A stretch of 64,000 nt of DNA from assembly GCF_900116555.1 (NCBI RefSeq), contig NZ_FPAT01000016.1, forward strand, positions 1 to 64,000. The letters run 5' to 3'. Position 1 is the stretch's first letter. Every line of letters begins with the position of its first letter. The notes below the pieces were generated by a model. The model was given only the letters and a program-made list of their open reading frames with translations. It was not told the DNA's origin and did not search any database. This stretch comes from Actinopolyspora lacussalsi subsp. righensis. Its GTDB lineage: Bacteria > Actinomycetota > Actinomycetes > Mycobacteriales > Pseudonocardiaceae. Shown in pieces: positions 1 through 64,000 of the stretch. The position numbers and the translations under genes were made by a program.

Positions 1-404
1 AGCCCCTGGTCACCGGCACCCTGCTGGGCGATCTCGTCGATGACACCCTCGACACGGGACTCGTGCGCACTGTCGACACCCTGACCGATGTCCGGCGACT
101 GCGCGTCGATCGAGACGTTGATGCCGCAGGAATCGCCGTCGAAGCCCTTGACCGAGTTGTCGTACCCGATCTCCAGGACCTTCTCCCGCACGATCGCGGG
201 CAGATCCACATAAGCCTCGGTGGTGACCTCACCGGCCAGGTGCACCTGGCCCGTGGTGATCATGGTCTCCATGGCCACACGCGAACGCGGGTCCTGCGCC
301 AGCATCGCGTCCAGGATCGCGTCACTGATCGAGTCGGCCATCTTGTCCGGGTGGCCCTCGGTCACGGACTCACTGCTGAACAATCGACGCTGGTCGGGTC
401 CCAT
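1..404 (-). CDS. metK: S-adenosylmethionine synthetase, N-terminal part (truncated by window edge)
   Basis: The protein makes S-adenosylmethionine from methionine and ATP in the cytosol. The frame opens with [20 protein letters not shown], the conserved MetK N-terminus with the ATP-binding [11 protein letters not shown] motif. It continues through [10 protein letters not shown] and [10 protein letters not shown] and runs off position 1, so only about 134 residues are visible. The ATG at 404 was chosen because it sits just before the family motif. A TTG two codons upstream is also possible, and an in-frame stop lies just before that. It follows coaBC after 107 nt, the usual actinobacterial order. 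I did not recognise a SAM riboswitch in that gap. Confidence 0.95.
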
Positions 405-511
405 CGACAAACCTCATCGCACCGCGCGGCTGGTGACGTCGGGCATCGGCCCGCGAGTTCAGGAGAGCACCCGCTCACGTGGCCGAGCGATCCGACGTCT
501 CGGTACGAATT

Positions 512-1780
512 CTAGGCTCGGTGATCCGGGGCCGCAGCGAACTGCTCGGCAACGGCGTCCCACACCCTGGAAGCGAGCAACGTCTTGGAGCCGTGCGGCA
601 CGGGGTGCTCCGCGCCCGAGGAGGCCAGCAGCCATCCCGCGTTGTCCTCGACCTCGAAAGCACGACCGTCGCCGACCGCGTTGACCACCAGCAGGTCGCA
701 CTCCTTGCGCGCGAGCTTCTTGCGGCCGTACTCCAGCACCGTGGTGTCCGGGTCTCCGGTTTCAGCCGCGAATCCGGCGATCACCCCGGCACGCAGTCGA
801 CCGCTCGATCGCTGCTCGACCAACTCCCCCAGCACGTCCGGATTGCGCTCGAGACGGACCGATGGTGGTTCGCCCTCGTTCTTCTTGATCTTGTGCTCGG
901 CACTCTCGGAGGGCCGGAAGTCGGCCACGGCCGCCGACATCACCACCGCGTCGGAGCCGTCGGCGACCTCGAGCAGCTCCGAGCGGAGCTCCTCGGCGGT
1001 GCCGACCCGCCGGAGTCGGACCCCGGCCGGGACCACGAGATCGGCCGTGTTCGCGGCGACCAGCGTTACATCGGCACCGCGATGCGCCGCGACTCGAGCC
1101 AGGGCGAACCCCTGTCTACCGCTGGAACGGTTGCCCAGGTAGCGCACCGGGTCCAGCGGTTCACGTGTCCCACCGGCCGAAACGACGACACGCCGACCCT
1201 CGAGATCACGGGGTAGCCCGGCGGGCTCGGCCAGCAGCAACCGCGCGAGATCGACGATCTCACCGGGATCGGGCAGGCGCCCCTTGCCCGAATCGGCCCC
1301 GGTCAGTCGCCCGCTGTCCGGTTCGGCGACCACGACTCCCCTGGAACGCAGCAGCTCGACGTTGTGCCGGGTCGCGGGATGTTCCCACATCTCGGTGTGC
1401 ATGGCGGGCACCAACAGCACCGGACAGTGCGCGGTGAGCAGCGTCGAGGTGAGCAGATCGTCGGCGAGCCCGTTGGCGGCCCGGGCGAGCAGGTCAGCGG
1501 TGGCGGGAGCGACCACCGCCAGATCCGCCCGCTGACCCAGCCGCACGTGGGGCACCTCGGGCACGTCGTCGAACACGTCGGTCCGCGCCGGATGCCCGGA
1601 CAGCGCCTCGAACGTGGCCGCTCCGACGAAGCGCAACGCGGCGGCGGTGGGAGCCACCCGAACGTCGTGCCCGCTCTCGGTCAGCCCGCGCAGCACTTCG
1701 CACGCCTTGTAGGCGGCGACGCCACCGCCCACCCCGAGAACGACGCGGGGCGCGTCACGCGCCCCCTGCTCGTCGCTCAC
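512..1780 (-). CDS. coaBC: Bifunctional phosphopantothenoylcysteine decarboxylase / phosphopantothenate-cysteine ligase
   Basis: This enzyme carries out two coenzyme A steps: it joins cysteine to 4'-phosphopantothenate and then decarboxylates the product. At 422 aa it has the normal length of the fused protein. The N-terminal flavoprotein (CoaC) half starts with [13 protein letters not shown] and contains [11 protein letters not shown] and the [10 protein letters not shown] substrate-site segment. The CoaB half has [20 protein letters not shown] and [10 protein letters not shown], and a nucleotide-loop lysine pair in KIKK. The GTG start overlaps the rpoZ stop by four bases (GTGA), which implies translational coupling. 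Coenzyme A is essential, so the gene is presumably constitutive. Confidence 0.95.
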
Positions 1781-2094
1781 GCGCCCTCGGAGTGCTGCAG
1801 CACACCCGCGTGGATCTCACGGAGCGCGATGGAAAGCGGCTTCTCCCTCGGACCCGGCTCGACCAGCGGCCCCACGTACTCCAGCAGCCCCTCGCCGAGT
1901 TGGGCGTAGTAGTCCTGGATCTGCCTGGCCCGCTTGGCGGCGAAGATGGCCAGCGCGTACTTGGAGCTGACGTTGTGCAGCAGATCGTCGATGGGCGGGT
2001 CGGTGATTCCCTCGGCCGCGCCGCTGCTCGACTGGGACTGGATGTTGGCAGACTGGCCGCCGGGGAAGGCGGTCAGCGAGTTGGGGATGCTCAC
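1777..2094 (-). CDS. rpoZ: DNA-directed RNA polymerase omega subunit
   Basis: Omega binds the beta-prime subunit and helps assemble RNA polymerase. The 105-aa product has the omega core: [20 protein letters not shown] followed by [13 protein letters not shown]. It ends with an [11 protein letters not shown] segment typical of actinobacterial omega proteins. The N-terminal part, about 25 residues rich in Ser and Gln, is lineage-variable. It lies between gmk and coaBC in the standard order. A 164-nt gap separates it from gmk and may hold its own promoter, although none was clear by eye. Confidence 0.95.
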
Positions 2095-2258
2095 GTGTGT
2101 GGCTCCTGTGCTCTCCGACGGCGATCAAATTGGTCGGTCCGAGTCCCCACGGCCCGGCGCGCGGAACCGTATCGAACCACCGGACGGCACTCGAAGGGAC
2201 CGCTCGAGTGAAACACTCCGTCCCGCGGCGTCGCCGAAGCGACCGGATCGCGCGACGT

Positions 2259-2888
2259 CTACCGATCGTTCGAGGGCAGCGGCTGCCCGGGAGGGGGACC
2301 GACTATCAATCGTACCAACTCGTCCACCGCTTTCCGCACATCGGCGTTGACCACGGTGGCATCGAACTCGGTACGGGCGGCCAGTTCGGCACGGGCCGTT
2401 TCCAGGCGCTGGCGCACCACCTCGGAGTCCTCGGTCATCCGCCCGGTGAGCCGATGAACCAGATCGTCCCAGGAGGGTGGCAGCAGCATCACCAGCCGGG
2501 CGTCGGGCATGCTCCGCCGCACCTGACGAGCGCCCTGCAGTTCGATCTCCAGCACGGCGGGACGACCGGCCGCGAGCGCACGCTCGACCGGCGCGCGGGG
2601 AGTGCCGTAGTAGTTGCCCGCGTACCGGGCGTACTCCAACATCTCGCCCGCCGCGACCATGCGTTCGAACTCGGCACGGTCGACGAAGTGGTAGTGAACC
2701 CCGTCGATCTCCCCGGAACGGGCCGGACGGGTTGTCACGGACACGCTGAAGTAGATGTCCGGTGCCTGGTTGCGCAGCTCGTCGAGCACGCTCGACTTGC
2801 CCACACCGGAAGGTCCGGATACGACGGTGAGCCGGGGCGTACCCATCGAGGCACGCCCCGGCAGCACGCCGTCGTCCGCGTCGATCAC
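2259..2888 (-). CDS. gmk: Guanylate kinase
   Basis: Guanylate kinase phosphorylates GMP to GDP with ATP. The 209-aa product has the P-loop SGPSGVGKSS near residues 24-33. It also has the GMP-binding segment SVTTRPARSGEIDGVHYHFV and the family stretch LEYARYAGNYYGTP. The GTG start at 2888 overlaps the mihF stop (GTGA), so translation is probably coupled. An internal ATG (MGTPRLTVV) 14 codons in would still leave the whole kinase domain and could be the true start. Confidence 0.95.
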   Translation of the reverse strand: MIDADDGVLPGRASMGTPRLTVVSGPSGVGKSSVLDELRNQAPDIYFSVSVTTRPARSGEIDGVHYHFVDRAEFERMVAAGEMLEYARYAGNYYGTPRAPVERALAAGRPAVLEIELQGARQVRRSMPDARLVMLLPPSWDDLVHRLTGRMTEDSEVVRQRLETARAELAARTEFDATVVNADVRKAVDELVRLIVGPPPGQPLPSNDR

Positions 2889-3205
2889 GCCCCGTTGAAC
2901 TCGGCGAGCAACGCCTTGCGCTGACGCTCACCGAGACCACGAAGCCTGCGGCTGCTAGCGATCTCCAGCCGCTCCATGATCTGTTGCGCGCGGACCTTGC
3001 CCACGCCGGGAAGGGCCTCCAACAGCGCGGAGACCTTCATCTTTCCGAGGGTCTCGTCGTTGTCGGCACTGTCCAAGACCTCGGCCAGGCTGGTCCCACC
3101 GCGCTTGAGGCGCTCCTTGAGCTCAGCGCGGGCGCGACGGGCGGCAGCCGCCTTTTCGAGTGCCGCAGCCCGCTGCTCCTCGGTCAGCTGGGGAAGGGCC
3201 ACCAT
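2885..3205 (-). CDS. mihF: Actinobacterial integration host factor (mIHF / sIHF)
   Basis: This is a small nucleoid-associated DNA-binding protein, essential in mycobacteria and involved in development in Streptomyces. The 106-aa form starting MVALPQLTEEQRAAALEKAA matches the family from its first residues. It has the helix-two-turn-helix region LLEALPGVGKVRAQQIMERL and the conserved end RRLRGLGERQRKALL. The frame stays open 55 codons further upstream, but a GGAGG directly before the ATG at 3205 and the family N-terminus support the shorter form. It begins the mihF-gmk-rpoZ-coaBC-metK series. Confidence 0.93.
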   Translation of the reverse strand: MVALPQLTEEQRAAALEKAAAARRARAELKERLKRGGTSLAEVLDSADNDETLGKMKVSALLEALPGVGKVRAQQIMERLEIASSRRLRGLGERQRKALLAEFNGA

Positions 3206-3677
3206 GTCCTCCGTGATGTGGGTTTTCTTGATCGGTGCGGCGACGGTACCGACCCAGGTCAGCTCGCTACAACGCGGGTCCGCCTTTTTCGAGTCGGTTT
3301 CATCGGTTCTCCCGTCGCCCGGCCTGTCGGGTGGCTCGCCCACGACGCTGACGACCACCGGCCGTTGCAAGTACTACCAACAACGAGGCTGAAGTGCACT
3401 AACCCGGGGCAAAACTGGCCCCAACTGTTCGATTTCCGGGCGGTTGAGCGACGCTGAGCGATTCATCGCAGGTCAGTAACCGCGACGACGGGCAGTCGGC
3501 GGAGGCTCGCGCGTGACCGCGAACACCGGAGAACGGGAACCGGCGCGGCGACCTCGAACCACCGCCGGACGGCGGTGGGCCACCCTGCCCGTTCGAGCAC
3601 CTCCCACCGAAGAGTGGCCGATATCACGCCTCGTCGCGACAGTTCGCGCGACCTGCGATCGAGCGAACGAGTGACAT
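3206..3677. other. Intergenic region upstream of mihF
   Basis: No convincing gene is seen in these 472 nt. A short hairpin (GGGGC, 7-nt loop, GCCCC) lies at 3406-3422. It could end transcription coming from the degraded membrane gene or from pyrF. The mihF promoter should lie between this hairpin and 3205, but no clear -35/-10 pair stands out. Confidence 0.4.
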
Positions 3678-4090
3678 TCACCGCCGAACGGCGGGATCCA
3701 CGCCCCGGATCCACCACCAGAGCGACAGCAGCGCCACGACCGCGAGCAGCACATAACAATCCCCGATCGAATGCCGCGCCGGCGTCCAGGCCAGTTCGCG
3801 GCGTTGTCCGTGCGACAGGAAGTGACAGGGAGGAACCAGGACGAGTTCGGCACGGCCCGCGCCAACGCGCCCATGACCGACTGGTTGCTGTCGCCTCCGC
3901 CGAACAGGTAGACGAGGCACACCGCGCTCAGGGCGAGCGGCAGCACCAACGAGGCGAGCACGAGCGAGGCGCGCCGACGCCGAACCACCGGCGCACGGAG
4001 GAACTCGGCGACGCGTCGGTTCGGCTGTCGGCGCTTCTCGTTCGAGCGAAACGGTTCGTGCTGTCGAGGGATGGCTGTGTCGGAGGACAC
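3678..4090 (-). pseudogene. Small membrane protein gene, probably frameshifted
   Basis: Two minus-strand frames carry complementary parts of what looks like one protein. The upstream frame (from a GTG at 4090) has a basic N-terminus and a membrane helix, RASLVLASLVLPLALSAVC, then NQSVMGALARAVPNSSWFLP, with high third-position GC. Near 3810-3835 the coding signal moves to another frame, HFLSHGQRRELAWTPARHSI, followed by a second helix VLLAVVALLSLWWWI and a TGA at 3678. The 413-nt span is not a multiple of three. The second frame also stays open upstream to 4103, so the start is uncertain. This could be a real pseudogene or a one-base sequence error. I do not recognise the family. Confidence 0.55.
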
Positions 4091-4141
4091 GGCCGGGATT
4101 CAATCACCACGAACCCCGGGCACGCGGGCGTCCCGCGAGAT

Positions 4142-4983
4142 TCACTGTCCGAACACACCGGACAGATCGGCCCGCATCCGCCGGGTGGCCGCGCGGATCT
4201 CCGCGACGTCGGGGCCGTGCCGCAGCAGCTCGCGGGCGGCCGTGGGCAGCACGTTGGGCAGCATTTCACCGAAGACCGAGCGCAGCCCCTGCACGGTGGC
4301 CCCCTGCGCGCCCAGCCCGGGAGCGAGCACGGGGCCGTTCAGCGCGGTCAGATCGAGTTCGCCCGGCCGCACCGTGGCACCGGTGACCACACCGACGTGC
4401 CCCATCGGCTCCGCCCCGGCGTTGCTCTCCGCGGCGGCGTCCACGATGGACTGCGCCACCGTCTTCCCCTCCGAGGTGACCGAGCGCTGCAACCCGACCG
4501 CCTCCGGGTTGGAGGTGCGGGCGAGCACGAAGACGCCCCGACCGGTCTGCGCGGCGATGCCCAGGGCGGGCGCGAGCGATCCGTACCCCAGGTAGGGGGA
4601 GACGGTGATCGCGTCCGCCGCCAGCGGTGAGGAGTCGTCGAGGTAGGCGGTGGCGTAGGCGGTCATGGTGGACCCGATGTCGCCACGTTTGACGTCGTGG
4701 ACGACCAACGTGCCCGTCTGAGCGCACTCGGCCACCACCCGTTCCAGCACCGCGAGCCCGCGGGAGCCGTAGGTCTCGAAGAAGGCGGACTGCGGCTTGA
4801 CCACAGCGACCTCCTCGCCCACGGCTTCGAGCACGGTCATCGCGAACCGCTCCAACCCGGCGGGTGTCTCCTCCAATCCCCACGCGTGCAGCAGCGCGGG
4901 ATGGGGATCGATCCCCACGCAGAGCGGCCCCCGAGCGTGCACGGCCTCGGCGAGCCGCTGCCCGAAGGCCGCGTGAACCACTG

Positions 4984-4987
<4 letters not shown>
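4142..4987 (-). CDS. pyrF: Orotidine 5'-phosphate decarboxylase
   Basis: PyrF decarboxylates orotidine monophosphate to UMP, the last step of de novo pyrimidine synthesis. The 281-aa product is of the longer actinobacterial type. It has the catalytic Asp-Lys array in [14 protein letters not shown], the substrate loop [13 protein letters not shown], and the C-terminal phosphate-binding LAPGLGAQG. Its start overlaps the carB stop by four bases, so it is the last gene of the operon led by pyrR. It is followed within 52 nt by the degraded membrane gene. Confidence 0.95.
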
Positions 4988-8360
<3,373 letters not shown>

Positions 8361-8361
<1 letters not shown>

Positions 8362-9482
8362 CAGCGTGCCTCGCTCATCAGTCGTACGAAGGAGTCGAAC
8401 AGGTTTGCCGCGTCGTGCGGCCCGGCGGCGGCCTCGGGGTGGTACTGCACGCTGAACGCGGGGGCGTCCAGCAACCGCAGACCCTCGACGGCGCCGTCGT
8501 TGGCGCAGTGGTGGCTGACCACCGCGCGACCGAACTCGGTGTCGAAGTGCTCACCCGGCTCGCCGCGCACGGCGAACCCGTGGTTCTGCGCGGTGATGGC
8601 GACCCGACCGCTGTCGGAGTCGATCACCGGGATGTTGATGCCGCGGTGCCCGTAGGGCAACTTGTAGGTTCCCCTGCCGAGCGCGCGCCCCAGGATCTGG
8701 TTGCCGAAGCAGATCCCGAACAGCGGCAGGCGCCGCGCCAGGATCTCCTTGGTCACCTCCACCGCGTGGTCGGCGGTGGCCGGGTCTCCGGGACCGTTGG
8801 ACAGGAACACACCGTCGGGCGCCACGGCCGTGATCTCGGACATCGAGGAGGACAGCGGCAGCACGTGCACCTCGATGCCGCGTTCGGCGAGCATCCGGGG
8901 CGTGTTGGACTTGATCCCCATGTCCAGCGCCGCGACCGTGAACCGGCGCTCCCCCACCGCGGGCACCACGTAGGGCTCGGTGGTGGTGACGTCGCCCGCG
9001 AGGTCGGCACCCAGCATCCGTTCGCCGGAGACGACCCGGTCGATCATCTCCCGGTCGTCGGCGACCTCCGTTCCGGAGAAGATGCCGGCACGCATCGCGC
9101 CCAGTTCCCGGATGTGCCGCGTCAGGGCACGGGTGTCCAGGTTGGCTATGCCCACCACACCCTGGTCGCGCAGCTCGTCCTGCAGCGAGCGGGTGGCACG
9201 CCACGAGGACGGCTTGCGCGCGGGGTCGCGTACCGCGTATCCCGCGACCCAGATCCGTCCGGACTCGTCGTCCTCGTCGTTCCAGCCGGTGTTGCCGATC
9301 TGCGGCGCGGTGGCCACCACGATCTGCCGGTGGTACGAGGGATCGGTCAACGTCTCCTGATAGCCCGTCATGCCGGTGCTGAAGACGACCTCACCGAAGC
9401 AAGAGCCCTCACTGCCGAAGGCCTCGCCGCGAAAGATCCGGCCATCCTCCAACACCAGGGCGGCGGGGGCCTGCGCGGTCAT
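8361..9482 (-). CDS. carA: Carbamoyl-phosphate synthase small subunit (glutamine amidotransferase)
   Basis: CarA hydrolyses glutamine and passes ammonia to CarB. The 373-aa product has the N-terminal CarA-specific domain ([29 protein letters not shown]) and a class I amidotransferase domain. The nucleophile elbow is [10 protein letters not shown]. The catalytic His-Glu pair lies in [12 protein letters not shown]. The start overlaps the stop of the PH-like membrane gene by four bases, and the stop overlaps the carB start. It is the fifth gene of the pyr operon. Confidence 0.97.
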
Positions 9483-10057
9483 GTTTCCTCCTGCCGCTCA
9501 ACCGCGGCCTCGTCGTCGTGCTCGGAATCGGAATCGGTGTTCGTGGTGGGCAGCAGCGCCCTGATCGCGTTCACCCACTCGGCGGGGTCGGTCTCGTCGC
9601 CGTGGCGGAAGCCGCTGTCGAGCGGCTCGGCCGACGAGGAATGTCCGTCCGGGCGCCACGTGATCACCAGCATGCCGACACCGGGGACCACCTTGTTGGC
9701 CAACTTGTGATCGACACGGGCGTCGTGCAGTGCCGAAACCGGTATCCAGAGCGGCTCGTCGCCGGACCTGTCCAGCAGTACCCCGGTGCGGTAGAGCCTG
9801 GCGGTGGCGCTCGCCCGGTTGCCGAGCGTCGCCGCGGTGACCCGGTTCTGCCAATCACCGGCGACGGTGGTGCCCACGTACAGCCCCACCGAGGCGGGCA
9901 ACAGCTCGGGCAGCGAGTCCAGTTCCGACGGAACACCCGGCAACGACCCCGCCAGGTCGTCGTGCCCGCGTTTGCGCTTGTTCCAGCCCTTGCGCATCCC
10001 GTAGATGACCAGGACCGCGAGGGCCGCCAGTCCGATCACCCAGAGCGTTCGTGCCAT
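9479..10057 (-). CDS. Membrane-anchored PH-like domain protein of the pyr operon
   Basis: This 192-aa protein has one N-terminal membrane helix (TLWVIGLAALAVLVIYGM, about residues 4-21), a basic stretch (RKGWNKRKRG) and a cytosolic domain of PH-like fold, with an acidic tail ([18 protein letters not shown]). A homologue sits between pyrC and carA in mycobacteria and many other actinobacteria, so the position is conserved although its function is not established. The ATG at 10057 overlaps the pyrC stop by one base and the stop overlaps the carA start. The longer frame reading into pyrC is therefore not used. A role in tethering the pyrimidine enzymes to the membrane would be speculation. Confidence 0.85.
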   Translation of the reverse strand: MARTLWVIGLAALAVLVIYGMRKGWNKRKRGHDDLAGSLPGVPSELDSLPELLPASVGLYVGTTVAGDWQNRVTAATLGNRASATARLYRTGVLLDRSGDEPLWIPVSALHDARVDHKLANKVVPGVGMLVITWRPDGHSSSAEPLDSGFRHGDETDPAEWVNAIRALLPTTNTDSDSEHDDEAAVERQEET

Positions 10058-11403
10058 CAGGACCGCCCTTCGACCGGTTCGACCTTGCCGTCGCGCGCGG
10101 TGATCCGCCCCTCGGAGATCGTGGCCAGCACGCGTCCCGGCAGCACCATCCCCTCGAAGGGCGTGTTGACCGCGGTACTCGCCAGTTCGGCGCCGCGCAC
10201 CGTCCACTCGGTGTCCGGATCGACCAGGGTGAGGTTGGCCGGTTCCCCGACCTCGATCGGCCGCCCCTGCCGGGACAGTCCCGCGACACGGGCGGGCGTC
10301 TCGCTCAGGACCCGGGCCACACCCCGCCAGTCCAGCAGACCGGGACGGACCATGGTTCGTACCAGCACCGACAGCGCGGTCTGCAACCCGAGCATGCCCG
10401 GTCTGGCGGCCGACCACTCGCAGTCCTTGTCCTGGTCGGCGTGCGGTGCGTGATCGGTGGCGACGCAGTCCACGACGCCCTCGGCGAGCGCCGTGCGCAA
10501 CGCGTGCACGTCCTCGTCCGTGCGCAGCGGCGGATTGACCTTGTAGAGCGGGTCGTAGGTCTCCAGCAGCTCGTCGGTCAGCAGCAGGTGGTGCGGTGTG
10601 ACCTCCGCCGAGACCGAGCCCGCCGTCGAACGGGACCGCCACCACCGCAGGAACTCCGCGGTACCCGCGCTGGAGACGTGGCAGACGTGCAGCGAGCCGC
10701 CGGTGTGCTCGGCGAGCATGCAGTCCCGCGCCACCACGGACTCCTCGGCCGCCGCGGGCCAGCCCGCCAGTCCGAGCCGCGCGGCGTTCGGCCCCTCGTG
10801 GGCCTGCGAACCGGGGGTCAGCCTCGGGTCCTGGGCGTGCTGGGCCACCACACCGCCGAAGGCGCGGGTGTACTCCAGCGCCCGCCGCATCAGCAGCGGA
10901 TCGTCCACGCAGTGCCCGTCGTCGGAGAACACGCGGACCTCGGCGGGGGAACGCGCCATCGAACCGATCTCGGCCAGCCGCTTACCCTCCAGCCCGGCCG
11001 TGACCGCGCCGACGGGGCGCACGTCGACCAGACCGACCTCGCGGCCACGGCGCCGCACGTGCTCGACGACCACCGCGTTGTCGGCGACCGGATCGGTGTT
11101 GGCCATGGCCAGCACCGCCGTGTAACCACCGAGCGCGGCGGCCGTCGAGCCGCTCTCGACGGTCTCGGCGTCCTCCCCGCCCGGTTCCCGCAGGTGGGTG
11201 TGCGGATCCACGAAGCCGGGAAGCAGCACCGCGCCTCCGGCGTGGACGATCTCGTCGGCGTCGGTGGCGGAGTGCTGTCCGATTCCGGCCACGACGCCGT
11301 CGTCGATCAACAGGTCCACCGGATCACCGGTGCCGTAGGGGCGTACTTCGCGCAGCAGTACCCGCCGCCCGGAATCGCCCGTGGGGTGTTCGTTCTCGGT
11401 CAC
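10057..11403 (-). CDS. pyrC: Dihydroorotase
   Basis: PyrC cyclises carbamoyl aspartate to dihydroorotate. The 448-aa product is a class I amidohydrolase. It has the metal-binding [13 protein letters not shown] motif, further histidines in AQHAQDPR and LHVCHVSS, and a late active-site aspartate in [10 protein letters not shown]. An LPGFVD strand begins the barrel. The lysine usually carboxylated in class I enzymes was not located with certainty. Its stop overlaps the start of the PH-like gene, and its start overlaps the pyrB stop (four bases), consistent with one operon. Confidence 0.95.
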
Positions 11404-12335
11404 GCCGTGCTCTCCTCTCCGGCAAGCAGGTGGTACAGCACGGCCATTCGCACGTGGACCCCGTTCCGAACCTGCTGTTCGACGGCAGCGCTGGGCGAGT
11501 CGGCCACTCGCGGCGCGATCTCCATTCCGCGCAGCATCGGTCCCGGGTGCAGCACGACCGCGTGCTCGGGCAGTTTCGCGGTGCGCGCGGCGTTGAGGCC
11601 GTAACCGATCGAGTACTCCCTGGCCGTCGGGAAGAACCCGCCGTTCATGCGCTCGGACTGCACCCGCAGCGCCATCACCGCGTCGAGAGTGGGCAGCTGC
11701 GGATCCAGCTCGTGCGTGACGGTGGCTCCCCAGCTCTCGATCCCGTCGGGAACCAGCGTGGGAGGCGCGATCAGCACCACCTCGGCTCCGAGGGTGCGCA
11801 GCAGGTGCACGTTGGAACGCGCCACCCGGCTGTGCAGCAGGTCACCGACGATGCCGACGCGTCTGCCGGACAGCTCGCCGAGTCGCTCCCGCAGTGTGGC
11901 GGCGTCCAGCAGCGCCTGGGTGGGGTGTTCGTGCGTCCCGTCGCCCGCGTTGACGACCCTCGTTCCGGTGTGGTCCAGCCACTCCGCGAGACGGTGCGGG
12001 GCGCCGGAGGCGCCGTGCCGCAGGATCACGCAGTCCGCGCCCGCCGCCGAGAGCGTGAGCGCGGTGTCCCGCAGCGACTCGCCCTTACCGGTGGACGAGC
12101 CCGAGGCCGACACGTTGATCACGTCGGCGCTCATCCACTTGCCCGCCACCTCGAACGAGACCCTGGTGCGGGTCGAGTTCTCGTAGAACATGGTGATCAC
12201 GGTGCGACCGCGCAGGGTGGGAAGCTTACGCACCTCCCTGCCGAGCAGCGTCTGCTTGAGCGTGTCGGCGGTACCGAGCACCGTGTTCACCGTCTCGCTG
12301 TCCAGCCCGTCGGCCGTGAGCAGATGCCGTATCAC
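11400..12335 (-). CDS. pyrB: Aspartate carbamoyltransferase catalytic subunit
   Basis: PyrB joins carbamoyl phosphate to aspartate. The 311-aa product has the carbamoyl-phosphate site [17 protein letters not shown], the second-subunit loop [24 protein letters not shown], and the aspartate-binding [10 protein letters not shown]. Motif order and length match the bacterial catalytic chain. No regulatory pyrI gene is present, as expected in actinobacteria. It overlaps pyrR and pyrC by four bases each. Confidence 0.97.
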
Positions 12336-12994
12336 TGTTTCCCTCCGGCCGAGTCGGCTGTGTCGGTTCCCGGTTCGGTGCCCGGTTCCGGCCCGGGAGT
12401 GGCACCCGACGAGGTACCGGGGCGACGCAGCAGCACCGCGTCGGTGTCGTCCACCTCGGTGAGCCGCACCGCGACGTCCTCACTGCGCGCCGTCGGCACG
12501 TTCTTTCCCACGTAGTCGGCGCGGATGGGCAGTTCGCGGTGCCCGCGATCCACCAGCACGGCCAGCTGCACCGCACGGGGACGCCCCTGGTCGCGGAGCG
12601 CGTCCAGCGCGGAACGAACGGTGCGGCCGGAGAACAGCACGTCGTCGACGAGCACGACCAGCGCGTCGTCGACACCCCCGGTGGGCACGCTGCTCGGTTC
12701 CAGCGGCCGGTTCGGTTGCTGGCGCAGGTCGTCGCGGTACAGCGTGATGTCCAACGCCCCGGTGGGAACCGTGACACCGCTGAAGGTGGCGATGCGCTCC
12801 GCGATACGTCGGGCGAGCGGCACTCCCCTGGTGGGAACCCCCAGCAGCACGACGTGTTCGGCGCCGCTGTCGAGCGCGGTCTTCTCGATGATCTGATGGG
12901 CCATTCGGGCGACGGTGCGCGCGACGTCACCGGCCGAAAGCAATTCGCGCTCTCCGGCCGGAACCGCCGCGTCCGCCGATTGGCGTGACGCCAC
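12332..12994 (-). CDS. pyrR: PyrR bifunctional pyr-operon regulator / uracil phosphoribosyltransferase
   Basis: PyrR binds UMP and then the leader RNA, reducing expression of the pyr genes. It also has uracil phosphoribosyltransferase activity in several bacteria. The 220-aa product has the PRPP-binding loop [20 protein letters not shown], the [10 protein letters not shown] segment and [16 protein letters not shown]. It carries an extra C-terminal tail of about 30 residues rich in Pro, Gly and Thr that is not in the basic family. The GTG start at 12994 has AAGGAGGT upstream, directly beside the PyrR-binding loop. It is the first gene of the operon. Confidence 0.95.
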
Positions 12995-13000
12995 GGAAGG

Positions 13001-13027
13001 ACCTCCTTCCCCGCCTCACTGGACGGG
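13001..13027 (-). promoter_or_regulatory. PyrR-binding loop and overlapping ribosome-binding site
   Basis: On the transcribed minus strand, 13027-13010 reads as a CCCG/CGGG stem closing the loop UCCAGUGAGG. That matches the PyrR recognition loop (UCCNGNGAGG) known from Bacillus and mycobacterial pyr leaders. The AAGGAGGT ribosome-binding site of pyrR follows immediately (13008-13001). Binding of PyrR-UMP would therefore be expected to block translation start rather than require a separate terminator. The motif match is read directly; the mechanism is inferred from mycobacteria. Confidence 0.85.
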
Positions 13028-13045
13028 CCGTTAAAGGACGCCAGG

Positions 13046-13065
13046 AGCCCGGCAGCTGCCGGGCT
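13046..13065 (-). promoter_or_regulatory. Perfect 20-bp palindrome at the 5' end of the pyr leader
   Basis: AGCCCGGCAG is followed directly by its reverse complement CTGCCGGGCT. It lies 18 bases upstream of the PyrR loop and next to the predicted transcription start. In RNA it would form a very stable hairpin at the 5' end. No U-run follows it on the minus strand, so it does not look like a terminator. A transcript-stabilising or operator role is possible. Confidence 0.6.
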
Positions 13066-13068
13066 TGC

Positions 13069-13097
13069 CTTGTACGCTATCAGCGTCGGGGGGTCAA
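13069..13097 (-). promoter_or_regulatory. Predicted promoter of the pyr operon
   Basis: The minus strand has TTGACC (13097-13092), a 17-bp spacer, and TACAAG (13074-13069). These resemble vegetative -35 and -10 boxes. The start would fall close to the 13046-13065 palindrome, giving a leader of about 70 nt that contains the PyrR loop. Confidence 0.5.
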
Positions 13098-13147
13098 CCG
13101 CCGGGGTGGTGTAACGGGATTCGTGCCACACTCACTCCAAGAGCAGC

Positions 13148-13176
13148 TTGACCTGGTGACGCTCGCGAGCGAATAT
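13148..13176 (+). promoter_or_regulatory. Candidate bldD promoter with internal palindrome
   Basis: TTGACC (13148-13153) is followed 17 bp later by GAATAT (13171-13176). Between them lies a perfect 12-bp palindrome, CGCTCGCGAGCG (13160-13171). BldD represses its own gene in Streptomyces, and the flanking TGACGC resembles half of a BldD box. Repressor binding here is an inference. Confidence 0.4.
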
Positions 13177-13257
13177 TACTCTCCGTATCAATACTGAGCG
13201 TTCCTCCCCGGCAACTTGAACTAGGCTGACGGGGCGAATGAAACGGAGAACCGCCAC

Positions 13258-13746
13258 ATGGGCGACTACGCCAAGGCGCTGGGCAGCAAGCTCCGCGCTA
13301 TCCGCCAGCAGCAGGGTCTTTCGCTGCACGGCGTCGAGCAGAAGTCAGGCGGGCGGTGGAAGGCCGTGGTCGTCGGGTCTTATGAACGAGGTGACCGTGC
13401 GGTCACTGTGCAGAAACTCGCCGAGCTGGCCGACTTCTACGGTGTTCCGGTAGCCGAACTGCTGCCGGAGGGGCGGGTTCCCTCCAGCGCGGAACCCGCG
13501 ACGAAGGTTGTGATCAACCTCGAACGGCTGCAACAGCTTCCCGCGGAGAAGGTGGGGCCGCTGGCCCGCTATGCGGCCACGATTCAGAGCCAGCGGGGTG
13601 ACTACAACGGCAAGGTGCTGTCCATCCGCACCGAGGACCTGCGTTCCCTGGCCATCATCTACGACATGTCGCCGGGGGAACTCACCGAGCAGCTCATCGA
13701 CTGGGGAGTCCTGCCTCCCGAGGCCCGCCCGGCCCGCGAGGAGTGA
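13258..13746 (+). CDS. bldD: BldD developmental regulator (c-di-GMP-responsive)
   Basis: BldD represses sporulation genes during vegetative growth when bound to c-di-GMP. The 162-aa product has an XRE-type helix-turn-helix in residues 1-70 (SGGRWKAVVVGSYERGDRAV). Its C-terminal domain carries the c-di-GMP signature RGD-x8-RxxD at residues 113-127. The second half of that signature reads RTED, where Streptomyces BldD has RQDD; the outer Arg and Asp are kept. The 3' end TEQLIDWGVLPPEARP is typical. It lies divergent from pyrR with 263 nt between them and is followed by a strong hairpin. Confidence 0.93.
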   Translation: MGDYAKALGSKLRAIRQQQGLSLHGVEQKSGGRWKAVVVGSYERGDRAVTVQKLAELADFYGVPVAELLPEGRVPSSAEPATKVVINLERLQQLPAEKVGPLARYAATIQSQRGDYNGKVLSIRTEDLRSLAIIYDMSPGELTEQLIDWGVLPPEARPAREE

Positions 13747-13753
13747 CGAACCC

Positions 13754-13789
13754 GTGGTCCGCACTCGTTCCGACACGGGTGCGGACCAC
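13754..13789 (+). terminator. Hairpin terminator after bldD
   Basis: A perfect 11-bp stem, GTGGTCCGCAC and GTGCGGACCAC, encloses a 14-nt loop and starts eight bases after the bldD stop. No U-run follows, which is common for actinobacterial terminators. The rest of 13790-14049 shows nothing further. Confidence 0.75.
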
Positions 13790-14049
13790 ACCGATGTCCG
13801 CCGATCGTCGGGACGGAAACGTCCACCGACCAGCCCGGTTCTCGTCGAGTGGGAGATGATCCCCGGCCGACGGGAACCGGGCTCGATCGGACGATGTGAC
13901 AACACGACCCGGCCGGGGAACCATTCGGTCCCGGACCGGGTCGATTTCGTGCCCGCGCCGAGGTTGACGCCCGGTGCGAGCACCACACGACGGCCGCACC
14001 GATTGCGGTTCCGTCACTCTCCAGCAGCGGCCGGAACGGGAAAACGCGG

Positions 14050-14565
14050 TCAGCGCTCCGAAGTCGCGGAGGACTCCGCCTCCGGGGCGGAGTCCCGCTC
14101 GGCCGCGACCGTCTCGTCTTCCCCGGCCGAGCTCTCCGTGGAACCACGCAGCGACTCCCGCTGCTGTTCGTCGATACCGGCCAACCTGCCGAGCACCCCG
14201 TTGACGAACCGGGGAGTGTCGTCCGTGGAGAGCGCCTTGCCCAGCTGCACGGCTTCGTCGATGACCACGGCCGGGGGAATGTCGTCCCCCCACAACATCT
14301 CGAAGAAACCCAGGCGCAGCACGGCCCGGTCCACGACCGGCATCCGGGAGAGCGCCCAGCCCTGCGAGTACTCGACGATCAGCTCGTCGATCCGTTCGCG
14401 GTGTTCGGCCACCCCGGAGACGAGCGTGACGGCGTAATCACCGACGACCGGCGCCTCGGTGGAACCGACGCGCTGCCGGAGCAGCGCGTCGGGGGCAAGT
14501 TCGCGTAAATCGGCCTCGTAAAGCACTTCCACCGCGCGTTTGCGGGCCTTGCTCCGTTCGCCCAA
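14050..14565 (-). CDS. nusB: Transcription antitermination factor NusB
   Basis: NusB forms a complex with NusE and boxA RNA during rRNA antitermination. The 171-aa product has the all-helical NusB fold: ARKRAVEVLYEADLRELAP near the start and the family end LGKALSTDDTPRFVNGVLGR. After about residue 133 it has a Ser/Glu-rich acidic tail absent from short NusB proteins. The start is TTG at 14565, supported by AGAGG about eight bases upstream. It follows efp closely, the normal order efp-nusB in actinobacteria. Confidence 0.93.
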   Translation of the reverse strand: MGERSKARKRAVEVLYEADLRELAPDALLRQRVGSTEAPVVGDYAVTLVSGVAEHRERIDELIVEYSQGWALSRMPVVDRAVLRLGFFEMLWGDDIPPAVVIDEAVQLGKALSTDDTPRFVNGVLGRLAGIDEQQRESLRGSTESSAGEDETVAAERDSAPEAESSATSER

Positions 14566-14640
14566 CTCACACCCTCTTTTCGGCAGCGCGCGGTCCTGGA
14601 CAGCCCAACCGGACCAGCATACCGGCCGACCGTGAGCCGG

Positions 14641-15201
14641 TCACTTGACGCGTCCCAGATAACGCCCGTCGCGCGGATCCACCCTGATCTTCTCGCCCGA
14701 CTCGATGAACAACGGGACCTGCACGGTCGCGCCGGTCTCGAGTTCGGCGGGCTTGTTGCCACCGGTGGAACGGTCCCCCTGCACACCGGGGTCGGTGTGG
14801 GCGATGGTCAGCTCCACCGAGGCGGGCAGCTCGACGTAGAGCGGCTCGCCCTCGTGGCGGGCCAGGGTGACGGTGCTGTTCTCCAGCATGTAACCGGCCG
14901 AGTCGCCCACGGTCTCGGGCGAGACGCTGACCTGGTCGTAGGTGTCGGGGTCCATGAACACGTAGTCGACGCCGTCGTTGTAGAGATAGGTCATCTCACT
15001 GCGGTCGACGTTGGCGGTCTCGACTTTGATCCCGGCGTTGAAGGTCTTGTCCACGACCTTGCCGGAGAGCACATTCTTGAGGGTGGTGCGCACGAAGGCA
15101 CCCCCCTTGCCCGGCTTCACGTGCTGGAAACTCGTGACGGTCCACAGCTGCCCGTCGATGTTGAGCACGATTCCGTTTTTCAGGTCGTTCGTGGTGGCCA
15201 C
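14641..15201 (-). CDS. efp: Elongation factor P
   Basis: EF-P relieves ribosome stalling at polyproline stretches. The 186-aa product has the KOW-like domain I with the tRNA-reaching loop [10 protein letters not shown], where Lys32 is the tip residue. Two OB domains follow, with [19 protein letters not shown] and the end [13 protein letters not shown]. The frame stays open upstream to 15291, but the GTG at 15201 with AGGAG upstream gives the conserved N-terminus [13 protein letters not shown]. It lies between pepQ and nusB. Confidence 0.95.
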
Positions 15202-15293
15202 GGTCGGAGTCTCTCCTGTGCTAAGGCTACAGATGTTCGCCGATTCGAGCTGGCGCGCGACCGAGAAGCGGGATCGAGCGCACGTTGTCACAC

Positions 15294-16403
15294 CTAGAGA
15301 ATGACGAACTCCTTCGTCGTCAAGGTGAGCAACTCCGGCGTGTCCGCACGCGCGACCAGCGTGTCCTCGATGCGGACGCCGCCCCGCCCAGGCAGATACA
15401 CACCGGGCTCGGCGGTGACCGCCATTCCGGCCTCGATGGTACCCGCTCCGCGTTGGGACAACGCCGGTGCCTCGTGGATCTCCAGTCCCACACCGTGCCC
15501 CAGACCGTGCGAGAACCGCTCCCCGTAGCCGGCCTCGGTGATGACGTCACGGGCAGCCGTGTCGGCATCGGCCACCTCGGTTCCGAGGCGGATGGCATCC
15601 CGCCCGGCCGCCTGCGCCGTCGCGACGAGCTCGTAGATCTCGCGCTGCCAGTCGGCGGGTCGGCCCAGCACGACCGTGCGGGTCATGTCGGAGTGGTAGC
15701 CGTCCACGAGCGCGCCGAAGTCCATCTTGACGAAGTCACCCGGGGCGAGTTCGGCATCGGTCGGGCGGTGGTGCGGCACGGCCGAGTTCGCCCCTGTCGC
15801 CACGATCGTCTCGAAGGAGGGGCCTGCCGCACCGTGATCGAGCATCCGGCTCTCCAGCTCGCGCGCCACGGCGAGCTCGGTACGGCCCGGACGCAGCCCA
15901 CCGTGCTCGATCAGCCCGGCCAACGCGCGATCGGCCGCCGCGCACGCCATGCGCAGTGCCTCGATCTCGCTCTCGTCCTTGATCAGGCGCAGCGTTTCCA
16001 CCAGGCCGGGGGCGCGGACCAGCTCCACCCCGGGGGCGGTGCGGCTCAGCTCGTCCAGCCCGTCCACCGTGACGTGCTGGCTCTCGAAGCCCACCCGCCG
16101 GTAGGTCGCGCTCCGCGACTCGGCGCGCCGGGCCAGCTCGGCGACGCTGGCCCGGTCGATGAGGTGCTCCAGCTCGGGGACCTGCGCGGCGGCCTGCGTC
16201 TCGTAGCGACCGTCGGTGCAGAACACCGTGCGGGTCTCGTCGGCCGCGGTGTCGGCCGCGTGCACCAGCAGGGCCGCGTTGGAGCCGGTGAAGCCGGTGA
16301 GGTACCTGATGTTGAGCAGGTCGCTCACCAGCATCGCGTCCACCTCGCGGTCGCGCAGGTGGCCCCGAAGGGATTCACGGCGATGTACGTGCGATTCGGG
16401 CAT
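15294..16403 (-). CDS. pepQ: Xaa-Pro aminopeptidase (M24B family)
   Basis: This metallopeptidase removes an N-terminal residue that precedes proline, or splits X-Pro dipeptides. The 369-aa product has a creatinase-like N-terminal domain ([20 protein letters not shown]) and a pita-bread catalytic domain. Metal ligands can be placed in [45 protein letters not shown] and VRIEDTLVA. The five expected Asp/His/Glu ligands all appear to be present. It is upstream of efp, as in mycobacteria, where aroQ lies close on its other side; here about 12.6 kb of other genes intervene. Confidence 0.93.
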
Positions 16404-16531
16404 GCGGGCAGCTTAGTTCCCGACCGGGAACCGCCGCCCGGGCATGTGGGGTGCGGGCTGTGCCGCGAGTCCACCACTCCGCGTGTGCGCTGCCGCGTGT
16501 CGACGGCGGGTGGGTCGCGGAGCCGGTGACG

Positions 16532-16567
16532 AAAAATCCTCCCGGCTCCGGCGAGGGAGCGGGAGGA
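16532..16567 (-). terminator. Rho-independent terminator after the DUF397 gene
   Basis: On the minus strand the hairpin arms TCCTCCCGCTCCC and GGAGCCGGGAGGA (one bulged base) are followed directly by TTTTT at 16536-16532. This is one of the few classical U-tailed terminators in the window. It lies about 35 nt downstream of the DUF397 stop. Confidence 0.85.
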
Positions 16568-16601
16568 CGTTTCCGCGTTCGAGGACCAAGCGGCCGGCTG
16601 G

Positions 16602-16814
16602 TCAGCCGAACTCGCCGTCCTTCACACCGGCGACGAACGCCTGCCACTCGACCGGCGTGTAGTAGTGCGCGGGCCCGCTGCGGTCCTTGGTGTCACGCAG
16701 CCAGCGACCACCGTCGGCGGCCACGGCCACCTCGACGCAAGCCTGCTGGTCAGTGCTGTAGCTACTCTTGTGGAACTCGGCGTCCGGGGGGAAGTCGAGT
16801 GGGTACTCGGTCAA
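16602..16814 (-). CDS. DUF397 domain protein
   Basis: The 70-aa product has the DUF397 signature: FHKSSYSTDQQACVEVAVA, VRDTKDRSGP-like spacing (here LRDTKDRSGPAHYYTP) and EWQAFVAGVKDGEF. DUF397 genes in Streptomyces and relatives are usually paired with an XRE-DUF5753 regulator and act in development or antibiotic control, as with BldB and WhiJ-type loci. The start is TTG at 16814, supported by AAGGAGGT seven bases upstream, and it overlaps the stop of a DUF5753 fragment. The normal partner is truncated here, so the pair is probably no longer functional as a regulatory unit. Confidence 0.9.
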   Translation of the reverse strand: MTEYPLDFPPDAEFHKSSYSTDQQACVEVAVAADGGRWLRDTKDRSGPAHYYTPVEWQAFVAGVKDGEFG

Positions 16815-17113
16815 GGAACTACCTCCTTCAAGGTCCGGTAGACGATTGTCCGTGACTCTTCGGGAGGTGCGGCGCGCACCCGGAGGTCATTCATGGCCCG
16901 CTCGTACAGCGTGATCTCGTCGGGATCCTCGTAATACCGTCCTTCGACGAGGAGTTCGAGGTAGACCACACCGGGATCACCGACGAACTCGGTGGGAAAA
17001 CGGAGAATCTGGAAGCTGCCTTGCTGGGCAACGTGTGCACCCGCGTCCAAAGGCAGGATCTGCAATTCGATCCGTGGCTGCCGGGTGCGCTGAACGGACG
17101 GGAAGATCCGTGA
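16811..17113 (-). pseudogene. 3' remnant of an XRE-DUF5753 regulator
   Basis: The frame ending at 16811 encodes the last 87 or so residues of a DUF5753 domain: RIELQILPLDAGAHVAQQGS, DPGVVYLELLVEGRYYED and VRAAPPEESRTIVYRTL. The helix-turn-helix and first two thirds of DUF5753 expected upstream (about 190 residues) are missing. Homology fades near 17113, and the SUMF1-domain gene ends at 17119. No start codon with a good ribosome-binding site was seen for the fragment. A deletion or insertion therefore joined the SUMF1 gene to this remnant. The family assignment comes from the C-terminal motif pattern. Confidence 0.8.
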
Positions 17114-17118
17114 AGCTC

Positions 17119-17892
17119 TCAACCGTTCTCGCGTTCCGGCACGGCCCCGCGAGCTACGCGGAAACCGATGTCGTCGAGCTGATTGGTGGGATGGGTGCGG
17201 CGGCGCACCGAGGCGCGGCAGCTCCAGTGCTCGTCGAACCAGCCGCCGCCGCGCAGCACCCGGTAGGTGCCGTACACCTCGGGATCGTAGAAGTCCCAGC
17301 ACCACTCCCAGACGTTGCCGAGCGTGTCGTGCACGCCCCACGGGTTCGGCTGTTTGCTGCCCACCTCGTGCACGTGTTCGTCGGAGTTGTCGCGGTACCA
17401 GGCGATCTCGTCGAGCGGTCCGTACCGCGGCCCGGTGGTACCCGCGCGGCAGGCATGTTCCCATTCCGCTTCGGTCGGCAGCCGGTAGCCGTCGGCCGTG
17501 GTGTCCCATTCGACGGTGTCGTCCTGCTCGTGCAGGCGGTAGGCGGGCTCGATCCCCCGCAGCCGGGACAGCGCGTTGCAGCAGCGGACGGCGTCCCACC
17601 ACGAGACGCTTTCCACGGGGAGCTGGTCACCACGTGCCGAGCTGGGCCGCAGTCCGGTGACTTCGGCGTAGCGGGCCTGCGTGATCGGGGTCGCGGCGAG
17701 GCTATAAGGAGCCAGATCGACCGACCAGCTTCGCCGCGTCCGGCGATCCGTGAGCACCGCCCGTCCCGGAGGCAGGTCGATCAGCTCGATTTCGGTACCG
17801 ACAGTCACGGGCGCTCGTTTCGAGGAGTACGTTCGTTCGAAGGTGTCACCCCGCCCGGCGACTGCCGATCCCGCCCCGGTGGGAACGAGCAC
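17119..17892 (-). CDS. SUMF1 / formylglycine-generating-enzyme-fold protein
   Basis: The 257-aa product has a SUMF1 (FGE-sulfatase) domain from about residue 60: ATPITQARYAEVTG, LPVESVSWWDAVRCCNALS, YRLPTEAEWEHACRAG, NPWGVHDTLGNVWEWCWDFY and VLRGGGWFDEHWSCRASVRR. True formylglycine-generating enzymes have a second cysteine five residues after the first near the end (WRCHNSYC-type). Here the position after SCRASVR is not cysteine, so sulfatase maturation is unlikely. It could be an iron oxidase-like relative or a scaffold domain. The start is uncertain: GTG at 17892 or GTG at 17808, neither with a strong ribosome-binding site. Confidence 0.85.
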   Translation of the reverse strand: MLVPTGAGSAVAGRGDTFERTYSSKRAPVTVGTEIELIDLPPGRAVLTDRRTRRSWSVDLAPYSLAATPITQARYAEVTGLRPSSARGDQLPVESVSWWDAVRCCNALSRLRGIEPAYRLHEQDDTVEWDTTADGYRLPTEAEWEHACRAGTTGPRYGPLDEIAWYRDNSDEHVHEVGSKQPNPWGVHDTLGNVWEWCWDFYDPEVYGTYRVLRGGGWFDEHWSCRASVRRRTHPTNQLDDIGFRVARGAVPERENG

Positions 17893-18013
17893 GGCGATTG
17901 GTGAAATCCGATGTGGCGTGGGCGACTGCTGGAGACTACCGGCTCCCGGTACCGGGACGGCAAACCGTTTTCCACCACGCGGTCACCCACGCGAATCGCT
18001 TCGGGCGAGGCTC

Positions 18014-19108
<1,095 letters not shown>

Positions 19109-19183
19109 CTCGCACACTCCTCTGCGGGGAGAGTCCGCCCGGTGCTCGGAGGTTCCACCACCCGCGGCCCCGGGCGGTGAATT

Positions 19184-20617
19184 TCAACCGTGGACGTCCG
19201 GGTGCATCCGGTGCAGCGCCGAACGATGTGTCCGTCTGATTCGTGCGCTGTCCGACGCCTCGGGAACCGGCAGCTCCACTTCGGTGTCGACCGCCCATTC
19301 CGGCGGTCGGTCGGTGCCCGCCAGCGTCCAGGCGGCCTGCCGCGCCGCGCCGATGGCGACGTACTCGGCGGGGGCCGGAACGGTGACCGGCACGTCGAAC
19401 ACGCGCGGCGCCGCGCGGCGCACGGCCTCGGAACGGGCGGCACCGCCGATGAGCAGCACGCGGCGCACCGGAACGCGCTGTTCCCGCAGCGCGTCCAGCC
19501 CGTCGGCCAGGCCGCACAGCATCCCTTCCACCGCTGCGCGGGCCAGGTTCTCGGGGGTCATGTTGTCCCTGCGGAGCCCGTGCAGCGTCCCGGTGGCGTC
19601 CGGCAGGTTCGGGGTGCGTTCACCGTCCAGATAGGGCAGCAGCGTCAGCCCGCCCGCGCCGGGCTCGGCCGCGCAGGCGAGCCGGTCGAACCCCGCGCTG
19701 TCGGTGTCGAGCAGGTCCGCTGTGGCGGTCAGGACCCGGGCCGCGTTGAGCGTGCACACCAGCGGCAGGAATCTGCCGGTGGCGTCGGCGAACCCGGCGA
19801 CCGTGCCCTCCGGATCGCTGGTGGCCGTTTCCGAGCAGGCGAACACGGTGCCGCTGGTTCCCAGCGAGACCACCACGTCACCGGGGGTGATGCCGAGGCC
19901 GAGCGCAGCGGCCATGTTGTCGCCGGTGCCCGCCGAGACGAGCCTGCCGGACGGTGTGGTCCCGGCCGCCTCCCCCGGGGCGAGCACGCGCGGGGTGTTC
20001 GGCGAACGACCGCCGAAGGCACGTGCGAGCAGGTCGTGGCGGTAGCGTTCCTCGCGCGGGGACCAGTAGCCGGTGCCGGAGGCGTCACCGCGATCGGTGA
20101 CGTACTCCCCTCCGGTGAGCTTGGCCGTGAGCCAGTCGTGCGGCAGCAGCACGTCGCTGACCCGATCGGCCAGCCGCGGCTCGTGCTCGGCCATCCAGCG
20201 GAGTTTGGTGATCGTCAGGCTCGCCACGGGCACGGTTCCGGTCAGCTCGGCCGTAGCGGCGGCACCCCCGCACTCGGTGATGAGCTGCTCGGCCGCCTCC
20301 GCCGAACGGGTGTCGTTCCAGAGCAGCGCGGGACGCACCACCTCCCCGGCGGAGTCGAGCGCGACCATGCCGTGCTGCTGGGCACCGACGCCGAGGGCCG
20401 TCACTCCGTCCAGCAGGCCGTCGGTGGCGTCGCACAGGGCGTCCCACCAGACCGCCGGGTCGATCTCGGTCCCGCCGTGGTGCTCGGCGGTGCCGGTACG
20501 CAGGATCTTGCCACTCGCCGCGTCGCAGACCACTACCTTGGTGGACTGGGTGGAGGAGTCGATTCCGGCGACCAGCTCGCCGGAATCGAACGTGGGTTCG
20601 TAATCGTCGTTGTTCAT
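19184..20617 (-). CDS. xylB: Xylulokinase (FGGY family)
   Basis: The enzyme phosphorylates D-xylulose to xylulose 5-phosphate, the usual entry of pentitols such as arabitol or xylitol into the pentose phosphate pathway. The 477-aa product has the first FGGY half with [20 protein letters not shown] and [13 protein letters not shown]. The second half has [13 protein letters not shown] with the probable catalytic Asp, and [13 protein letters not shown] and [15 protein letters not shown] for nucleotide binding. It overlaps the upstream dehydrogenase by four bases. Substrate assignment rests on motif similarity and on the two polyol dehydrogenases beside it. Confidence 0.9.
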
Positions 20618-21639
20618 CGACTGCCACCCTGCGACTGATGGGTCGAGTTCGGAAGGATCTGGAGTTTGCGACCGGTCCCGGCGCGGAACTTGCGGACCGC
20701 GTCCTCGTAGGAGTCCAGCGGGAAGGCGTCGCTGATCATGGTGTCCGCGTCGACCGCGCCGCTGCCCATGAGCTCCACGGCGCGCGAGTAGCTGTGCAGC
20801 ACGGCCATGCTTCCCACGATGGTGATCTCGTCGTTGTAGACCCGGAAGGGGGAGAACGAGGCGGTGGCCTCGCCCGGGGCGACTCCGAACTGCTGGAAGG
20901 TGCCGCCGGGACGAACCCTGCTCAGCCCGTCCTCGATCGCGGCGATGACGCCGGTGCAGTCGATCACGACCTCCCAGCCGTGACGGGGGCTCAACGAGTC
21001 GGCCGTGGTCGCCGTGGCGTCGGCACCGAGCTGTTCGGCCACCTTGAGGCGCTCCTCGTTGAGGTCGACGACCGAGACCGAGGTGGCGCCGCCCCTGCGG
21101 GCGAGCTGGGCCATCAGCAGACCCATCGTTCCCGCGCCGTAGATCAGGTAGTGCTCACCGAGCTTGCGGGGCAACCGGTCGAAACCGCGCACGGCACAGG
21201 AGAGCGGCTCGATGAGCGCGGCCTGGGCGGCGGTCACGCCTTCCGGCAACCGGTGGCAGTTCGCGACGGGAGCCACCGCGTACTCGGCGCAGGCACCGTC
21301 GCGGGTGTTGCCGATGGCGTTCCAGTCCTCGCACAGGTTGCCGTGCCCCAGCGAGCAGTAGTGGCAGCTGCCGCAGAACAGCGAGGGGTCCACCGCCACC
21401 GCGTCGCCGACCCGCAGCGACGTCACCCCGTGCCCGAGGTCGGCCACCCTGCCGGCGAACTCGTGACCGGGCACGATCGGGTAAGGAGCCGGCGCGAAGT
21501 CACCGTCGACGATGTGGATGTCGGTGCCGCAGATACCGCAGGCATCGACCTCGACGACGACCTCACCGGGGCCGGGCTCGGGATCGGGCACCGTGGTGAC
21601 CGACAGTTTTCCGGGTGTTTCGATAACCGCTGCGCGCAC
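20614..21639 (-). CDS. Zinc-dependent polyol (medium-chain) dehydrogenase
   Basis: The 341-aa product oxidises an alcohol, most likely a sugar alcohol, with NAD(P). It has the catalytic zinc site [11 protein letters not shown] and PGHEFAGRV. The four-cysteine structural zinc loop is [18 protein letters not shown]. The Rossmann motif is [15 protein letters not shown], followed by the acidic VVDLNEE expected for NAD preference. Sixteen nt separate it from the deoR stop and it overlaps xylB. It is similar in organisation to the second dehydrogenase at 22767-23801, but the two are clearly diverged. Confidence 0.9.
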
Positions 21640-21655
21640 TGGAGTGCCTCGTTTC

Positions 21656-22480
21656 TCAATCTCGGACGGTGTCGCCGGGGAACTCCGCGGCCGGATCGGC
21701 GGGCGTGACCCGCACTTCCGTACCGAATTCCCGGATGGCCGCTATTTCTTCTTCCGGGGTGGCCTCATCGGTGACCACCAGGTCGAATGCCGCGACGGTG
21801 CCGTGGGAGTAAGTGGCCGTCTTGCCGAACTTCGAGTGGTCGACGAGCAGCACACAGCGTTCGGCCGCCGCGCACATGGCTTCCTTGATCTCGGCGAAGT
21901 CCTGCATCGGGTGGAACAGCCGCCCGTCGGTGATCGCGGTCGCCGACATGACGGCCAGGTCGGCACGCAGCCGGGAGAGCCCGCGCAACACGTCCGGTCC
22001 GGTGCAGGAGTCGAACTCGCCCCGGAACCGTCCTCCCAGCAACAGCACTTCGCGTTCGGCTCCCGACAGGGTCCGCGCCACTCCGAACGAGTTGGTCACC
22101 ACCGTGAGGCTCTCGACCGCGGTAAGCCTGCGGGCGCAGGGGAACAGTGTGCTGGAGTCGTCCAGGATGACGGTGGTGTTCGGGCGTACCTCGTCGACGG
22201 CCACCGCCGCCAGGGCCTCCTTCTCCGCGACGTGCAGCCCGACGCGGAACCTGGTCGCCGTCTCCATCGTCAGTGACGGGAAGGACTCCACCCGGCCCCG
22301 CAATTTGTGCAGCAGGTGTCGTGCGGCCAGATCGTCGAGATCGCGGTGCATCGTCATGAGACTGACACCGAAGCGCTCGGCCAGCTCGTCTATGCGTGCC
22401 CTGCCGCGGTCGGCGACGAACCGCAGGACCTCCTGTCTGCGCTGCTCGACCGCTGCCTCGGACGGGCGGGCCGCTGCCAT
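21656..22480 (-). CDS. DeoR-family transcriptional regulator
   Basis: The 274-aa product has an N-terminal winged helix (RRQEVLRFVADRGRARIDEL, then AERFGVSLMTMHRDLDDLA). A DeoR sensor domain with the phosphosugar-binding ILDDSSTLFP and VVTNSFGVAR loops and the LVDHSKFGK segment follows. Such proteins repress sugar operons and respond to a phosphorylated intermediate, here probably xylulose 5-phosphate. The ATG at 22480 has GGGAGGGGAG directly upstream; the longer reading frame into the repeat element is not used. It lies inside the cluster, separated from the upstream dehydrogenase by 286 nt that hold a structured repeat. Confidence 0.9.
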   Translation of the reverse strand: MAAARPSEAAVEQRRQEVLRFVADRGRARIDELAERFGVSLMTMHRDLDDLAARHLLHKLRGRVESFPSLTMETATRFRVGLHVAEKEALAAVAVDEVRPNTTVILDDSSTLFPCARRLTAVESLTVVTNSFGVARTLSGAEREVLLLGGRFRGEFDSCTGPDVLRGLSRLRADLAVMSATAITDGRLFHPMQDFAEIKEAMCAAAERCVLLVDHSKFGKTATYSHGTVAAFDLVVTDEATPEEEIAAIREFGTEVRVTPADPAAEFPGDTVRD

Positions 22481-22539
22481 CTCCCCTCCCTCACTACTTG
22501 GTAGGACTGTGTCGAGGCGGTTTGCGTATTTGGTTCCGT

Positions 22540-22641
22540 GGCGGAACCTCTCGCACGGCTCCCACTGCGGGAGGCCCGACATCGGGTAGCGACCTACACA
22601 ACGTCGGGCCTTCCTCGCGAGAGCCGCACGGGAGAACCCGC
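22540..22641 (+). repeat. Structured intergenic repeat, copy 1
   Basis: This 102-nt element begins GGCGGAACCTCTCG and ends GGGAGAACCCGC. Its centre is an 8-bp stem, GGCCCGAC (22573-22580) with GTCGGGCC (22603-22610), closing the loop ATCGGGTAGCGACCTACACAAC-type sequence with an inner GTAG/CTAC pair. Outer stems bring GCGG and CCGC together with facing AAC bases. Two more copies occur at 35936 and 63764. This copy lies between the polyol dehydrogenase stop (22767) and deoR (22480), antisense to both, and lacks the distal module found at the other two. Confidence 0.8.
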
Positions 22642-22766
22642 AGCGGTGCCGGCTGCGTAAGTCGGCTGCGCCGCTTGACCGCAGCAGGCGAGAGCGGCCC
22701 GGTCGAATCCCGGGTTCGTCTCGTCGGGAAACGACCGTGCGGGTACGCGAGACATGTCCGGAATCA

Positions 22767-23801
22767 TCATTCCTGGGGGCGCACGACCGATTTGACCGCC
22801 GTCTCGTCGCGTGCCGAGGCGGTGAGCGCCTCCGGAACCCGGTCCAGCCCGAACCGGTGGGTGACCAGCCTGTCGAGTTCGACCGCACCGGAAGCGGCGA
22901 GTGCTATGGCGGTGGGCCAGGTGTTGGCGTAGCGGAAGGTGCCGGTCAGCTCGATCTCCCGGGTCTGCACGTGCGCCAGCGGGATCGGCAGTTCGTCACC
23001 GCCGAGTCCGACGAACACGCCGCGCCCCGCGCGGGCGAGCGTGCCGACCGCCTCGGCACCGGCCTTGGGATTGCCGGAGCACTCCAGCAGCACGTCCGGC
23101 TCGTAGCCACTGTCGGCCAGCCCGCTCGCACGGACGTCGATCGTCTCGGCCGAGGCCAGTTCGGCGGCCATCCGCAGCCTGCGCTCGGACACGTCGGTGG
23201 TCACGATCTCGGTGGCGCCGAAAGCCCGTGCGGTCTGCGCGGCGAGCAGCCCGATCGGCCCCGCTCCGGTCACCAGCACCCGACTGCCGGGCGAGACCCC
23301 TGCCTTGCGGCACGCCCACACCGCCACCGAGAGCGGTTCGACGAGTGCGGCGGCCTCGTCGGACATGTCCTCCGGTACCGGGTAGGCGAACTGCTCGTGC
23401 AGCGTGACGTACTCGCAGAACGCACCGTCGACGGGCGGGGTTGCGAAGAACCGCACCTCGGGGCACAGGTTGTAGCGCCCCGATCTGCACTCGTGGCAAC
23501 TGCCGCAGGGAATGCCCGGTTCCAGCGACACCCGGGTTCCGGGAGCGTGCCCGGTCACCTCGGAGCCGCGGGCGACGACCGTGCCGGACGCCTCGTGCCC
23601 GAGGATCAGGGGCTCGCGGACCACGAACCCACCGACCCGGCCGTGTTCGTAGTAGTGGGTGTCGGAACCGCACGTCCCCACCGCGGCCACCCGTACCAGC
23701 ACCTCGTGCGGGCCGGGTTCCGGCACGGGGCGGTCCTCGACGGCGATGTCGCCGACCGCGCGCAGCACGGAAGCGCGCATCGATGTCGGAAGTTCGTTCA
23801 T
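22767..23801 (-). CDS. Zinc-dependent polyol dehydrogenase (sorbitol/xylitol dehydrogenase-like)
   Basis: The 344-aa product is a second medium-chain dehydrogenase. It has the catalytic zinc region [18 protein letters not shown] and LGHEASGTV, a structural zinc loop [18 protein letters not shown], and the Rossmann motif [15 protein letters not shown]. The sorbitol-dehydrogenase-like segment [15 protein letters not shown] supports a polyol substrate. Its ATG at 23801 overlaps the stop of the inner-membrane permease by four bases, so it is cotranscribed with the importer. The frame open upstream of it is a shadow of the permease gene. Confidence 0.9.
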
Positions 23802-24742
23802 TCTCCGGTCACTGCTCCCAGTGTCAGGCCGGTGACCAACCACCGGCGAACTGCCAGTCCCGCCAGCATCATCGGCACCACGACGAACGTGCCGATGGCG
23901 CACAGCTGTCCCCAGTCGATACCGGACTGCGTGACCAGCTGGCTGGCGGCTATCGGTAACGTCTGTGAGTGCGGGCCGCTGAACACGAGGGCGAACGCGT
24001 AGTCGTTCCAGGCGAACACCAGGCAGAGCACGAAGGTGGTCACCAGCCCGGACTTGGTCAGCGGCAACACCACGTGCCGGAAAGCCTGCCAGTTGGTGCA
24101 TCCCTCCACTCTGGCCGACTCCTCCAGTGCTCGCGGGACATCGGCGAAGAAGGCGCTCAGCAGCCAGATGGCGAAGGGCAGGTTGAAGGTCAGGTAGGCC
24201 AGTATCAGCCCCGGGACGGTGTCGATCAGCCCGACCTGGCGGAACATCAGGAACAGCGGAAGCACCACCGCGGCGATGGGCGCCATCCTGGTCGAGATGA
24301 TCCAGAACGACAGGTGCTTCTTGCCCCGCATCCCGCTGCGCGCGAGCCCGTAACCGGCCAGCGCTCCCAGGATCACCGAGAGCACCGCGGAGCCCCCGGC
24401 GGCGGCGACGCTGTGCCACAGGTAGGGCGCCAGTTCGTTGCCGCCGGTGAACAGCCCGGTGTAGTGCCGCAGGGTCGGGTCGAACAGCCAGCGCGGTTCG
24501 GCGGAGTTGATGGCCTCGCTCGGCTTGAGCGAGGACAGCACCATCCAGACCAGCGGGACGAGGGTCCACAGCAGTGCCAGGGCCAGGGCGATGCCGATCA
24601 CGATCCTGGTTCCGGTACCGGTTCGTTCCAGCGGACTCAGTCGTGAACCGCGGGTGCCCGCGGGTCCGCCACGGTTGTCGTCCGTTCCCCCGCCGGGGGC
24701 CGATGCGGCGCGGGAGTCCGCGGTGTCGACCACGCTGCTCAT
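23798..24742 (-). CDS. Carbohydrate ABC transporter permease, MalG type
   Basis: The 314-aa inner-membrane protein has about six predicted helices, starting IVIGIALALALLWTLVPLVW. The cytoplasmic EAA loop, DVPRALEESARVEGCTNWQA, would contact the ATPase. A Gly/Thr-rich N-terminal extension of about 45 residues precedes the first helix. The ATG at 24742 overlaps the stop of the MalF-type gene. With the partners on either side it forms a CUT1 importer for a sugar or polyol. Confidence 0.92.
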   Translation of the reverse strand: MSSVVDTADSRAASAPGGGTDDNRGGPAGTRGSRLSPLERTGTGTRIVIGIALALALLWTLVPLVWMVLSSLKPSEAINSAEPRWLFDPTLRHYTGLFTGGNELAPYLWHSVAAAGGSAVLSVILGALAGYGLARSGMRGKKHLSFWIISTRMAPIAAVVLPLFLMFRQVGLIDTVPGLILAYLTFNLPFAIWLLSAFFADVPRALEESARVEGCTNWQAFRHVVLPLTKSGLVTTFVLCLVFAWNDYAFALVFSGPHSQTLPIAASQLVTQSGIDWGQLCAIGTFVVVPMMLAGLAVRRWLVTGLTLGAVTGE

Positions 24743-25665
24743 CGGGCGAGCCCCTTCCTGTCCAACATGCGTACGAACGTTCGGGCGATCACGATGGAGG
24801 CCAGCAGCATGGCGAGCCCGATGACGGCGGCGTAGCCGAAGTCGAAGAACCGGAAGGCCGTCTCGTACAGCCGGACCGGAACTATCTTCGTGGCGTTGGC
24901 GGGTCCACCGTTGGTGGTGACCCAGATGATGTCGAAGTAGCGGATCGCGTCCATCGCCCTGATCAGCAGGGCCACCAGCAACACGTTGGAGATCGAGGGC
25001 AGCACGATGTGGCGCAGCGTCTGCCACCGTCCGGCCCCGTCGAGCGCCGCCGCCTCCCGCAGCGGAAGCGGCACCGAGGTGAGCCCCGCGAGCGTGATCA
25101 ACGCGATCAGCGGTGTCCACTCCCAGACGTCCATGGCCACCACGGCCGCGAACGCGGAGAAGGTTCCGCCGAGCACGTCCCCGCCGTAACCGAGCTGTTC
25201 CAGCAGCCAGCTGTAGAGACCGATCGTCGGATCGACGAGGAACCTGCCGAGCAGACCGACGAGCACCGGGGCGACGAACATGGGCAGCAGCAACATGCTC
25301 AGCACCAGGTTCCGGCCACGGATCAGGCGCCACACGCACAGCGCGAGCAGCACGCCGAGCACCATCTCCAGTCCCAGGGTCAGCACGAAGTACAGCGCGG
25401 TTCGCAGCCAGAACCAGCCCATCTCGGGGTCGGTGAAGAACCGCGCCCAGTTGCTCAGCCCGGCGAAGTCCAGGCTCAGCCCGCCGAGCAGATGAACCTC
25501 GGAGAAGCTCATCACGACGATGGTGACGAACGGCAGCACCGTCAGCGCGGCGAGCAGCGCGATCCCGGGTGCCATCATGCGCCCGGTGAATCCGATGCGG
25601 CGCCGTGGCGGCGCGGGCTCCGCCGGGCGGGCCGCCGTGGTGGGTGATTCGGTGTCGGTGGTCAT
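24739..25665 (-). CDS. Carbohydrate ABC transporter permease, MalF type
   Basis: The 308-aa product has six predicted membrane helices, beginning APGIALLAALTVLPFVTIVV. Its EAA loop is VPLPLREAAALDGAGRWQTL. The downstream TNGGPANATKIVPVRLYETA segment is typical of CUT1 permeases. The ATG at 25665 overlaps the stop of the solute-binding protein. It pairs with the MalG-type permease that follows. Confidence 0.92.
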   Translation of the reverse strand: MTTDTESPTTAARPAEPAPPRRRIGFTGRMMAPGIALLAALTVLPFVTIVVMSFSEVHLLGGLSLDFAGLSNWARFFTDPEMGWFWLRTALYFVLTLGLEMVLGVLLALCVWRLIRGRNLVLSMLLLPMFVAPVLVGLLGRFLVDPTIGLYSWLLEQLGYGGDVLGGTFSAFAAVVAMDVWEWTPLIALITLAGLTSVPLPLREAAALDGAGRWQTLRHIVLPSISNVLLVALLIRAMDAIRYFDIIWVTTNGGPANATKIVPVRLYETAFRFFDFGYAAVIGLAMLLASIVIARTFVRMLDRKGLAR

Positions 25666-27131
25666 CGCGCTGCCACCCACCCTCTGGAGACGATGCGGTC
25701 CACCTGCTCGGTCGTGTCGCGCATGGCTTGGGCCGAGGTGGCGTCACCGGCCAGCATCCGGGACAGCTCGGTGTAGATGGCGGTGTCGCACTCGCTCCAC
25801 ATCGGGATCTTCGGCCGCATGCCCGAGTACTCCGGTTGCCACGCCCGCCGCACCGCCGGAGCCGTGAGCATGGTGGGCATGTCGGTGGGCCGCTGCTGGG
25901 CAGCGCGTACTTCCGGCAGCTGGTAGATGGAACTCAGGGTGGGGGTGGCCCCACCGACCTCGCCGGTGAGGTTGCGCAGCTGGGTCCGCCGGGAGGTCGC
26001 CCAGTTCAGGAACAACCAGGCGGCCTTGCGTTCGTTGGGGGCGGTGTTGCCGTTGACGGCGATACCCGCGCCGCCGTACATGTTGGCGGACTTGACCGGA
26101 CCGCTCGGCAGGGCCGCGTAGCCCACCTTGCCGGGCAGCGCTCGTTCGTTGTCGGCGGCGAACTCGTGCCAGTTCGGACACATCGCCACCCTGCCCGCCG
26201 CGAAGGCGGCGCCCACACCGGTCCAGTCCCAGGTCCGTGAGGCCGGGTCGGCGACCGAGAGCAGGCGCCGGTAGAACTCCGCGGCCTCCAGTGCGGCATC
26301 GGAGTCCAGTTGGCAGGGCCCGGGGTCGACGGCGCCGTAGCGCCCGACCCGTTCCCCGTCGGGAAAGTACTGCCCGCCGTGGGCGAACAGCACGTTGGAG
26401 AAGTCGCACATCAGCGAGTCGTGCTGTTTGGCCTGGTGTCCGGTGCCGTAGGCGACCTCGTCGACGTTGTCGTTGAACCACTCGGCTATGCGGAAGTACT
26501 CCTCCCAGGTCCGTTGCGGTCCGGGGGTGGGATCGAATCCCAGATCGGCTGCCATGCGGTCGTGGTAGGTCTCGAACAGATCCTTTCGGTACTGCCAGAT
26601 CATCGTGGCGCAGTCGTAGGGCAGCGCCAGGACTCGTTCCCCGTCGCCGAAGCGCCCGGAAACGTCCATCTGCAGCGGAACGAACTCGTCGAACCGCGAG
26701 GTGTCTCCGGGCAGTGACGGATCTCCCGCGGGTTCCCGCAGATCGACCAGCCCCTCGGCGTAGGGCGCGAGCACCTGGTAGGAGTCGGCGTAGAGCACCT
26801 GGTACTGCGACTGGCCGGAAGCCAGGTCCAGCGCCACCTTCTGCACGAGGGCGGACAGTTCCAGGGTCACGATGTTGATGTGGATACCGGTCAGCTCGGT
26901 GAAGCGCTGCGCGTCGGCGGCGATGGCGCTGGTGGGTGCCGTGTTCTCCGAGACGAAGTTCAGGGTGCATCCGGCGAACTGCCGCCAGGGATCGGCCGTG
27001 TCGCGGCGTCGCACGTCCTGTCGAGTGGAACAACCACTCAGCACACCGCCACCGGCTATGGCGGCCCCTCCGGCGAGTGTTCCCGTCAGCAGACGTCTTC
27101 TGCTGACGGCCGCTGGTTTCGGATCGACCAT
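25662..27131 (-). CDS. Extracellular solute-binding lipoprotein (CUT1 family)
   Basis: This 489-aa protein is the binding component of the polyol or sugar importer, anchored outside the membrane. The N-terminus has a twin-arginine signal (SRRRLLTGTLAGG) ending in a lipobox LSGC, so Cys34 should be lipidated and export is by Tat. The mature part has family 1 solute-binding features: VSENTAPTSAIAADAQRFTE, QVLYADSYQVLAPYA and WLFLNWATSRR. It is the first gene of the polyol operon. A good -35/-10 pair lies about 41 nt upstream of the start. Confidence 0.92.
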   Translation of the reverse strand: MVDPKPAAVSRRRLLTGTLAGGAAIAGGGVLSGCSTRQDVRRRDTADPWRQFAGCTLNFVSENTAPTSAIAADAQRFTELTGIHINIVTLELSALVQKVALDLASGQSQYQVLYADSYQVLAPYAEGLVDLREPAGDPSLPGDTSRFDEFVPLQMDVSGRFGDGERVLALPYDCATMIWQYRKDLFETYHDRMAADLGFDPTPGPQRTWEEYFRIAEWFNDNVDEVAYGTGHQAKQHDSLMCDFSNVLFAHGGQYFPDGERVGRYGAVDPGPCQLDSDAALEAAEFYRRLLSVADPASRTWDWTGVGAAFAAGRVAMCPNWHEFAADNERALPGKVGYAALPSGPVKSANMYGGAGIAVNGNTAPNERKAAWLFLNWATSRRTQLRNLTGEVGGATPTLSSIYQLPEVRAAQQRPTDMPTMLTAPAVRRAWQPEYSGMRPKIPMWSECDTAIYTELSRMLAGDATSAQAMRDTTEQVDRIVSRGWVAAR

Positions 27132-27171
27132 GGGCTCTCCCGCTACTCACCCGTCCGTGTGACTGGAGTCA

Positions 27172-27200
27172 TTCTTAGCAGAGAGAACCCATCTTGTTAA
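27172..27200 (-). promoter_or_regulatory. Predicted promoter of the polyol ABC operon
   Basis: The minus strand has TTAACA (27200-27195), a 17-bp spacer, and TAAGAA (27177-27172). The -35 box sits inside the palindrome TGTTAACA (27195-27202), a likely operator position for the DeoR regulator. The remaining gap up to 27401 shows no other clear site. Confidence 0.6.
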
Positions 27201-27401
27201 CACTTTCTGCGGTATCTATTGGCAGACAGTTCTCCCAGCAGCTCTTGATCACCGGAAAGAGACCCGCACTCCCGCGGCCGTCCCGAGCGGCGGCGAAAGG
27301 CCGGGTTGATCGAGGAGCCGGGGTCCGGATCATGGGCCGCCTGCCGCTTCGACGGCGGATGCGGACACGGGTTCCCTGCTGTACGTAAAGTGCGGGTTCG
27401 G

Positions 27402-28028
27402 CTAGCGGGAGGAGGGTTGATCGGCCAGCGGGCCGGGTAGCGCGCCGGTCACGAGCACCTTCGCGGCCGCACGAGCGGCAGCCACGGCCGAGTCGTCATT
27501 CGCGACGGCGTAGCTGATGACGGCACCTTCGTGCAGGCTCAGCAGCTGCGTGGCGAGCGCCTCGACGTCGTTCCCGTCAGCCGCGCCCGCCTCGGTGAGC
27601 AGGTCGCGAAACAGGGCGCGTAACCACGTCTTCTCCGCGACGGCGATTCGCCTGCCGGGATGATCGGCGTCGGGCAGCTCGGCGAAGGCGTTGCTGAAGC
27701 CGCAGCCTCGAGTACTCGGCGCGAGCCATTCCGGGAGAGCGTCGAACGGCACCAGCACGCGGGCCACCGGGTCGGGCGGCGCGTCGCGGAGGCGAGCGGT
27801 GACCGTGTCGCGCCAACGCCGGTCCCGGGCCTCCAGATAGGCGGCGACGAGGTTGTCCTTCGAACCGAACCGGTCGTAGAGGGTCCGCTTGGTCACGCCG
27901 GATTCGGCGGCGATGGTGTCCACCCCGACGGCGTTGATGCCGCGCCAGTAGAACAGCTCCGAGGCGACGTCGAGGATCCGCCGCGCGCCGGGCGTCAACG
28001 ATTGTTCCGAGTGCGTGCCAGTGCTCAT
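27402..28028 (-). CDS. TetR/AcrR-family transcriptional regulator
   Basis: The 208-aa product has an N-terminal TetR helix-turn-helix: ARRILDVASELFYWRGINAV, then DTIAAESGVTKRTLYDRFGS. A ligand-binding helical domain follows, with the RGCGFSNAFAELPD segment seen in many family members. The ATG at 28028 has GGGGTGA just upstream; an in-frame ATG seven codons earlier is less likely. It is divergent from the alpha/beta hydrolase gene, and two similar inverted repeats lie between them. It probably represses both itself and the hydrolase. Confidence 0.9.
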   Translation of the reverse strand: MSTGTHSEQSLTPGARRILDVASELFYWRGINAVGVDTIAAESGVTKRTLYDRFGSKDNLVAAYLEARDRRWRDTVTARLRDAPPDPVARVLVPFDALPEWLAPSTRGCGFSNAFAELPDADHPGRRIAVAEKTWLRALFRDLLTEAGAADGNDVEALATQLLSLHEGAVISYAVANDDSAVAAARAAAKVLVTGALPGPLADQPSSR

Positions 28029-28039
28029 CGTCACCCCAA

Positions 28040-28068
28040 TTGACTTCACAGACCTGTGTACCTATAGT
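28040..28068 (+). promoter_or_regulatory. Promoter of the alpha/beta hydrolase gene
   Basis: TTGACT (28040-28045), a 17-bp spacer and TATAGT (28063-28068) make one of the best vegetative promoters in the window. The first TetR operator fills the spacer, so repressor binding would block RNA polymerase. Confidence 0.7.
28045..28060 (+). promoter_or_regulatory. TetR operator 1
   Basis: TTCACAGACCTGTGTA contains a perfect inverted repeat, CACAG-AC-CTGTG. It overlaps the promoter spacer of the hydrolase gene and lies 17 nt from the regulator's start codon. Confidence 0.7.
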
Positions 28069-28080
28069 CGTACCGGCAAC

Positions 28081-28096
28081 TTCACAGATCAGTGTA
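28081..28096 (+). promoter_or_regulatory. TetR operator 2
   Basis: TTCACAGATCAGTGTA repeats operator 1 with three differences, and its second arm carries one mismatch. It starts 36 bp after operator 1. The preceding AAC and ACT triplets extend the likeness. It sits just after the predicted transcription start of the hydrolase gene. Confidence 0.65.
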
Positions 28097-28108
28097 GGAG
28101 ATACAGCG

Positions 28109-28978
28109 ATGACCTGGTCACTGGACAACGAGTTCGAAACACCGGGCGGAATGATCCGGTGGACGGCACTGGGAAGCGGGGAGCCACTCGTGCTCGTGCA
28201 CGGCACCCCGTACTCGTCCTTCCTCTGGCGCGACCTCGCGCCCGCACTAGCCCGAACGCGGCGGGTCTACGCATTCGACCTGCTCGGCTTCGGCCGGTCC
28301 GAGCAACGCGAGGGACAGGACCTCAGCCTGGCCGCGCACGCCCGGAACCTGGCCCGGCTCCTCGAGCATTGGGAACTGTCGAGCCCCAGTGTCGTGGCGC
28401 ACGACATCGGTGGCGCGGTCACGTTGCGCAGCATGCTGCTGGAAGGGGCGAACTTCCGAGATCTCACACTGTTCGACGCCGTGAGCGGTGGCAAGTGGGA
28501 ACGCGGACTGTTCCAGCTCATCCTGGAACACGCCGAGGTGTTCCATCGGCTTCCGGGCTACGCCCACCGGGAGGTGGTCGCCGGTCACATGCGCCACGCC
28601 ACGAACCTCGGCTACCCGCCCGCGGTCCTCGACGCGTTCCTGGACCCCTGGCGCGGCGAAACCGGACAGGCCGCCTTCTACCGCCAGTACAGCCAGATCA
28701 AGCAGGAGCACACGGCGGCCTACGAGCACTTGCTCGGCGAGATCACCATCCCGACGCGCCTGATCTGGGGCACCGAGGACCGCATCCTCCCGCCGCACTA
28801 CGCGCGGTGGCTGCACGAGCGGATCCCGCACTCCGAGCTGCACTGGGTCGAAGGCGCGGGCCACGTGCTGCAGGAAGACGCACCGGCACAGCTGCTGGCC
28901 CAGCTCACCTCGCCCTTCGACAGCCCCTCGAACACCGCCGCGACCGCCGAGGAGGAACAGGACTCGAGCCGGCCGTAG
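28109..28978 (+). CDS. Alpha/beta hydrolase with aspartate nucleophile
   Basis: The 289-aa product has the oxyanion-hole motif LVLVHGTPYSSFLWRD and the nucleophile elbow VVAHDIGGAV, with Asp99 as nucleophile. The likely acid residue lies in WGTEDRILPP and the catalytic His in GAGHVLQED. An aspartate nucleophile places it with epoxide hydrolases and dehalogenases rather than esterases. No Trp follows the Asp, unlike typical haloalkane dehalogenases. The ATG at 28109 has AGGAG nine bases upstream; the frame open from 28040 crosses the promoter. The divergent TetR protein probably senses its substrate, which is unknown. Confidence 0.88.
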   Translation: MTWSLDNEFETPGGMIRWTALGSGEPLVLVHGTPYSSFLWRDLAPALARTRRVYAFDLLGFGRSEQREGQDLSLAAHARNLARLLEHWELSSPSVVAHDIGGAVTLRSMLLEGANFRDLTLFDAVSGGKWERGLFQLILEHAEVFHRLPGYAHREVVAGHMRHATNLGYPPAVLDAFLDPWRGETGQAAFYRQYSQIKQEHTAAYEHLLGEITIPTRLIWGTEDRILPPHYARWLHERIPHSELHWVEGAGHVLQEDAPAQLLAQLTSPFDSPSNTAATAEEEQDSSRP

Positions 28979-29033
28979 CCCCGGGTGTGCCCACGTTCGA
29001 CGTGCCCGGTGGTCACACCGGTCGAGCTTCCGT

Positions 29034-30586
<1,553 letters not shown>

Positions 30587-30651
30587 TCAACGGGCTCGTC
30601 CCGCATTGTCCCGTGTGCCGCCCTTTCCCCACGGGCAGGGGTACGTGCGGA

Positions 30652-31185
30652 TCACTCCACGATGGCACTACCGGTGTCGGTGCCGCCGATGCGGAGCAGC
30701 AGGTCGTCGACGATCTCGGCCGGGGACGACTCGTCGGTGTCGACCTCCCAGACGGCGACCTCACGGTAGAGCGGCAGTCGCTCCCGCAACAACGCCTGGA
30801 ACGTCGCCCTGGGATTCACACCGGTCAGCAACGGCCGGGGAGCGGACAGGCCGGTCCGACGAACCCCCTCGGCCAGGCCAACCGACAGGAACAGCACCGG
30901 GTGCCCCGCCAACAGCGACCGATTCCGGTCGGTCGTCACGGCTCCCCCACCCAGCGCGAGCACGCCCGAGTGCTCGGCCAGCGCGGCGGTCAGGGCACGT
31001 GTCTCCAGCTCCCGGAACGCGCGTTCCCCGTCATGGGTGAAGATCTCCGGTATGGTCCTGCCCGCCAGTTCCTCGACGTCCTCATCGGTGTCCCGGAACG
31101 GCACCCCGAGGCGTTCGGCGAGCGACTTCCCCACCTCGGTCTTGCCCGCCCCGGGTGGTCCGACGATCACCAGTCGCGGACTCAT
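30652..31185 (-). CDS. aroK: Shikimate kinase
   Basis: AroK phosphorylates shikimate at the 3-hydroxyl. The 177-aa product has the P-loop [14 protein letters not shown] and the shikimate-binding [29 protein letters not shown], with the conserved Arg, and [10 protein letters not shown] complete the active site. The lid region [20 protein letters not shown]-like is present. Its start overlaps the aroC stop by four bases. Confidence 0.95.
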
Positions 31186-32390
31186 GAGTTCTCCCCCCGG
31201 GATTCGGCGCGCTCGTGCAGTGCCGTGAGGTAGCCCCGCACGTTTCGCCGGGTCTCACCGATGGAGTCACCGCCGAACTTCTCGAGCACCGCTTCGGCCA
31301 GTACCAACGCCACCATGGTCTCGGCCACCACCGCCGCGCGGGGCACGGCCGTGATGTCGGAACGCTGGTGCATGGCCTGCGCCTGCTCACCGGTGCGCAC
31401 GTCGACGGTCGACAGCGCGCGGGGCAGGCTGGAGATCGGTTTCTTGGCGGCCCGCACGATCAACGGCTCCCCGTTGGTGATACCGCCTTCCAGCCCACCT
31501 GCCCGGTTACTGGCACGGTGCACCCAGTTCGGCCCGTGGGCGGGGTAGAGCTCGTCGTGGGCTGCGCTGCCCCTGCGGCGCGCGTTGGCGAAGGCCTCAC
31601 CGATCTCCACGCCCTTGACGGCCTGGATGCTCATCAGCGCCCGCGCCAGTTTGGAGTCGAGCTTGCGGTCCCAGTGGACGTGCGAACCCACCCCGGGCGG
31701 TAACCCGTAGGCGACCACCTCGACCACGCCGCCCAGCGTGTCACCCTCGGACTTGGCGGCCTCGACCTCGGCCATCATCCGTTCGGTGGCATGATCGCCG
31801 AAGGCCCGTACCGGGTTCTCGTCGATGGTGGGCAGGTCGGCGGCCGTGGGCAGCGTCTCGTGCGCTGCGTCCACGTCCCCCAGCGAGACGACGTGGCTGA
31901 CCAGCTCCACTCCCAGCAGCTGGTGCAGGAAGTGCCGCGCCACGGTTCCCACGGCCACTCGGGCGGCCGTTTCCCTGGCACTGGCGCGCTCCAGCACGGG
32001 CCGGGACTCGTCGAAGTCGTACTTCTGCATCCCGGGAAGATCGGCGTGACCCGGCCGTGGCCGGGTCAGTGGTTCGTTGCGGGCCAACGAGGCGAGCACC
32101 TCGGGATCGACCGGATCAGCGGCCATCACCTGCTGCCACTTGGGCCACTCGGTGTTGCCGATCCGCACGGCCACCGGGCTCCCCTGGGTGAGGCCGTGTC
32201 GGATGCCACCGATCACTTCCAGCTCGTCGGACTCGAAATTCATCCGAGGGCTACGTCCGAACCCGAGCTTGCGACGCTCGAGCTGGGCGTTGATGTCCTC
32301 GGTGGTGACCTCGACGCCGGCCACCATTCCTTCCAAAATCCCCACCAATGCGGGACCGTGTGATTCCCCGGCGGTCATCCAGCGCAGCAC
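31182..32390 (-). CDS. aroC: Chorismate synthase
   Basis: AroC makes chorismate from EPSP using reduced FMN. The 402-aa product begins [20 protein letters not shown], the conserved start. It has [37 protein letters not shown] with the catalytic His, and [20 protein letters not shown]. It is the first gene of the aro cluster here, and 103 nt separate it from the prepilin peptidase. Confidence 0.97.
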
Positions 32391-32493
32391 GCCCGCGATC
32401 CTGCCACGGCGTGCCGCGTTACGGACAGCACGGGGTGAAAAGTACGTCGGGTTCCGAGGATCACCATCGTCTCAACCGGCGGGACGTCCGGGC

Positions 32494-33237
32494 TCAACCC
32501 GCTGGAGCTCCGGTGAGGGACAGCATGGGAAGAGACGAGGCGGGAAGCGCCGTGACCAACCAGGCCGGCAGCAGCATCGCCGGTCCGTGCGGTATCCGCC
32601 ACCGCAGGGTCAGGGCCGCGGCCAACAGGGTCAGCGACGCCGCGGCGAGCATCACGGCGGGCACGGCCAACGGATCCACCGCACCCAGCGGAAGACCGAG
32701 CACGCAGGCGAGTTTCACGTCGCCGGGACCGAGCATCGCGGGCCGGACCAGCCGCACCAGCGCGTAACAACCACCGAAGAGCAACGATCCCACCAGACCG
32801 CACCACAGTGCCGCACAACGCTGGGCCACCACTGACCAGTGGCACAGTACCGCCAGCAGTGGAACGAGGGCGGCGAACGTCAACCGGTCCGGCAACCGGG
32901 CAGCGATCAAGTCGCAGGTGGCGAGCGCGACACCGAACCAACCGACCAACATCGGAACCGGCAACCACCGGAGGTCGAGGCCGCCGTAGCACACGGCGGG
33001 GGCCAGCGAAGCCCACAGAACCGCCAGCGCCGCCCGGCACGGCAACACCCCTGTCGGTGTCGTGCCTCCCAACGCCCGGGCGGCGAGACGAGCGCACTCC
33101 GCGCCGCAGGACCACCCCAGTGGGAAGAGCACTCCGACCGCCAGGGAAACCGGTAGCGGAGCGGCGAGCGAACCGTCGAACACATCAGCAGCGTCGGCGC
33201 CTTCTCCCCGACGCGCACGCGAGTACGACGATGTCAC
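32494..33237 (-). CDS. A24-family prepilin peptidase-like membrane protein
   Basis: The 247-aa polytopic membrane protein has the two catalytic aspartate motifs of type IV prepilin peptidases: CDLIAARLPDRLT near residue 109 and GPGDVKLACVLGLPLG near residue 172. The N-terminal methylase domain is absent, as in other short actinobacterial forms. About seven hydrophobic segments are visible. A homologue lies between aroC and aroE in mycobacteria, so its place here is conserved. No pilin or Flp/Tad gene is in the window, so its substrate is unknown. Confidence 0.85.
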   Translation of the reverse strand: MTSSYSRARRGEGADAADVFDGSLAAPLPVSLAVGVLFPLGWSCGAECARLAARALGGTTPTGVLPCRAALAVLWASLAPAVCYGGLDLRWLPVPMLVGWFGVALATCDLIAARLPDRLTFAALVPLLAVLCHWSVVAQRCAALWCGLVGSLLFGGCYALVRLVRPAMLGPGDVKLACVLGLPLGAVDPLAVPAVMLAAASLTLLAAALTLRWRIPHGPAMLLPAWLVTALPASSLPMLSLTGAPAG

Positions 33238-33312
33238 CGGCGTGTCGGGAACCGCGACCGCCGAATCGGCCGCGACTCCCGACTCACGAACGGCGACAGC
33301 GTACGGAGCACA

Positions 33313-33768
33313 TCACGAGTCCACGGTGAACAGCGGGTCTCCGTGATTGACCCGCACGTCGTCGGCCATGTCCGACAACGCGTCCTGCCCGGTCTGGAGT
33401 GCCACCACGGGACACACCGAGGAGTAGCCCTGCTGTTCGACCTCGGTGGGGTTCCAGGTCACGACCGGGCTACCTGCCGTGACACGTTCCCCCTTGGCCA
33501 CGTGCAACGTGAAGCCCGCACCTTCTAGCTTGACGGTGTCGATCCCCAGGTGCACCAGCACGGCCTTGTCGTCGTCGATGGAAATGACGAAGGCGTGCGG
33601 GTGCAGAGTCGCCAGGATGCCTTCCACCGGCGCCACGGCCTGCGACTCTCCACCGCTCGGTTTGACCGCCACGCCGGAGCCGACCATCGACTGGGAGAAA
33701 ACGGGGTCCGGTACCTCGCTCATCGGGGCCACCAGCCCCGTCACCGGACTGAGCACTTGAACACTCAC
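33313..33768 (-). CDS. crr: PTS glucose-type EIIA component (Crr-like)
   Basis: EIIA passes phosphate from HPr to EIIB. The 151-aa product has the two active-site histidines at the standard 15-residue spacing: His58 in TLHPHAFVISI and His73 in VLVHLGIDTVKL, the expected phosphorylated one. VAPVEGILATL and GDPLFTVDS-like ends fit the family. Its start overlaps the EIIB stop by four bases, so the two are coupled. It is divergent from EIIC. Confidence 0.93.
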   Translation of the reverse strand: MSVQVLSPVTGLVAPMSEVPDPVFSQSMVGSGVAVKPSGGESQAVAPVEGILATLHPHAFVISIDDDKAVLVHLGIDTVKLEGAGFTLHVAKGERVTAGSPVVTWNPTEVEQQGYSSVCPVVALQTGQDALSDMADDVRVNHGDPLFTVDS

Positions 33769-34001
33769 AACAAATCCTCGATATCGCTCGCGATGGTGTC
33801 CGCCTCCGGCCCCACCACGACTTGGACAACCGTGCCCTGCTGCATAACGCCGTGCGCACCCGCCTTCTTCAACGCGGGCTCGTCGACCTTGGCGCCGTCC
33901 TCCAGCTCACAACGCAGTCGCGTAATGCACGGCTCGATCTCGACGACGTTGCCCTGACCGCCCAGCGCGGCCAGGATCGCCGAAGCCTTGTCATCAGCCA
34001 C
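33765..34001 (-). CDS. PTS glucose-family EIIB component
   Basis: The 78-aa domain protein carries the phosphocysteine site IEPCITRLRCELED, with Cys25 as the acceptor. It transfers phosphate from EIIA to the incoming sugar at EIIC. The rest (VDEPALKKAGAHGVMQQGTV) matches free-standing actinobacterial EIIB proteins of the N-acetylglucosamine system (NagF-like). It starts the minus-strand EIIB-EIIA pair, divergent from EIIC over 306 nt. Confidence 0.9.
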   Translation of the reverse strand: MADDKASAILAALGGQGNVVEIEPCITRLRCELEDGAKVDEPALKKAGAHGVMQQGTVVQVVVGPEADTIASDIEDLL

Positions 34002-34107
34002 CGAAATCCTCCACTCTCGATCACTCGCACATCGAGTGTCCCCACACAGCTAACCACGTCGCCCCGGGCACGTCCGATGTCGAACCGGCAACGAATCGGC
34101 CACCCGC

Positions 34108-34137
34108 TTGACACCTGTTCACCCGGAAGCGCAAGGT
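34108..34137 (+). promoter_or_regulatory. Candidate promoter of the PTS EIIC gene
   Basis: TTGACA (34108-34113) is followed after 18 bp by CAAGGT (34132-34137), a weak -10. The DasR-like site lies just downstream, near the expected start of transcription. The minus-strand promoter of EIIB was not resolved. Confidence 0.4.
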
Positions 34138-34144
34138 TCCCTCC

Positions 34145-34160
34145 AACTGGTTTAGACCTT
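34145..34160 (+). promoter_or_regulatory. DasR-like operator (dre)
   Basis: AACTGGTTTAGACCTT closely matches the DasR-responsive element consensus (A/C)CTGGTCTAGACCA-type, with the near-palindromic core GGTTTAGACC. In Streptomyces such sites control N-acetylglucosamine uptake and release by glucosamine 6-phosphate. It lies in the divergent promoter region of the PTS genes, so it could control both directions. Confidence 0.65.
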
Positions 34161-34307
34161 ACCGTACCAACAGTCTGGCGAAGGTACGAGTGATTCGGCG
34201 GACAGTAAGCGACAGGTGATCCCACCCCGACCGGGAACACCGGGTCGAACTGGCCGCGACGTGTCGAAACCGTTCCAACGCACCGGTGTGTATCCAGGAG
34301 GTACTCG

Positions 34308-35576
34308 ATGAGCACCAGCCCGTCCTCGGGCGGCAGCAAGACTTTCGCGCAGCTACAGCGGCTGGGCAAAAGCCTGATGCTCCCCATCGCAGTGCTGCCG
34401 GCGGCGGCACTGCTGCTCCGGCTCGGACAGGGTGACCTGATCGGCGCCATCCCCGGGCTGACCGAAGTCGGCAGCGTCATCAGCTCCGCGGGCGGGGCGT
34501 TGTTCGACAACCTGCCGCTGCTGTTCGCGATCGGCGTGGCGATCGGGTTCGCTCGAAAGGCCGACGGTTCCACCGCCCTCGCGGGCGCGGTGGGCTATCT
34601 GGTCCTGGCCGGGGTGCTGTACCAGATGACCGGCACCGAGGGCGACACCGTCTACAACAAGGGGCCCTACGGGGTGCTCGGCGGCATCATCGCCGGTCTG
34701 GTGGCCGCCACGCTGTGGCAGCGCTTCCACCGGATCAAACTGCCCTCTTACCTGGGTTTCTTCGGCGGACGTCGGTTCGTCCCGATCATCACCTCGGTGG
34801 TCATGCTGGTCATCGGCGTGGTGCTGGGCTTCGTCTTCCCCTACTTCGACCAGGCACTGACGGCGTTCAGTGACGCGGTGACCGGCAGTGTCGTCGCGGG
34901 CGGCGGGATCTACGGCGTGGTCAACCGACTGCTGCTACCGATCGGTCTGCACCACATCCCGAACGCCATCCTGTGGTTCAGCACCGGCGAGTACCAGGGC
35001 GCCCAGGGCGACATCAACCGGTTCTTCGAGGGTGACCCCAGCGCGGGAACCTTCATGACCGGGTTCTTCCCCATCTTCATGTTCGCGCTTCCCGCCGCCG
35101 CGCTGGCGATCTACCACTCGGCCAAGCCCTCCCAGCGCAAGCTGGTCGGCGGTATCATGTTCTCCACGGGGCTGACCGCCTTCCTGACCGGTGTCACCGA
35201 GCCGTTGGAGTTCTCGTTCATCTTCGTGGCCTGGCCACTGCTGATCGTGCACGCGGTTCTGACCGGGAGCTCGCTGGCGCTGGTCAACGCGCTGGACATC
35301 CACCACGGTTTCGGGTTCTCGGCAGGGGCCATCGACTACCTGCTCAACTTCGGAATCGCGCAGAAGGCACTGTGGTTGATCCCGATCGGGCTGGTCTACG
35401 CCGTCATCTACTACTTCCTGTTCCGGATCATCATCACGAAGATGAAGCTGCCCACGCCGGGCAGGGAGGACGACGCGGAAACCGAGCAGTCCGAGACCGA
35501 AACCGCTTCGGCGGCAACGGCGAGCACGGGGTCCGCGGAAACCGGTGATTCCACCACCAGCGGGAGCAAGACCTGA
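34308..35576 (+). CDS. PTS EIIC permease, probably N-acetylglucosamine-specific
   Basis: The 422-aa membrane protein moves the sugar across the membrane for phosphorylation by EIIB. It has about ten hydrophobic segments. Family motifs are SLMLPIAVLPAAALLLRLGQ, the substrate region GLHHIPNAILWFSTGEYQGA, and TGVTEPLEFSFIF with the catalytic Glu. HHGFGFSAGAIDYLLNFG fits the NagE2-like subgroup rather than glucose permeases. No EIIB domain is fused. The C-terminal tail is Thr/Ser/Glu-rich. Substrate is inferred from motif similarity and from the DasR-like site. Confidence 0.88.
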   Translation: MSTSPSSGGSKTFAQLQRLGKSLMLPIAVLPAAALLLRLGQGDLIGAIPGLTEVGSVISSAGGALFDNLPLLFAIGVAIGFARKADGSTALAGAVGYLVLAGVLYQMTGTEGDTVYNKGPYGVLGGIIAGLVAATLWQRFHRIKLPSYLGFFGGRRFVPIITSVVMLVIGVVLGFVFPYFDQALTAFSDAVTGSVVAGGGIYGVVNRLLLPIGLHHIPNAILWFSTGEYQGAQGDINRFFEGDPSAGTFMTGFFPIFMFALPAAALAIYHSAKPSQRKLVGGIMFSTGLTAFLTGVTEPLEFSFIFVAWPLLIVHAVLTGSSLALVNALDIHHGFGFSAGAIDYLLNFGIAQKALWLIPIGLVYAVIYYFLFRIIITKMKLPTPGREDDAETEQSETETASAATASTGSAETGDSTTSGSKT

Positions 35577-35627
35577 TTCTCGACGACTCACGAGGATCGG
35601 TAGGCAACGACGAGAACGGACGAGGAG

Positions 35628-35900
35628 ATGCCTGAACGACACGTCACCGTCGCGAGCAAGGTCGGTCTGCACGCACGGCCCGCGGCCATGCTGGCCAAGG
35701 AAGCGGCCGCGCAGTCGGTGAAGATCACCATCCGCAAGCAGGAGACGGACCCGGTGGAGGCCGCCAGCATCCTGGGGTTGATGACCCTGGGAGCCGCGTA
35801 CGGCGACGAAGTCGTGCTCGCCGCCGATGGCGACGGAGCCGACGACGCGCTGGATCGGATCGCCGATATGGTCAGCAGTGAGCTGGACGGCTCCAACTAG
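35628..35900 (+). CDS. ptsH: Phosphocarrier protein HPr
   Basis: HPr takes phosphate from enzyme I and gives it to EIIA. The 90-aa product has the active-site loop SKVGLHARPAAMLA with His15. The later EAASILGLMTLGA region includes Ser47, near the position of the regulatory serine of Firmicutes HPr. It lies 51 nt after EIIC on the same strand and is likely cotranscribed. No ptsI gene is in the window. A structured repeat follows its stop. Confidence 0.95.
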   Translation: MPERHVTVASKVGLHARPAAMLAKEAAAQSVKITIRKQETDPVEAASILGLMTLGAAYGDEVVLAADGDGADDALDRIADMVSSELDGSN

Positions 35901-35935
35901 AGGATCGTCGGCCCGGTCTCGTCAGTGGGTCGCTT

Positions 35936-36131
35936 GGCGGAACCTCTGGCACGGCTCTCGCTGCGGGGCCCCGACATCGGGTAGGTACTACACAACGTCG
36001 GGGCTTCCTCGCGAGAGCCGCACCGGAGAGCCCGCGGCGGTGCCGATCGCGTGAGTGGTCGGAGTTCGGCCCGCGAGGGTGGTCTGGGGTTCACCTTCGG
36101 CGAAGCGCTGCGGCGATTTCGCGAGAAATTG
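35936..36131 (+). repeat. Structured intergenic repeat, copy 2, with distal module
   Basis: The 100-nt core (35936-36035) matches copy 1. Its central stem is GCCCCGAC (35968-35975) with GTCGGGGC (35997-36004), changed from copy 1 by paired substitutions. The loop and the GTAG/CTAC inner pair are kept. A further 96 nt ends in a shared block CGAAGCGCTGCGGCGATTTC followed by GCGAGAAATTG (36101-36131), also present at copy 3. A GC palindrome, GCCCCCCGGGGGGC, follows at 36131-36144. The element lies between the converging ends of ptsH and aroE. Confidence 0.8.
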
Positions 36132-36185
36132 CCCCCCGGGGGGCGGACCGGGTCACCCCGCACGTCCACCGCGACGAACCCCCGC

Positions 36186-37079
36186 TCACAGCAGCGGGAG
36201 CGGCACCATCCCGCCGGTGGCCTCGGACAACGCGTCCCGCATCGCCGCTCGCGGAGCCCGTTTCCCCGTGAACGACTCGACCTGGCCGAACGACTGGTGC
36301 AACAGCATGTCGAGCCCGGTCGCCAGTCGACCGCCCGCCGCGTGCACGGCCCCGGCCAGTGGCGTGGGCCAGGGGTGGTAAACCACGTCCAGCACGCGGC
36401 CCGCCGCTGCCAGCTCCCGGACGTGGTCATCCACCGCTCCGGCAGGCAGGGTGGACACCACCACATCGGCCTCGGCGGCGGCTTTCGTCAGATCCAGCGA
36501 ACCCAGCGCCCGGCTCTCGGCCCGCACACCGATGCGCTCGGCCGTGGCCAGCGCGGAACCGGCCCGGGCGGGATCGCGTACCGCCAGGGTCGCGGTACGC
36601 ACCCCCAACTCGGCGAACGCGGCGATCACTGCCAGGGCGGTGCCACCGGCACCCAGCACCAGCCCGGTGCGCTCCCCCGCGTCCGCCGCGCCGTGGAATC
36701 CGCAGGCCGCACGCAGCGCCCCGGTGATGCCGTCGACATCGGTGCAGTCCGCGTACCACGCACCGTCGGAACGCCGGACCAGCGTGTTGGCGGCACCGAC
36801 GGCGGCGGCGCGCTCACTGGCCTCCGATGCCAGCTCCAGCGCCACCTGCTTACCCGGCATGGTCACCGACAGTCCGCGCCAGCTGGAATCGAGCTCACCG
36901 ATCAGCGCCCGCAGCCCCTCGGCGTCCCGTTCGATGCGCTGGTACGACCAGTCCCGCAGCCCCAGAGCCGCGTAAGCGGCTCCGTGCAGCACCGGGGAGA
37001 GCGAGTGCTCCACCGGTGAGCCCACCACTCCGGCTCGCACCGCACGGGACTCCACCGACCCGGCTGACTGAGCGGACAT
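36186..37079 (-). CDS. aroE: Shikimate dehydrogenase
   Basis: AroE reduces 3-dehydroshikimate to shikimate with NADPH. The 297-aa product has the substrate site GSPVEHSLSPVLHGAAYAAL, the catalytic Lys in SVTMPGKQVALELASEA, and NTLVRRSDG followed by CTDVDGITGAL. The nucleotide loop is VLGAGGTALAVIAAFAE. The ATG at 37079 has GGGAG upstream; an in-frame GTG at 37136 lacks a ribosome-binding site. It lies 66 nt after mltG, the normal order, but apart from the other aro genes. Confidence 0.93.
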   Translation of the reverse strand: MSAQSAGSVESRAVRAGVVGSPVEHSLSPVLHGAAYAALGLRDWSYQRIERDAEGLRALIGELDSSWRGLSVTMPGKQVALELASEASERAAAVGAANTLVRRSDGAWYADCTDVDGITGALRAACGFHGAADAGERTGLVLGAGGTALAVIAAFAELGVRTATLAVRDPARAGSALATAERIGVRAESRALGSLDLTKAAAEADVVVSTLPAGAVDDHVRELAAAGRVLDVVYHPWPTPLAGAVHAAGGRLATGLDMLLHQSFGQVESFTGKRAPRAAMRDALSEATGGMVPLPLL

Positions 37080-37145
37080 TCCCGGAAGCTCCCTTTCGAA
37101 ACCGGACTCTCGTACGAACGTCGTGGGCCCGCTCACGGGCGAACG

Positions 37146-38357
37146 TCACACGCCGTTGTTCTCGGCCTTGTCCTGGGCTTGTCTGTGCTCCTCGAACGTC
37201 TTGGAGAAGCACGAAGTGCCGTCCTTGCGGCATTTGACGAAGTACTTCCAGTCGCCCTCGGCCGGATTGGCGGCCGCCTTGATCGCCGCCGTGCTGGGCG
37301 CGGAGATCGGTGTGGGCGGTAGCCCGGTTCTGTTGTAGGTGTTGTACGGACCCTTCTCGGCCCTGTCTTCGTCGTCGGTGTAGAGCTGCGGGTCCTCGAC
37401 AACGTAGTTGATCGTCGAATCGAGCTCGAGCCGCATGTCGATGGCCAACCGGTTCTCGATCACACGCGCCACCTTGCCGAAGTCCTCGGTGATGCCCTCG
37501 CTCTGCACCAGTGAGGCGATCCGCAGCAGTTCGTAGCGCGAGTGGTCGGATTCCGAGGCCAGGTTCGACAGCCCCACGGCACGCAGCTTGTCGAAGGAGT
37601 CCGCCAGCACCGAGCGCAGCACCTCGACGGGGCCGGCGGTGGGTTGGACGTGATAGATCCCCGGCAGCAGAAGTCCCTCGAGGCGTCGCCTGGGGTGGGG
37701 AACGTCCGAGACCGCTCCGGCGGCCCAGTCGGGGAGCCCGAGTTCGGCAGCCGGGGTCTCGGTGGCGGCCCGGGTCAGTTCCTCCTTGCTGATGCATCCC
37801 TGGGAGTTCCCCTCCCCGGCGCAGGTGGCCGCGGCCAACCGGGCGAGGATGCCCTTCTTGACCTTCCCGTCGGGAAGGTTGTGATCGGCGAGCTGCATGC
37901 CCCCGCGGATCTCCACCATGCCCGCTCTGGCCTTGTCGGAGACGATGCGTTCGACGGCCGCCTGACCGGACATCCGGGAACGCATCAGGTAGAAGCCCGG
38001 CTGAATGCCCTTGATCTCACTGTTTCCCTCGGCGGCCTGGACGAAGGCGGCGGCTGAGGCCACCACGTCCCGCTCCGAGAGGGTGCCCGCGATGGCACTG
38101 GTGGTTTCACCGGGCTGGACCTCGATGACGACCTGTCCGTTACCGGTCCCCTCGTAGTCCTCGTAGCTGCCGAGCCGCAGCAACTGCAGCACGCCGTACC
38201 CGGCACCGCCGACGACGATCAGCAGTACCAGTATTCCGGAGAACGCCGTGACGATGCGTCGACGTCGTCGACGGTGCAGCCGTTCACGCTCCTCGGCACG
38301 GCCGCCACGTGGTGCGTCTCCAGCGTCATCGGTGAACAGACCGAGATCATCGTTCAC
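37146..38357 (-). CDS. mltG: Endolytic murein transglycosylase MltG
   Basis: MltG cuts nascent glycan strands of peptidoglycan at the membrane and may set their length. The 403-aa product has a short cytoplasmic tail, a basic stretch, one membrane helix (IVTAFSGILVLLIVVGGAGY) and an extracytoplasmic YceG domain. The domain includes VVIEVQPGETTSAIAGTLSE and IASLVQSEGITEDFGKVARV, where the Glu after SLVQS is the expected catalytic residue. RLELDSTINYVVED and YNTYNRTGLPPTPISAPS are family hallmarks. It lies between ruvX and aroE, as in mycobacteria. Confidence 0.93.
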   Translation of the reverse strand: MNDDLGLFTDDAGDAPRGGRAEERERLHRRRRRRIVTAFSGILVLLIVVGGAGYGVLQLLRLGSYEDYEGTGNGQVVIEVQPGETTSAIAGTLSERDVVASAAAFVQAAEGNSEIKGIQPGFYLMRSRMSGQAAVERIVSDKARAGMVEIRGGMQLADHNLPDGKVKKGILARLAAATCAGEGNSQGCISKEELTRAATETPAAELGLPDWAAGAVSDVPHPRRRLEGLLLPGIYHVQPTAGPVEVLRSVLADSFDKLRAVGLSNLASESDHSRYELLRIASLVQSEGITEDFGKVARVIENRLAIDMRLELDSTINYVVEDPQLYTDDEDRAEKGPYNTYNRTGLPPTPISAPSTAAIKAAANPAEGDWKYFVKCRKDGTSCFSKTFEEHRQAQDKAENNGV

Positions 38358-38369
38358 GCCGGGGTCCTC

Positions 38370-38863
38370 TCATTCGCTCCGGCCGCGTGCGTCGAGCCAG
38401 GACTGCAGGATCTCGACCGCGGCGGCTTGATCCACCACGTCCCGTTGACGCCTACCACGAATCCCGCGATCGGACAGCACCTTGGTGGCCGTCACGGTGG
38501 TGAGTCGTTCGTCACTGAGCCGCACCGGAACATCACCGGTCCTGGCATCGAGCGCATCGGAATAGGAACGTGCCATGTCGGCCGCGGGGCCGTGCCTGCC
38601 CGCCAGGGTGACCGGCAGGCCGACCACTATCTCGACGACCTCGTACTCGCGCACCAGCTCGGCCAGTTCGTCGAGATCGGACTTGCGGGACTTGTCCCGC
38701 TTGAGCGTGGTGAGCGGGCTGGCGAGGATGGGCGCCGGGTCACTGACCGCGACACCCACCCGTGCCTGCCCCACGTCCACACAAATACGCCTGCCCGGGC
38801 CCGGGTCCTTCCGGTCACGGCCGGTGCCGCCCCGGTTCGGCTCGATTTCGGAGCGTTCGGGGT

Positions 38864-38867
<4 letters not shown>
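38370..38867 (-). CDS. ruvX: Putative pre-16S rRNA nuclease / Holliday junction resolvase-like YqgF
   Basis: YqgF proteins act in 16S rRNA maturation and have an RNase H fold. The 165-aa product begins its fold at RICVDVGQARVGVAVSDP, with Asp31 as first acidic residue. The other conserved segments are IVVGLPVTLAGRHGPAADMA, VRLSDERLTTVTATKVL and VDQAAAVEILQSWLD. The first 26 residues are a charged extension. Its start overlaps the alaS stop by four bases. Confidence 0.92.
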
Positions 38868-41542
<2,675 letters not shown>

Positions 41543-41627
41543 GATGAAGTCCTTCTACGCGGATGCGGGCTACCGGCACGGAGCAGGCGGGACACCGGTC
41601 GGCGTGAGCGGAGACACGCGACGAACG

Positions 41628-41984
41628 TCAGCGCCCCGCCCTACGAGCTCGCCGTCCCTGCGAACCGGTCTCCTCGAGCGTCCCCGCCATCCGTGTCACC
41701 TGCCGGTTCCCATTGTCCGGCAGCGTAATGGTCCGCTGCTCACGGCCTCCGGTGACGATACCGGTGCGCTCGGCGACGTCCTCGTGGAGCTCGCGTTCGC
41801 GTTCGGTCATGCCCGCACGCACGTCCGCTCCGAACGAGCCGACCGCTTCCGCCAGTTCTCGAACGGCGTCGCCCAGCTGATCGGCCACACCCGCAGGGGT
41901 GGCCTTTCGCGCGGTCCGATTGACCTTGCGGCTCAGCGCCACGCCCGCGGCGACACCGGCGCCGAGCCAGAACAGACGGCTCAC
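41628..41984 (-). CDS. Small membrane-associated protein (DUF6167-like)
   Basis: The 118-aa product starts with a short hydrophobic segment, LFWLGAGVAAGVALSRKV, followed by a charged helical region (GVADQLGDAVRELAEAVGSF) and a basic end (GSQGRRARRAGR). Similar small proteins lie between a DUF948 gene and alaS in many actinobacteria; the family name is from memory of that context. Its start overlaps the stop of the DUF948 gene by four bases. Function is unknown. Confidence 0.75.
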   Translation of the reverse strand: MSRLFWLGAGVAAGVALSRKVNRTARKATPAGVADQLGDAVRELAEAVGSFGADVRAGMTERERELHEDVAERTGIVTGGREQRTITLPDNGNRQVTRMAGTLEETGSQGRRARRAGR

Positions 41985-42385
41985 TTACGACCCCCTTTGC
42001 GCCTGCGGGAATGCTTGCCCGCGGCCTGTTCGTCGCGCTTTCGGCGGGCGCGCAGGGCTTTGCTCACGCCGTAGGTGAAGGCGGCTGACTTCACCAGCGG
42101 ACTTCCCAGTGTAGCGGTGAACAGCGAAGACAGTGCCGACACATTGCTGGAGACCGACTGGGCGTTGGCCGTGATGCCGTCGACACGTTCCAACTGCGTG
42201 TTCACGTGGTCCAACGTCGTGTTCGCACCGGTGAACAGCGGGTCGGAGTTCTCCTGCGCCTTGCGGATCGCGTTGGTCGCCTCGTCCAGGGTGCGGCCGA
42301 GCTTGACCAACGGGATCGCCAGCAGCACGACCAGCAGCACGAAAGCACCTGCTGCGATCAGCGCGGCGATCTCGGTGGGCGTCAC
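41981..42385 (-). CDS. DUF948 membrane protein
   Basis: The 134-aa product has one N-terminal membrane helix (IAALIAAGAFVLLVVLLAIP) followed by a coiled-coil-like stretch typical of DUF948 (LGRTLDEATNAIRKAQENSD and TLDHVNTQLERVDGITANAQ). A basic end is present (RRKRDEQAAGKHSRRRKG). The GTG at 42385 has GGGAGG five bases upstream; the longer frame has no ribosome-binding site. It is paired with the downstream small membrane gene and lies upstream of alaS, a conserved arrangement. Confidence 0.85.
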   Translation of the reverse strand: MTPTEIAALIAAGAFVLLVVLLAIPLVKLGRTLDEATNAIRKAQENSDPLFTGANTTLDHVNTQLERVDGITANAQSVSSNVSALSSLFTATLGSPLVKSAAFTYGVSKALRARRKRDEQAAGKHSRRRKGGRK

Positions 42386-42616
42386 GTGTCCTCCCGGTTT
42401 CCAGCCGATTCGTGCGGCCACCGTGACGATGCCCTCGAAACGGCGGCGATGATCGCGGCCAGGCTATCGCGTCGCGGTCACCGGCTCGTGTGCGGCTTTG
42501 ACAGACGTGGACGCGGCGCGGCACGGGTGGTCGGTGTGAAAGCGCGCGAGGCGCACGATAGATTGCTCTTCCGGCCGGGTTGGGCTCCGCCGGACGAGCA
42601 CGAGGGGACGCGTCGA

Positions 42617-43792
42617 ATGCGCAAGCGGGCCGTATCGGCCGCACTGAGGGCATGGGTCACCAGCCGCACGCCGCTGCTGGTGACGCTGGTGTTCACGTTT
42701 CTGGTCAGCACACTGGCCGGAATCAGCGGTGGAATACAGACCGCGACGGCACGCGACGTTCTTCGCGCCGGCGGCACACAGCGCATCGTGATCTCCTCGC
42801 TGGACAGCAAGGGCACGTTCGGAATCCTCAACAGTAAACGGATGAAGTTGATCCGCTCCGTTCCCGGCGTCGAGTACGCGATCCCGGAGCGTCCTTCGGC
42901 GATCCGGACTCCGACGGGCAACGGTATGCCGCGACTCTCGCTTGCCACGCACTCCTGGGGAAGCTACGTTCCTCCTCCGATCACTGGAGGCTCGGTGGCC
43001 GAGGGTGTGCTCCCCGGCCAGGTGGTGCTTCCCGCCCGAAGCCAGGGAGTTGACTTCACCCGTTACCTCGGGCGCACGCTGAGCTTCGGCTACAGCGACA
43101 AGACCCCGGCACCCCCGGTCTCGGAGGCCGGAATCGAAGAGGCCGGGGAAGACTCGCACCAACCCCGTACGGCCTCGGCGATCATCGAGCTCGAGGTGAT
43201 CGCCACCTACGACCCCCGGTGGCACGCGGATGGACCGCAGACGGCCTACCTCGCGCCGGTGACCGCCGCACGGCTGGCCGCGGCGAACGAGGGCAAGACC
43301 GTTTCCCAGTTGCGACGCAGCAGCGACGCCGAGCGGGTCGGCGTGGTGGTCGACGAGGCGCACGAACCGAGGGCGGTGGCTTCCCGGCTACGCGAGATGG
43401 GGCTCGGCGCCTTCCGGCTGCCGCTGCGGGAGCAGAAAATGATCGCCACAGTGGACACCTGGCGCTACATCGCGCTCGGTGGGCTGCTGGGCGGCGCGGC
43501 GCTGTTCGGAGTGTTCACCGCCAGGCGGAACGGCTCCCAGGAACGGTTCGAACACAAGGCGACGACAGCGGCGGCCGTCGCACTCGCCGGGGCCGTCACC
43601 GCGACCGCGTTGGGAATCCCGGGAGCGCTGGTGTTGCGCGCTCCGTTGGAGGAGTTCCTGGGGCTGCGGATCGACCACTGGATGCTGCTGCCGAGCCCGG
43701 TGTGGGTGCTGCTCGGGATGCTGCTTCCCGCGCTCGCCGCGGCCGCGGGGGTGGTGGGTGAACGAGCGAGCGGACGGTTCCGCCGCGGTTGA
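42617..43792 (+). CDS. FtsX/MacB-like four-helix membrane protein without an ATPase partner
   Basis: The 391-aa product has the topology of a single FtsX/MacB permease module: helix 1 (LLVTLVFTFLVSTLAGISGG), a 240-residue external domain, then three helices (WRYIALGGLLGGAALFGVFT, TTAAAVALAGAVTATALGIP, VWVLLGMLLPALAAAAGVVG). The external domain holds VPGVEYAIPERPSAIRTPTG and short MacB-like strands. No ABC ATPase gene is nearby. The ATG at 42617 has GAGGGG upstream; the open frame before it is not used. Family placement rests on topology and weak motifs, so function is uncertain. Confidence 0.75.
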   Translation: MRKRAVSAALRAWVTSRTPLLVTLVFTFLVSTLAGISGGIQTATARDVLRAGGTQRIVISSLDSKGTFGILNSKRMKLIRSVPGVEYAIPERPSAIRTPTGNGMPRLSLATHSWGSYVPPPITGGSVAEGVLPGQVVLPARSQGVDFTRYLGRTLSFGYSDKTPAPPVSEAGIEEAGEDSHQPRTASAIIELEVIATYDPRWHADGPQTAYLAPVTAARLAAANEGKTVSQLRRSSDAERVGVVVDEAHEPRAVASRLREMGLGAFRLPLREQKMIATVDTWRYIALGGLLGGAALFGVFTARRNGSQERFEHKATTAAAVALAGAVTATALGIPGALVLRAPLEEFLGLRIDHWMLLPSPVWVLLGMLLPALAAAAGVVGERASGRFRRG

Positions 43793-43864
43793 CGCGGGGT
43801 GCGGAACCGTACCCGCCCGCAGGCCCCGCGCTTCCGGTTTCCCGCCGCGACGGTGCCGGAAGCG

Positions 43865-43885
43865 ACCGGTCAACCGTTGACCGGT
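43865..43885. repeat. Interrupted palindrome at the end of the hydroxyacid dehydrogenase gene
   Basis: ACCGGTCAAC, one base, and GTTGACCGGT form a 10-bp inverted repeat that spans the stop codon of the gene at 43870. The neighbouring genes converge here, so it could help stop transcription from both sides, although the loop is too short for a usual RNA hairpin. Confidence 0.5.
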
Positions 43886-44835
43886 GAAACCGGGCCACTG
43901 CCGTCGAGCACACCGACCACGTTGCGGGCGGCCAACTCGGCCATCGCCGTACGCGTCTCGGCAGTGGCCGAACCGAGGTGCGGCACCATCACCACGTTGT
44001 CCAGTTCGAGCAGCTCGGGCTCCACCGCCGGCTCGTTCTCGAACACGTCCAGTCCGGCTCCGCCGATGGTGCCGTCCCGGAGAGCGCGTGCCAGGGCACG
44101 TTCGTCGACCACGGCACCACGACTGGTGTTGAGCAGTACCGCCGAGGACTTCATGCCGGACAGGGCCGCACCGTCGATCAGGTGCCTGGTCGATTCGGTC
44201 AGCGGGCAGTGCAGCGACACCACGTCCGAGTCGCGCAGCAGCCGCGACAGCGGCAGAAAACTCGCGTCCAGCTCGCGCTCGACCTCGGACTCCACGCGAT
44301 TCCGAGCGGTGTAGACGACATCCATGCCGAAGGCACGTGCTCTGCGTGCCACGGCACGGCCGATCTGGCCCATCCCGACTATTCCCAGCTTCTTGCCCTG
44401 CAAACCGCTGCCCAGCATGAACGAGAAGTTCCACGCCCAGGGGGTACCCGAGCGGATCAACCGTTCCCCCTCCGCGAGTCTGCGGGTGACCATCAACAAC
44501 AGCCCGAACGTCAGGTCCGCCGTGGCATCGGTGAGCACCCCGGGCGTGTTGGTCAGCAGTACCCCACGTCGGTCCAGTGCGGGCACATCGACGTTGTCGT
44601 AGCCCACCGCGACGTTGGCGACCACGCGCAACGACGGTCCCGCCGCGTCGAGGACCTCGCCGTCGATCCGGTCGTGCAGCATGGTGACCACCGCCTCGGC
44701 ACCGTGCACGGCCTCGTGCAGCTCCGCCGGGGTCATCGCTCGACTCTGACTGCAGAGCCGCACATCACCCACCGACTCCAGCAGTCGCGACGCCGACTCG
44801 GGAATCGAGCGGGTGACCAGGATCCGAGAACTCAC
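43870..44835 (-). CDS. D-2-hydroxyacid dehydrogenase (glyoxylate/hydroxypyruvate reductase-like)
   Basis: The 321-aa product reduces a 2-oxoacid such as glyoxylate or hydroxypyruvate with NAD(P)H. It has VVANVAVGYDNVDVPALDRR, TPGVLTDATADLTFGLLL, the Rossmann loop GKKLGIVGMGQIGRAVARRA, the catalytic Arg region LLNTSRGAVVDE, the Glu in DVFENEP and His in VMVPHLGSAT. The nucleotide loop is followed by VVYTARNR, where Arg residues suggest NADP use. The exact substrate cannot be decided from sequence. Confidence 0.9.
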   Translation of the reverse strand: MSSRILVTRSIPESASRLLESVGDVRLCSQSRAMTPAELHEAVHGAEAVVTMLHDRIDGEVLDAAGPSLRVVANVAVGYDNVDVPALDRRGVLLTNTPGVLTDATADLTFGLLLMVTRRLAEGERLIRSGTPWAWNFSFMLGSGLQGKKLGIVGMGQIGRAVARRARAFGMDVVYTARNRVESEVERELDASFLPLSRLLRDSDVVSLHCPLTESTRHLIDGAALSGMKSSAVLLNTSRGAVVDERALARALRDGTIGGAGLDVFENEPAVEPELLELDNVVMVPHLGSATAETRTAMAELAARNVVGVLDGSGPVSPVNG

Positions 44836-44991
44836 TCATCCGTCCCTTCCGAACCCGGCCGTGACGAGCGCCGGGTCGTCGACTCGTGACCTGTCCGGCC
44901 GAATCGGCACATTACCCGAGAACAGCTCCGAAGCCGACGTTCCGGGACGACCGTGAACCACGACGGGAGGGGCCGGTGGCTTCGCCCGGCA

Positions 44992-46410
44992 CTACTGGTG
45001 ATCCCCGCGAACGATGTTGCGCAGTTTCGGCAGCCGTTCCGCCAGTGTTCGTTCCTCACCGCGCCCGTTGGGCTCGTAGTAGTTCCTGCCGACCAGCGAA
45101 TCGGGCGGGTACTGCTGTTCGAGCACCCCTTCCGGGCGATCGTGCGGATAGCGGTACCCGATGGCGTTCCCCTGTCGCTCGGCACCCGCGTAGTGCCCGT
45201 CCCGCAGATGCGCGGGCACGGTTCCGGCCCTGCCGGCACGGACATCGGTCAGCGCGGCATCGATGGCCGTGATCACGGCGTTGGACTTGGGGGCGGTGGC
45301 CAGATGCACCGTGGTCTGTGCCAGCGCCAACCTGCCCTCCGGCATTCCGATGAACTGCACCGCTTGGGCGGTCGCCACGGCGCTCTGCATCGCGGTGGGA
45401 TCGGCCATGCCGACATCCTCGCTGGCGTGCACCACGAGTCTGCGTGCGATGAAACGTGGATCCTCGCCCGCCTCGATCATTCTGGCCAGGTAGTGCAGCG
45501 CGGCGTCCACGTCCGAACCACGGATGGATTTGATGAACGCGCTGGCGACATCGTAGTGCTGGTCACCGTCGCGGTCGTAGCGCACGGCCGCCTTGTCCAC
45601 CGTCGCCTCGACGGTGGCGAGGTCGATGGTGGTGGAGCCGGTGGCGGCCGCCGCTTCGGAAGCGGCCTCCAGCGCCGTCAGCGCGCGGCGCGCGTCTCCC
45701 CCTGCCAGCGCCACCAGATGCTGCTCGGCCTCCTCCTCCAGGCGGAACTCGCCGTCCAGCCCGCGCTGTTCGGTCACGGCGCGCAGCACCAGCTGACGGA
45801 CCTCCTGTTCACCGAGCGGTCGCAGCTGCAGCACCAGCGAACGCGAAAGCAACGGTGAGACCACGGAGAACGAGGGGTTCTCGGTGGTGGCGGCCACCAG
45901 CAGCACGGTCCGGTCCTCGACCGCGGACAGCAGCGCATCCTGTTGTGTCTTGGAGAAACGGTGCACCTCGTCGATGAACAGCACGGTGGCCTCACCCGAG
46001 TGCCCGAGCCTGCGCCGTGCCTCCTCGATCACCCCGCGCACCTCTTTGACACCCGCCGAGAGCGCGGACAGCGCCACGAAACGACGTCCGGTGGCCTGTG
46101 AGACCAGCCCGGCCAGTGTGGTCTTGCCGGTACCGGGTGGCCCGTGCAGCAGCACCGAGGCGGGGGCCGCCCCCTCCACGAGACGGCGCAGCGGCGCTCC
46201 GGAACCGAGGAGATGATCCTGCCCGATGACTTCGTCGAGCGTCCGGGGACGCATCCGCACCGCCAACGGCGCGTTCTCGGCGAGTCGCTGTTCGGCGCGG
46301 TCCTCGGCATCAGCACCGAACAGGCCGCCGTCCAGCAGACCGCTGTGGAACGAACCGTTGTCGAACAGACCATCAGTCACGCTCCCGACGCTACCCGCGC
46401 CGTGCGGCAC
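44992..46410 (-). CDS. rarA: Replication-associated recombination protein A (RarA/MgsA)
   Basis: RarA is a clamp-loader-like AAA+ ATPase acting at stalled forks. The 472-aa product has Walker [16 protein letters not shown], Walker [20 protein letters not shown] and sensor 1 [11 protein letters not shown]. The C-terminal MgsA domain contains [20 protein letters not shown] and [10 protein letters not shown]. The GTG at 46410 lacks a clear ribosome-binding site; another GTG ten codons in (VTDGLFDNG) is possible. An alaS-rarA proximity is also known in mycobacteria. Confidence 0.93.
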
Positions 46411-46480
46411 CGGTCGTGCGGGACGGCGCGGGACATCGCCACCTTCCAGCGGATCTCGCTGTGACTGATCCCGCTGGTAG

Positions 46481-46515
46481 CTGGTCCTCGCCGTGACAGC
46501 ACGGGCGAGGACCAG
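46481..46515 (-). terminator. Hairpin terminator after the SulP transporter gene
   Basis: A perfect 12-bp stem, CTGGTCCTCGCC and GGCGAGGACCAG, encloses an 11-nt loop, 15 nt past the SulP stop. No U-run follows on the minus strand. Confidence 0.8.
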
Positions 46516-46529
46516 TGCGCATCGAGCTG

Positions 46530-48047
46530 TCAGCGCGCGCCCGGCATGGCCAGCTCCACGGCACAGGAGTTCTTGCGCCGCTGCTCCGCCCAGTGCTCGA
46601 TGGTCTGATGACAGGCTCGGTCCAGATGCCGCAGCGGCGTCATGTCGACATGAGCGCTACTGGTGTGCGGCAGTTGCTCCAGCCTGTCCTGCAGCTGCGG
46701 CAACCGCAGGAACGTGGCGTTGCCGTGCAACCGCACCCGGGCGTGGTTCTCGTCGTGTTCGATCTCCACGGAAAGTCCGGAAACCTCCCAAGCAGTCTTG
46801 ATCACCGCGGCCGCGATGCCGGTGAGCACACCGATCAGCAGGTCGGTGGCCAGGATCGTCCCAGCGGTCAGCAGCAGGATGAACGCCTCCGAACGCTGTT
46901 CCCGGATCAAGGTGGCGACCTGGCGTACCCCGAGCAGTTTCCATCCCGCGTGCACCAACAGCGCTCCGAGGGTGGCCAGCGGAATGAAGGAGAGCAGCTG
47001 GGGAAGCAGCACCACGAACAGCAGGAGCCAGCACCCGTGCAGCACACGGGAGAGTTTGGTTCGGGCTCCCGCGTGCACGTTGGCGGTACTGCGCACGATC
47101 ACCGCGGTCATCGGCAGCGCGCCGAGCACTCCGCAGACCGCGTTCCCGGTGCCCTGCGCCACCAGCTCAGCGTTGTAGCGGGTCTTGGGACCGTCGTGCA
47201 TCCGATCCACCGCCGCCGCGCTGAACAGGCTCTCCGCGGAAGCGATCAGTGCGAAGGTCAGAATCGATCCGAGCACCGCGAAGCTGGTAACCGCGCCGAG
47301 GTCACCGGGGGTGGTGACATTGATGGTTTCCAGCAGCGAACCGACCCGGATCGTCTCCAGCGGAAGCCCGAACGCGTAGGTGAGCGCCGACGCGACGGTG
47401 ACTCCCACCAACGGTGCGGGAACGGTCCGGAGGCGTTGGGGCAATCGACCCCACAGCACCATGGTGAGCAGCGTCACCACCGCGATGGCGACCCCGGCCC
47501 GTCCCGCGGGGGTGGTGAACACGGCCCGGAACAGTTCGGGCAGCCCGGCGAACTTCGCACCGGTGTGCGAGGGCTGGTCCAGCCCTCCGATGGGATAGAT
47601 CTGGCCGAGGATCAGTACGAGCCCGATCCCGGCCAGCAGTCCCTGCACCACTGAGGGCGAGATCGCGCGGAACCAGGTACCGATTCCGGTCATCCCCATC
47701 GCGATCTGCAGCAGGCCCGCTCCGAGCACGACCACACCCAACATGGCGAGACCGTGATCGGCGATCGTGGAGGCGACCAGCACGGTCAGACCTGCCGCGG
47801 GTCCGCTGACCTGCATGGTGCTGCCCGGCATGCAGCCGACGACGATGCCGCCGACGATGCCGGTGACGATGCCCAGTTCGGCGGGCACGCCGGAGGCGAC
47901 GGCGATGCCCACGCACAGTGGTAACGCCACCAGGAAGACCACGAGCGAAGCACCCAGGTCGAAGCCGAACACCGACCTGTTCCGGCGGATGTGTTCGCCG
48001 AGAGAGCCCGACCGGGTGGGCCGGGGCGATTCGAGTTGTGTCGTCAC
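46530..48047 (-). CDS. SulP-family anion transporter with STAS domain
   Basis: The 505-aa product is an inner-membrane anion transporter (sulfate, bicarbonate or similar). It has the SulP segment [60 protein letters not shown], and about eleven hydrophobic stretches. A C-terminal STAS domain runs from about residue 425 ([37 protein letters not shown]). No carbonic anhydrase is fused or adjacent, so the ion is not resolved. It is monocistronic, with a terminator just after it. Confidence 0.9.
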
Positions 48048-48487
48048 GATTCACTCCGTGAGGGTCGACAGGCCCGTGTCCGCGATCGGACACACGTGGG
48101 CCCGCAGGGGCGTCGGTCGAAATGTGTCGCTGGTACGAGTGGGAATCCGTTCCGGAAGCCCCGGTCGGGTATTCGGACTACTCGATCGGCTCGCCGTCCG
48201 TACCGCTGCTGGTTTCCCCGAACCACGCTCCCCCGGAGTGGAGAACGCTCGAAAGAACCGTGTCTCGGACGGCTTCTCGGAATGGATTTCCAACGGACTC
48301 GCGTCGATGCGAGATGAATTCGGCGAGGATGCCCGCGAGCGTTGTGCCCTGTGGACTGGAAGGTTCTACAGCTCGGCCCGGTAGTCGAACCGAACGTGGA
48401 CCCGACTCCAACCGCCGCTGCCGCGAAGACGAGGCGAGGGACCTCGCGAGCAGCGCAGGTCCCCGTCGAACCGAATCGGCCGACGAA
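48048..48487. other. Intergenic region upstream of the SulP transporter
   Basis: No gene is well supported in these 440 nt. A 77-codon minus-strand frame (48178-48411) is open but has mixed third-position composition and no ribosome-binding site. The SulP promoter should lie here, but no clear boxes were seen. Confidence 0.35.
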
Positions 48488-48880
48488 TCACCTGCGGTAT
48501 ACCTGAAGTCTCGCCTGGGAATGGGCTGATCTGCACTTCACAGTCGAGTCGACCGCATTGCGAATGTTTCTCGCGTCTTCCGCGGTGTCGAAGCGCTGTC
48601 TGGCGGGGAGAGCCGTGCGGTTCCGTCTGCTGCACGTCCGCTCGGTGCGCCGCCCGATCCTTCTGCCCAATTCGGCCATGCTGGGGCGCTTGCGGAGTTT
48701 CTCGCTCTCGCAAGGAGCACTCTGCTCGGTTTTGTACTCCCCCGAGGCGACCCTGCCGACGTGCGCCACGGCGCCGGCGGCGTGCAGCGGGGAAAGCACG
48801 ATGAGGACCACAGCGAACAGCAGGAACAACGCCGCACGCAGCGCCGAATTCATCCCGGCTTTCACTGTCACCCCCGACAC
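48488..48880 (-). CDS. Small secreted or membrane-anchored protein, unknown
   Basis: The 130-aa product has a strong N-terminal hydrophobic segment (LRAALFLLFAVVLIVLSPLH) ending AAGAVAHV, which could be a signal peptide or anchor. The rest is short and basic, rich in Arg, with two Cys (PCESEKL, TCSRRN). The GTG at 48880 has GGAGGT four bases upstream, a strong ribosome-binding site that supports a real gene; codon choice is also GC-rich at third positions. An internal ATG nine codons in is possible. I do not recognise a family. It lies alone in an otherwise gene-poor 1.3-kb stretch. Confidence 0.65.
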   Translation of the reverse strand: MSGVTVKAGMNSALRAALFLLFAVVLIVLSPLHAAGAVAHVGRVASGEYKTEQSAPCESEKLRKRPSMAELGRRIGRRTERTCSRRNRTALPARQRFDTAEDARNIRNAVDSTVKCRSAHSQARLQVYRR

Positions 48881-49348
48881 TGCTACCTCCGACTACCGAC
48901 CGGACGTATCGACCCGCCATCCGACGCGGACATTTCCGATACTACCCGAGAAATGTGTACTCGGAGTAAACCAAAAGTAACCCGAAAAGGTGGAAAAACA
49001 CGGCAGGAGACAACGATCGCACCAAACACGAAAATTTGCTCAGGTCAGCGCGATGACAGAAAAATCAATACCACCTTCGGGTGTAAGTTATCACACAGCG
49101 CACAAGCGAGTGCTTCTCAGAGAATAGGAATACCCGAAAAGAGGATATCCCCGGCGGGCTTCCCGCTCGGTATGGAAGCGAGGCACCGGGGAACGATTCT
49201 CCAGGGACGATTCCCCGCTGGAAACGGACGAGGTGGCGAGCACGAGGCCATCGGTACGGCCGGCTCCCGTTCGGAACCGGTCCCGGACAAGGGGCCTCCC
49301 ATCCGTGACGGACGAAAACGCGGCCGCTCGCCGCGTGAGTGGTCACGC
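48881..49348. other. AT-richer intergenic segment
   Basis: The 468 nt hold a markedly AT-richer block (about 48940-49110, with runs such as GAAAAATCAATA) against the GC-rich background. No gene, tRNA or repeat was found. A plus or minus reading frame across it has poor composition. It may be a relic of transferred DNA or a promoter-rich zone for the small secreted protein. Confidence 0.4.
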
Positions 49349-50554
49349 TCAGCGAAAGGCCGGGTACGGCCGCAGCTCCAGCGCTCCGGAACCGAATCGT
49401 TCCACCAGCGCCTGGACCATTCGTTCCGCGTAGGAGGCGATATCCGGCATATCGTTGGCCTCGGCGTCCTTGCCCAAGCGCTGCCAGCGATCAGCGAGAG
49501 CGGTGCTTCGACGCGGCGAGGGCATGTGGGCGTCGATGGGACCGTCCAACTGCCCGTCCCGCGGTAGGAACCACCAGGTCGACACCCAGACCCAGAGCAG
49601 CTGCGCGTCCAGCAGACGGGGCATCAGCACGGCGTCGTCGTCCAGGTCCGACCACACCTCGACGATCTCCGAACGCCAGGTGGCGAGCATGTTGTCCACC
49701 AACCCCGCGGGCATGGCGTAGGAACACCACGAGGATGGGAACGGGAATTGCAGGTAGGCGGCATCCAGCGCGATGTCACGGACACACGCCCACTCGAAGT
49801 CCAGAAACCGCACTCCGTTGCCCGTCACCAGACTGTTGTCCGGGCAGATGTCGGAGGGGCTGAAGGAACGGTACTTGGTCGAGCCCAACAGCCCGGCGGC
49901 GGAATCGAGCCGTGCTCGCACCTGCTCGGGCAACGAGAGATCCAGAGTACTGGCCAGCAGTTCGGGAAGCTCCCGCAACGAGCGCCGGATGTCATCGGCG
50001 ACCGGATCGGTCCACGACTCGAGCCCGAGCCTGCGCATCAGGGCGTCGAAGTCGGCCTCCCTGCCCGCCATCGAGGTGTGCAGTCTGCCCAGCGCACGTG
50101 CCCAGGCCAACAACGAGCGCTCGGCGGCGCGCGGATCGTCGGCGAACAACACATCGGCCAGGTTCGCGCCACGGCCGAGGTCCTCCAGAACCAACAGTCG
50201 CTTCTCGGTGTCCTGGGCGATCAGTTCCGGACCGACGCGCAGTTCCGGTGGAAGCGCGGTGGCCAGCTGACAGCTCGCCGCCTCGTGGGCGAACGGATCC
50301 GAATGGCCCTTGCCGGGAACCGTTCCGTAATGCTTGATCACGAGTGTGCGCGGCAACTCGAACGGTGTCTCGGCGACACGAACCCGCATCACGACAGACC
50401 GGCCACTACCGCCCAGATCCTCCGGGTCGGCAAGCCGGACGGGTGCCCCCATTCTCCGGGTGAGCACGGTCTCGGCAGTACCGAGCGTATCGGTAACCTC
50501 CGCACTCGCGGGCACACGAACCTCCGGCGGACCGGTGGTGATTTCCACGCTCAT
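49349..50554 (-). CDS. Aminoglycoside-phosphotransferase-fold protein
   Basis: The 401-aa product has a kinase-like APH fold: a nucleotide Lys in LVIKHYG (Lys74), Glu91 in AHEAASC, LVLEDLG as hinge, a catalytic-loop segment SFSPSDICPDN (residues 230-240) and the metal motif LDFEW (Asp252). The usual HGDxxxxN loop is altered: the His is replaced, although Asp and Asn are kept. It could be an active small-molecule kinase or a degenerate one. Its substrate is unknown, and resistance should not be assumed. No operon partner is adjacent. Confidence 0.8.
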   Translation of the reverse strand: MSVEITTGPPEVRVPASAEVTDTLGTAETVLTRRMGAPVRLADPEDLGGSGRSVVMRVRVAETPFELPRTLVIKHYGTVPGKGHSDPFAHEAASCQLATALPPELRVGPELIAQDTEKRLLVLEDLGRGANLADVLFADDPRAAERSLLAWARALGRLHTSMAGREADFDALMRRLGLESWTDPVADDIRRSLRELPELLASTLDLSLPEQVRARLDSAAGLLGSTKYRSFSPSDICPDNSLVTGNGVRFLDFEWACVRDIALDAAYLQFPFPSSWCSYAMPAGLVDNMLATWRSEIVEVWSDLDDDAVLMPRLLDAQLLWVWVSTWWFLPRDGQLDGPIDAHMPSPRRSTALADRWQRLGKDAEANDMPDIASYAERMVQALVERFGSGALELRPYPAFR

Positions 50555-51199
50555 CGTCTCCAGACCCTACCGCCACCACCCGCTGCTCCACGGGCCTGAC
50601 CGGTTAAGTTACACCCGACTCGGGTAACGGCCTTGCGTACCGACGGTACCCACAAGAACACCACCCTCAACGGTTACGCGGCCGCCGAGCGCTCGGCAAC
50701 CCTTGCCACCGAGGTGAACTACCCGTTCCGACGACGAATCAATCACCACGGTGGTTGCACGATGTTCTCCACTCGTTACTGCCCGGCGCGCTACCTGCCG
50801 TCCGCTCGTGGGCAGCAGGACGGAGACCGACCACAGGCGGATCCGTAAGACGAATACACCCCGAAAGACGAAAGCACTCCGAACGGTGAACGGGCGGTAG
50901 TCCGCCACCGAGCGTAGACGGGCACCACGGGAGACGTAACGATTTTTCACGCGATCGGAGCGTCGGCTGACGCTGTGAAACCGCCCGGGCCGGGGAGTTC
51001 TTCCCCGACGTCACGGTGCAGGGGAGAACATCTTCCGTGGCCGGAAAGCCGAATGAGACCGTGCTCACCCCGAGCTCGACTGATCGTGTTCCAAGCGGGG
51101 TGACACGAAACGACTCACCGCTACGACCATGCACTCAGGGTAGCAACAGGCGGCCACACAGATCAACACTCCACGACCGCGTGGGCGGGCTCACCGGAG
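50555..51199. other. Intergenic region between the APH-fold gene and aspS
   Basis: These 645 nt contain no supported gene. A 113-codon minus-strand frame (50609-50950) has no ribosome-binding site and no recognisable domain. No tRNA cloverleaf or repeat was found. It holds the promoter of the APH-fold gene and the 3' end of the aspS transcript. Confidence 0.4.
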
Positions 51200-53005
51200 T
51201 CAGGAGCTTCGCGAGCCCGCTGCCTGGTCGGCTTCCCCGGCGCCACGACGGGCGGGTTTGGCGTCCACCCCGGCCTCCTTGCGCTGTTCCGCGGTGATCG
51301 GCGCGGGTGCCCCGGTGAGCGGGTCGAACCCGCCGCCGCTCTTCGGGAAGGCGATGACGTCACGCAGCGATTCCGCGCCGCTCAGCAGCATGCAGATGCG
51401 GTCCCAACCGAAGGCCACACCACCGTGCGGCGGCGGACCGTACCGGAATGCCTCCAGCAGGAAGCCGAACTTCTCGTCGGCCTCCTCCTTGGAGATCCCG
51501 AGCACGTCGAACACCCGCTGTTGCATCTCCCAGCGATGGATACGGACGGAACCACCGCCGATCTCGTTACCGTTGCACACGAGATCGTAGGCGCTGGCCA
51601 GAGCCTTCTCCGGGTTCTGCTCGAAGCTGTCGGACCACTCCGGTACCGGCGCGGTGAAGGGGTGGTGCACAGCGGTGTAGCGACCAGCACCGACGGCGAC
51701 GTCGTCGCTGTCGGCGACGGACTCGAACATGGGGGCGTCGACGATCCACACGAACGACCAGGCGTCGTGATCGACGAGTCCGCAGTTCTCGGCGATCTCC
51801 AGCCGGACCGCGCCGAGCAGCGCACGCGAGGGAGCGGGCTGCCCGGCCGCGAAGAACACGCAGTCGCCGGGAGAAGCGCCGACTGCCTTGGCCAGCCCGT
51901 CACGCTCCTGCTCGGAGAGGTTCTTTGCCACCGGACCGGACAGCGTGCCGTCGGCACCGATCAGCACGTAGGCCAGCCCCTTCGCGCCGCGCTGCTTGGC
52001 CCACTCCTGCCAGGCATCCAGCTGCCTGCGGGGCTGGTCGGCACCACCCGGCATGACCACGGCGCCGACGTAGGGAGCCTGGAACACCCGGAAGGGGGTG
52101 TCGCGGAAGTAGTCGGTCAGCTCGGTCAACTCGACACCGAACCGCAGGTCCGGTTTGTCCGTCCCATAGCGCGCCATCGCCTCGGCGTAGGGCAACCGGG
52201 GGATCGGAGCGGGAATCTCGTGGTCGGCCAGTTCGCGCCACAGCGCACGGATCACCCGCTCGCTGATGTCGATGACGTCTTCGGCGTCGACGAAGCTCAT
52301 CTCGATGTCGAGCTGGGTGAACTCCGGCTGGCGATCGGCGCGGAAGTCCTCGTCGCGGTAGCAGCGGGCGATCTGGAAGTAACGCTCCAGACCACCGACC
52401 ATCAACAGCTGCTTGAACAGCTGCGGCGACTGCGGCAACGCGTACCAGCTGCCGGGCTGCAGCCGCGCCGGGATGAGGAAGTCACGGGCGCCCTCCGGAG
52501 TGGAGCGCGTCATCGTGGGGGTCTCCACCTCGACGAACTCGCGACCGTGCAGCACCTCACGCGCGATGCGGTTGGCCTCGCTGCGCATCCTGATCACCTT
52601 AGCGGGCCCGGAACGGCGCAGATCCAGGTAGCGGTGCCGCAGCCGAACGTCCTCGCCCACGTCGAGATGCTCGTCCACCGGGAAGGGCAGCGGAGCCGAT
52701 TCGGAGAGGACTTCGAGGTCGGTGGCGGTCACCTCGATGGCGCCCGTCGCGATCTCCGGGTTCTCGTTGCCCTCCGGCCGGGGCGAGATCTCCCCGGTGA
52801 CGCGGACGCAGAACTCGGCGCGCAACCGGTGGGCGCGCTCTGCCATCTCTCCCTCGCGGAAGACCACCTGAGCAACTCCCGAGGCATCACGCAGATCGAT
52901 GAAGATCACTCCACCGTGATCACGGCGACGCGCCACCCATCCGGCGAGGGTGACGGACTGCCCGGCTTGGTCGGCACGGAGCGAGCCGGCCTCGTGCGTG
53001 CGCAT
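51200..53005 (-). CDS. aspS: Aspartyl-tRNA synthetase
   Basis: AspRS charges tRNA with aspartate. The 601-aa product has an OB-fold anticodon-binding domain ([20 protein letters not shown]), class II motif 1 ([20 protein letters not shown]), motif 2 ([20 protein letters not shown]), a bacterial GAD insert, and motif 3 ([15 protein letters not shown]). The C-terminal tail is short and Ala/Gly-rich. The ATG at 53005 is taken, with AAGGAG 11 bases upstream; a GTG directly before it at 53008 is equally possible. Confidence 0.96.
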
Positions 53006-53294
53006 CACGGCTGCTGATCTCCTTAGGGTGTGAAACGGGTGGTCGTCCGGAGCAGGACCACTCCAGGTTAGCCAACGGCGGCCGTCGACCGTGCACCAGG
53101 TTTCGGGCCGCCACCGACGGCACGGTCCGGCGAGGCGCACCCGAACACCACAACGAGCGAGACGGGACGAGGAATTCGGCGGTCATCTCCCGCACGGCGC
53201 GAACCGCGTTCCCGGCGACACCGCGGAAAACGTCACCGCCGCGACCGAATCGGTAACGTTCATCCCCGGAGGACGTCGAATTCCCGCAATCTCG

Positions 53295-53317
53295 TTGCAC
53301 GGACGTGATCAGTGCAA
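53295..53317 (+). promoter_or_regulatory. Inverted repeat in the promoter of the helix-turn-helix regulator
   Basis: TTGCAC (53295-53300) and GTGCAA (53312-53317) are perfect 6-bp arms 11 bp apart. The left arm also serves as a -35-like box, with TTAGCG 17 bp later. The overlap suggests an operator, perhaps for autoregulation. The rest of the 53006-53357 gap shows nothing else. Confidence 0.45.
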
Positions 53318-53357
53318 TTAGCGTTCCGCGGGAGGTCAGCAAGCACGAGGAGTGGTA

Positions 53358-54428
53358 ATGGTCGTCCCCCGTACCCGAACACCCTCCACAGCGTCCCCGT
53401 TAACCGGACACGAGCACCGACAACTGTCCCCCGAATTGTCCAAGCTGCTGCGGACCGGCCCGTTCGACGTCGCGCTGCGAGCCGCGATCCGTTCGAGCAG
53501 ACTCAGCCTGGAGCGCATTCAGCATCGACTGCGTGCCAGAGGCACGCCGGTGAGCATCACCGCGCTGAGTTACTGGCAATCCGGACGTCGCAGGCCGGAA
53601 CGACCGGACTCGCTGGTGGCACTGCGCGAGCTGGAGGACGTGCTCGGTGTACCGGACGGCGCGCTGTCGACGCTGTTGGGACCACCGAAGCCGAGGGGCC
53701 GCAACCGGGAGGAACCCTCGGCGCCGACGCTGGCCACGCTCTGGTCCGACAACGCCTCGGCCGCCGGTCTGCTCAGCAGACTGGACACCAGCGCGGACGG
53801 TCACCTGACACGGCTGAGCCAGCACGACGTGCTCGAGATCGACTCAGCCGGCAAGCAACGGAGTCTGCGGGTACGACAGCTGGTCCAGGCGGAGCGCAAC
53901 GGGGTGGATCGTTGGGTGACCGTCTTCGACAACGCGGGCAGCGGCGTGGCGCCGCCCAACATCAACGCCTCGCACGGCTGCACCCTCGGTCAAACGCTCT
54001 CGGACCACCGCAACGGGGTGGTCGCGGCGGAACTGCTGTTCGACCACTGCCTCGAGAAGGGCGAGACCGCGCTGCTGGAGTACGAGATCACCCACGGCCC
54101 GAACGGCCTGGTGGGGACCGAACAGGACCACACTTATTCGCGCAGGTTCCGGCTCCCCGTGCGGGAGTACTTGGTGGAGCTGTGGTTCGACCCGGACAAT
54201 CCACCCGCACACTGCGAGAGTTTCACCGCCCGGCCGGACGGTTCGGAGCTGGGGACCGCCAAGCCGATGTCGATCGATCCGCGCGGACGTACCCATGCCG
54301 TGGCACTGGACTTCGGTCTCGGCGCGTTCTGCGTGAGATGGCAACCCGTTCAGCCGACGCCGAGACCCAACGGGGTTCCCGGTCTCGCGAGCCGACCCCC
54401 CGCGGCGCTGGCACAACGACTCAGATGA
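53358..54428 (+). CDS. Helix-turn-helix transcriptional regulator with unknown C-terminal domain
   Basis: The 356-aa product has an N-terminal XRE-like domain in about residues 30-95: FDVALRAAIRSSRLSLERIQ and TPVSITALSYWQSGRRRPER. The last 220 residues form a beta-rich domain (VTVFDNAGSGVAPPN, ALLEYEITHGPNGLV, VELWFDPDNPPAHCESFTA) that I do not recognise. Proteins of this size and layout occur in Pseudonocardiaceae. The ATG at 53358 has GAGGAG five bases upstream; the GTG at 53352 overlaps that site. It stands alone and diverges from aspS. Confidence 0.75.
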   Translation: MVVPRTRTPSTASPLTGHEHRQLSPELSKLLRTGPFDVALRAAIRSSRLSLERIQHRLRARGTPVSITALSYWQSGRRRPERPDSLVALRELEDVLGVPDGALSTLLGPPKPRGRNREEPSAPTLATLWSDNASAAGLLSRLDTSADGHLTRLSQHDVLEIDSAGKQRSLRVRQLVQAERNGVDRWVTVFDNAGSGVAPPNINASHGCTLGQTLSDHRNGVVAAELLFDHCLEKGETALLEYEITHGPNGLVGTEQDHTYSRRFRLPVREYLVELWFDPDNPPAHCESFTARPDGSELGTAKPMSIDPRGRTHAVALDFGLGAFCVRWQPVQPTPRPNGVPGLASRPPAALAQRLR

Positions 54429-54566
54429 GGCGCGTAACACGCTCACGCGGCGGAGCTCCGAGTTCGTGTCGGCGATACGCTGGGCTTCCCGGCCAGAACC
54501 GCCGGGAGGCCCAGCCGAGCGGCTCGCTCCGGAAAGAAGTCGAAGAAGTCCAGCTACCGGGTTCGA

Positions 54567-55364
54567 TTATCGAGTTCCGCGTTCGGAACGGCGACCGGAC
54601 TCGTCCGCACCGTCCTCCAGCACGAACTGGACGGCACGATTGAGTTCGGCCGAGGGTTCGAGCCCGAACTCGTTGACCATCTCCGAACGGATCCTCCGAA
54701 ACAGCGCGGCCGCCTCGGCACGACGTCCGGTCCTGCCGAGCGCGATGATCAACTGTTCGAACAGTCGCTCCCGGTAGGGATACTGCGCCGTCAGCGCCTT
54801 CAGACGACCGATCACCCAGTCGTAGTGACCACGTTCCAGGTTGAGTTCGACGAACTCCTCCAGAGCCAGTACATAGTGCTCCTCGGCCTGCACGGCGGCG
54901 GCGTAGAGACGTTCGCCGCGTTGTCTGACCTCGGCCAAGGCAGGGCCCCGCCAGAGCTCGATCGCCTGCTGCAGCATGTCCGTGGCTGCCGACGGGTCGG
55001 CCTCGGCGATCTGGCGTGCGGTGAGTCGTAACGTCTCGAACACCTCCAGGTCGAGTTCGCCCTGTTCGAGGCGCAGTGCGTAGCCGAGATCGCTGGTGGA
55101 CAACCGGCAGGCTCCGTTTCCCGCACCGAAGCAACGGTCCATATCGCGGCGCAGCCGCGCGATGTGTGCTTGCAGCGCGTTCGTCTCTCCCCTCGGCGGA
55201 CCGTCGGGCCAGAGCTGTTCGACGAGTTGCTCACGAGGAACCACCTGCCCGGAGCTGAGCAGCAACACCGCCAGTACGGTTCTTCGCTGCAGTCCGGGAA
55301 CCTCCGTCGGCCGATTATCATCGTCGTACATCCGTACCCGCCCGAGGACTCGGAATCGGATCAT
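54567..55364 (-). CDS. SARP-family regulator 1 (small AfsR/DnrI/RedD type)
   Basis: SARPs activate secondary-metabolite genes. The 265-aa product has the OmpR-like winged helix (residues 1-95: FRVLGRVRMYD, RRTVLAVLLLSSGQVVPREQ, LVEQLWPDGPPRGETNALQA) and a bacterial transcriptional activation domain (ELDLEVFETLRLTARQIA, YPYRERLFEQLIIALGRTGR). The ATG at 55364 has GGAG upstream; the longer frame is not used. It aligns over its full length with the SARP at 57083-57877. No biosynthetic cluster is in the window, so its target is not evident. Confidence 0.9.
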   Translation of the reverse strand: MIRFRVLGRVRMYDDDNRPTEVPGLQRRTVLAVLLLSSGQVVPREQLVEQLWPDGPPRGETNALQAHIARLRRDMDRCFGAGNGACRLSTSDLGYALRLEQGELDLEVFETLRLTARQIAEADPSAATDMLQQAIELWRGPALAEVRQRGERLYAAAVQAEEHYVLALEEFVELNLERGHYDWVIGRLKALTAQYPYRERLFEQLIIALGRTGRRAEAAALFRRIRSEMVNEFGLEPSAELNRAVQFVLEDGADESGRRSERGTR

Positions 55365-55820
55365 CGGCTCACTCCGATCGAAGGTAATCAACGGGCCACG
55401 ACCACACCGTTGGCCGCGGATTTTGCCGAAGTGACGACACCACGGCACCTGAACTCCGAGGTGAGCTTGGCGACTGTGCCCAGGACAGCGGTGGGTATTG
55501 GGGTGCCTCTTCACCGCGGGAATCCGTTTTGGACTGTCCACGCAGATAGCGCGGTAATGCAGATATTTTACTCTAACCGGACATCGAGCGAAATGAATAC
55601 TACGAACGGAACGACCAAAGGACCATCCCCCAAATGCGTGAGGCAAAACCCTGCGGAATATTCCGTCACGCCTGGAATATTCCACCAAGTGGATGGTATT
55701 ATGTCGGGAAAATCCAAGCTGGAACCGGGATGACGCCGCGCCGACGACCGACGCTGTCGAGGATCCGTTTCCGTACCGGCAAAACAGCTACTGTGACGCC
55801 GGTATTCGCGGGTTGGAAAC
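55365..55820. other. AT-richer region upstream of SARP 1
   Basis: These 456 nt include an AT-richer block (about 55550-55700) with the paired palindromes at 55654-55684. A 46-codon plus-strand frame (55593-55733) is open but has only a weak ribosome-binding site. No other gene is seen. It probably holds the SARP 1 promoter. Confidence 0.4.
55654..55684. promoter_or_regulatory. Two perfect 12-bp palindromes, 19 bp apart
   Basis: CGGAATATTCCG (55654-55665) and TGGAATATTCCA (55673-55684) share the core GGAATATTCC. Each is perfectly symmetric, and the flanking bases differ as a matched pair. Their spacing is close to two helical turns. They lie about 300 bp upstream of the SARP 1 start. They look like operator sites, with an unknown binder. 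Confidence 0.6.
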
Positions 55821-56933
55821 TCAAAGCAACGAAAGCTGCTCGTTCGCGGTTTCGGAAGCGGTGCGTTTCGGGGTGTCGCGCGCCCCGTTGGAGGATTCGC
55901 GGTGCATCCCGTGCGCGCGGCAGGCCCGCTCCACCAGCTCCACCACTTCTCGCCGGTAGGACTCGGGGGCGTAGGAGCTGTCGCGGTACAGCCGCGCGTA
56001 GAGCGGGACCAACGACGGGTGCTCGCGTTGCAACCAGGCGCGGTACCACTCGCGGGCACCGGGGCGCAGATGGAGCGGCAACGGAGTGATGCTCTTCGCA
56101 CCGGCCTCGACCAGCGCCCCCACCGTACGGTCGATGTGCTCCCAGGAGTCGCTGAGCCCCGGAAGGATCGGGGCCAGCAACACCGAACAACCGATCCCGG
56201 CCTCGGCGAACCGCCGGACCACTTCCAACCGTCGGGCGGGGGCGGGAGTACCCGGCTCGACCGTTCGCCAGAGCCCTTCGTCCAGCGAGCCGATGGATAC
56301 CGCGATCGAAACGTCGGTCACCGCGGCCGCCGACTCGATGAGATCGAGGTCGCGCAGAATCAGCGTCGATTTCGTGAGGATCGAGAACGGGTTGGCACGC
56401 TCGGTCAGCGCGGTGAGGATGTCCCGCATCAATGCGTAACGCCCTTCGGCACGCTGATAGGGATCGGTGTTGGTTCCCATCGCCACCGGGTGACCGCGCC
56501 ACTTCGGATTCGCCAGCTCACGGCGCAGCAGCTGCCCCGCGTTGACCTTGACCACGATCTTGCTGTCGAAGTCGTGCCCGCTGTCCAGGTCGAGATAGGT
56601 GTGAGTGTTGCGCGCGAAGCAGTAACGACACGCGTGACCACACCCCCGGTAGGGGTTCAGAGTCCACTCGAACGGGACACCGGACTCACCCGGCACCTGG
56701 TTGAGGATCGACTTCGCCCGGATCTCGATGGCGTAGGCGTCCTCCGTACCCGCCTCGATCGGCACCGGCTCGGGCAGCCGCAGGCCCGCACCGATCCGGT
56801 GGTCACCGCTCCTCGGGGCTTCCGGTGACACCCCCAGGTCCAGCTCGGCCGTCTCGCCTGCGATGTCGGCGGCGGCACCCGCTTCCCCCGAAGGACTGTT
56901 CGGCGGAGTGATCCGCTGTTTCTCCCAACGCAC
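55821..56933 (-). CDS. Radical SAM protein of the Rv2578c type
   Basis: The 370-aa product has the radical SAM cluster motif GCGHACRYCFAR (CX3CX2C at Cys98, Cys102, Cys105), preceded by VPFEWTLNPYRG and followed by NTHTYLDLDSGHDFDSKIVV. This matches the Rv2578c family, related to spore photoproduct lyase-like proteins, of unknown function. The GTG at 56933 with GAGG just upstream gives the family-like start VRWEKQRI; the longer frame to 57086 is probably not used. It sits between two SARP paralogues. The C-terminal 20 residues are lineage-specific. Confidence 0.88.
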   Translation of the reverse strand: MRWEKQRITPPNSPSGEAGAAADIAGETAELDLGVSPEAPRSGDHRIGAGLRLPEPVPIEAGTEDAYAIEIRAKSILNQVPGESGVPFEWTLNPYRGCGHACRYCFARNTHTYLDLDSGHDFDSKIVVKVNAGQLLRRELANPKWRGHPVAMGTNTDPYQRAEGRYALMRDILTALTERANPFSILTKSTLILRDLDLIESAAAVTDVSIAVSIGSLDEGLWRTVEPGTPAPARRLEVVRRFAEAGIGCSVLLAPILPGLSDSWEHIDRTVGALVEAGAKSITPLPLHLRPGAREWYRAWLQREHPSLVPLYARLYRDSSYAPESYRREVVELVERACRAHGMHRESSNGARDTPKRTASETANEQLSLL

Positions 56934-57082
56934 AGCCTCATTCGAACACTTATTCGAACAGCTGTCCAGTCGGCGGGCCCCGCCCGGCGCACCGGAACGA
57001 GCCCCGACACCGTCGGAACCGGGAGCACGCCCCCTCGGGACGACATATGTGATCAGCTCGGCGACCGCTGAGCACCCGACGA

Positions 57083-57877
57083 TCACAGTTCGACGGAACG
57101 GAAGCCCCCCTCGACAACAAGATCATCCTCCAGCATGCGTTGAACGGCCCTGCTGAGCCTGGGTGAAGGATCCACCCCGAACTGCTCCACCATCTCTGAT
57201 CGCATTCTGCGGAACAGGGAAGCGGCCTCGACCTTGCGCCCGGTTCGACCAAGAGCGACGATCAGCTGTTCGAAGAATTTCTCACGGTAGGGATACCGCT
57301 CGGTCAGCGCTTTCAACCAGCCGATCAGCTGTTCATGTTTTCCCTGCCCGAGGTCGAGTTCCACCAACTCCTCAAGCGTCAGAGCATAGTGCTCCTCCTC
57401 CTGCAGCGCGGCGGCGTAAAGACAGGAGGTACGGTCGCGAACGTCGTACAGAGCCGGACCACGCCACAGGGCCAGAGCCCGTCGCAGCATGTCGGCCGCT
57501 TCGGCCGGATCGCTTTCGGAGATCTCCCGCGCCCCGGAACGCAGCGTATTGAAAACTTCCAGATCGAGCTCACCCGGATCGACGTGAACCGAATATCCGG
57601 AACGACTTCCGGGAAGTCGAAGCGCGGCCTCCTCGGCACCGAAACAACGCTCCAGGTCACGACGCAACCGCGTCATGTGCGCCTGCAAGGCGTTGCCACC
57701 GCACGAAGGCACACCCGAAGGCCACAACTCACTTATGAGTTGCTCACAGCTTACCGTTTTTCCGGCGTTGAGAAGCAGCAGAGCGAAGAGCGCCCGACGC
57801 TGCAACCCAGAGATATCCACGGAATTTCCTTCTTGATCACACATCTCGACAGAGCCGAGAATCCTGAATTTTATCAA
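57083..57877 (-). CDS. SARP-family regulator 2
   Basis: The 264-aa product has the same layout as SARP 1: winged helix (FRILGSVEMCD, RRALFALLLLNAGKTVSCEQ, ALQAHMTRLRRDLERCFGAE) and activation domain (GELDLEVFNTLRSG, YPYREKFFEQLIVALGRTGR, RMRSEMVEQFGVDPSPRLSR). The shared motifs show that the two arose by duplication. The start MIKFRILGS is at 57877. It is on the same strand as the radical SAM gene and SARP 1, with 149 nt between it and the radical SAM start. Its target genes are unknown. Confidence 0.9.
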   Translation of the reverse strand: MIKFRILGSVEMCDQEGNSVDISGLQRRALFALLLLNAGKTVSCEQLISELWPSGVPSCGGNALQAHMTRLRRDLERCFGAEEAALRLPGSRSGYSVHVDPGELDLEVFNTLRSGAREISESDPAEAADMLRRALALWRGPALYDVRDRTSCLYAAALQEEEHYALTLEELVELDLGQGKHEQLIGWLKALTERYPYREKFFEQLIVALGRTGRKVEAASLFRRMRSEMVEQFGVDPSPRLSRAVQRMLEDDLVVEGGFRSVEL

Positions 57878-58399
57878 TTATTTCACCGACCCCGAAACAA
57901 CGCACCGGAAAACCGCACAACGGAAACCACGCAAACATCCCGGCGATCCACACACCAAAGGGTTGATCATACCCACCCTCAGCGCGAAAACATTCCAACA
58001 GCAACACCGAAACTCGAGAATTAGTATCTTGACATCGATACTACACGCCCCCGAGCGGCGGCCTTATACTCCGAACGGGTGAACCTCTCCGATCAAATAA
58101 AAATTTTGATATATCCATCGAGAAAAACATGAAAGCCGCCAGAAGACAACCTCGCGTTATTCTGACCGACACGAGGAGAAACATCCACTGCTCGCGGACG
58201 AAACCCCGAAAACGATGAAGACGCGGCTCCTCGGAGAAACGAGCATTCTCGTTGACTCCCGTGACGTCTCCTTCGCTCGACTTCCGGTGTTCCTCCTCCG
58301 CGATGACACGGCGAGCTGACCGGCGGCTGACACACCACTTACGACGACCGGCCCCGAAGCGGCGGAAGTCGGGGAGGCGGACGGTCGTACCATGATGCG
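57878..58399. other. AT-richer region between SARP 2 and the YibE/F gene
   Basis: These 522 nt are AT-richer than the background (for example 58090-58130). They hold the inverted repeat at 58023-58042 and a short A/T hairpin (ATCAAA at 58092-58097 with TTTGAT at 58105-58110). A 122-codon minus-strand frame overlapping the YibE/F start shows no domain. The SARP 2 promoter and the YibE/F promoter should both lie here. Confidence 0.4.
58023..58042. promoter_or_regulatory. Inverted repeat between SARP 2 and YibE/F
   Basis: AGTATC (58023-58028) and GATACT (58037-58042) form perfect 6-bp arms with TTGACATC between. It lies 146 bp from the SARP 2 start and 358 bp from YibE/F. It looks like an operator, with an unknown binder. 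Confidence 0.45.
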
Positions 58400-59803
58400 G
58401 TGCCGTCACCCGAAGATTCCGCCAGCGGCATCACGAACGCTCCCCCCACCGGACACGGACACGGCCACGGTCACGGTCACGGCCATCCAGCTCCGACCGC
58501 CTCCCGGCGCACCCGGCGGCTACTCGCCGCGGTGCTGACGCCTTTCGCACTGGCGGCCGTAATCGGTGCGGTACTGCTGTACCCCTTCGGACAGCACTCC
58601 ACTCCGGAGGCGAAACCGGGCTTCACCCGCAACCCGGTGGACGGTGCCGTGGTAGCGGCACGCACCGCCTCCTGCACCACGGGCGGGACGTCCGGACAGG
58701 GCACCGGAGGCACTGGAAGCTGCGTGCTGCTTCGCGTCGAACTGCACAGTGGCCCCGCGTCGGGACGCACGATCGAACAACGAGTCCCAGACGAGCCGAC
58801 CACCCCGGAATTCGGCGTGGGAGACGAGATCGTACTCTCCTACTCGGGCGACTCGCCACGCGAGTCCACCTCGTACCGGATAGTGGACTACCAGCGGAGT
58901 GGCTGGCTGCTGGTGCTGGTCGGCCTGTTCGCCGCGTCGGTGATCGCGCTGGGACGTCGCAAGGGAGCCGCCTCCCTGCTGGCGCTGACGTTGACGTTGA
59001 CCATGCTGCTCGGGTTCATGCTTCCCACCATCCTCTCCGGGGCCGACCCCCTGCTGGTCGCCGTGGTGGCCGCCGGACTGATCATGTTCTGCGTGCTCTA
59101 CGCGACGCACGGCGTCTCGGCACGAACATCGACCGCCGTGCTGGGCACTCTGGCGAGTCTGAGCCTGATCGGTCTGCTCAGCGCGGGGTTCGCCGCACTG
59201 ACCCGACTGACCGGACTGGACGAGTCCACCTCGTCCCTGATAAGCGCCCTGGGTCACGACATCGACGCGCGAGGACTACTGCTGGCCGGAGTCGTGATCG
59301 GGGCGCTGGGAGTGCTCGACGACGTCACCGTCACGCAGACCAGCGCGGTGTGGGAACTGCACCACGCCAATCCCCGGATGCGCTGGAGGGAACTGTACTC
59401 GGCCGCGCTGCGGATCGGTCGGGACCACGTGGCGTCCTCGGTCAACACGCTCGTGCTGGCCTACGCGGGAACGGCACTCCCGCTGCTGTTGACCTACAAG
59501 CTGTCCGGCCAGTCGTTCGGGGACATCGCCACCACACAGGATGTGGCCCAGGAAATCGTGCGAACCCTGGTGGGCAGCTTGGGCCTGATCGCCGCCGTCC
59601 CACTGACCACCGCCATCGCCGCGACGGTGGTACTGAGCGAGAACGGCAGTCGACGGGGGGACGACTCCGCGGCCCACTCCGAGGAGCAGCGAGCGGCCAC
59701 CTCCGGGGTGCTCGACGTGGTACACCGAGCCGCCGCGGCGGGATCCACTCGTGCGGTGCTCGGCGCGGCGAGATCACGTCGCGGATCCCGCTCGCGCCAC
59801 TGA
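58400..59803 (+). CDS. YibE/F-like membrane protein with N-terminal His-Gly repeat
   Basis: The 467-aa product has a YibE/F-type layout: an N-terminal helix (AVLTPFALAAVIGAVLLYPF), an external domain (VGDEIVLSYSGDSPRE), and about seven further helices. The GALGVLDDVTVTQTSAVWEL and VNTLVLAYAGTALPLLL segments fit the family. Its natural role is unknown. Residues 18-29 are a run of alternating Gly and His (six His), perhaps metal-binding. Two Cys in ASCTTGG and GSCVLL flank the external loop. The start is GTG at 58400, with no strong ribosome-binding site nearby. Confidence 0.85.
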   Translation: MPSPEDSASGITNAPPTGHGHGHGHGHGHPAPTASRRTRRLLAAVLTPFALAAVIGAVLLYPFGQHSTPEAKPGFTRNPVDGAVVAARTASCTTGGTSGQGTGGTGSCVLLRVELHSGPASGRTIEQRVPDEPTTPEFGVGDEIVLSYSGDSPRESTSYRIVDYQRSGWLLVLVGLFAASVIALGRRKGAASLLALTLTLTMLLGFMLPTILSGADPLLVAVVAAGLIMFCVLYATHGVSARTSTAVLGTLASLSLIGLLSAGFAALTRLTGLDESTSSLISALGHDIDARGLLLAGVVIGALGVLDDVTVTQTSAVWELHHANPRMRWRELYSAALRIGRDHVASSVNTLVLAYAGTALPLLLTYKLSGQSFGDIATTQDVAQEIVRTLVGSLGLIAAVPLTTAIAATVVLSENGSRRGDDSAAHSEEQRAATSGVLDVVHRAAAAGSTRAVLGAARSRRGSRSRH

Positions 59804-59855
59804 GAACCCGCCGCCGCTTCCCCGCCAGTTCGGGACGAGCAGCACGTTCCGCCCC

Positions 59856-60500
59856 TTAGTCCAGCATGGCGACGAACTTCGCCACGTCGGTGTTGGCCAC
59901 TCGCCGGGCAACCCCGCCTCCGGGGACCGCGGAGGCCAACTTGTAGAGCGGCCGGTCCGCCGCGGCGTCGCCACGTGCCTCGGCCTTGAGCTGTGCCACG
60001 ATCAGTTCCGAGAGCACCAGCGCACGAGTGTCTCCGGTACCGGCCAACGTGTCGGCCAGCCGCCGCAGCGCGTAGACACCGAGTTCCTTACCACCGGTAC
60101 CCGCGTACATCGCCAGCGCCACGTTCAACGTGCGATGTCGGGGCGGCCCGGTGACGACCAGACTGATCGTGCGGGTGCCACGGATATCGGTGATCAGCAC
60201 GTCCAGCGCGGTGGCCGTCGACAGATCGACCCGGCGCGTGCCGAAGGCGCGTGCCGCCACTTCGGTGCCACGCAGCCAGTAAGTCTTGCGCGCCTCGCTG
60301 TAGGCCATCAGCAGCAGCGGCAGCGCCAGCACGACCAATGGGACGAAGAAACCGGCCGTCCCCGCGAACAGCCCCGCGATGCCACCGATGGCCGCGCCGA
60401 TCACGACAGCGGCGACGGCGACACTGATCGCCCGCCTGCGGACGACGCGACGATCGAGCAGATCCAGCGTCACGCTTTCCTGGGACTGTTCCTCGCTCAT
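59856..60500 (-). CDS. Two-helix membrane protein downstream of hisS
   Basis: The 214-aa product has two close hydrophobic helices ([20 protein letters not shown] and [20 protein letters not shown]), followed by a cytosolic domain ([20 protein letters not shown] and [20 protein letters not shown]). The first helix is preceded by an Arg-rich patch. It starts at 60500, overlapping the hisS stop by four bases, so it is cotranscribed with hisS. I recognise no family, although the overlap suggests the pairing is conserved. Confidence 0.75.
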
Positions 60501-61759
60501 CCGGACAGCACCGTCCGCGCCTTCTCGACCACCGAGGACAGCGGTATGCTCTCCTGCTGCCCACCGGAGAGGTCCTTCAGCTGCGCCGAGTCCTCGGTCA
60601 GATCCCGTTCTCCCAGGACCAGCGCGTAGCGGGCACCGGAACGATCGGCCGCCTTCATCGCCCCCTTCAGCCCCTTGCCGCCGTAGGCGATCTCCACTCT
60701 GATCCCCGCGTGCCGCAGCTGACCCGCCAGCGCCACCAGCCGACGCTTGGCCTGTTCGCCGAGCGGTACGCAGTAGATGTCGCAACGGGACTGGTCACCG
60801 GGCCGCACTCCCTCCACCTCGCAGGCGAGCATGGTGCGGTCCAGACCGAGTCCGAATCCCACGCCGGAGAGCTCCGCGCCGCCGAGATCGGCCATCAACC
60901 CGTCGTACCGACCGCCGCCGCCGATGCCGGACTGCGCACCGAGCCCGTCGTGCACGAATTCGAAGGTGGTTTTGGTGTAGTAGTCCAACCCCCTGACCAG
61001 CCTGGGATTCTCGGTGAAGGGGACATCGAGGTCACGCAGGTGCTCCTTGACCCGCTCGTAGTGCTCGGCGGCCTGGTCGGAGAGGTTGTCGGCCATCAGC
61101 GGGGCATCGGCGACCATCTCGCGGACTTCCGGGCGTTTGTCGTCGAGCACCCGCAGCGGGTTGAGCTCCACCCGACGACGCGTCTCCTCGTCCAGCGGCA
61201 GCCCGCGCAGGAACTCCTGCAGCTTGGCCCGGTACTCCGGTCGGCACGTGTTGTCGCCCAGCGAGGTGAGCTCGATGCGGTGCCCGGTCAGTCCCAACCT
61301 GCGGTAGCCCTCATCGGCCACGGCGATCACCTCGGCGTCCAGCGCCGGATCGTCCACGCCGATGGCCTCCACGCCCACCTGCTGCAGTTGTCGGTAGCGG
61401 CCGGCCTGCGGCCGCTCATACCGGAAGAACGCCCCGCTGTAGTACAGCTTGAGCGGCAGCTGGCCCCGGTCGAGACCGTGTTCGATGACCGACCTGATCA
61501 CACCCGCGGTGCCCTCGGGGCGCAGCGTGATCGAACGTCCCCCCTGGTCGGGGAAGGTGTACATTTCCTTGCTGACCACGTCGGTGGACTCGCCCACACC
61601 GCGTGCGAACAGCGCGGTGTCCTCGAACACCGGCAGCTCGATGTAGCCGTACCCGGCGCGGCGAGCGGCTTCGCCGAGGGTGTCGCGCACCGCGAGGAAT
61701 CGTGCCGATTCCGGGGGGTAGTACTCGGGAATGCCCTTGGGGGCGGCAAACGTGCTCAT
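60497..61759 (-). CDS. hisS: Histidyl-tRNA synthetase
   Basis: HisRS charges tRNA-His. The 420-aa product has the class II motif 2 region [16 protein letters not shown]-like ([12 protein letters not shown]), [20 protein letters not shown], and the HisA box [20 protein letters not shown]. Motif 3 is [13 protein letters not shown]. The C-terminal anticodon domain contains [20 protein letters not shown]. It lies 50 nt after the MBL-fold gene, as in mycobacteria. Confidence 0.96.
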
Positions 61760-61809
61760 CGCTGGCTTCTTCTGGTCTCGTCGGTCCTGGTGCTGGTTGT
61801 CGAGGACGG

Positions 61810-62493
61810 TCAGTCGGCCGCTTCGTCGGATGCGGCGATCCCCCGCAGGAAGGGGTTGCTCTCGCGCTCACGGCCGATGGTCGTGGTGGAGCCGTGTCCC
61901 GGGAGCACGGCCGTGTCGTCGGGACGCGACAGGATCTCGTTCCGGAGCGTGCGCAGCATCCGCTCGTGGTCACCGCCGGGCAGGTCGGTGCGACCGATGG
62001 CTCCGGTGAACAGCGTGTCGCCGGTCAGCAGCAGTCGACCGCCTTCCGCGGTGCCGGTCCCGAACAGCACCGAACCGCCCGTGTGGCCGGGAGCGGGCCG
62101 CACGTCGAACTCCATGCCCGCCAGGTTCAGCACGGTGTCGCCGGAGAGTTCGCGCACGTCCTCCGGCACGTTCACCGAGACACCCTCGAACAGCTGGCTT
62201 CCCTCCGGGCCGAGCGCGGCACCGGGGTCGGCGAGCATGTAGCGGTCCTCGGGATGCAACCAGGCGGGTATCCCGTAGGACTCGCACAGTTCCCCGGCGG
62301 AGAACACGTGGTCGAAATGGCCGTGCGTCAACAGCACGCCCACGGGGGTGAGCCCGTGTTCGTCCAGCTGCTTGCGCACCGGCTCGACGGCATCCTGGCC
62401 CGGGTCCACCACTACGCAGTCGCCGCCCTCGTGCGGTGCGAGCACGTAGCAGTTCGCCTGGAGCTGTCCGACGGGGAAACCAACAACAAGCAC
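61810..62493 (-). CDS. MBL-fold metallohydrolase (glyoxalase II-like)
   Basis: The 227-aa product has the metal motif [14 protein letters not shown] (HxHxDH), further ligands in [16 protein letters not shown] and [20 protein letters not shown], and [14 protein letters not shown]. It begins at [20 protein letters not shown]. Such proteins hydrolyse S-lactoylglutathione-like thioesters or related substrates; actinomycetes use mycothiol rather than glutathione, so the natural substrate is uncertain. The homologue Rv2581c holds the same place beside hisS. Confidence 0.9.
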
Positions 62494-62721
62494 GGAGTGC
62501 TACCTCTTCAGCGTTCGGGGACGTGCGACCGGGGGCCCGCGGCGTGTAAGAACCTGCCCACCACTGGCCGACAGGCCACCCCGATCACTCCAGTGCTACC
62601 AGCCTAGTCGTGCGGTCTCACAGTTTTCGCACACCGGGCCGTTCTACACTCCCCGAAAACGTGATCCCGTGTTGTTTCCTCGGGACGAAGCCGACCGACC
62701 CCGACCGCGGAGTGGGAACAG

Positions 62722-63582
62722 GTGTCCAGCAACGAACAACGTCGCCAGGCGGCCAAGAGCAAGCTCGAGCGTCAGCTCGCCCGCAGGGAGGAGCAAGCCC
62801 GCAAACGCAGGACCGTGGCAGTGACCACCACGATCGTCGTGGTGATCGCGGCCGTGGTGGGGGTTTACTTCCTCACCCGTACGGGCGGCGGGGGTGACGG
62901 CGCCGCGAGTGCTCCACCGAGCTCCACGGCGACCTCCGAACCGTCGAACTCGGAGCAGATATCCATACCGACCGAACTCGCCCCCGCTCCGAGCCGCCCT
63001 GAACCGCTACCGAACCAGGTTTCCTGCACCTACCGTTCGGAGGGGGAGCCCGCCAAGCCGGTGGATCCCCCCGAGGACGGCGAGGTCTCCTCGCAGGGAA
63101 CCGTGCAGGCCACGATCGAGGCGAATGTGGGCACCATCCCGATCACATTGGACCGCTCGCTGGCCCCCTGCACGGTGAACAGCTTCGTCCACCTGGCCGA
63201 GTCCGAGTTCTACAACGACACCCCCTGTCACCGCATCTCCACCTCGGGACTGCAGATGCTGCAGTGCGGTGACCCGACAGGCGAGGGCACCGGCGGCCCC
63301 GGATACCAGTTCGACGACGAGACCTACTCCGACATCCAGTACGGACGCGGATACCTGGCGATGGCCAACTCGGGGGCCGACACCAACGGCAGCCAGTTCT
63401 TCATCGTGTACGGCGAGGCACCGCTGCAGTCCAACTACACGGTGTTCGGCACCGTGTCGAAGGAGGGTCTGAAAGTGGTGGACAAGGTCGCTCGGGCGGG
63501 CCACGACGGTTCCTTCTCGAGCGCGGGGGGCGGTCATCCGAACAAGAAGGTGAATTTCGAGAAGGTGACCGTGCGGTCCTGA
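62722..63582 (+). CDS. ppiB: Membrane-anchored cyclophilin-type peptidyl-prolyl isomerase
   Basis: The 286-aa product speeds proline isomerisation, probably outside the membrane. It has a charged N-terminus, one membrane helix (VAVTTTIVVVIAAVVGVYFL, about residues 32-51), a Ser/Pro-rich linker, and a cyclophilin domain. The domain includes NSFVHLAESEFYNDTPCHRI, GRGYLAMANSGADTNGSQFF and NYTVFGTVSKEGLKVV. The GTG at 62722 has GGGA upstream. It lies divergent from the MBL-fold gene and converges with relA, as in mycobacteria. Confidence 0.93.
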   Translation: MSSNEQRRQAAKSKLERQLARREEQARKRRTVAVTTTIVVVIAAVVGVYFLTRTGGGGDGAASAPPSSTATSEPSNSEQISIPTELAPAPSRPEPLPNQVSCTYRSEGEPAKPVDPPEDGEVSSQGTVQATIEANVGTIPITLDRSLAPCTVNSFVHLAESEFYNDTPCHRISTSGLQMLQCGDPTGEGTGGPGYQFDDETYSDIQYGRGYLAMANSGADTNGSQFFIVYGEAPLQSNYTVFGTVSKEGLKVVDKVARAGHDGSFSSAGGGHPNKKVNFEKVTVRS

Positions 63583-63604
63583 CCCGGGAAGTACCGATCC
63601 GGGG

Positions 63605-63633
63605 ACTCCGGCCCCGGACCCCGGGGCCGGAGT
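63605..63633 (+). terminator. Strong hairpin terminator after ppiB
   Basis: A perfect 13-bp stem, ACTCCGGCCCCGG and CCGGGGCCGGAGT, closes a 3-nt ACC loop 22 nt past the ppiB stop. A second hairpin, ACGCCCG (63642-63648) with CGGGCGT (63665-63671), follows. The structured repeat comes next. Confidence 0.85.
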
Positions 63634-63690
63634 ACCGGGGAACGCCCGCGTGGTCGGGGCCAGGCGGGCGTGGCGCGGCCCCGTCGGCGT

Positions 63691-63864
63691 CAATTTCTCG
63701 CGAAATCGCCGCGCCGCTTCGACGCAGGGCCGAGCTCCCACCACTGCCGCAGCCTGCACCGCCGCGGGTTCTCTCGTGGTGCTCTCGCGAGGACGCCGGA
63801 GACGTTGTGTAGTAACTACCCGATGTCTCCGGACCCGCGGCGAGAGCCCGCGAGAGGTTCCGCC
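63691..63864 (-). repeat. Structured intergenic repeat, copy 3, with distal module
   Basis: On the minus strand the 101-nt core (63864-63764) begins GGCGGAACCTCTCGCG. Its central stem is CCGGAGAC and GTCTCCGG (63796-63803 with 63825-63832), unlike copies 1 and 2 in sequence but paired in the same way. The loop ATCGGGTAGTTACTACACAAC is nearly identical to the other copies. The distal block with ATTTCGCGAGAAATTG (63691-63721) matches copy 2. The element lies between the converging ppiB and relA genes. Confidence 0.8.
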
Positions 63865-63898
63865 ACCCGCACCGTCGAGCAGCCGTACCGAACGACGG

Positions 63899-64000
63899 TC
63901 AGGCAGCGGAGGTCATGCGGTACACGTCGTACACTCCCTCGATGTTGCGCACGGCCTTGAGGACGTGCCCCAGGTGCTTGGGATCGCCCATCTCGAAGGA
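63899..64000 (-). CDS. relA: RelA/SpoT (p)ppGpp synthetase, C-terminal ACT-domain end (truncated by window edge)
   Basis: The frame ends with [19 protein letters not shown] and [13 protein letters not shown], the typical end of the regulatory ACT domain of actinobacterial RelA, just before a TGA at 63899. Only 33 residues are visible. It converges with ppiB, the conserved Rv2582-Rv2583c arrangement, which supports the identity. Confidence 0.85.

Follow-up and report, generated by a model that had tools for sequence, protein, structure and literature searches.

Bacterial MITEs are small, non-coding, dispersed and palindromic, and intrinsic terminators and other 3′-UTR hairpins place a hairpin just past a stop codon. 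The repeat described here shares these traits, being likewise small, non-coding, dispersed and palindromic, with a hairpin just after the stop codon. Unlike for MITEs, however, no target-site duplication and no parent transposase were found for it, and unlike intrinsic terminators it has no T-run and is followed by a second hairpin downstream at two compared sites. Sections of PMC3733652 and PMC3116915 describe the GTAG- or CGTC-tagged REP and REPIN elements as high in copy number, extragenic and mostly 3′ of genes, with hairpins that carry compensatory changes, single-half remnants and a patchy spread, and all of these features recur in our element. It differs from them in its single 104-nt hairpin, in the missing unpaired GTAG/CGTC tag at the foot, in the absence of any RAYT found in the source genome, in its sense orientation and tight stop spacing, and in its occurrence in a family of Actinomycetota. 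Elements of the IS200/IS605 family (IS608, ISDra2) are described in part of PMC6006769 as oriented with the lagging-strand template. The same orientation was found in two of our genomes, G020 and G021, but the effect is absent in a third, G061, and the element also differs from this family in having no transposase gene, a far longer hairpin and no tetranucleotide target identified. The element behaves like a REP/REPIN or an IS200/IS605-type hairpin but failed two defining REP tests here, those for the tag and for a RAYT, and we therefore place it more broadly among the dispersed palindromic repeats. At about even confidence, we read it as a non-autonomous repeat, present in many copies and REP-like in its behaviour, which as single-stranded DNA forms a long imperfect hairpin from its plus strand. 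A search of open-licence papers found no description of this repeat family; the main text of PMC3733652 does not mention "actinobacteri", Saccharopolyspora, Streptomyces or Amycolatopsis, nor does PMC12306157 mention Saccharopolyspora, Amycolatopsis or Actinopolyspora.

The window, which is the whole stretch of 64,000 nucleotides that was analysed (Actinopolyspora lacussalsi subsp. righensis, contig NZ_FPAT01000016.1), contains three copies, found at the places where the first-pass annotation had put them. The hairpin cores lie at 22539-22643 on the plus strand (copy 1, 114.3 bits), at 35935-36037 on the plus strand (copy 2, 118.0 bits) and at 63762-63865 on the minus strand (copy 3, 109.4 bits), the strand of copy 3 being absent from that annotation. 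The repeat extends past the core originally quoted. Conservation sets in about 25 nt 5′ of the core, giving a conserved left segment with approximate limits of 22513-22538 (+), 35910-35934 (+) and 63866-63890 (−) for copies 1 to 3, and in the alignment a partly conserved right tail follows copy 2 at about 36038-36090 (+) and copy 3 at about 63716-63761 (−). All three copies had been placed next to gene ends, which holds, with copy 1 as an exception: the stop codon of a PTS HPr gene (PF00381; 35628-35900, +) lies 34 bases upstream of copy 2, and copy 3 lies 33 bases past the stop of a minus-strand gene ending at 63899, whereas copy 1 is inverted with respect to both neighbouring genes. The central stems of the three copies read as reported and are paired within each copy. 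Predicted folding of each copy beats 200 of 200 dinucleotide shuffles on both strands (z −5.0 to −9.0), with z values of −6.0, −6.0 and −5.0 for the plus-oriented strand of copies 1, 2 and 3, and the reverse complement has the more stable predicted fold in all three.

Other repeats were observed around the element. A second small palindromic repeat of the GCGATTTCGCGAGAAATTGAC type, here called module C, often follows the element at many loci, in the window at 36108-36130 and 63690-63715; its pattern occurs 15 times in 160 kb of origin-side samples and 0 times in 120 kb of terminus-side samples of G061. A third dispersed repeat, module D (GTGAGTCGGCGCC..GAGTAGCGACC), was seen at loci L382 (G002), L195 (G004), L102 and L126. 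In G002, about 90 nt that end in GAGTAGCGACC are inserted at the stop codon between two GACTGA sequences, which may be a target-site duplication. A short hairpin of the AAGCGGCT-CGCCGCTT type is also often present within about 60 nt past the core in Saccharopolyspora and Amycolatopsis (by eye; L281, L242, L207 and many other-genus loci).

The element is abundant in its source genome. A 12-base motif from its left side occurs 121 times in the 4.92-Mb genome, against 2 occurrences of the reversed pattern. A covariance model was built from 22 copies (R1; E of 0.01 or better) and gave 143 matches in the source genome (perhaps at least 143, with 150 candidates scored), so that further copies do exist; 132 matches were found in G061, a genome of the same species, and 141 distinct ones in G003 after removal of two double-strand duplicates. 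Among 61 genomes of relatives, 15 contained a match: all nine congeners and 6 of 28 other genomes of the same family, whereas none of 24 genomes from other families of the order did. One congener, G006 (4.2 Mb), has only 3 matches, against at least 65 in each of the eight others. A wider model, R2, made from 72 copies of several genera, matched 78 of 297 genomes and 15 of 46 genera of the family, under strict filters and with the best 13 or fewer candidates scored per genome. A pattern scan of a collection of species genomes returned at least 119 stretches, and the 80 listed belong to Saccharopolyspora, Amycolatopsis, Halopolyspora or Actinopolyspora. Loci of the window's genus share about 90% identity over 2.5 kb with a locus of A. 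xinjiangensis, from which the genus was taken to be Actinopolyspora. The spread is thus patchy and limited to one bacterial family as far as tested. The pattern scan found no match in viral contigs, and BLAST with one copy each found none in plasmids or phages. Likewise, no Rfam family matched in the window at gathering scores; a permissive search with four copy-bearing loci returned two sub-threshold microRNA matches, both outside the copy.

The core forms one hairpin of about 104 nt. For its analysis we used a structure-blind alignment of 72 copies, composed of 56 of the 80 tabulated copies, six from the search of relatives and ten further copies of the genus; the 24 tabulated copies left out are mostly near-duplicates and partial copies. 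In this alignment, 26 pairs are 96.5% standard and 15 pairs vary on both sides, pair 16/100, for example, being GC in 28, AU in 19 and CG in 18 copies. Cells changed on both sides number 208, against 46 in shuffled alignments and 27-47 with slid partners; in the slide control the structure is flattered, as it was derived from the same alignment. The proposal that the hairpin is kept by matched changes, first made on three copies, therefore extends to copies from several genera, with covariation far above that of shuffled sequences. Outside the variable stems, the near-constant motifs are GCGGAACCT, CTCGCT.CGGGAT, GTCCTCGCGAG and GAGAACCCGCGG, and the hairpin foot carries a 3x3 loop AAC/AAC, GCGG-AAC-CTC/GAG-AAC-CCGC being present in nearly all 72 copies.

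The mispairs bear on the strand and the molecule in which pairing is maintained. A single pair in mid-stem is constant, being G-U in 69 of 72 copies; this counts against the single-stranded-DNA reading, as it favours plus-strand RNA at that position. Without this pair, we counted 18 G-U, 26 A-C (equivalent to G-U on the other strand) and 40 other mispairs in the 72 copies. Strand-neutral counts, in which copies below 45 bits were left out and the copies are related and hence not independent, gave 312 mismatches that are G-U on the plus strand, 693 that are G-U on the minus strand and 708 others in 125 source-genome copies, the constant foot loop supplying 241 of the 693. The corresponding numbers are 229, 247 and 517 in 65 Saccharopolyspora and Halopolyspora copies and 24, 47 and 91 in 10 Amycolatopsis copies. 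The variable stems therefore show no G-U excess on the plus strand. Such an excess would be expected of a plus-strand RNA, and its absence fits pairing at the DNA level, either by selection or by correction between the arms. The paired stem changes could alternatively come from template switching between arms, and one rival explanation is built on this: the palindromes would be relics that neither function nor move today, and template switching or gene conversion would keep their arms matched. It would accommodate the paired changes with few intermediates, the fact that most compared sites are shared within the species, and the central stems, which are perfectly paired in 83 of 117 source-genome copies and imperfect in 34, some of the latter joining arms of two subtypes. 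However, arm correction should erase asymmetry, and the unpaired motifs are asymmetric in nearly all 72 copies; together with the lineage-specific occupancy, stop spacing and fork orientation described below, this makes a mere relic improbable in our judgement.

Placement relative to genes was scored with genes called by a codon-usage caller trained on the window, which is not a curated annotation, and copies closer than 60 nt to the start of a locus or 160 nt to its end were left out. On this basis, 106 of 129 distinct source-genome copies have a same-strand gene upstream and 23 have none. By gap type, 59 of the 129 lie between convergent and 7 between divergent genes, 45 in sense and 16 in antisense between genes of the same direction, and 2 are without a called downstream gene. 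For sense copies flanked by a called gene on each side, the start lies 25-50 nt past the stop codon in 93 of 104. Uniform placement within those gaps would predict 10.9, and 0 of 20000 simulations gave as many as 93; the median stop-to-copy distance is 36 nt for copies at 20-60 nt. Stop spacing is also seen in other genera, with 38 of 53 pooled copies against 8.4 expected (the Actinopolyspora loci L260 and L267 left out), and in G020 and G021. As conservation begins about 25 nt before the core, the element itself begins about 11 nt past the stop, presumably near the edge of the terminating ribosome.

This arrangement speaks for the main rival, a selected 3′-UTR RNA element for termination, 3′-end protection or processing, in which a useful transcript hairpin would start just past the terminating ribosome. 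Sense placement and the 36-nt spacing in the genus, in the pooled other genera and in G020 and G021 agree with it, yet 23 of the 129 source-genome copies have no same-strand gene directly upstream. Its predicted RNA fold is stable and contains the constant mid-stem G-U pair, but the plus strand shows no general G-U preference. Moreover, no T-run follows the hairpin, CGGTGC.. or a similar sequence following the core in the listed copies (by eye), and some genomes have, at two of the sites compared, a terminator-like hairpin further downstream than the element (also by eye). A plain intrinsic terminator was rejected as sufficient owing to the missing T-run. We consider a selected RNA element possible but doubtful, given these observations and those on replication and site history.

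With the origin placed by dnaA, copies thin out from origin to terminus in two chromosomes of the genus, numbering 20, 25, 21, 17, 22, 11, 5, 8, 2 and 1 per tenth in G061 and 26, 24, 17, 19, 20, 15, 7, 10, 0 and 3 in G003. The largest copy-free gaps measure 1.29 Mb in G061 and 1.23 Mb in G003, and the terminus-side stretches without a full R1 match are G061:C1:14,030-1,304,239 and G003:C1:1.48-2.71 Mb; the gap in G061 is not wholly empty, as one sampled terminus stretch contains a left half. Orientation with the replication fork was found in two other genera. In G020, 35 of 38 listed copies (46 matches) are co-oriented with the fork, against 102 of 157 sampled genes (Fisher 6e-4), and in G021 90 of 112 listed copies (125 matches), against 98 of 182 sampled genes (Fisher 3e-6). 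Gene direction cancels in convergent gaps, so a fork effect there is separate from gene bias: 9 of 11 copies in such gaps of G020 and 15 of 17 in G021 follow the fork (pooled 24 of 28, about 9e-5 by our own arithmetic), in a sample of 20 of the 46 G020 copies, including all three listed anti copies, and the 40 top-scoring of the 125 G021 copies. The plus strand thus lies mostly on the lagging-strand template in these two genera, and fork direction deciding in convergent gaps is a further point against the selected 3′-UTR RNA. In G061, fork orientation does not go beyond gene bias (92 of 132 copies versus 92 of 126 genes), and 14 of 26 copies in convergent gaps are fork-oriented (50 of the 132 copies examined). 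One might also think of a chromosome-organising DNA site, selected around oriC and oriented with replication, which would explain the origin-centred spread and copy-poor terminus of G061 and G003 and the fork orientation in G020 and G021. We regard this as very improbable, since orientation adds nothing to gene bias in G061, the terminus gap is weaker among the listed copies of G020 and G021, the congener G006 has only its 3 matches, and the module C repeat is likewise missing from the terminus samples.

Comparison of orthologous sites revealed lineage-specific occupancy. The window, G004 and G003 carry an intact element at the copy-1 site; G061 and G007 retain its left half, G008 has a degraded version and G001 has none. 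At the copy-2 site, the element is intact in the window, G061 and G007; it has collapsed in G004, and G008 and G003 show degraded versions. G001 and G005 lack it there and have a short terminator-like hairpin after the stop. The copy-3 site is whole in the window and G061, reduced to a left half in G007 and a right half in G004, diverged in G008, and lacks the element in G003, G001 and G005. Conversely, two further sites are occupied solely in G001 and G005 among the eight genomes compared. A copy lies 33 nt past the dnaA stop in G061 and G003, two species, which would suit a selected 3′-UTR RNA, and none was found after dnaA in G005, G006, G020 and G021. At another site, compared by eye in all ten genomes of the genus, the copy is whole in G061, G004, G003, G008 and G002. 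What remains in the source genome and G007 is a left half that breaks off at an identical tip base in both but differs in its right junction; G005 and G001 have no hairpin but keep part of the left segment, and G006 has a native hairpin only. Such loss or halving of copies between close relatives argues against a selected RNA. Within the species, the flanks of 26 of the 30 top-scoring G061 copies match source-genome loci pulled for a copy, indicating that recent movement is rare, and no movement was seen in this comparison. Few empty sites were compared and their flanks have diverged; they gave no clean target-site duplication for the element.

In this genus, many half copies stop at the hairpin tip. 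Its loci contain 184 distinct left-motif sites, of which 149 are uninterrupted, 22 break off at positions 25-94 and 13 earlier still; in 11 of the 22 partial left arms the end falls at the tip (positions 50-56). When orthologous sites are merged, 9 of 18 are tip-ended, against about 1.8 expected for an even spread by our arithmetic. SbcCD-type nucleases cut hairpin tips, and end joining can follow. The tip-ended halves may have arisen by tip cutting of this type and end joining. Symmetric tip cutting was rejected, as right-only copies are rare: from loci partly pulled by the left motif, 136 of 140 right-motif sites are whole, 3 partial (one tip-ended) and 1 short. Selection against deletions into the gene could explain this rarity. 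In other genera, tip-ended halves were not clearly seen (1-2 of 12 partial copies among 140 left-motif sites).

A mobiliser was sought in the source genome, which has six Y1_Tnp matches. None of these six Y1-transposase loci contains the element, and the RAYT model gave 24-31 bits, against a cut-off of 80, on five of the six proteins, the sixth being a partial match outside the scan. The five scanned proteins are IS200/IS605-family transposases (loci L031-L035), and the open reading frame beside each transposase gene looks to us like TnpB. Four proteins encoded between two close same-strand copy pairs, out of 33 close pairs listed, include no transposase; they are an acyltransferase, a superoxide dismutase, a barstar-like protein and one without a family. 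The GTAG in the element is paired, lies at the tip and is not conserved outside Actinopolyspora. Reading it as a REP tag was rejected, there being no unpaired GTAG or CGTC at the foot and the core measuring 104 nt against a palindrome of 20-40 bp. An integron attC cassette was also rejected, as the copies occur on either strand, dispersed along much of the chromosome, and form no arrays. The genome of G006, with its 3 matches, is a natural place to seek a lost mobiliser.

Of the readings offered in the first-pass annotation, a REP- or MITE-like element fits best, a structured RNA fits less well and a plain terminator lacks the T-run. The RNA reading is weakened by the missing G-U excess in the variable stems, the tip-ended halves in the genus and the fork orientation in two genera, and most likely the element behaves more like a small mobile DNA hairpin than an RNA gene. 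As a mobile DNA hairpin, copies would spread as single-stranded DNA and insert where the same strand lies exposed, which may be the lagging-strand template or the non-template strand at gene ends. A putative protein would drive this spread in trans, and the constant unpaired motifs, AAC/AAC near the foot and the mid-stem bulge, could serve as its recognition marks. Exposed hairpins may sometimes be cut at the tip and then rejoined, yielding half copies, and in the host the element would be transcribed as a 3′-UTR hairpin. More tentatively, and with more doubt than conviction, it may represent a RAYT-independent class of single-stranded-DNA mobile hairpins in Actinomycetota, which would target a short stretch just past stop codons where the non-template or lagging-template strand is exposed, and would be moved by a putative novel enzyme that reads bulges rather than sequence.

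The element puts a structured spacer past the stop codons of many Actinopolyspora genes, and it occurs in Saccharopolyspora and Amycolatopsis too, both known as producers of natural products, yet it matches no Rfam family. Cutting of hairpins may have left a natural record in the tip-ended half copies. Stop spacing and fork orientation provide two simple, measurable rules that might reveal what guides the site choice of palindromic repeats, a question that concerns REP elements in general.
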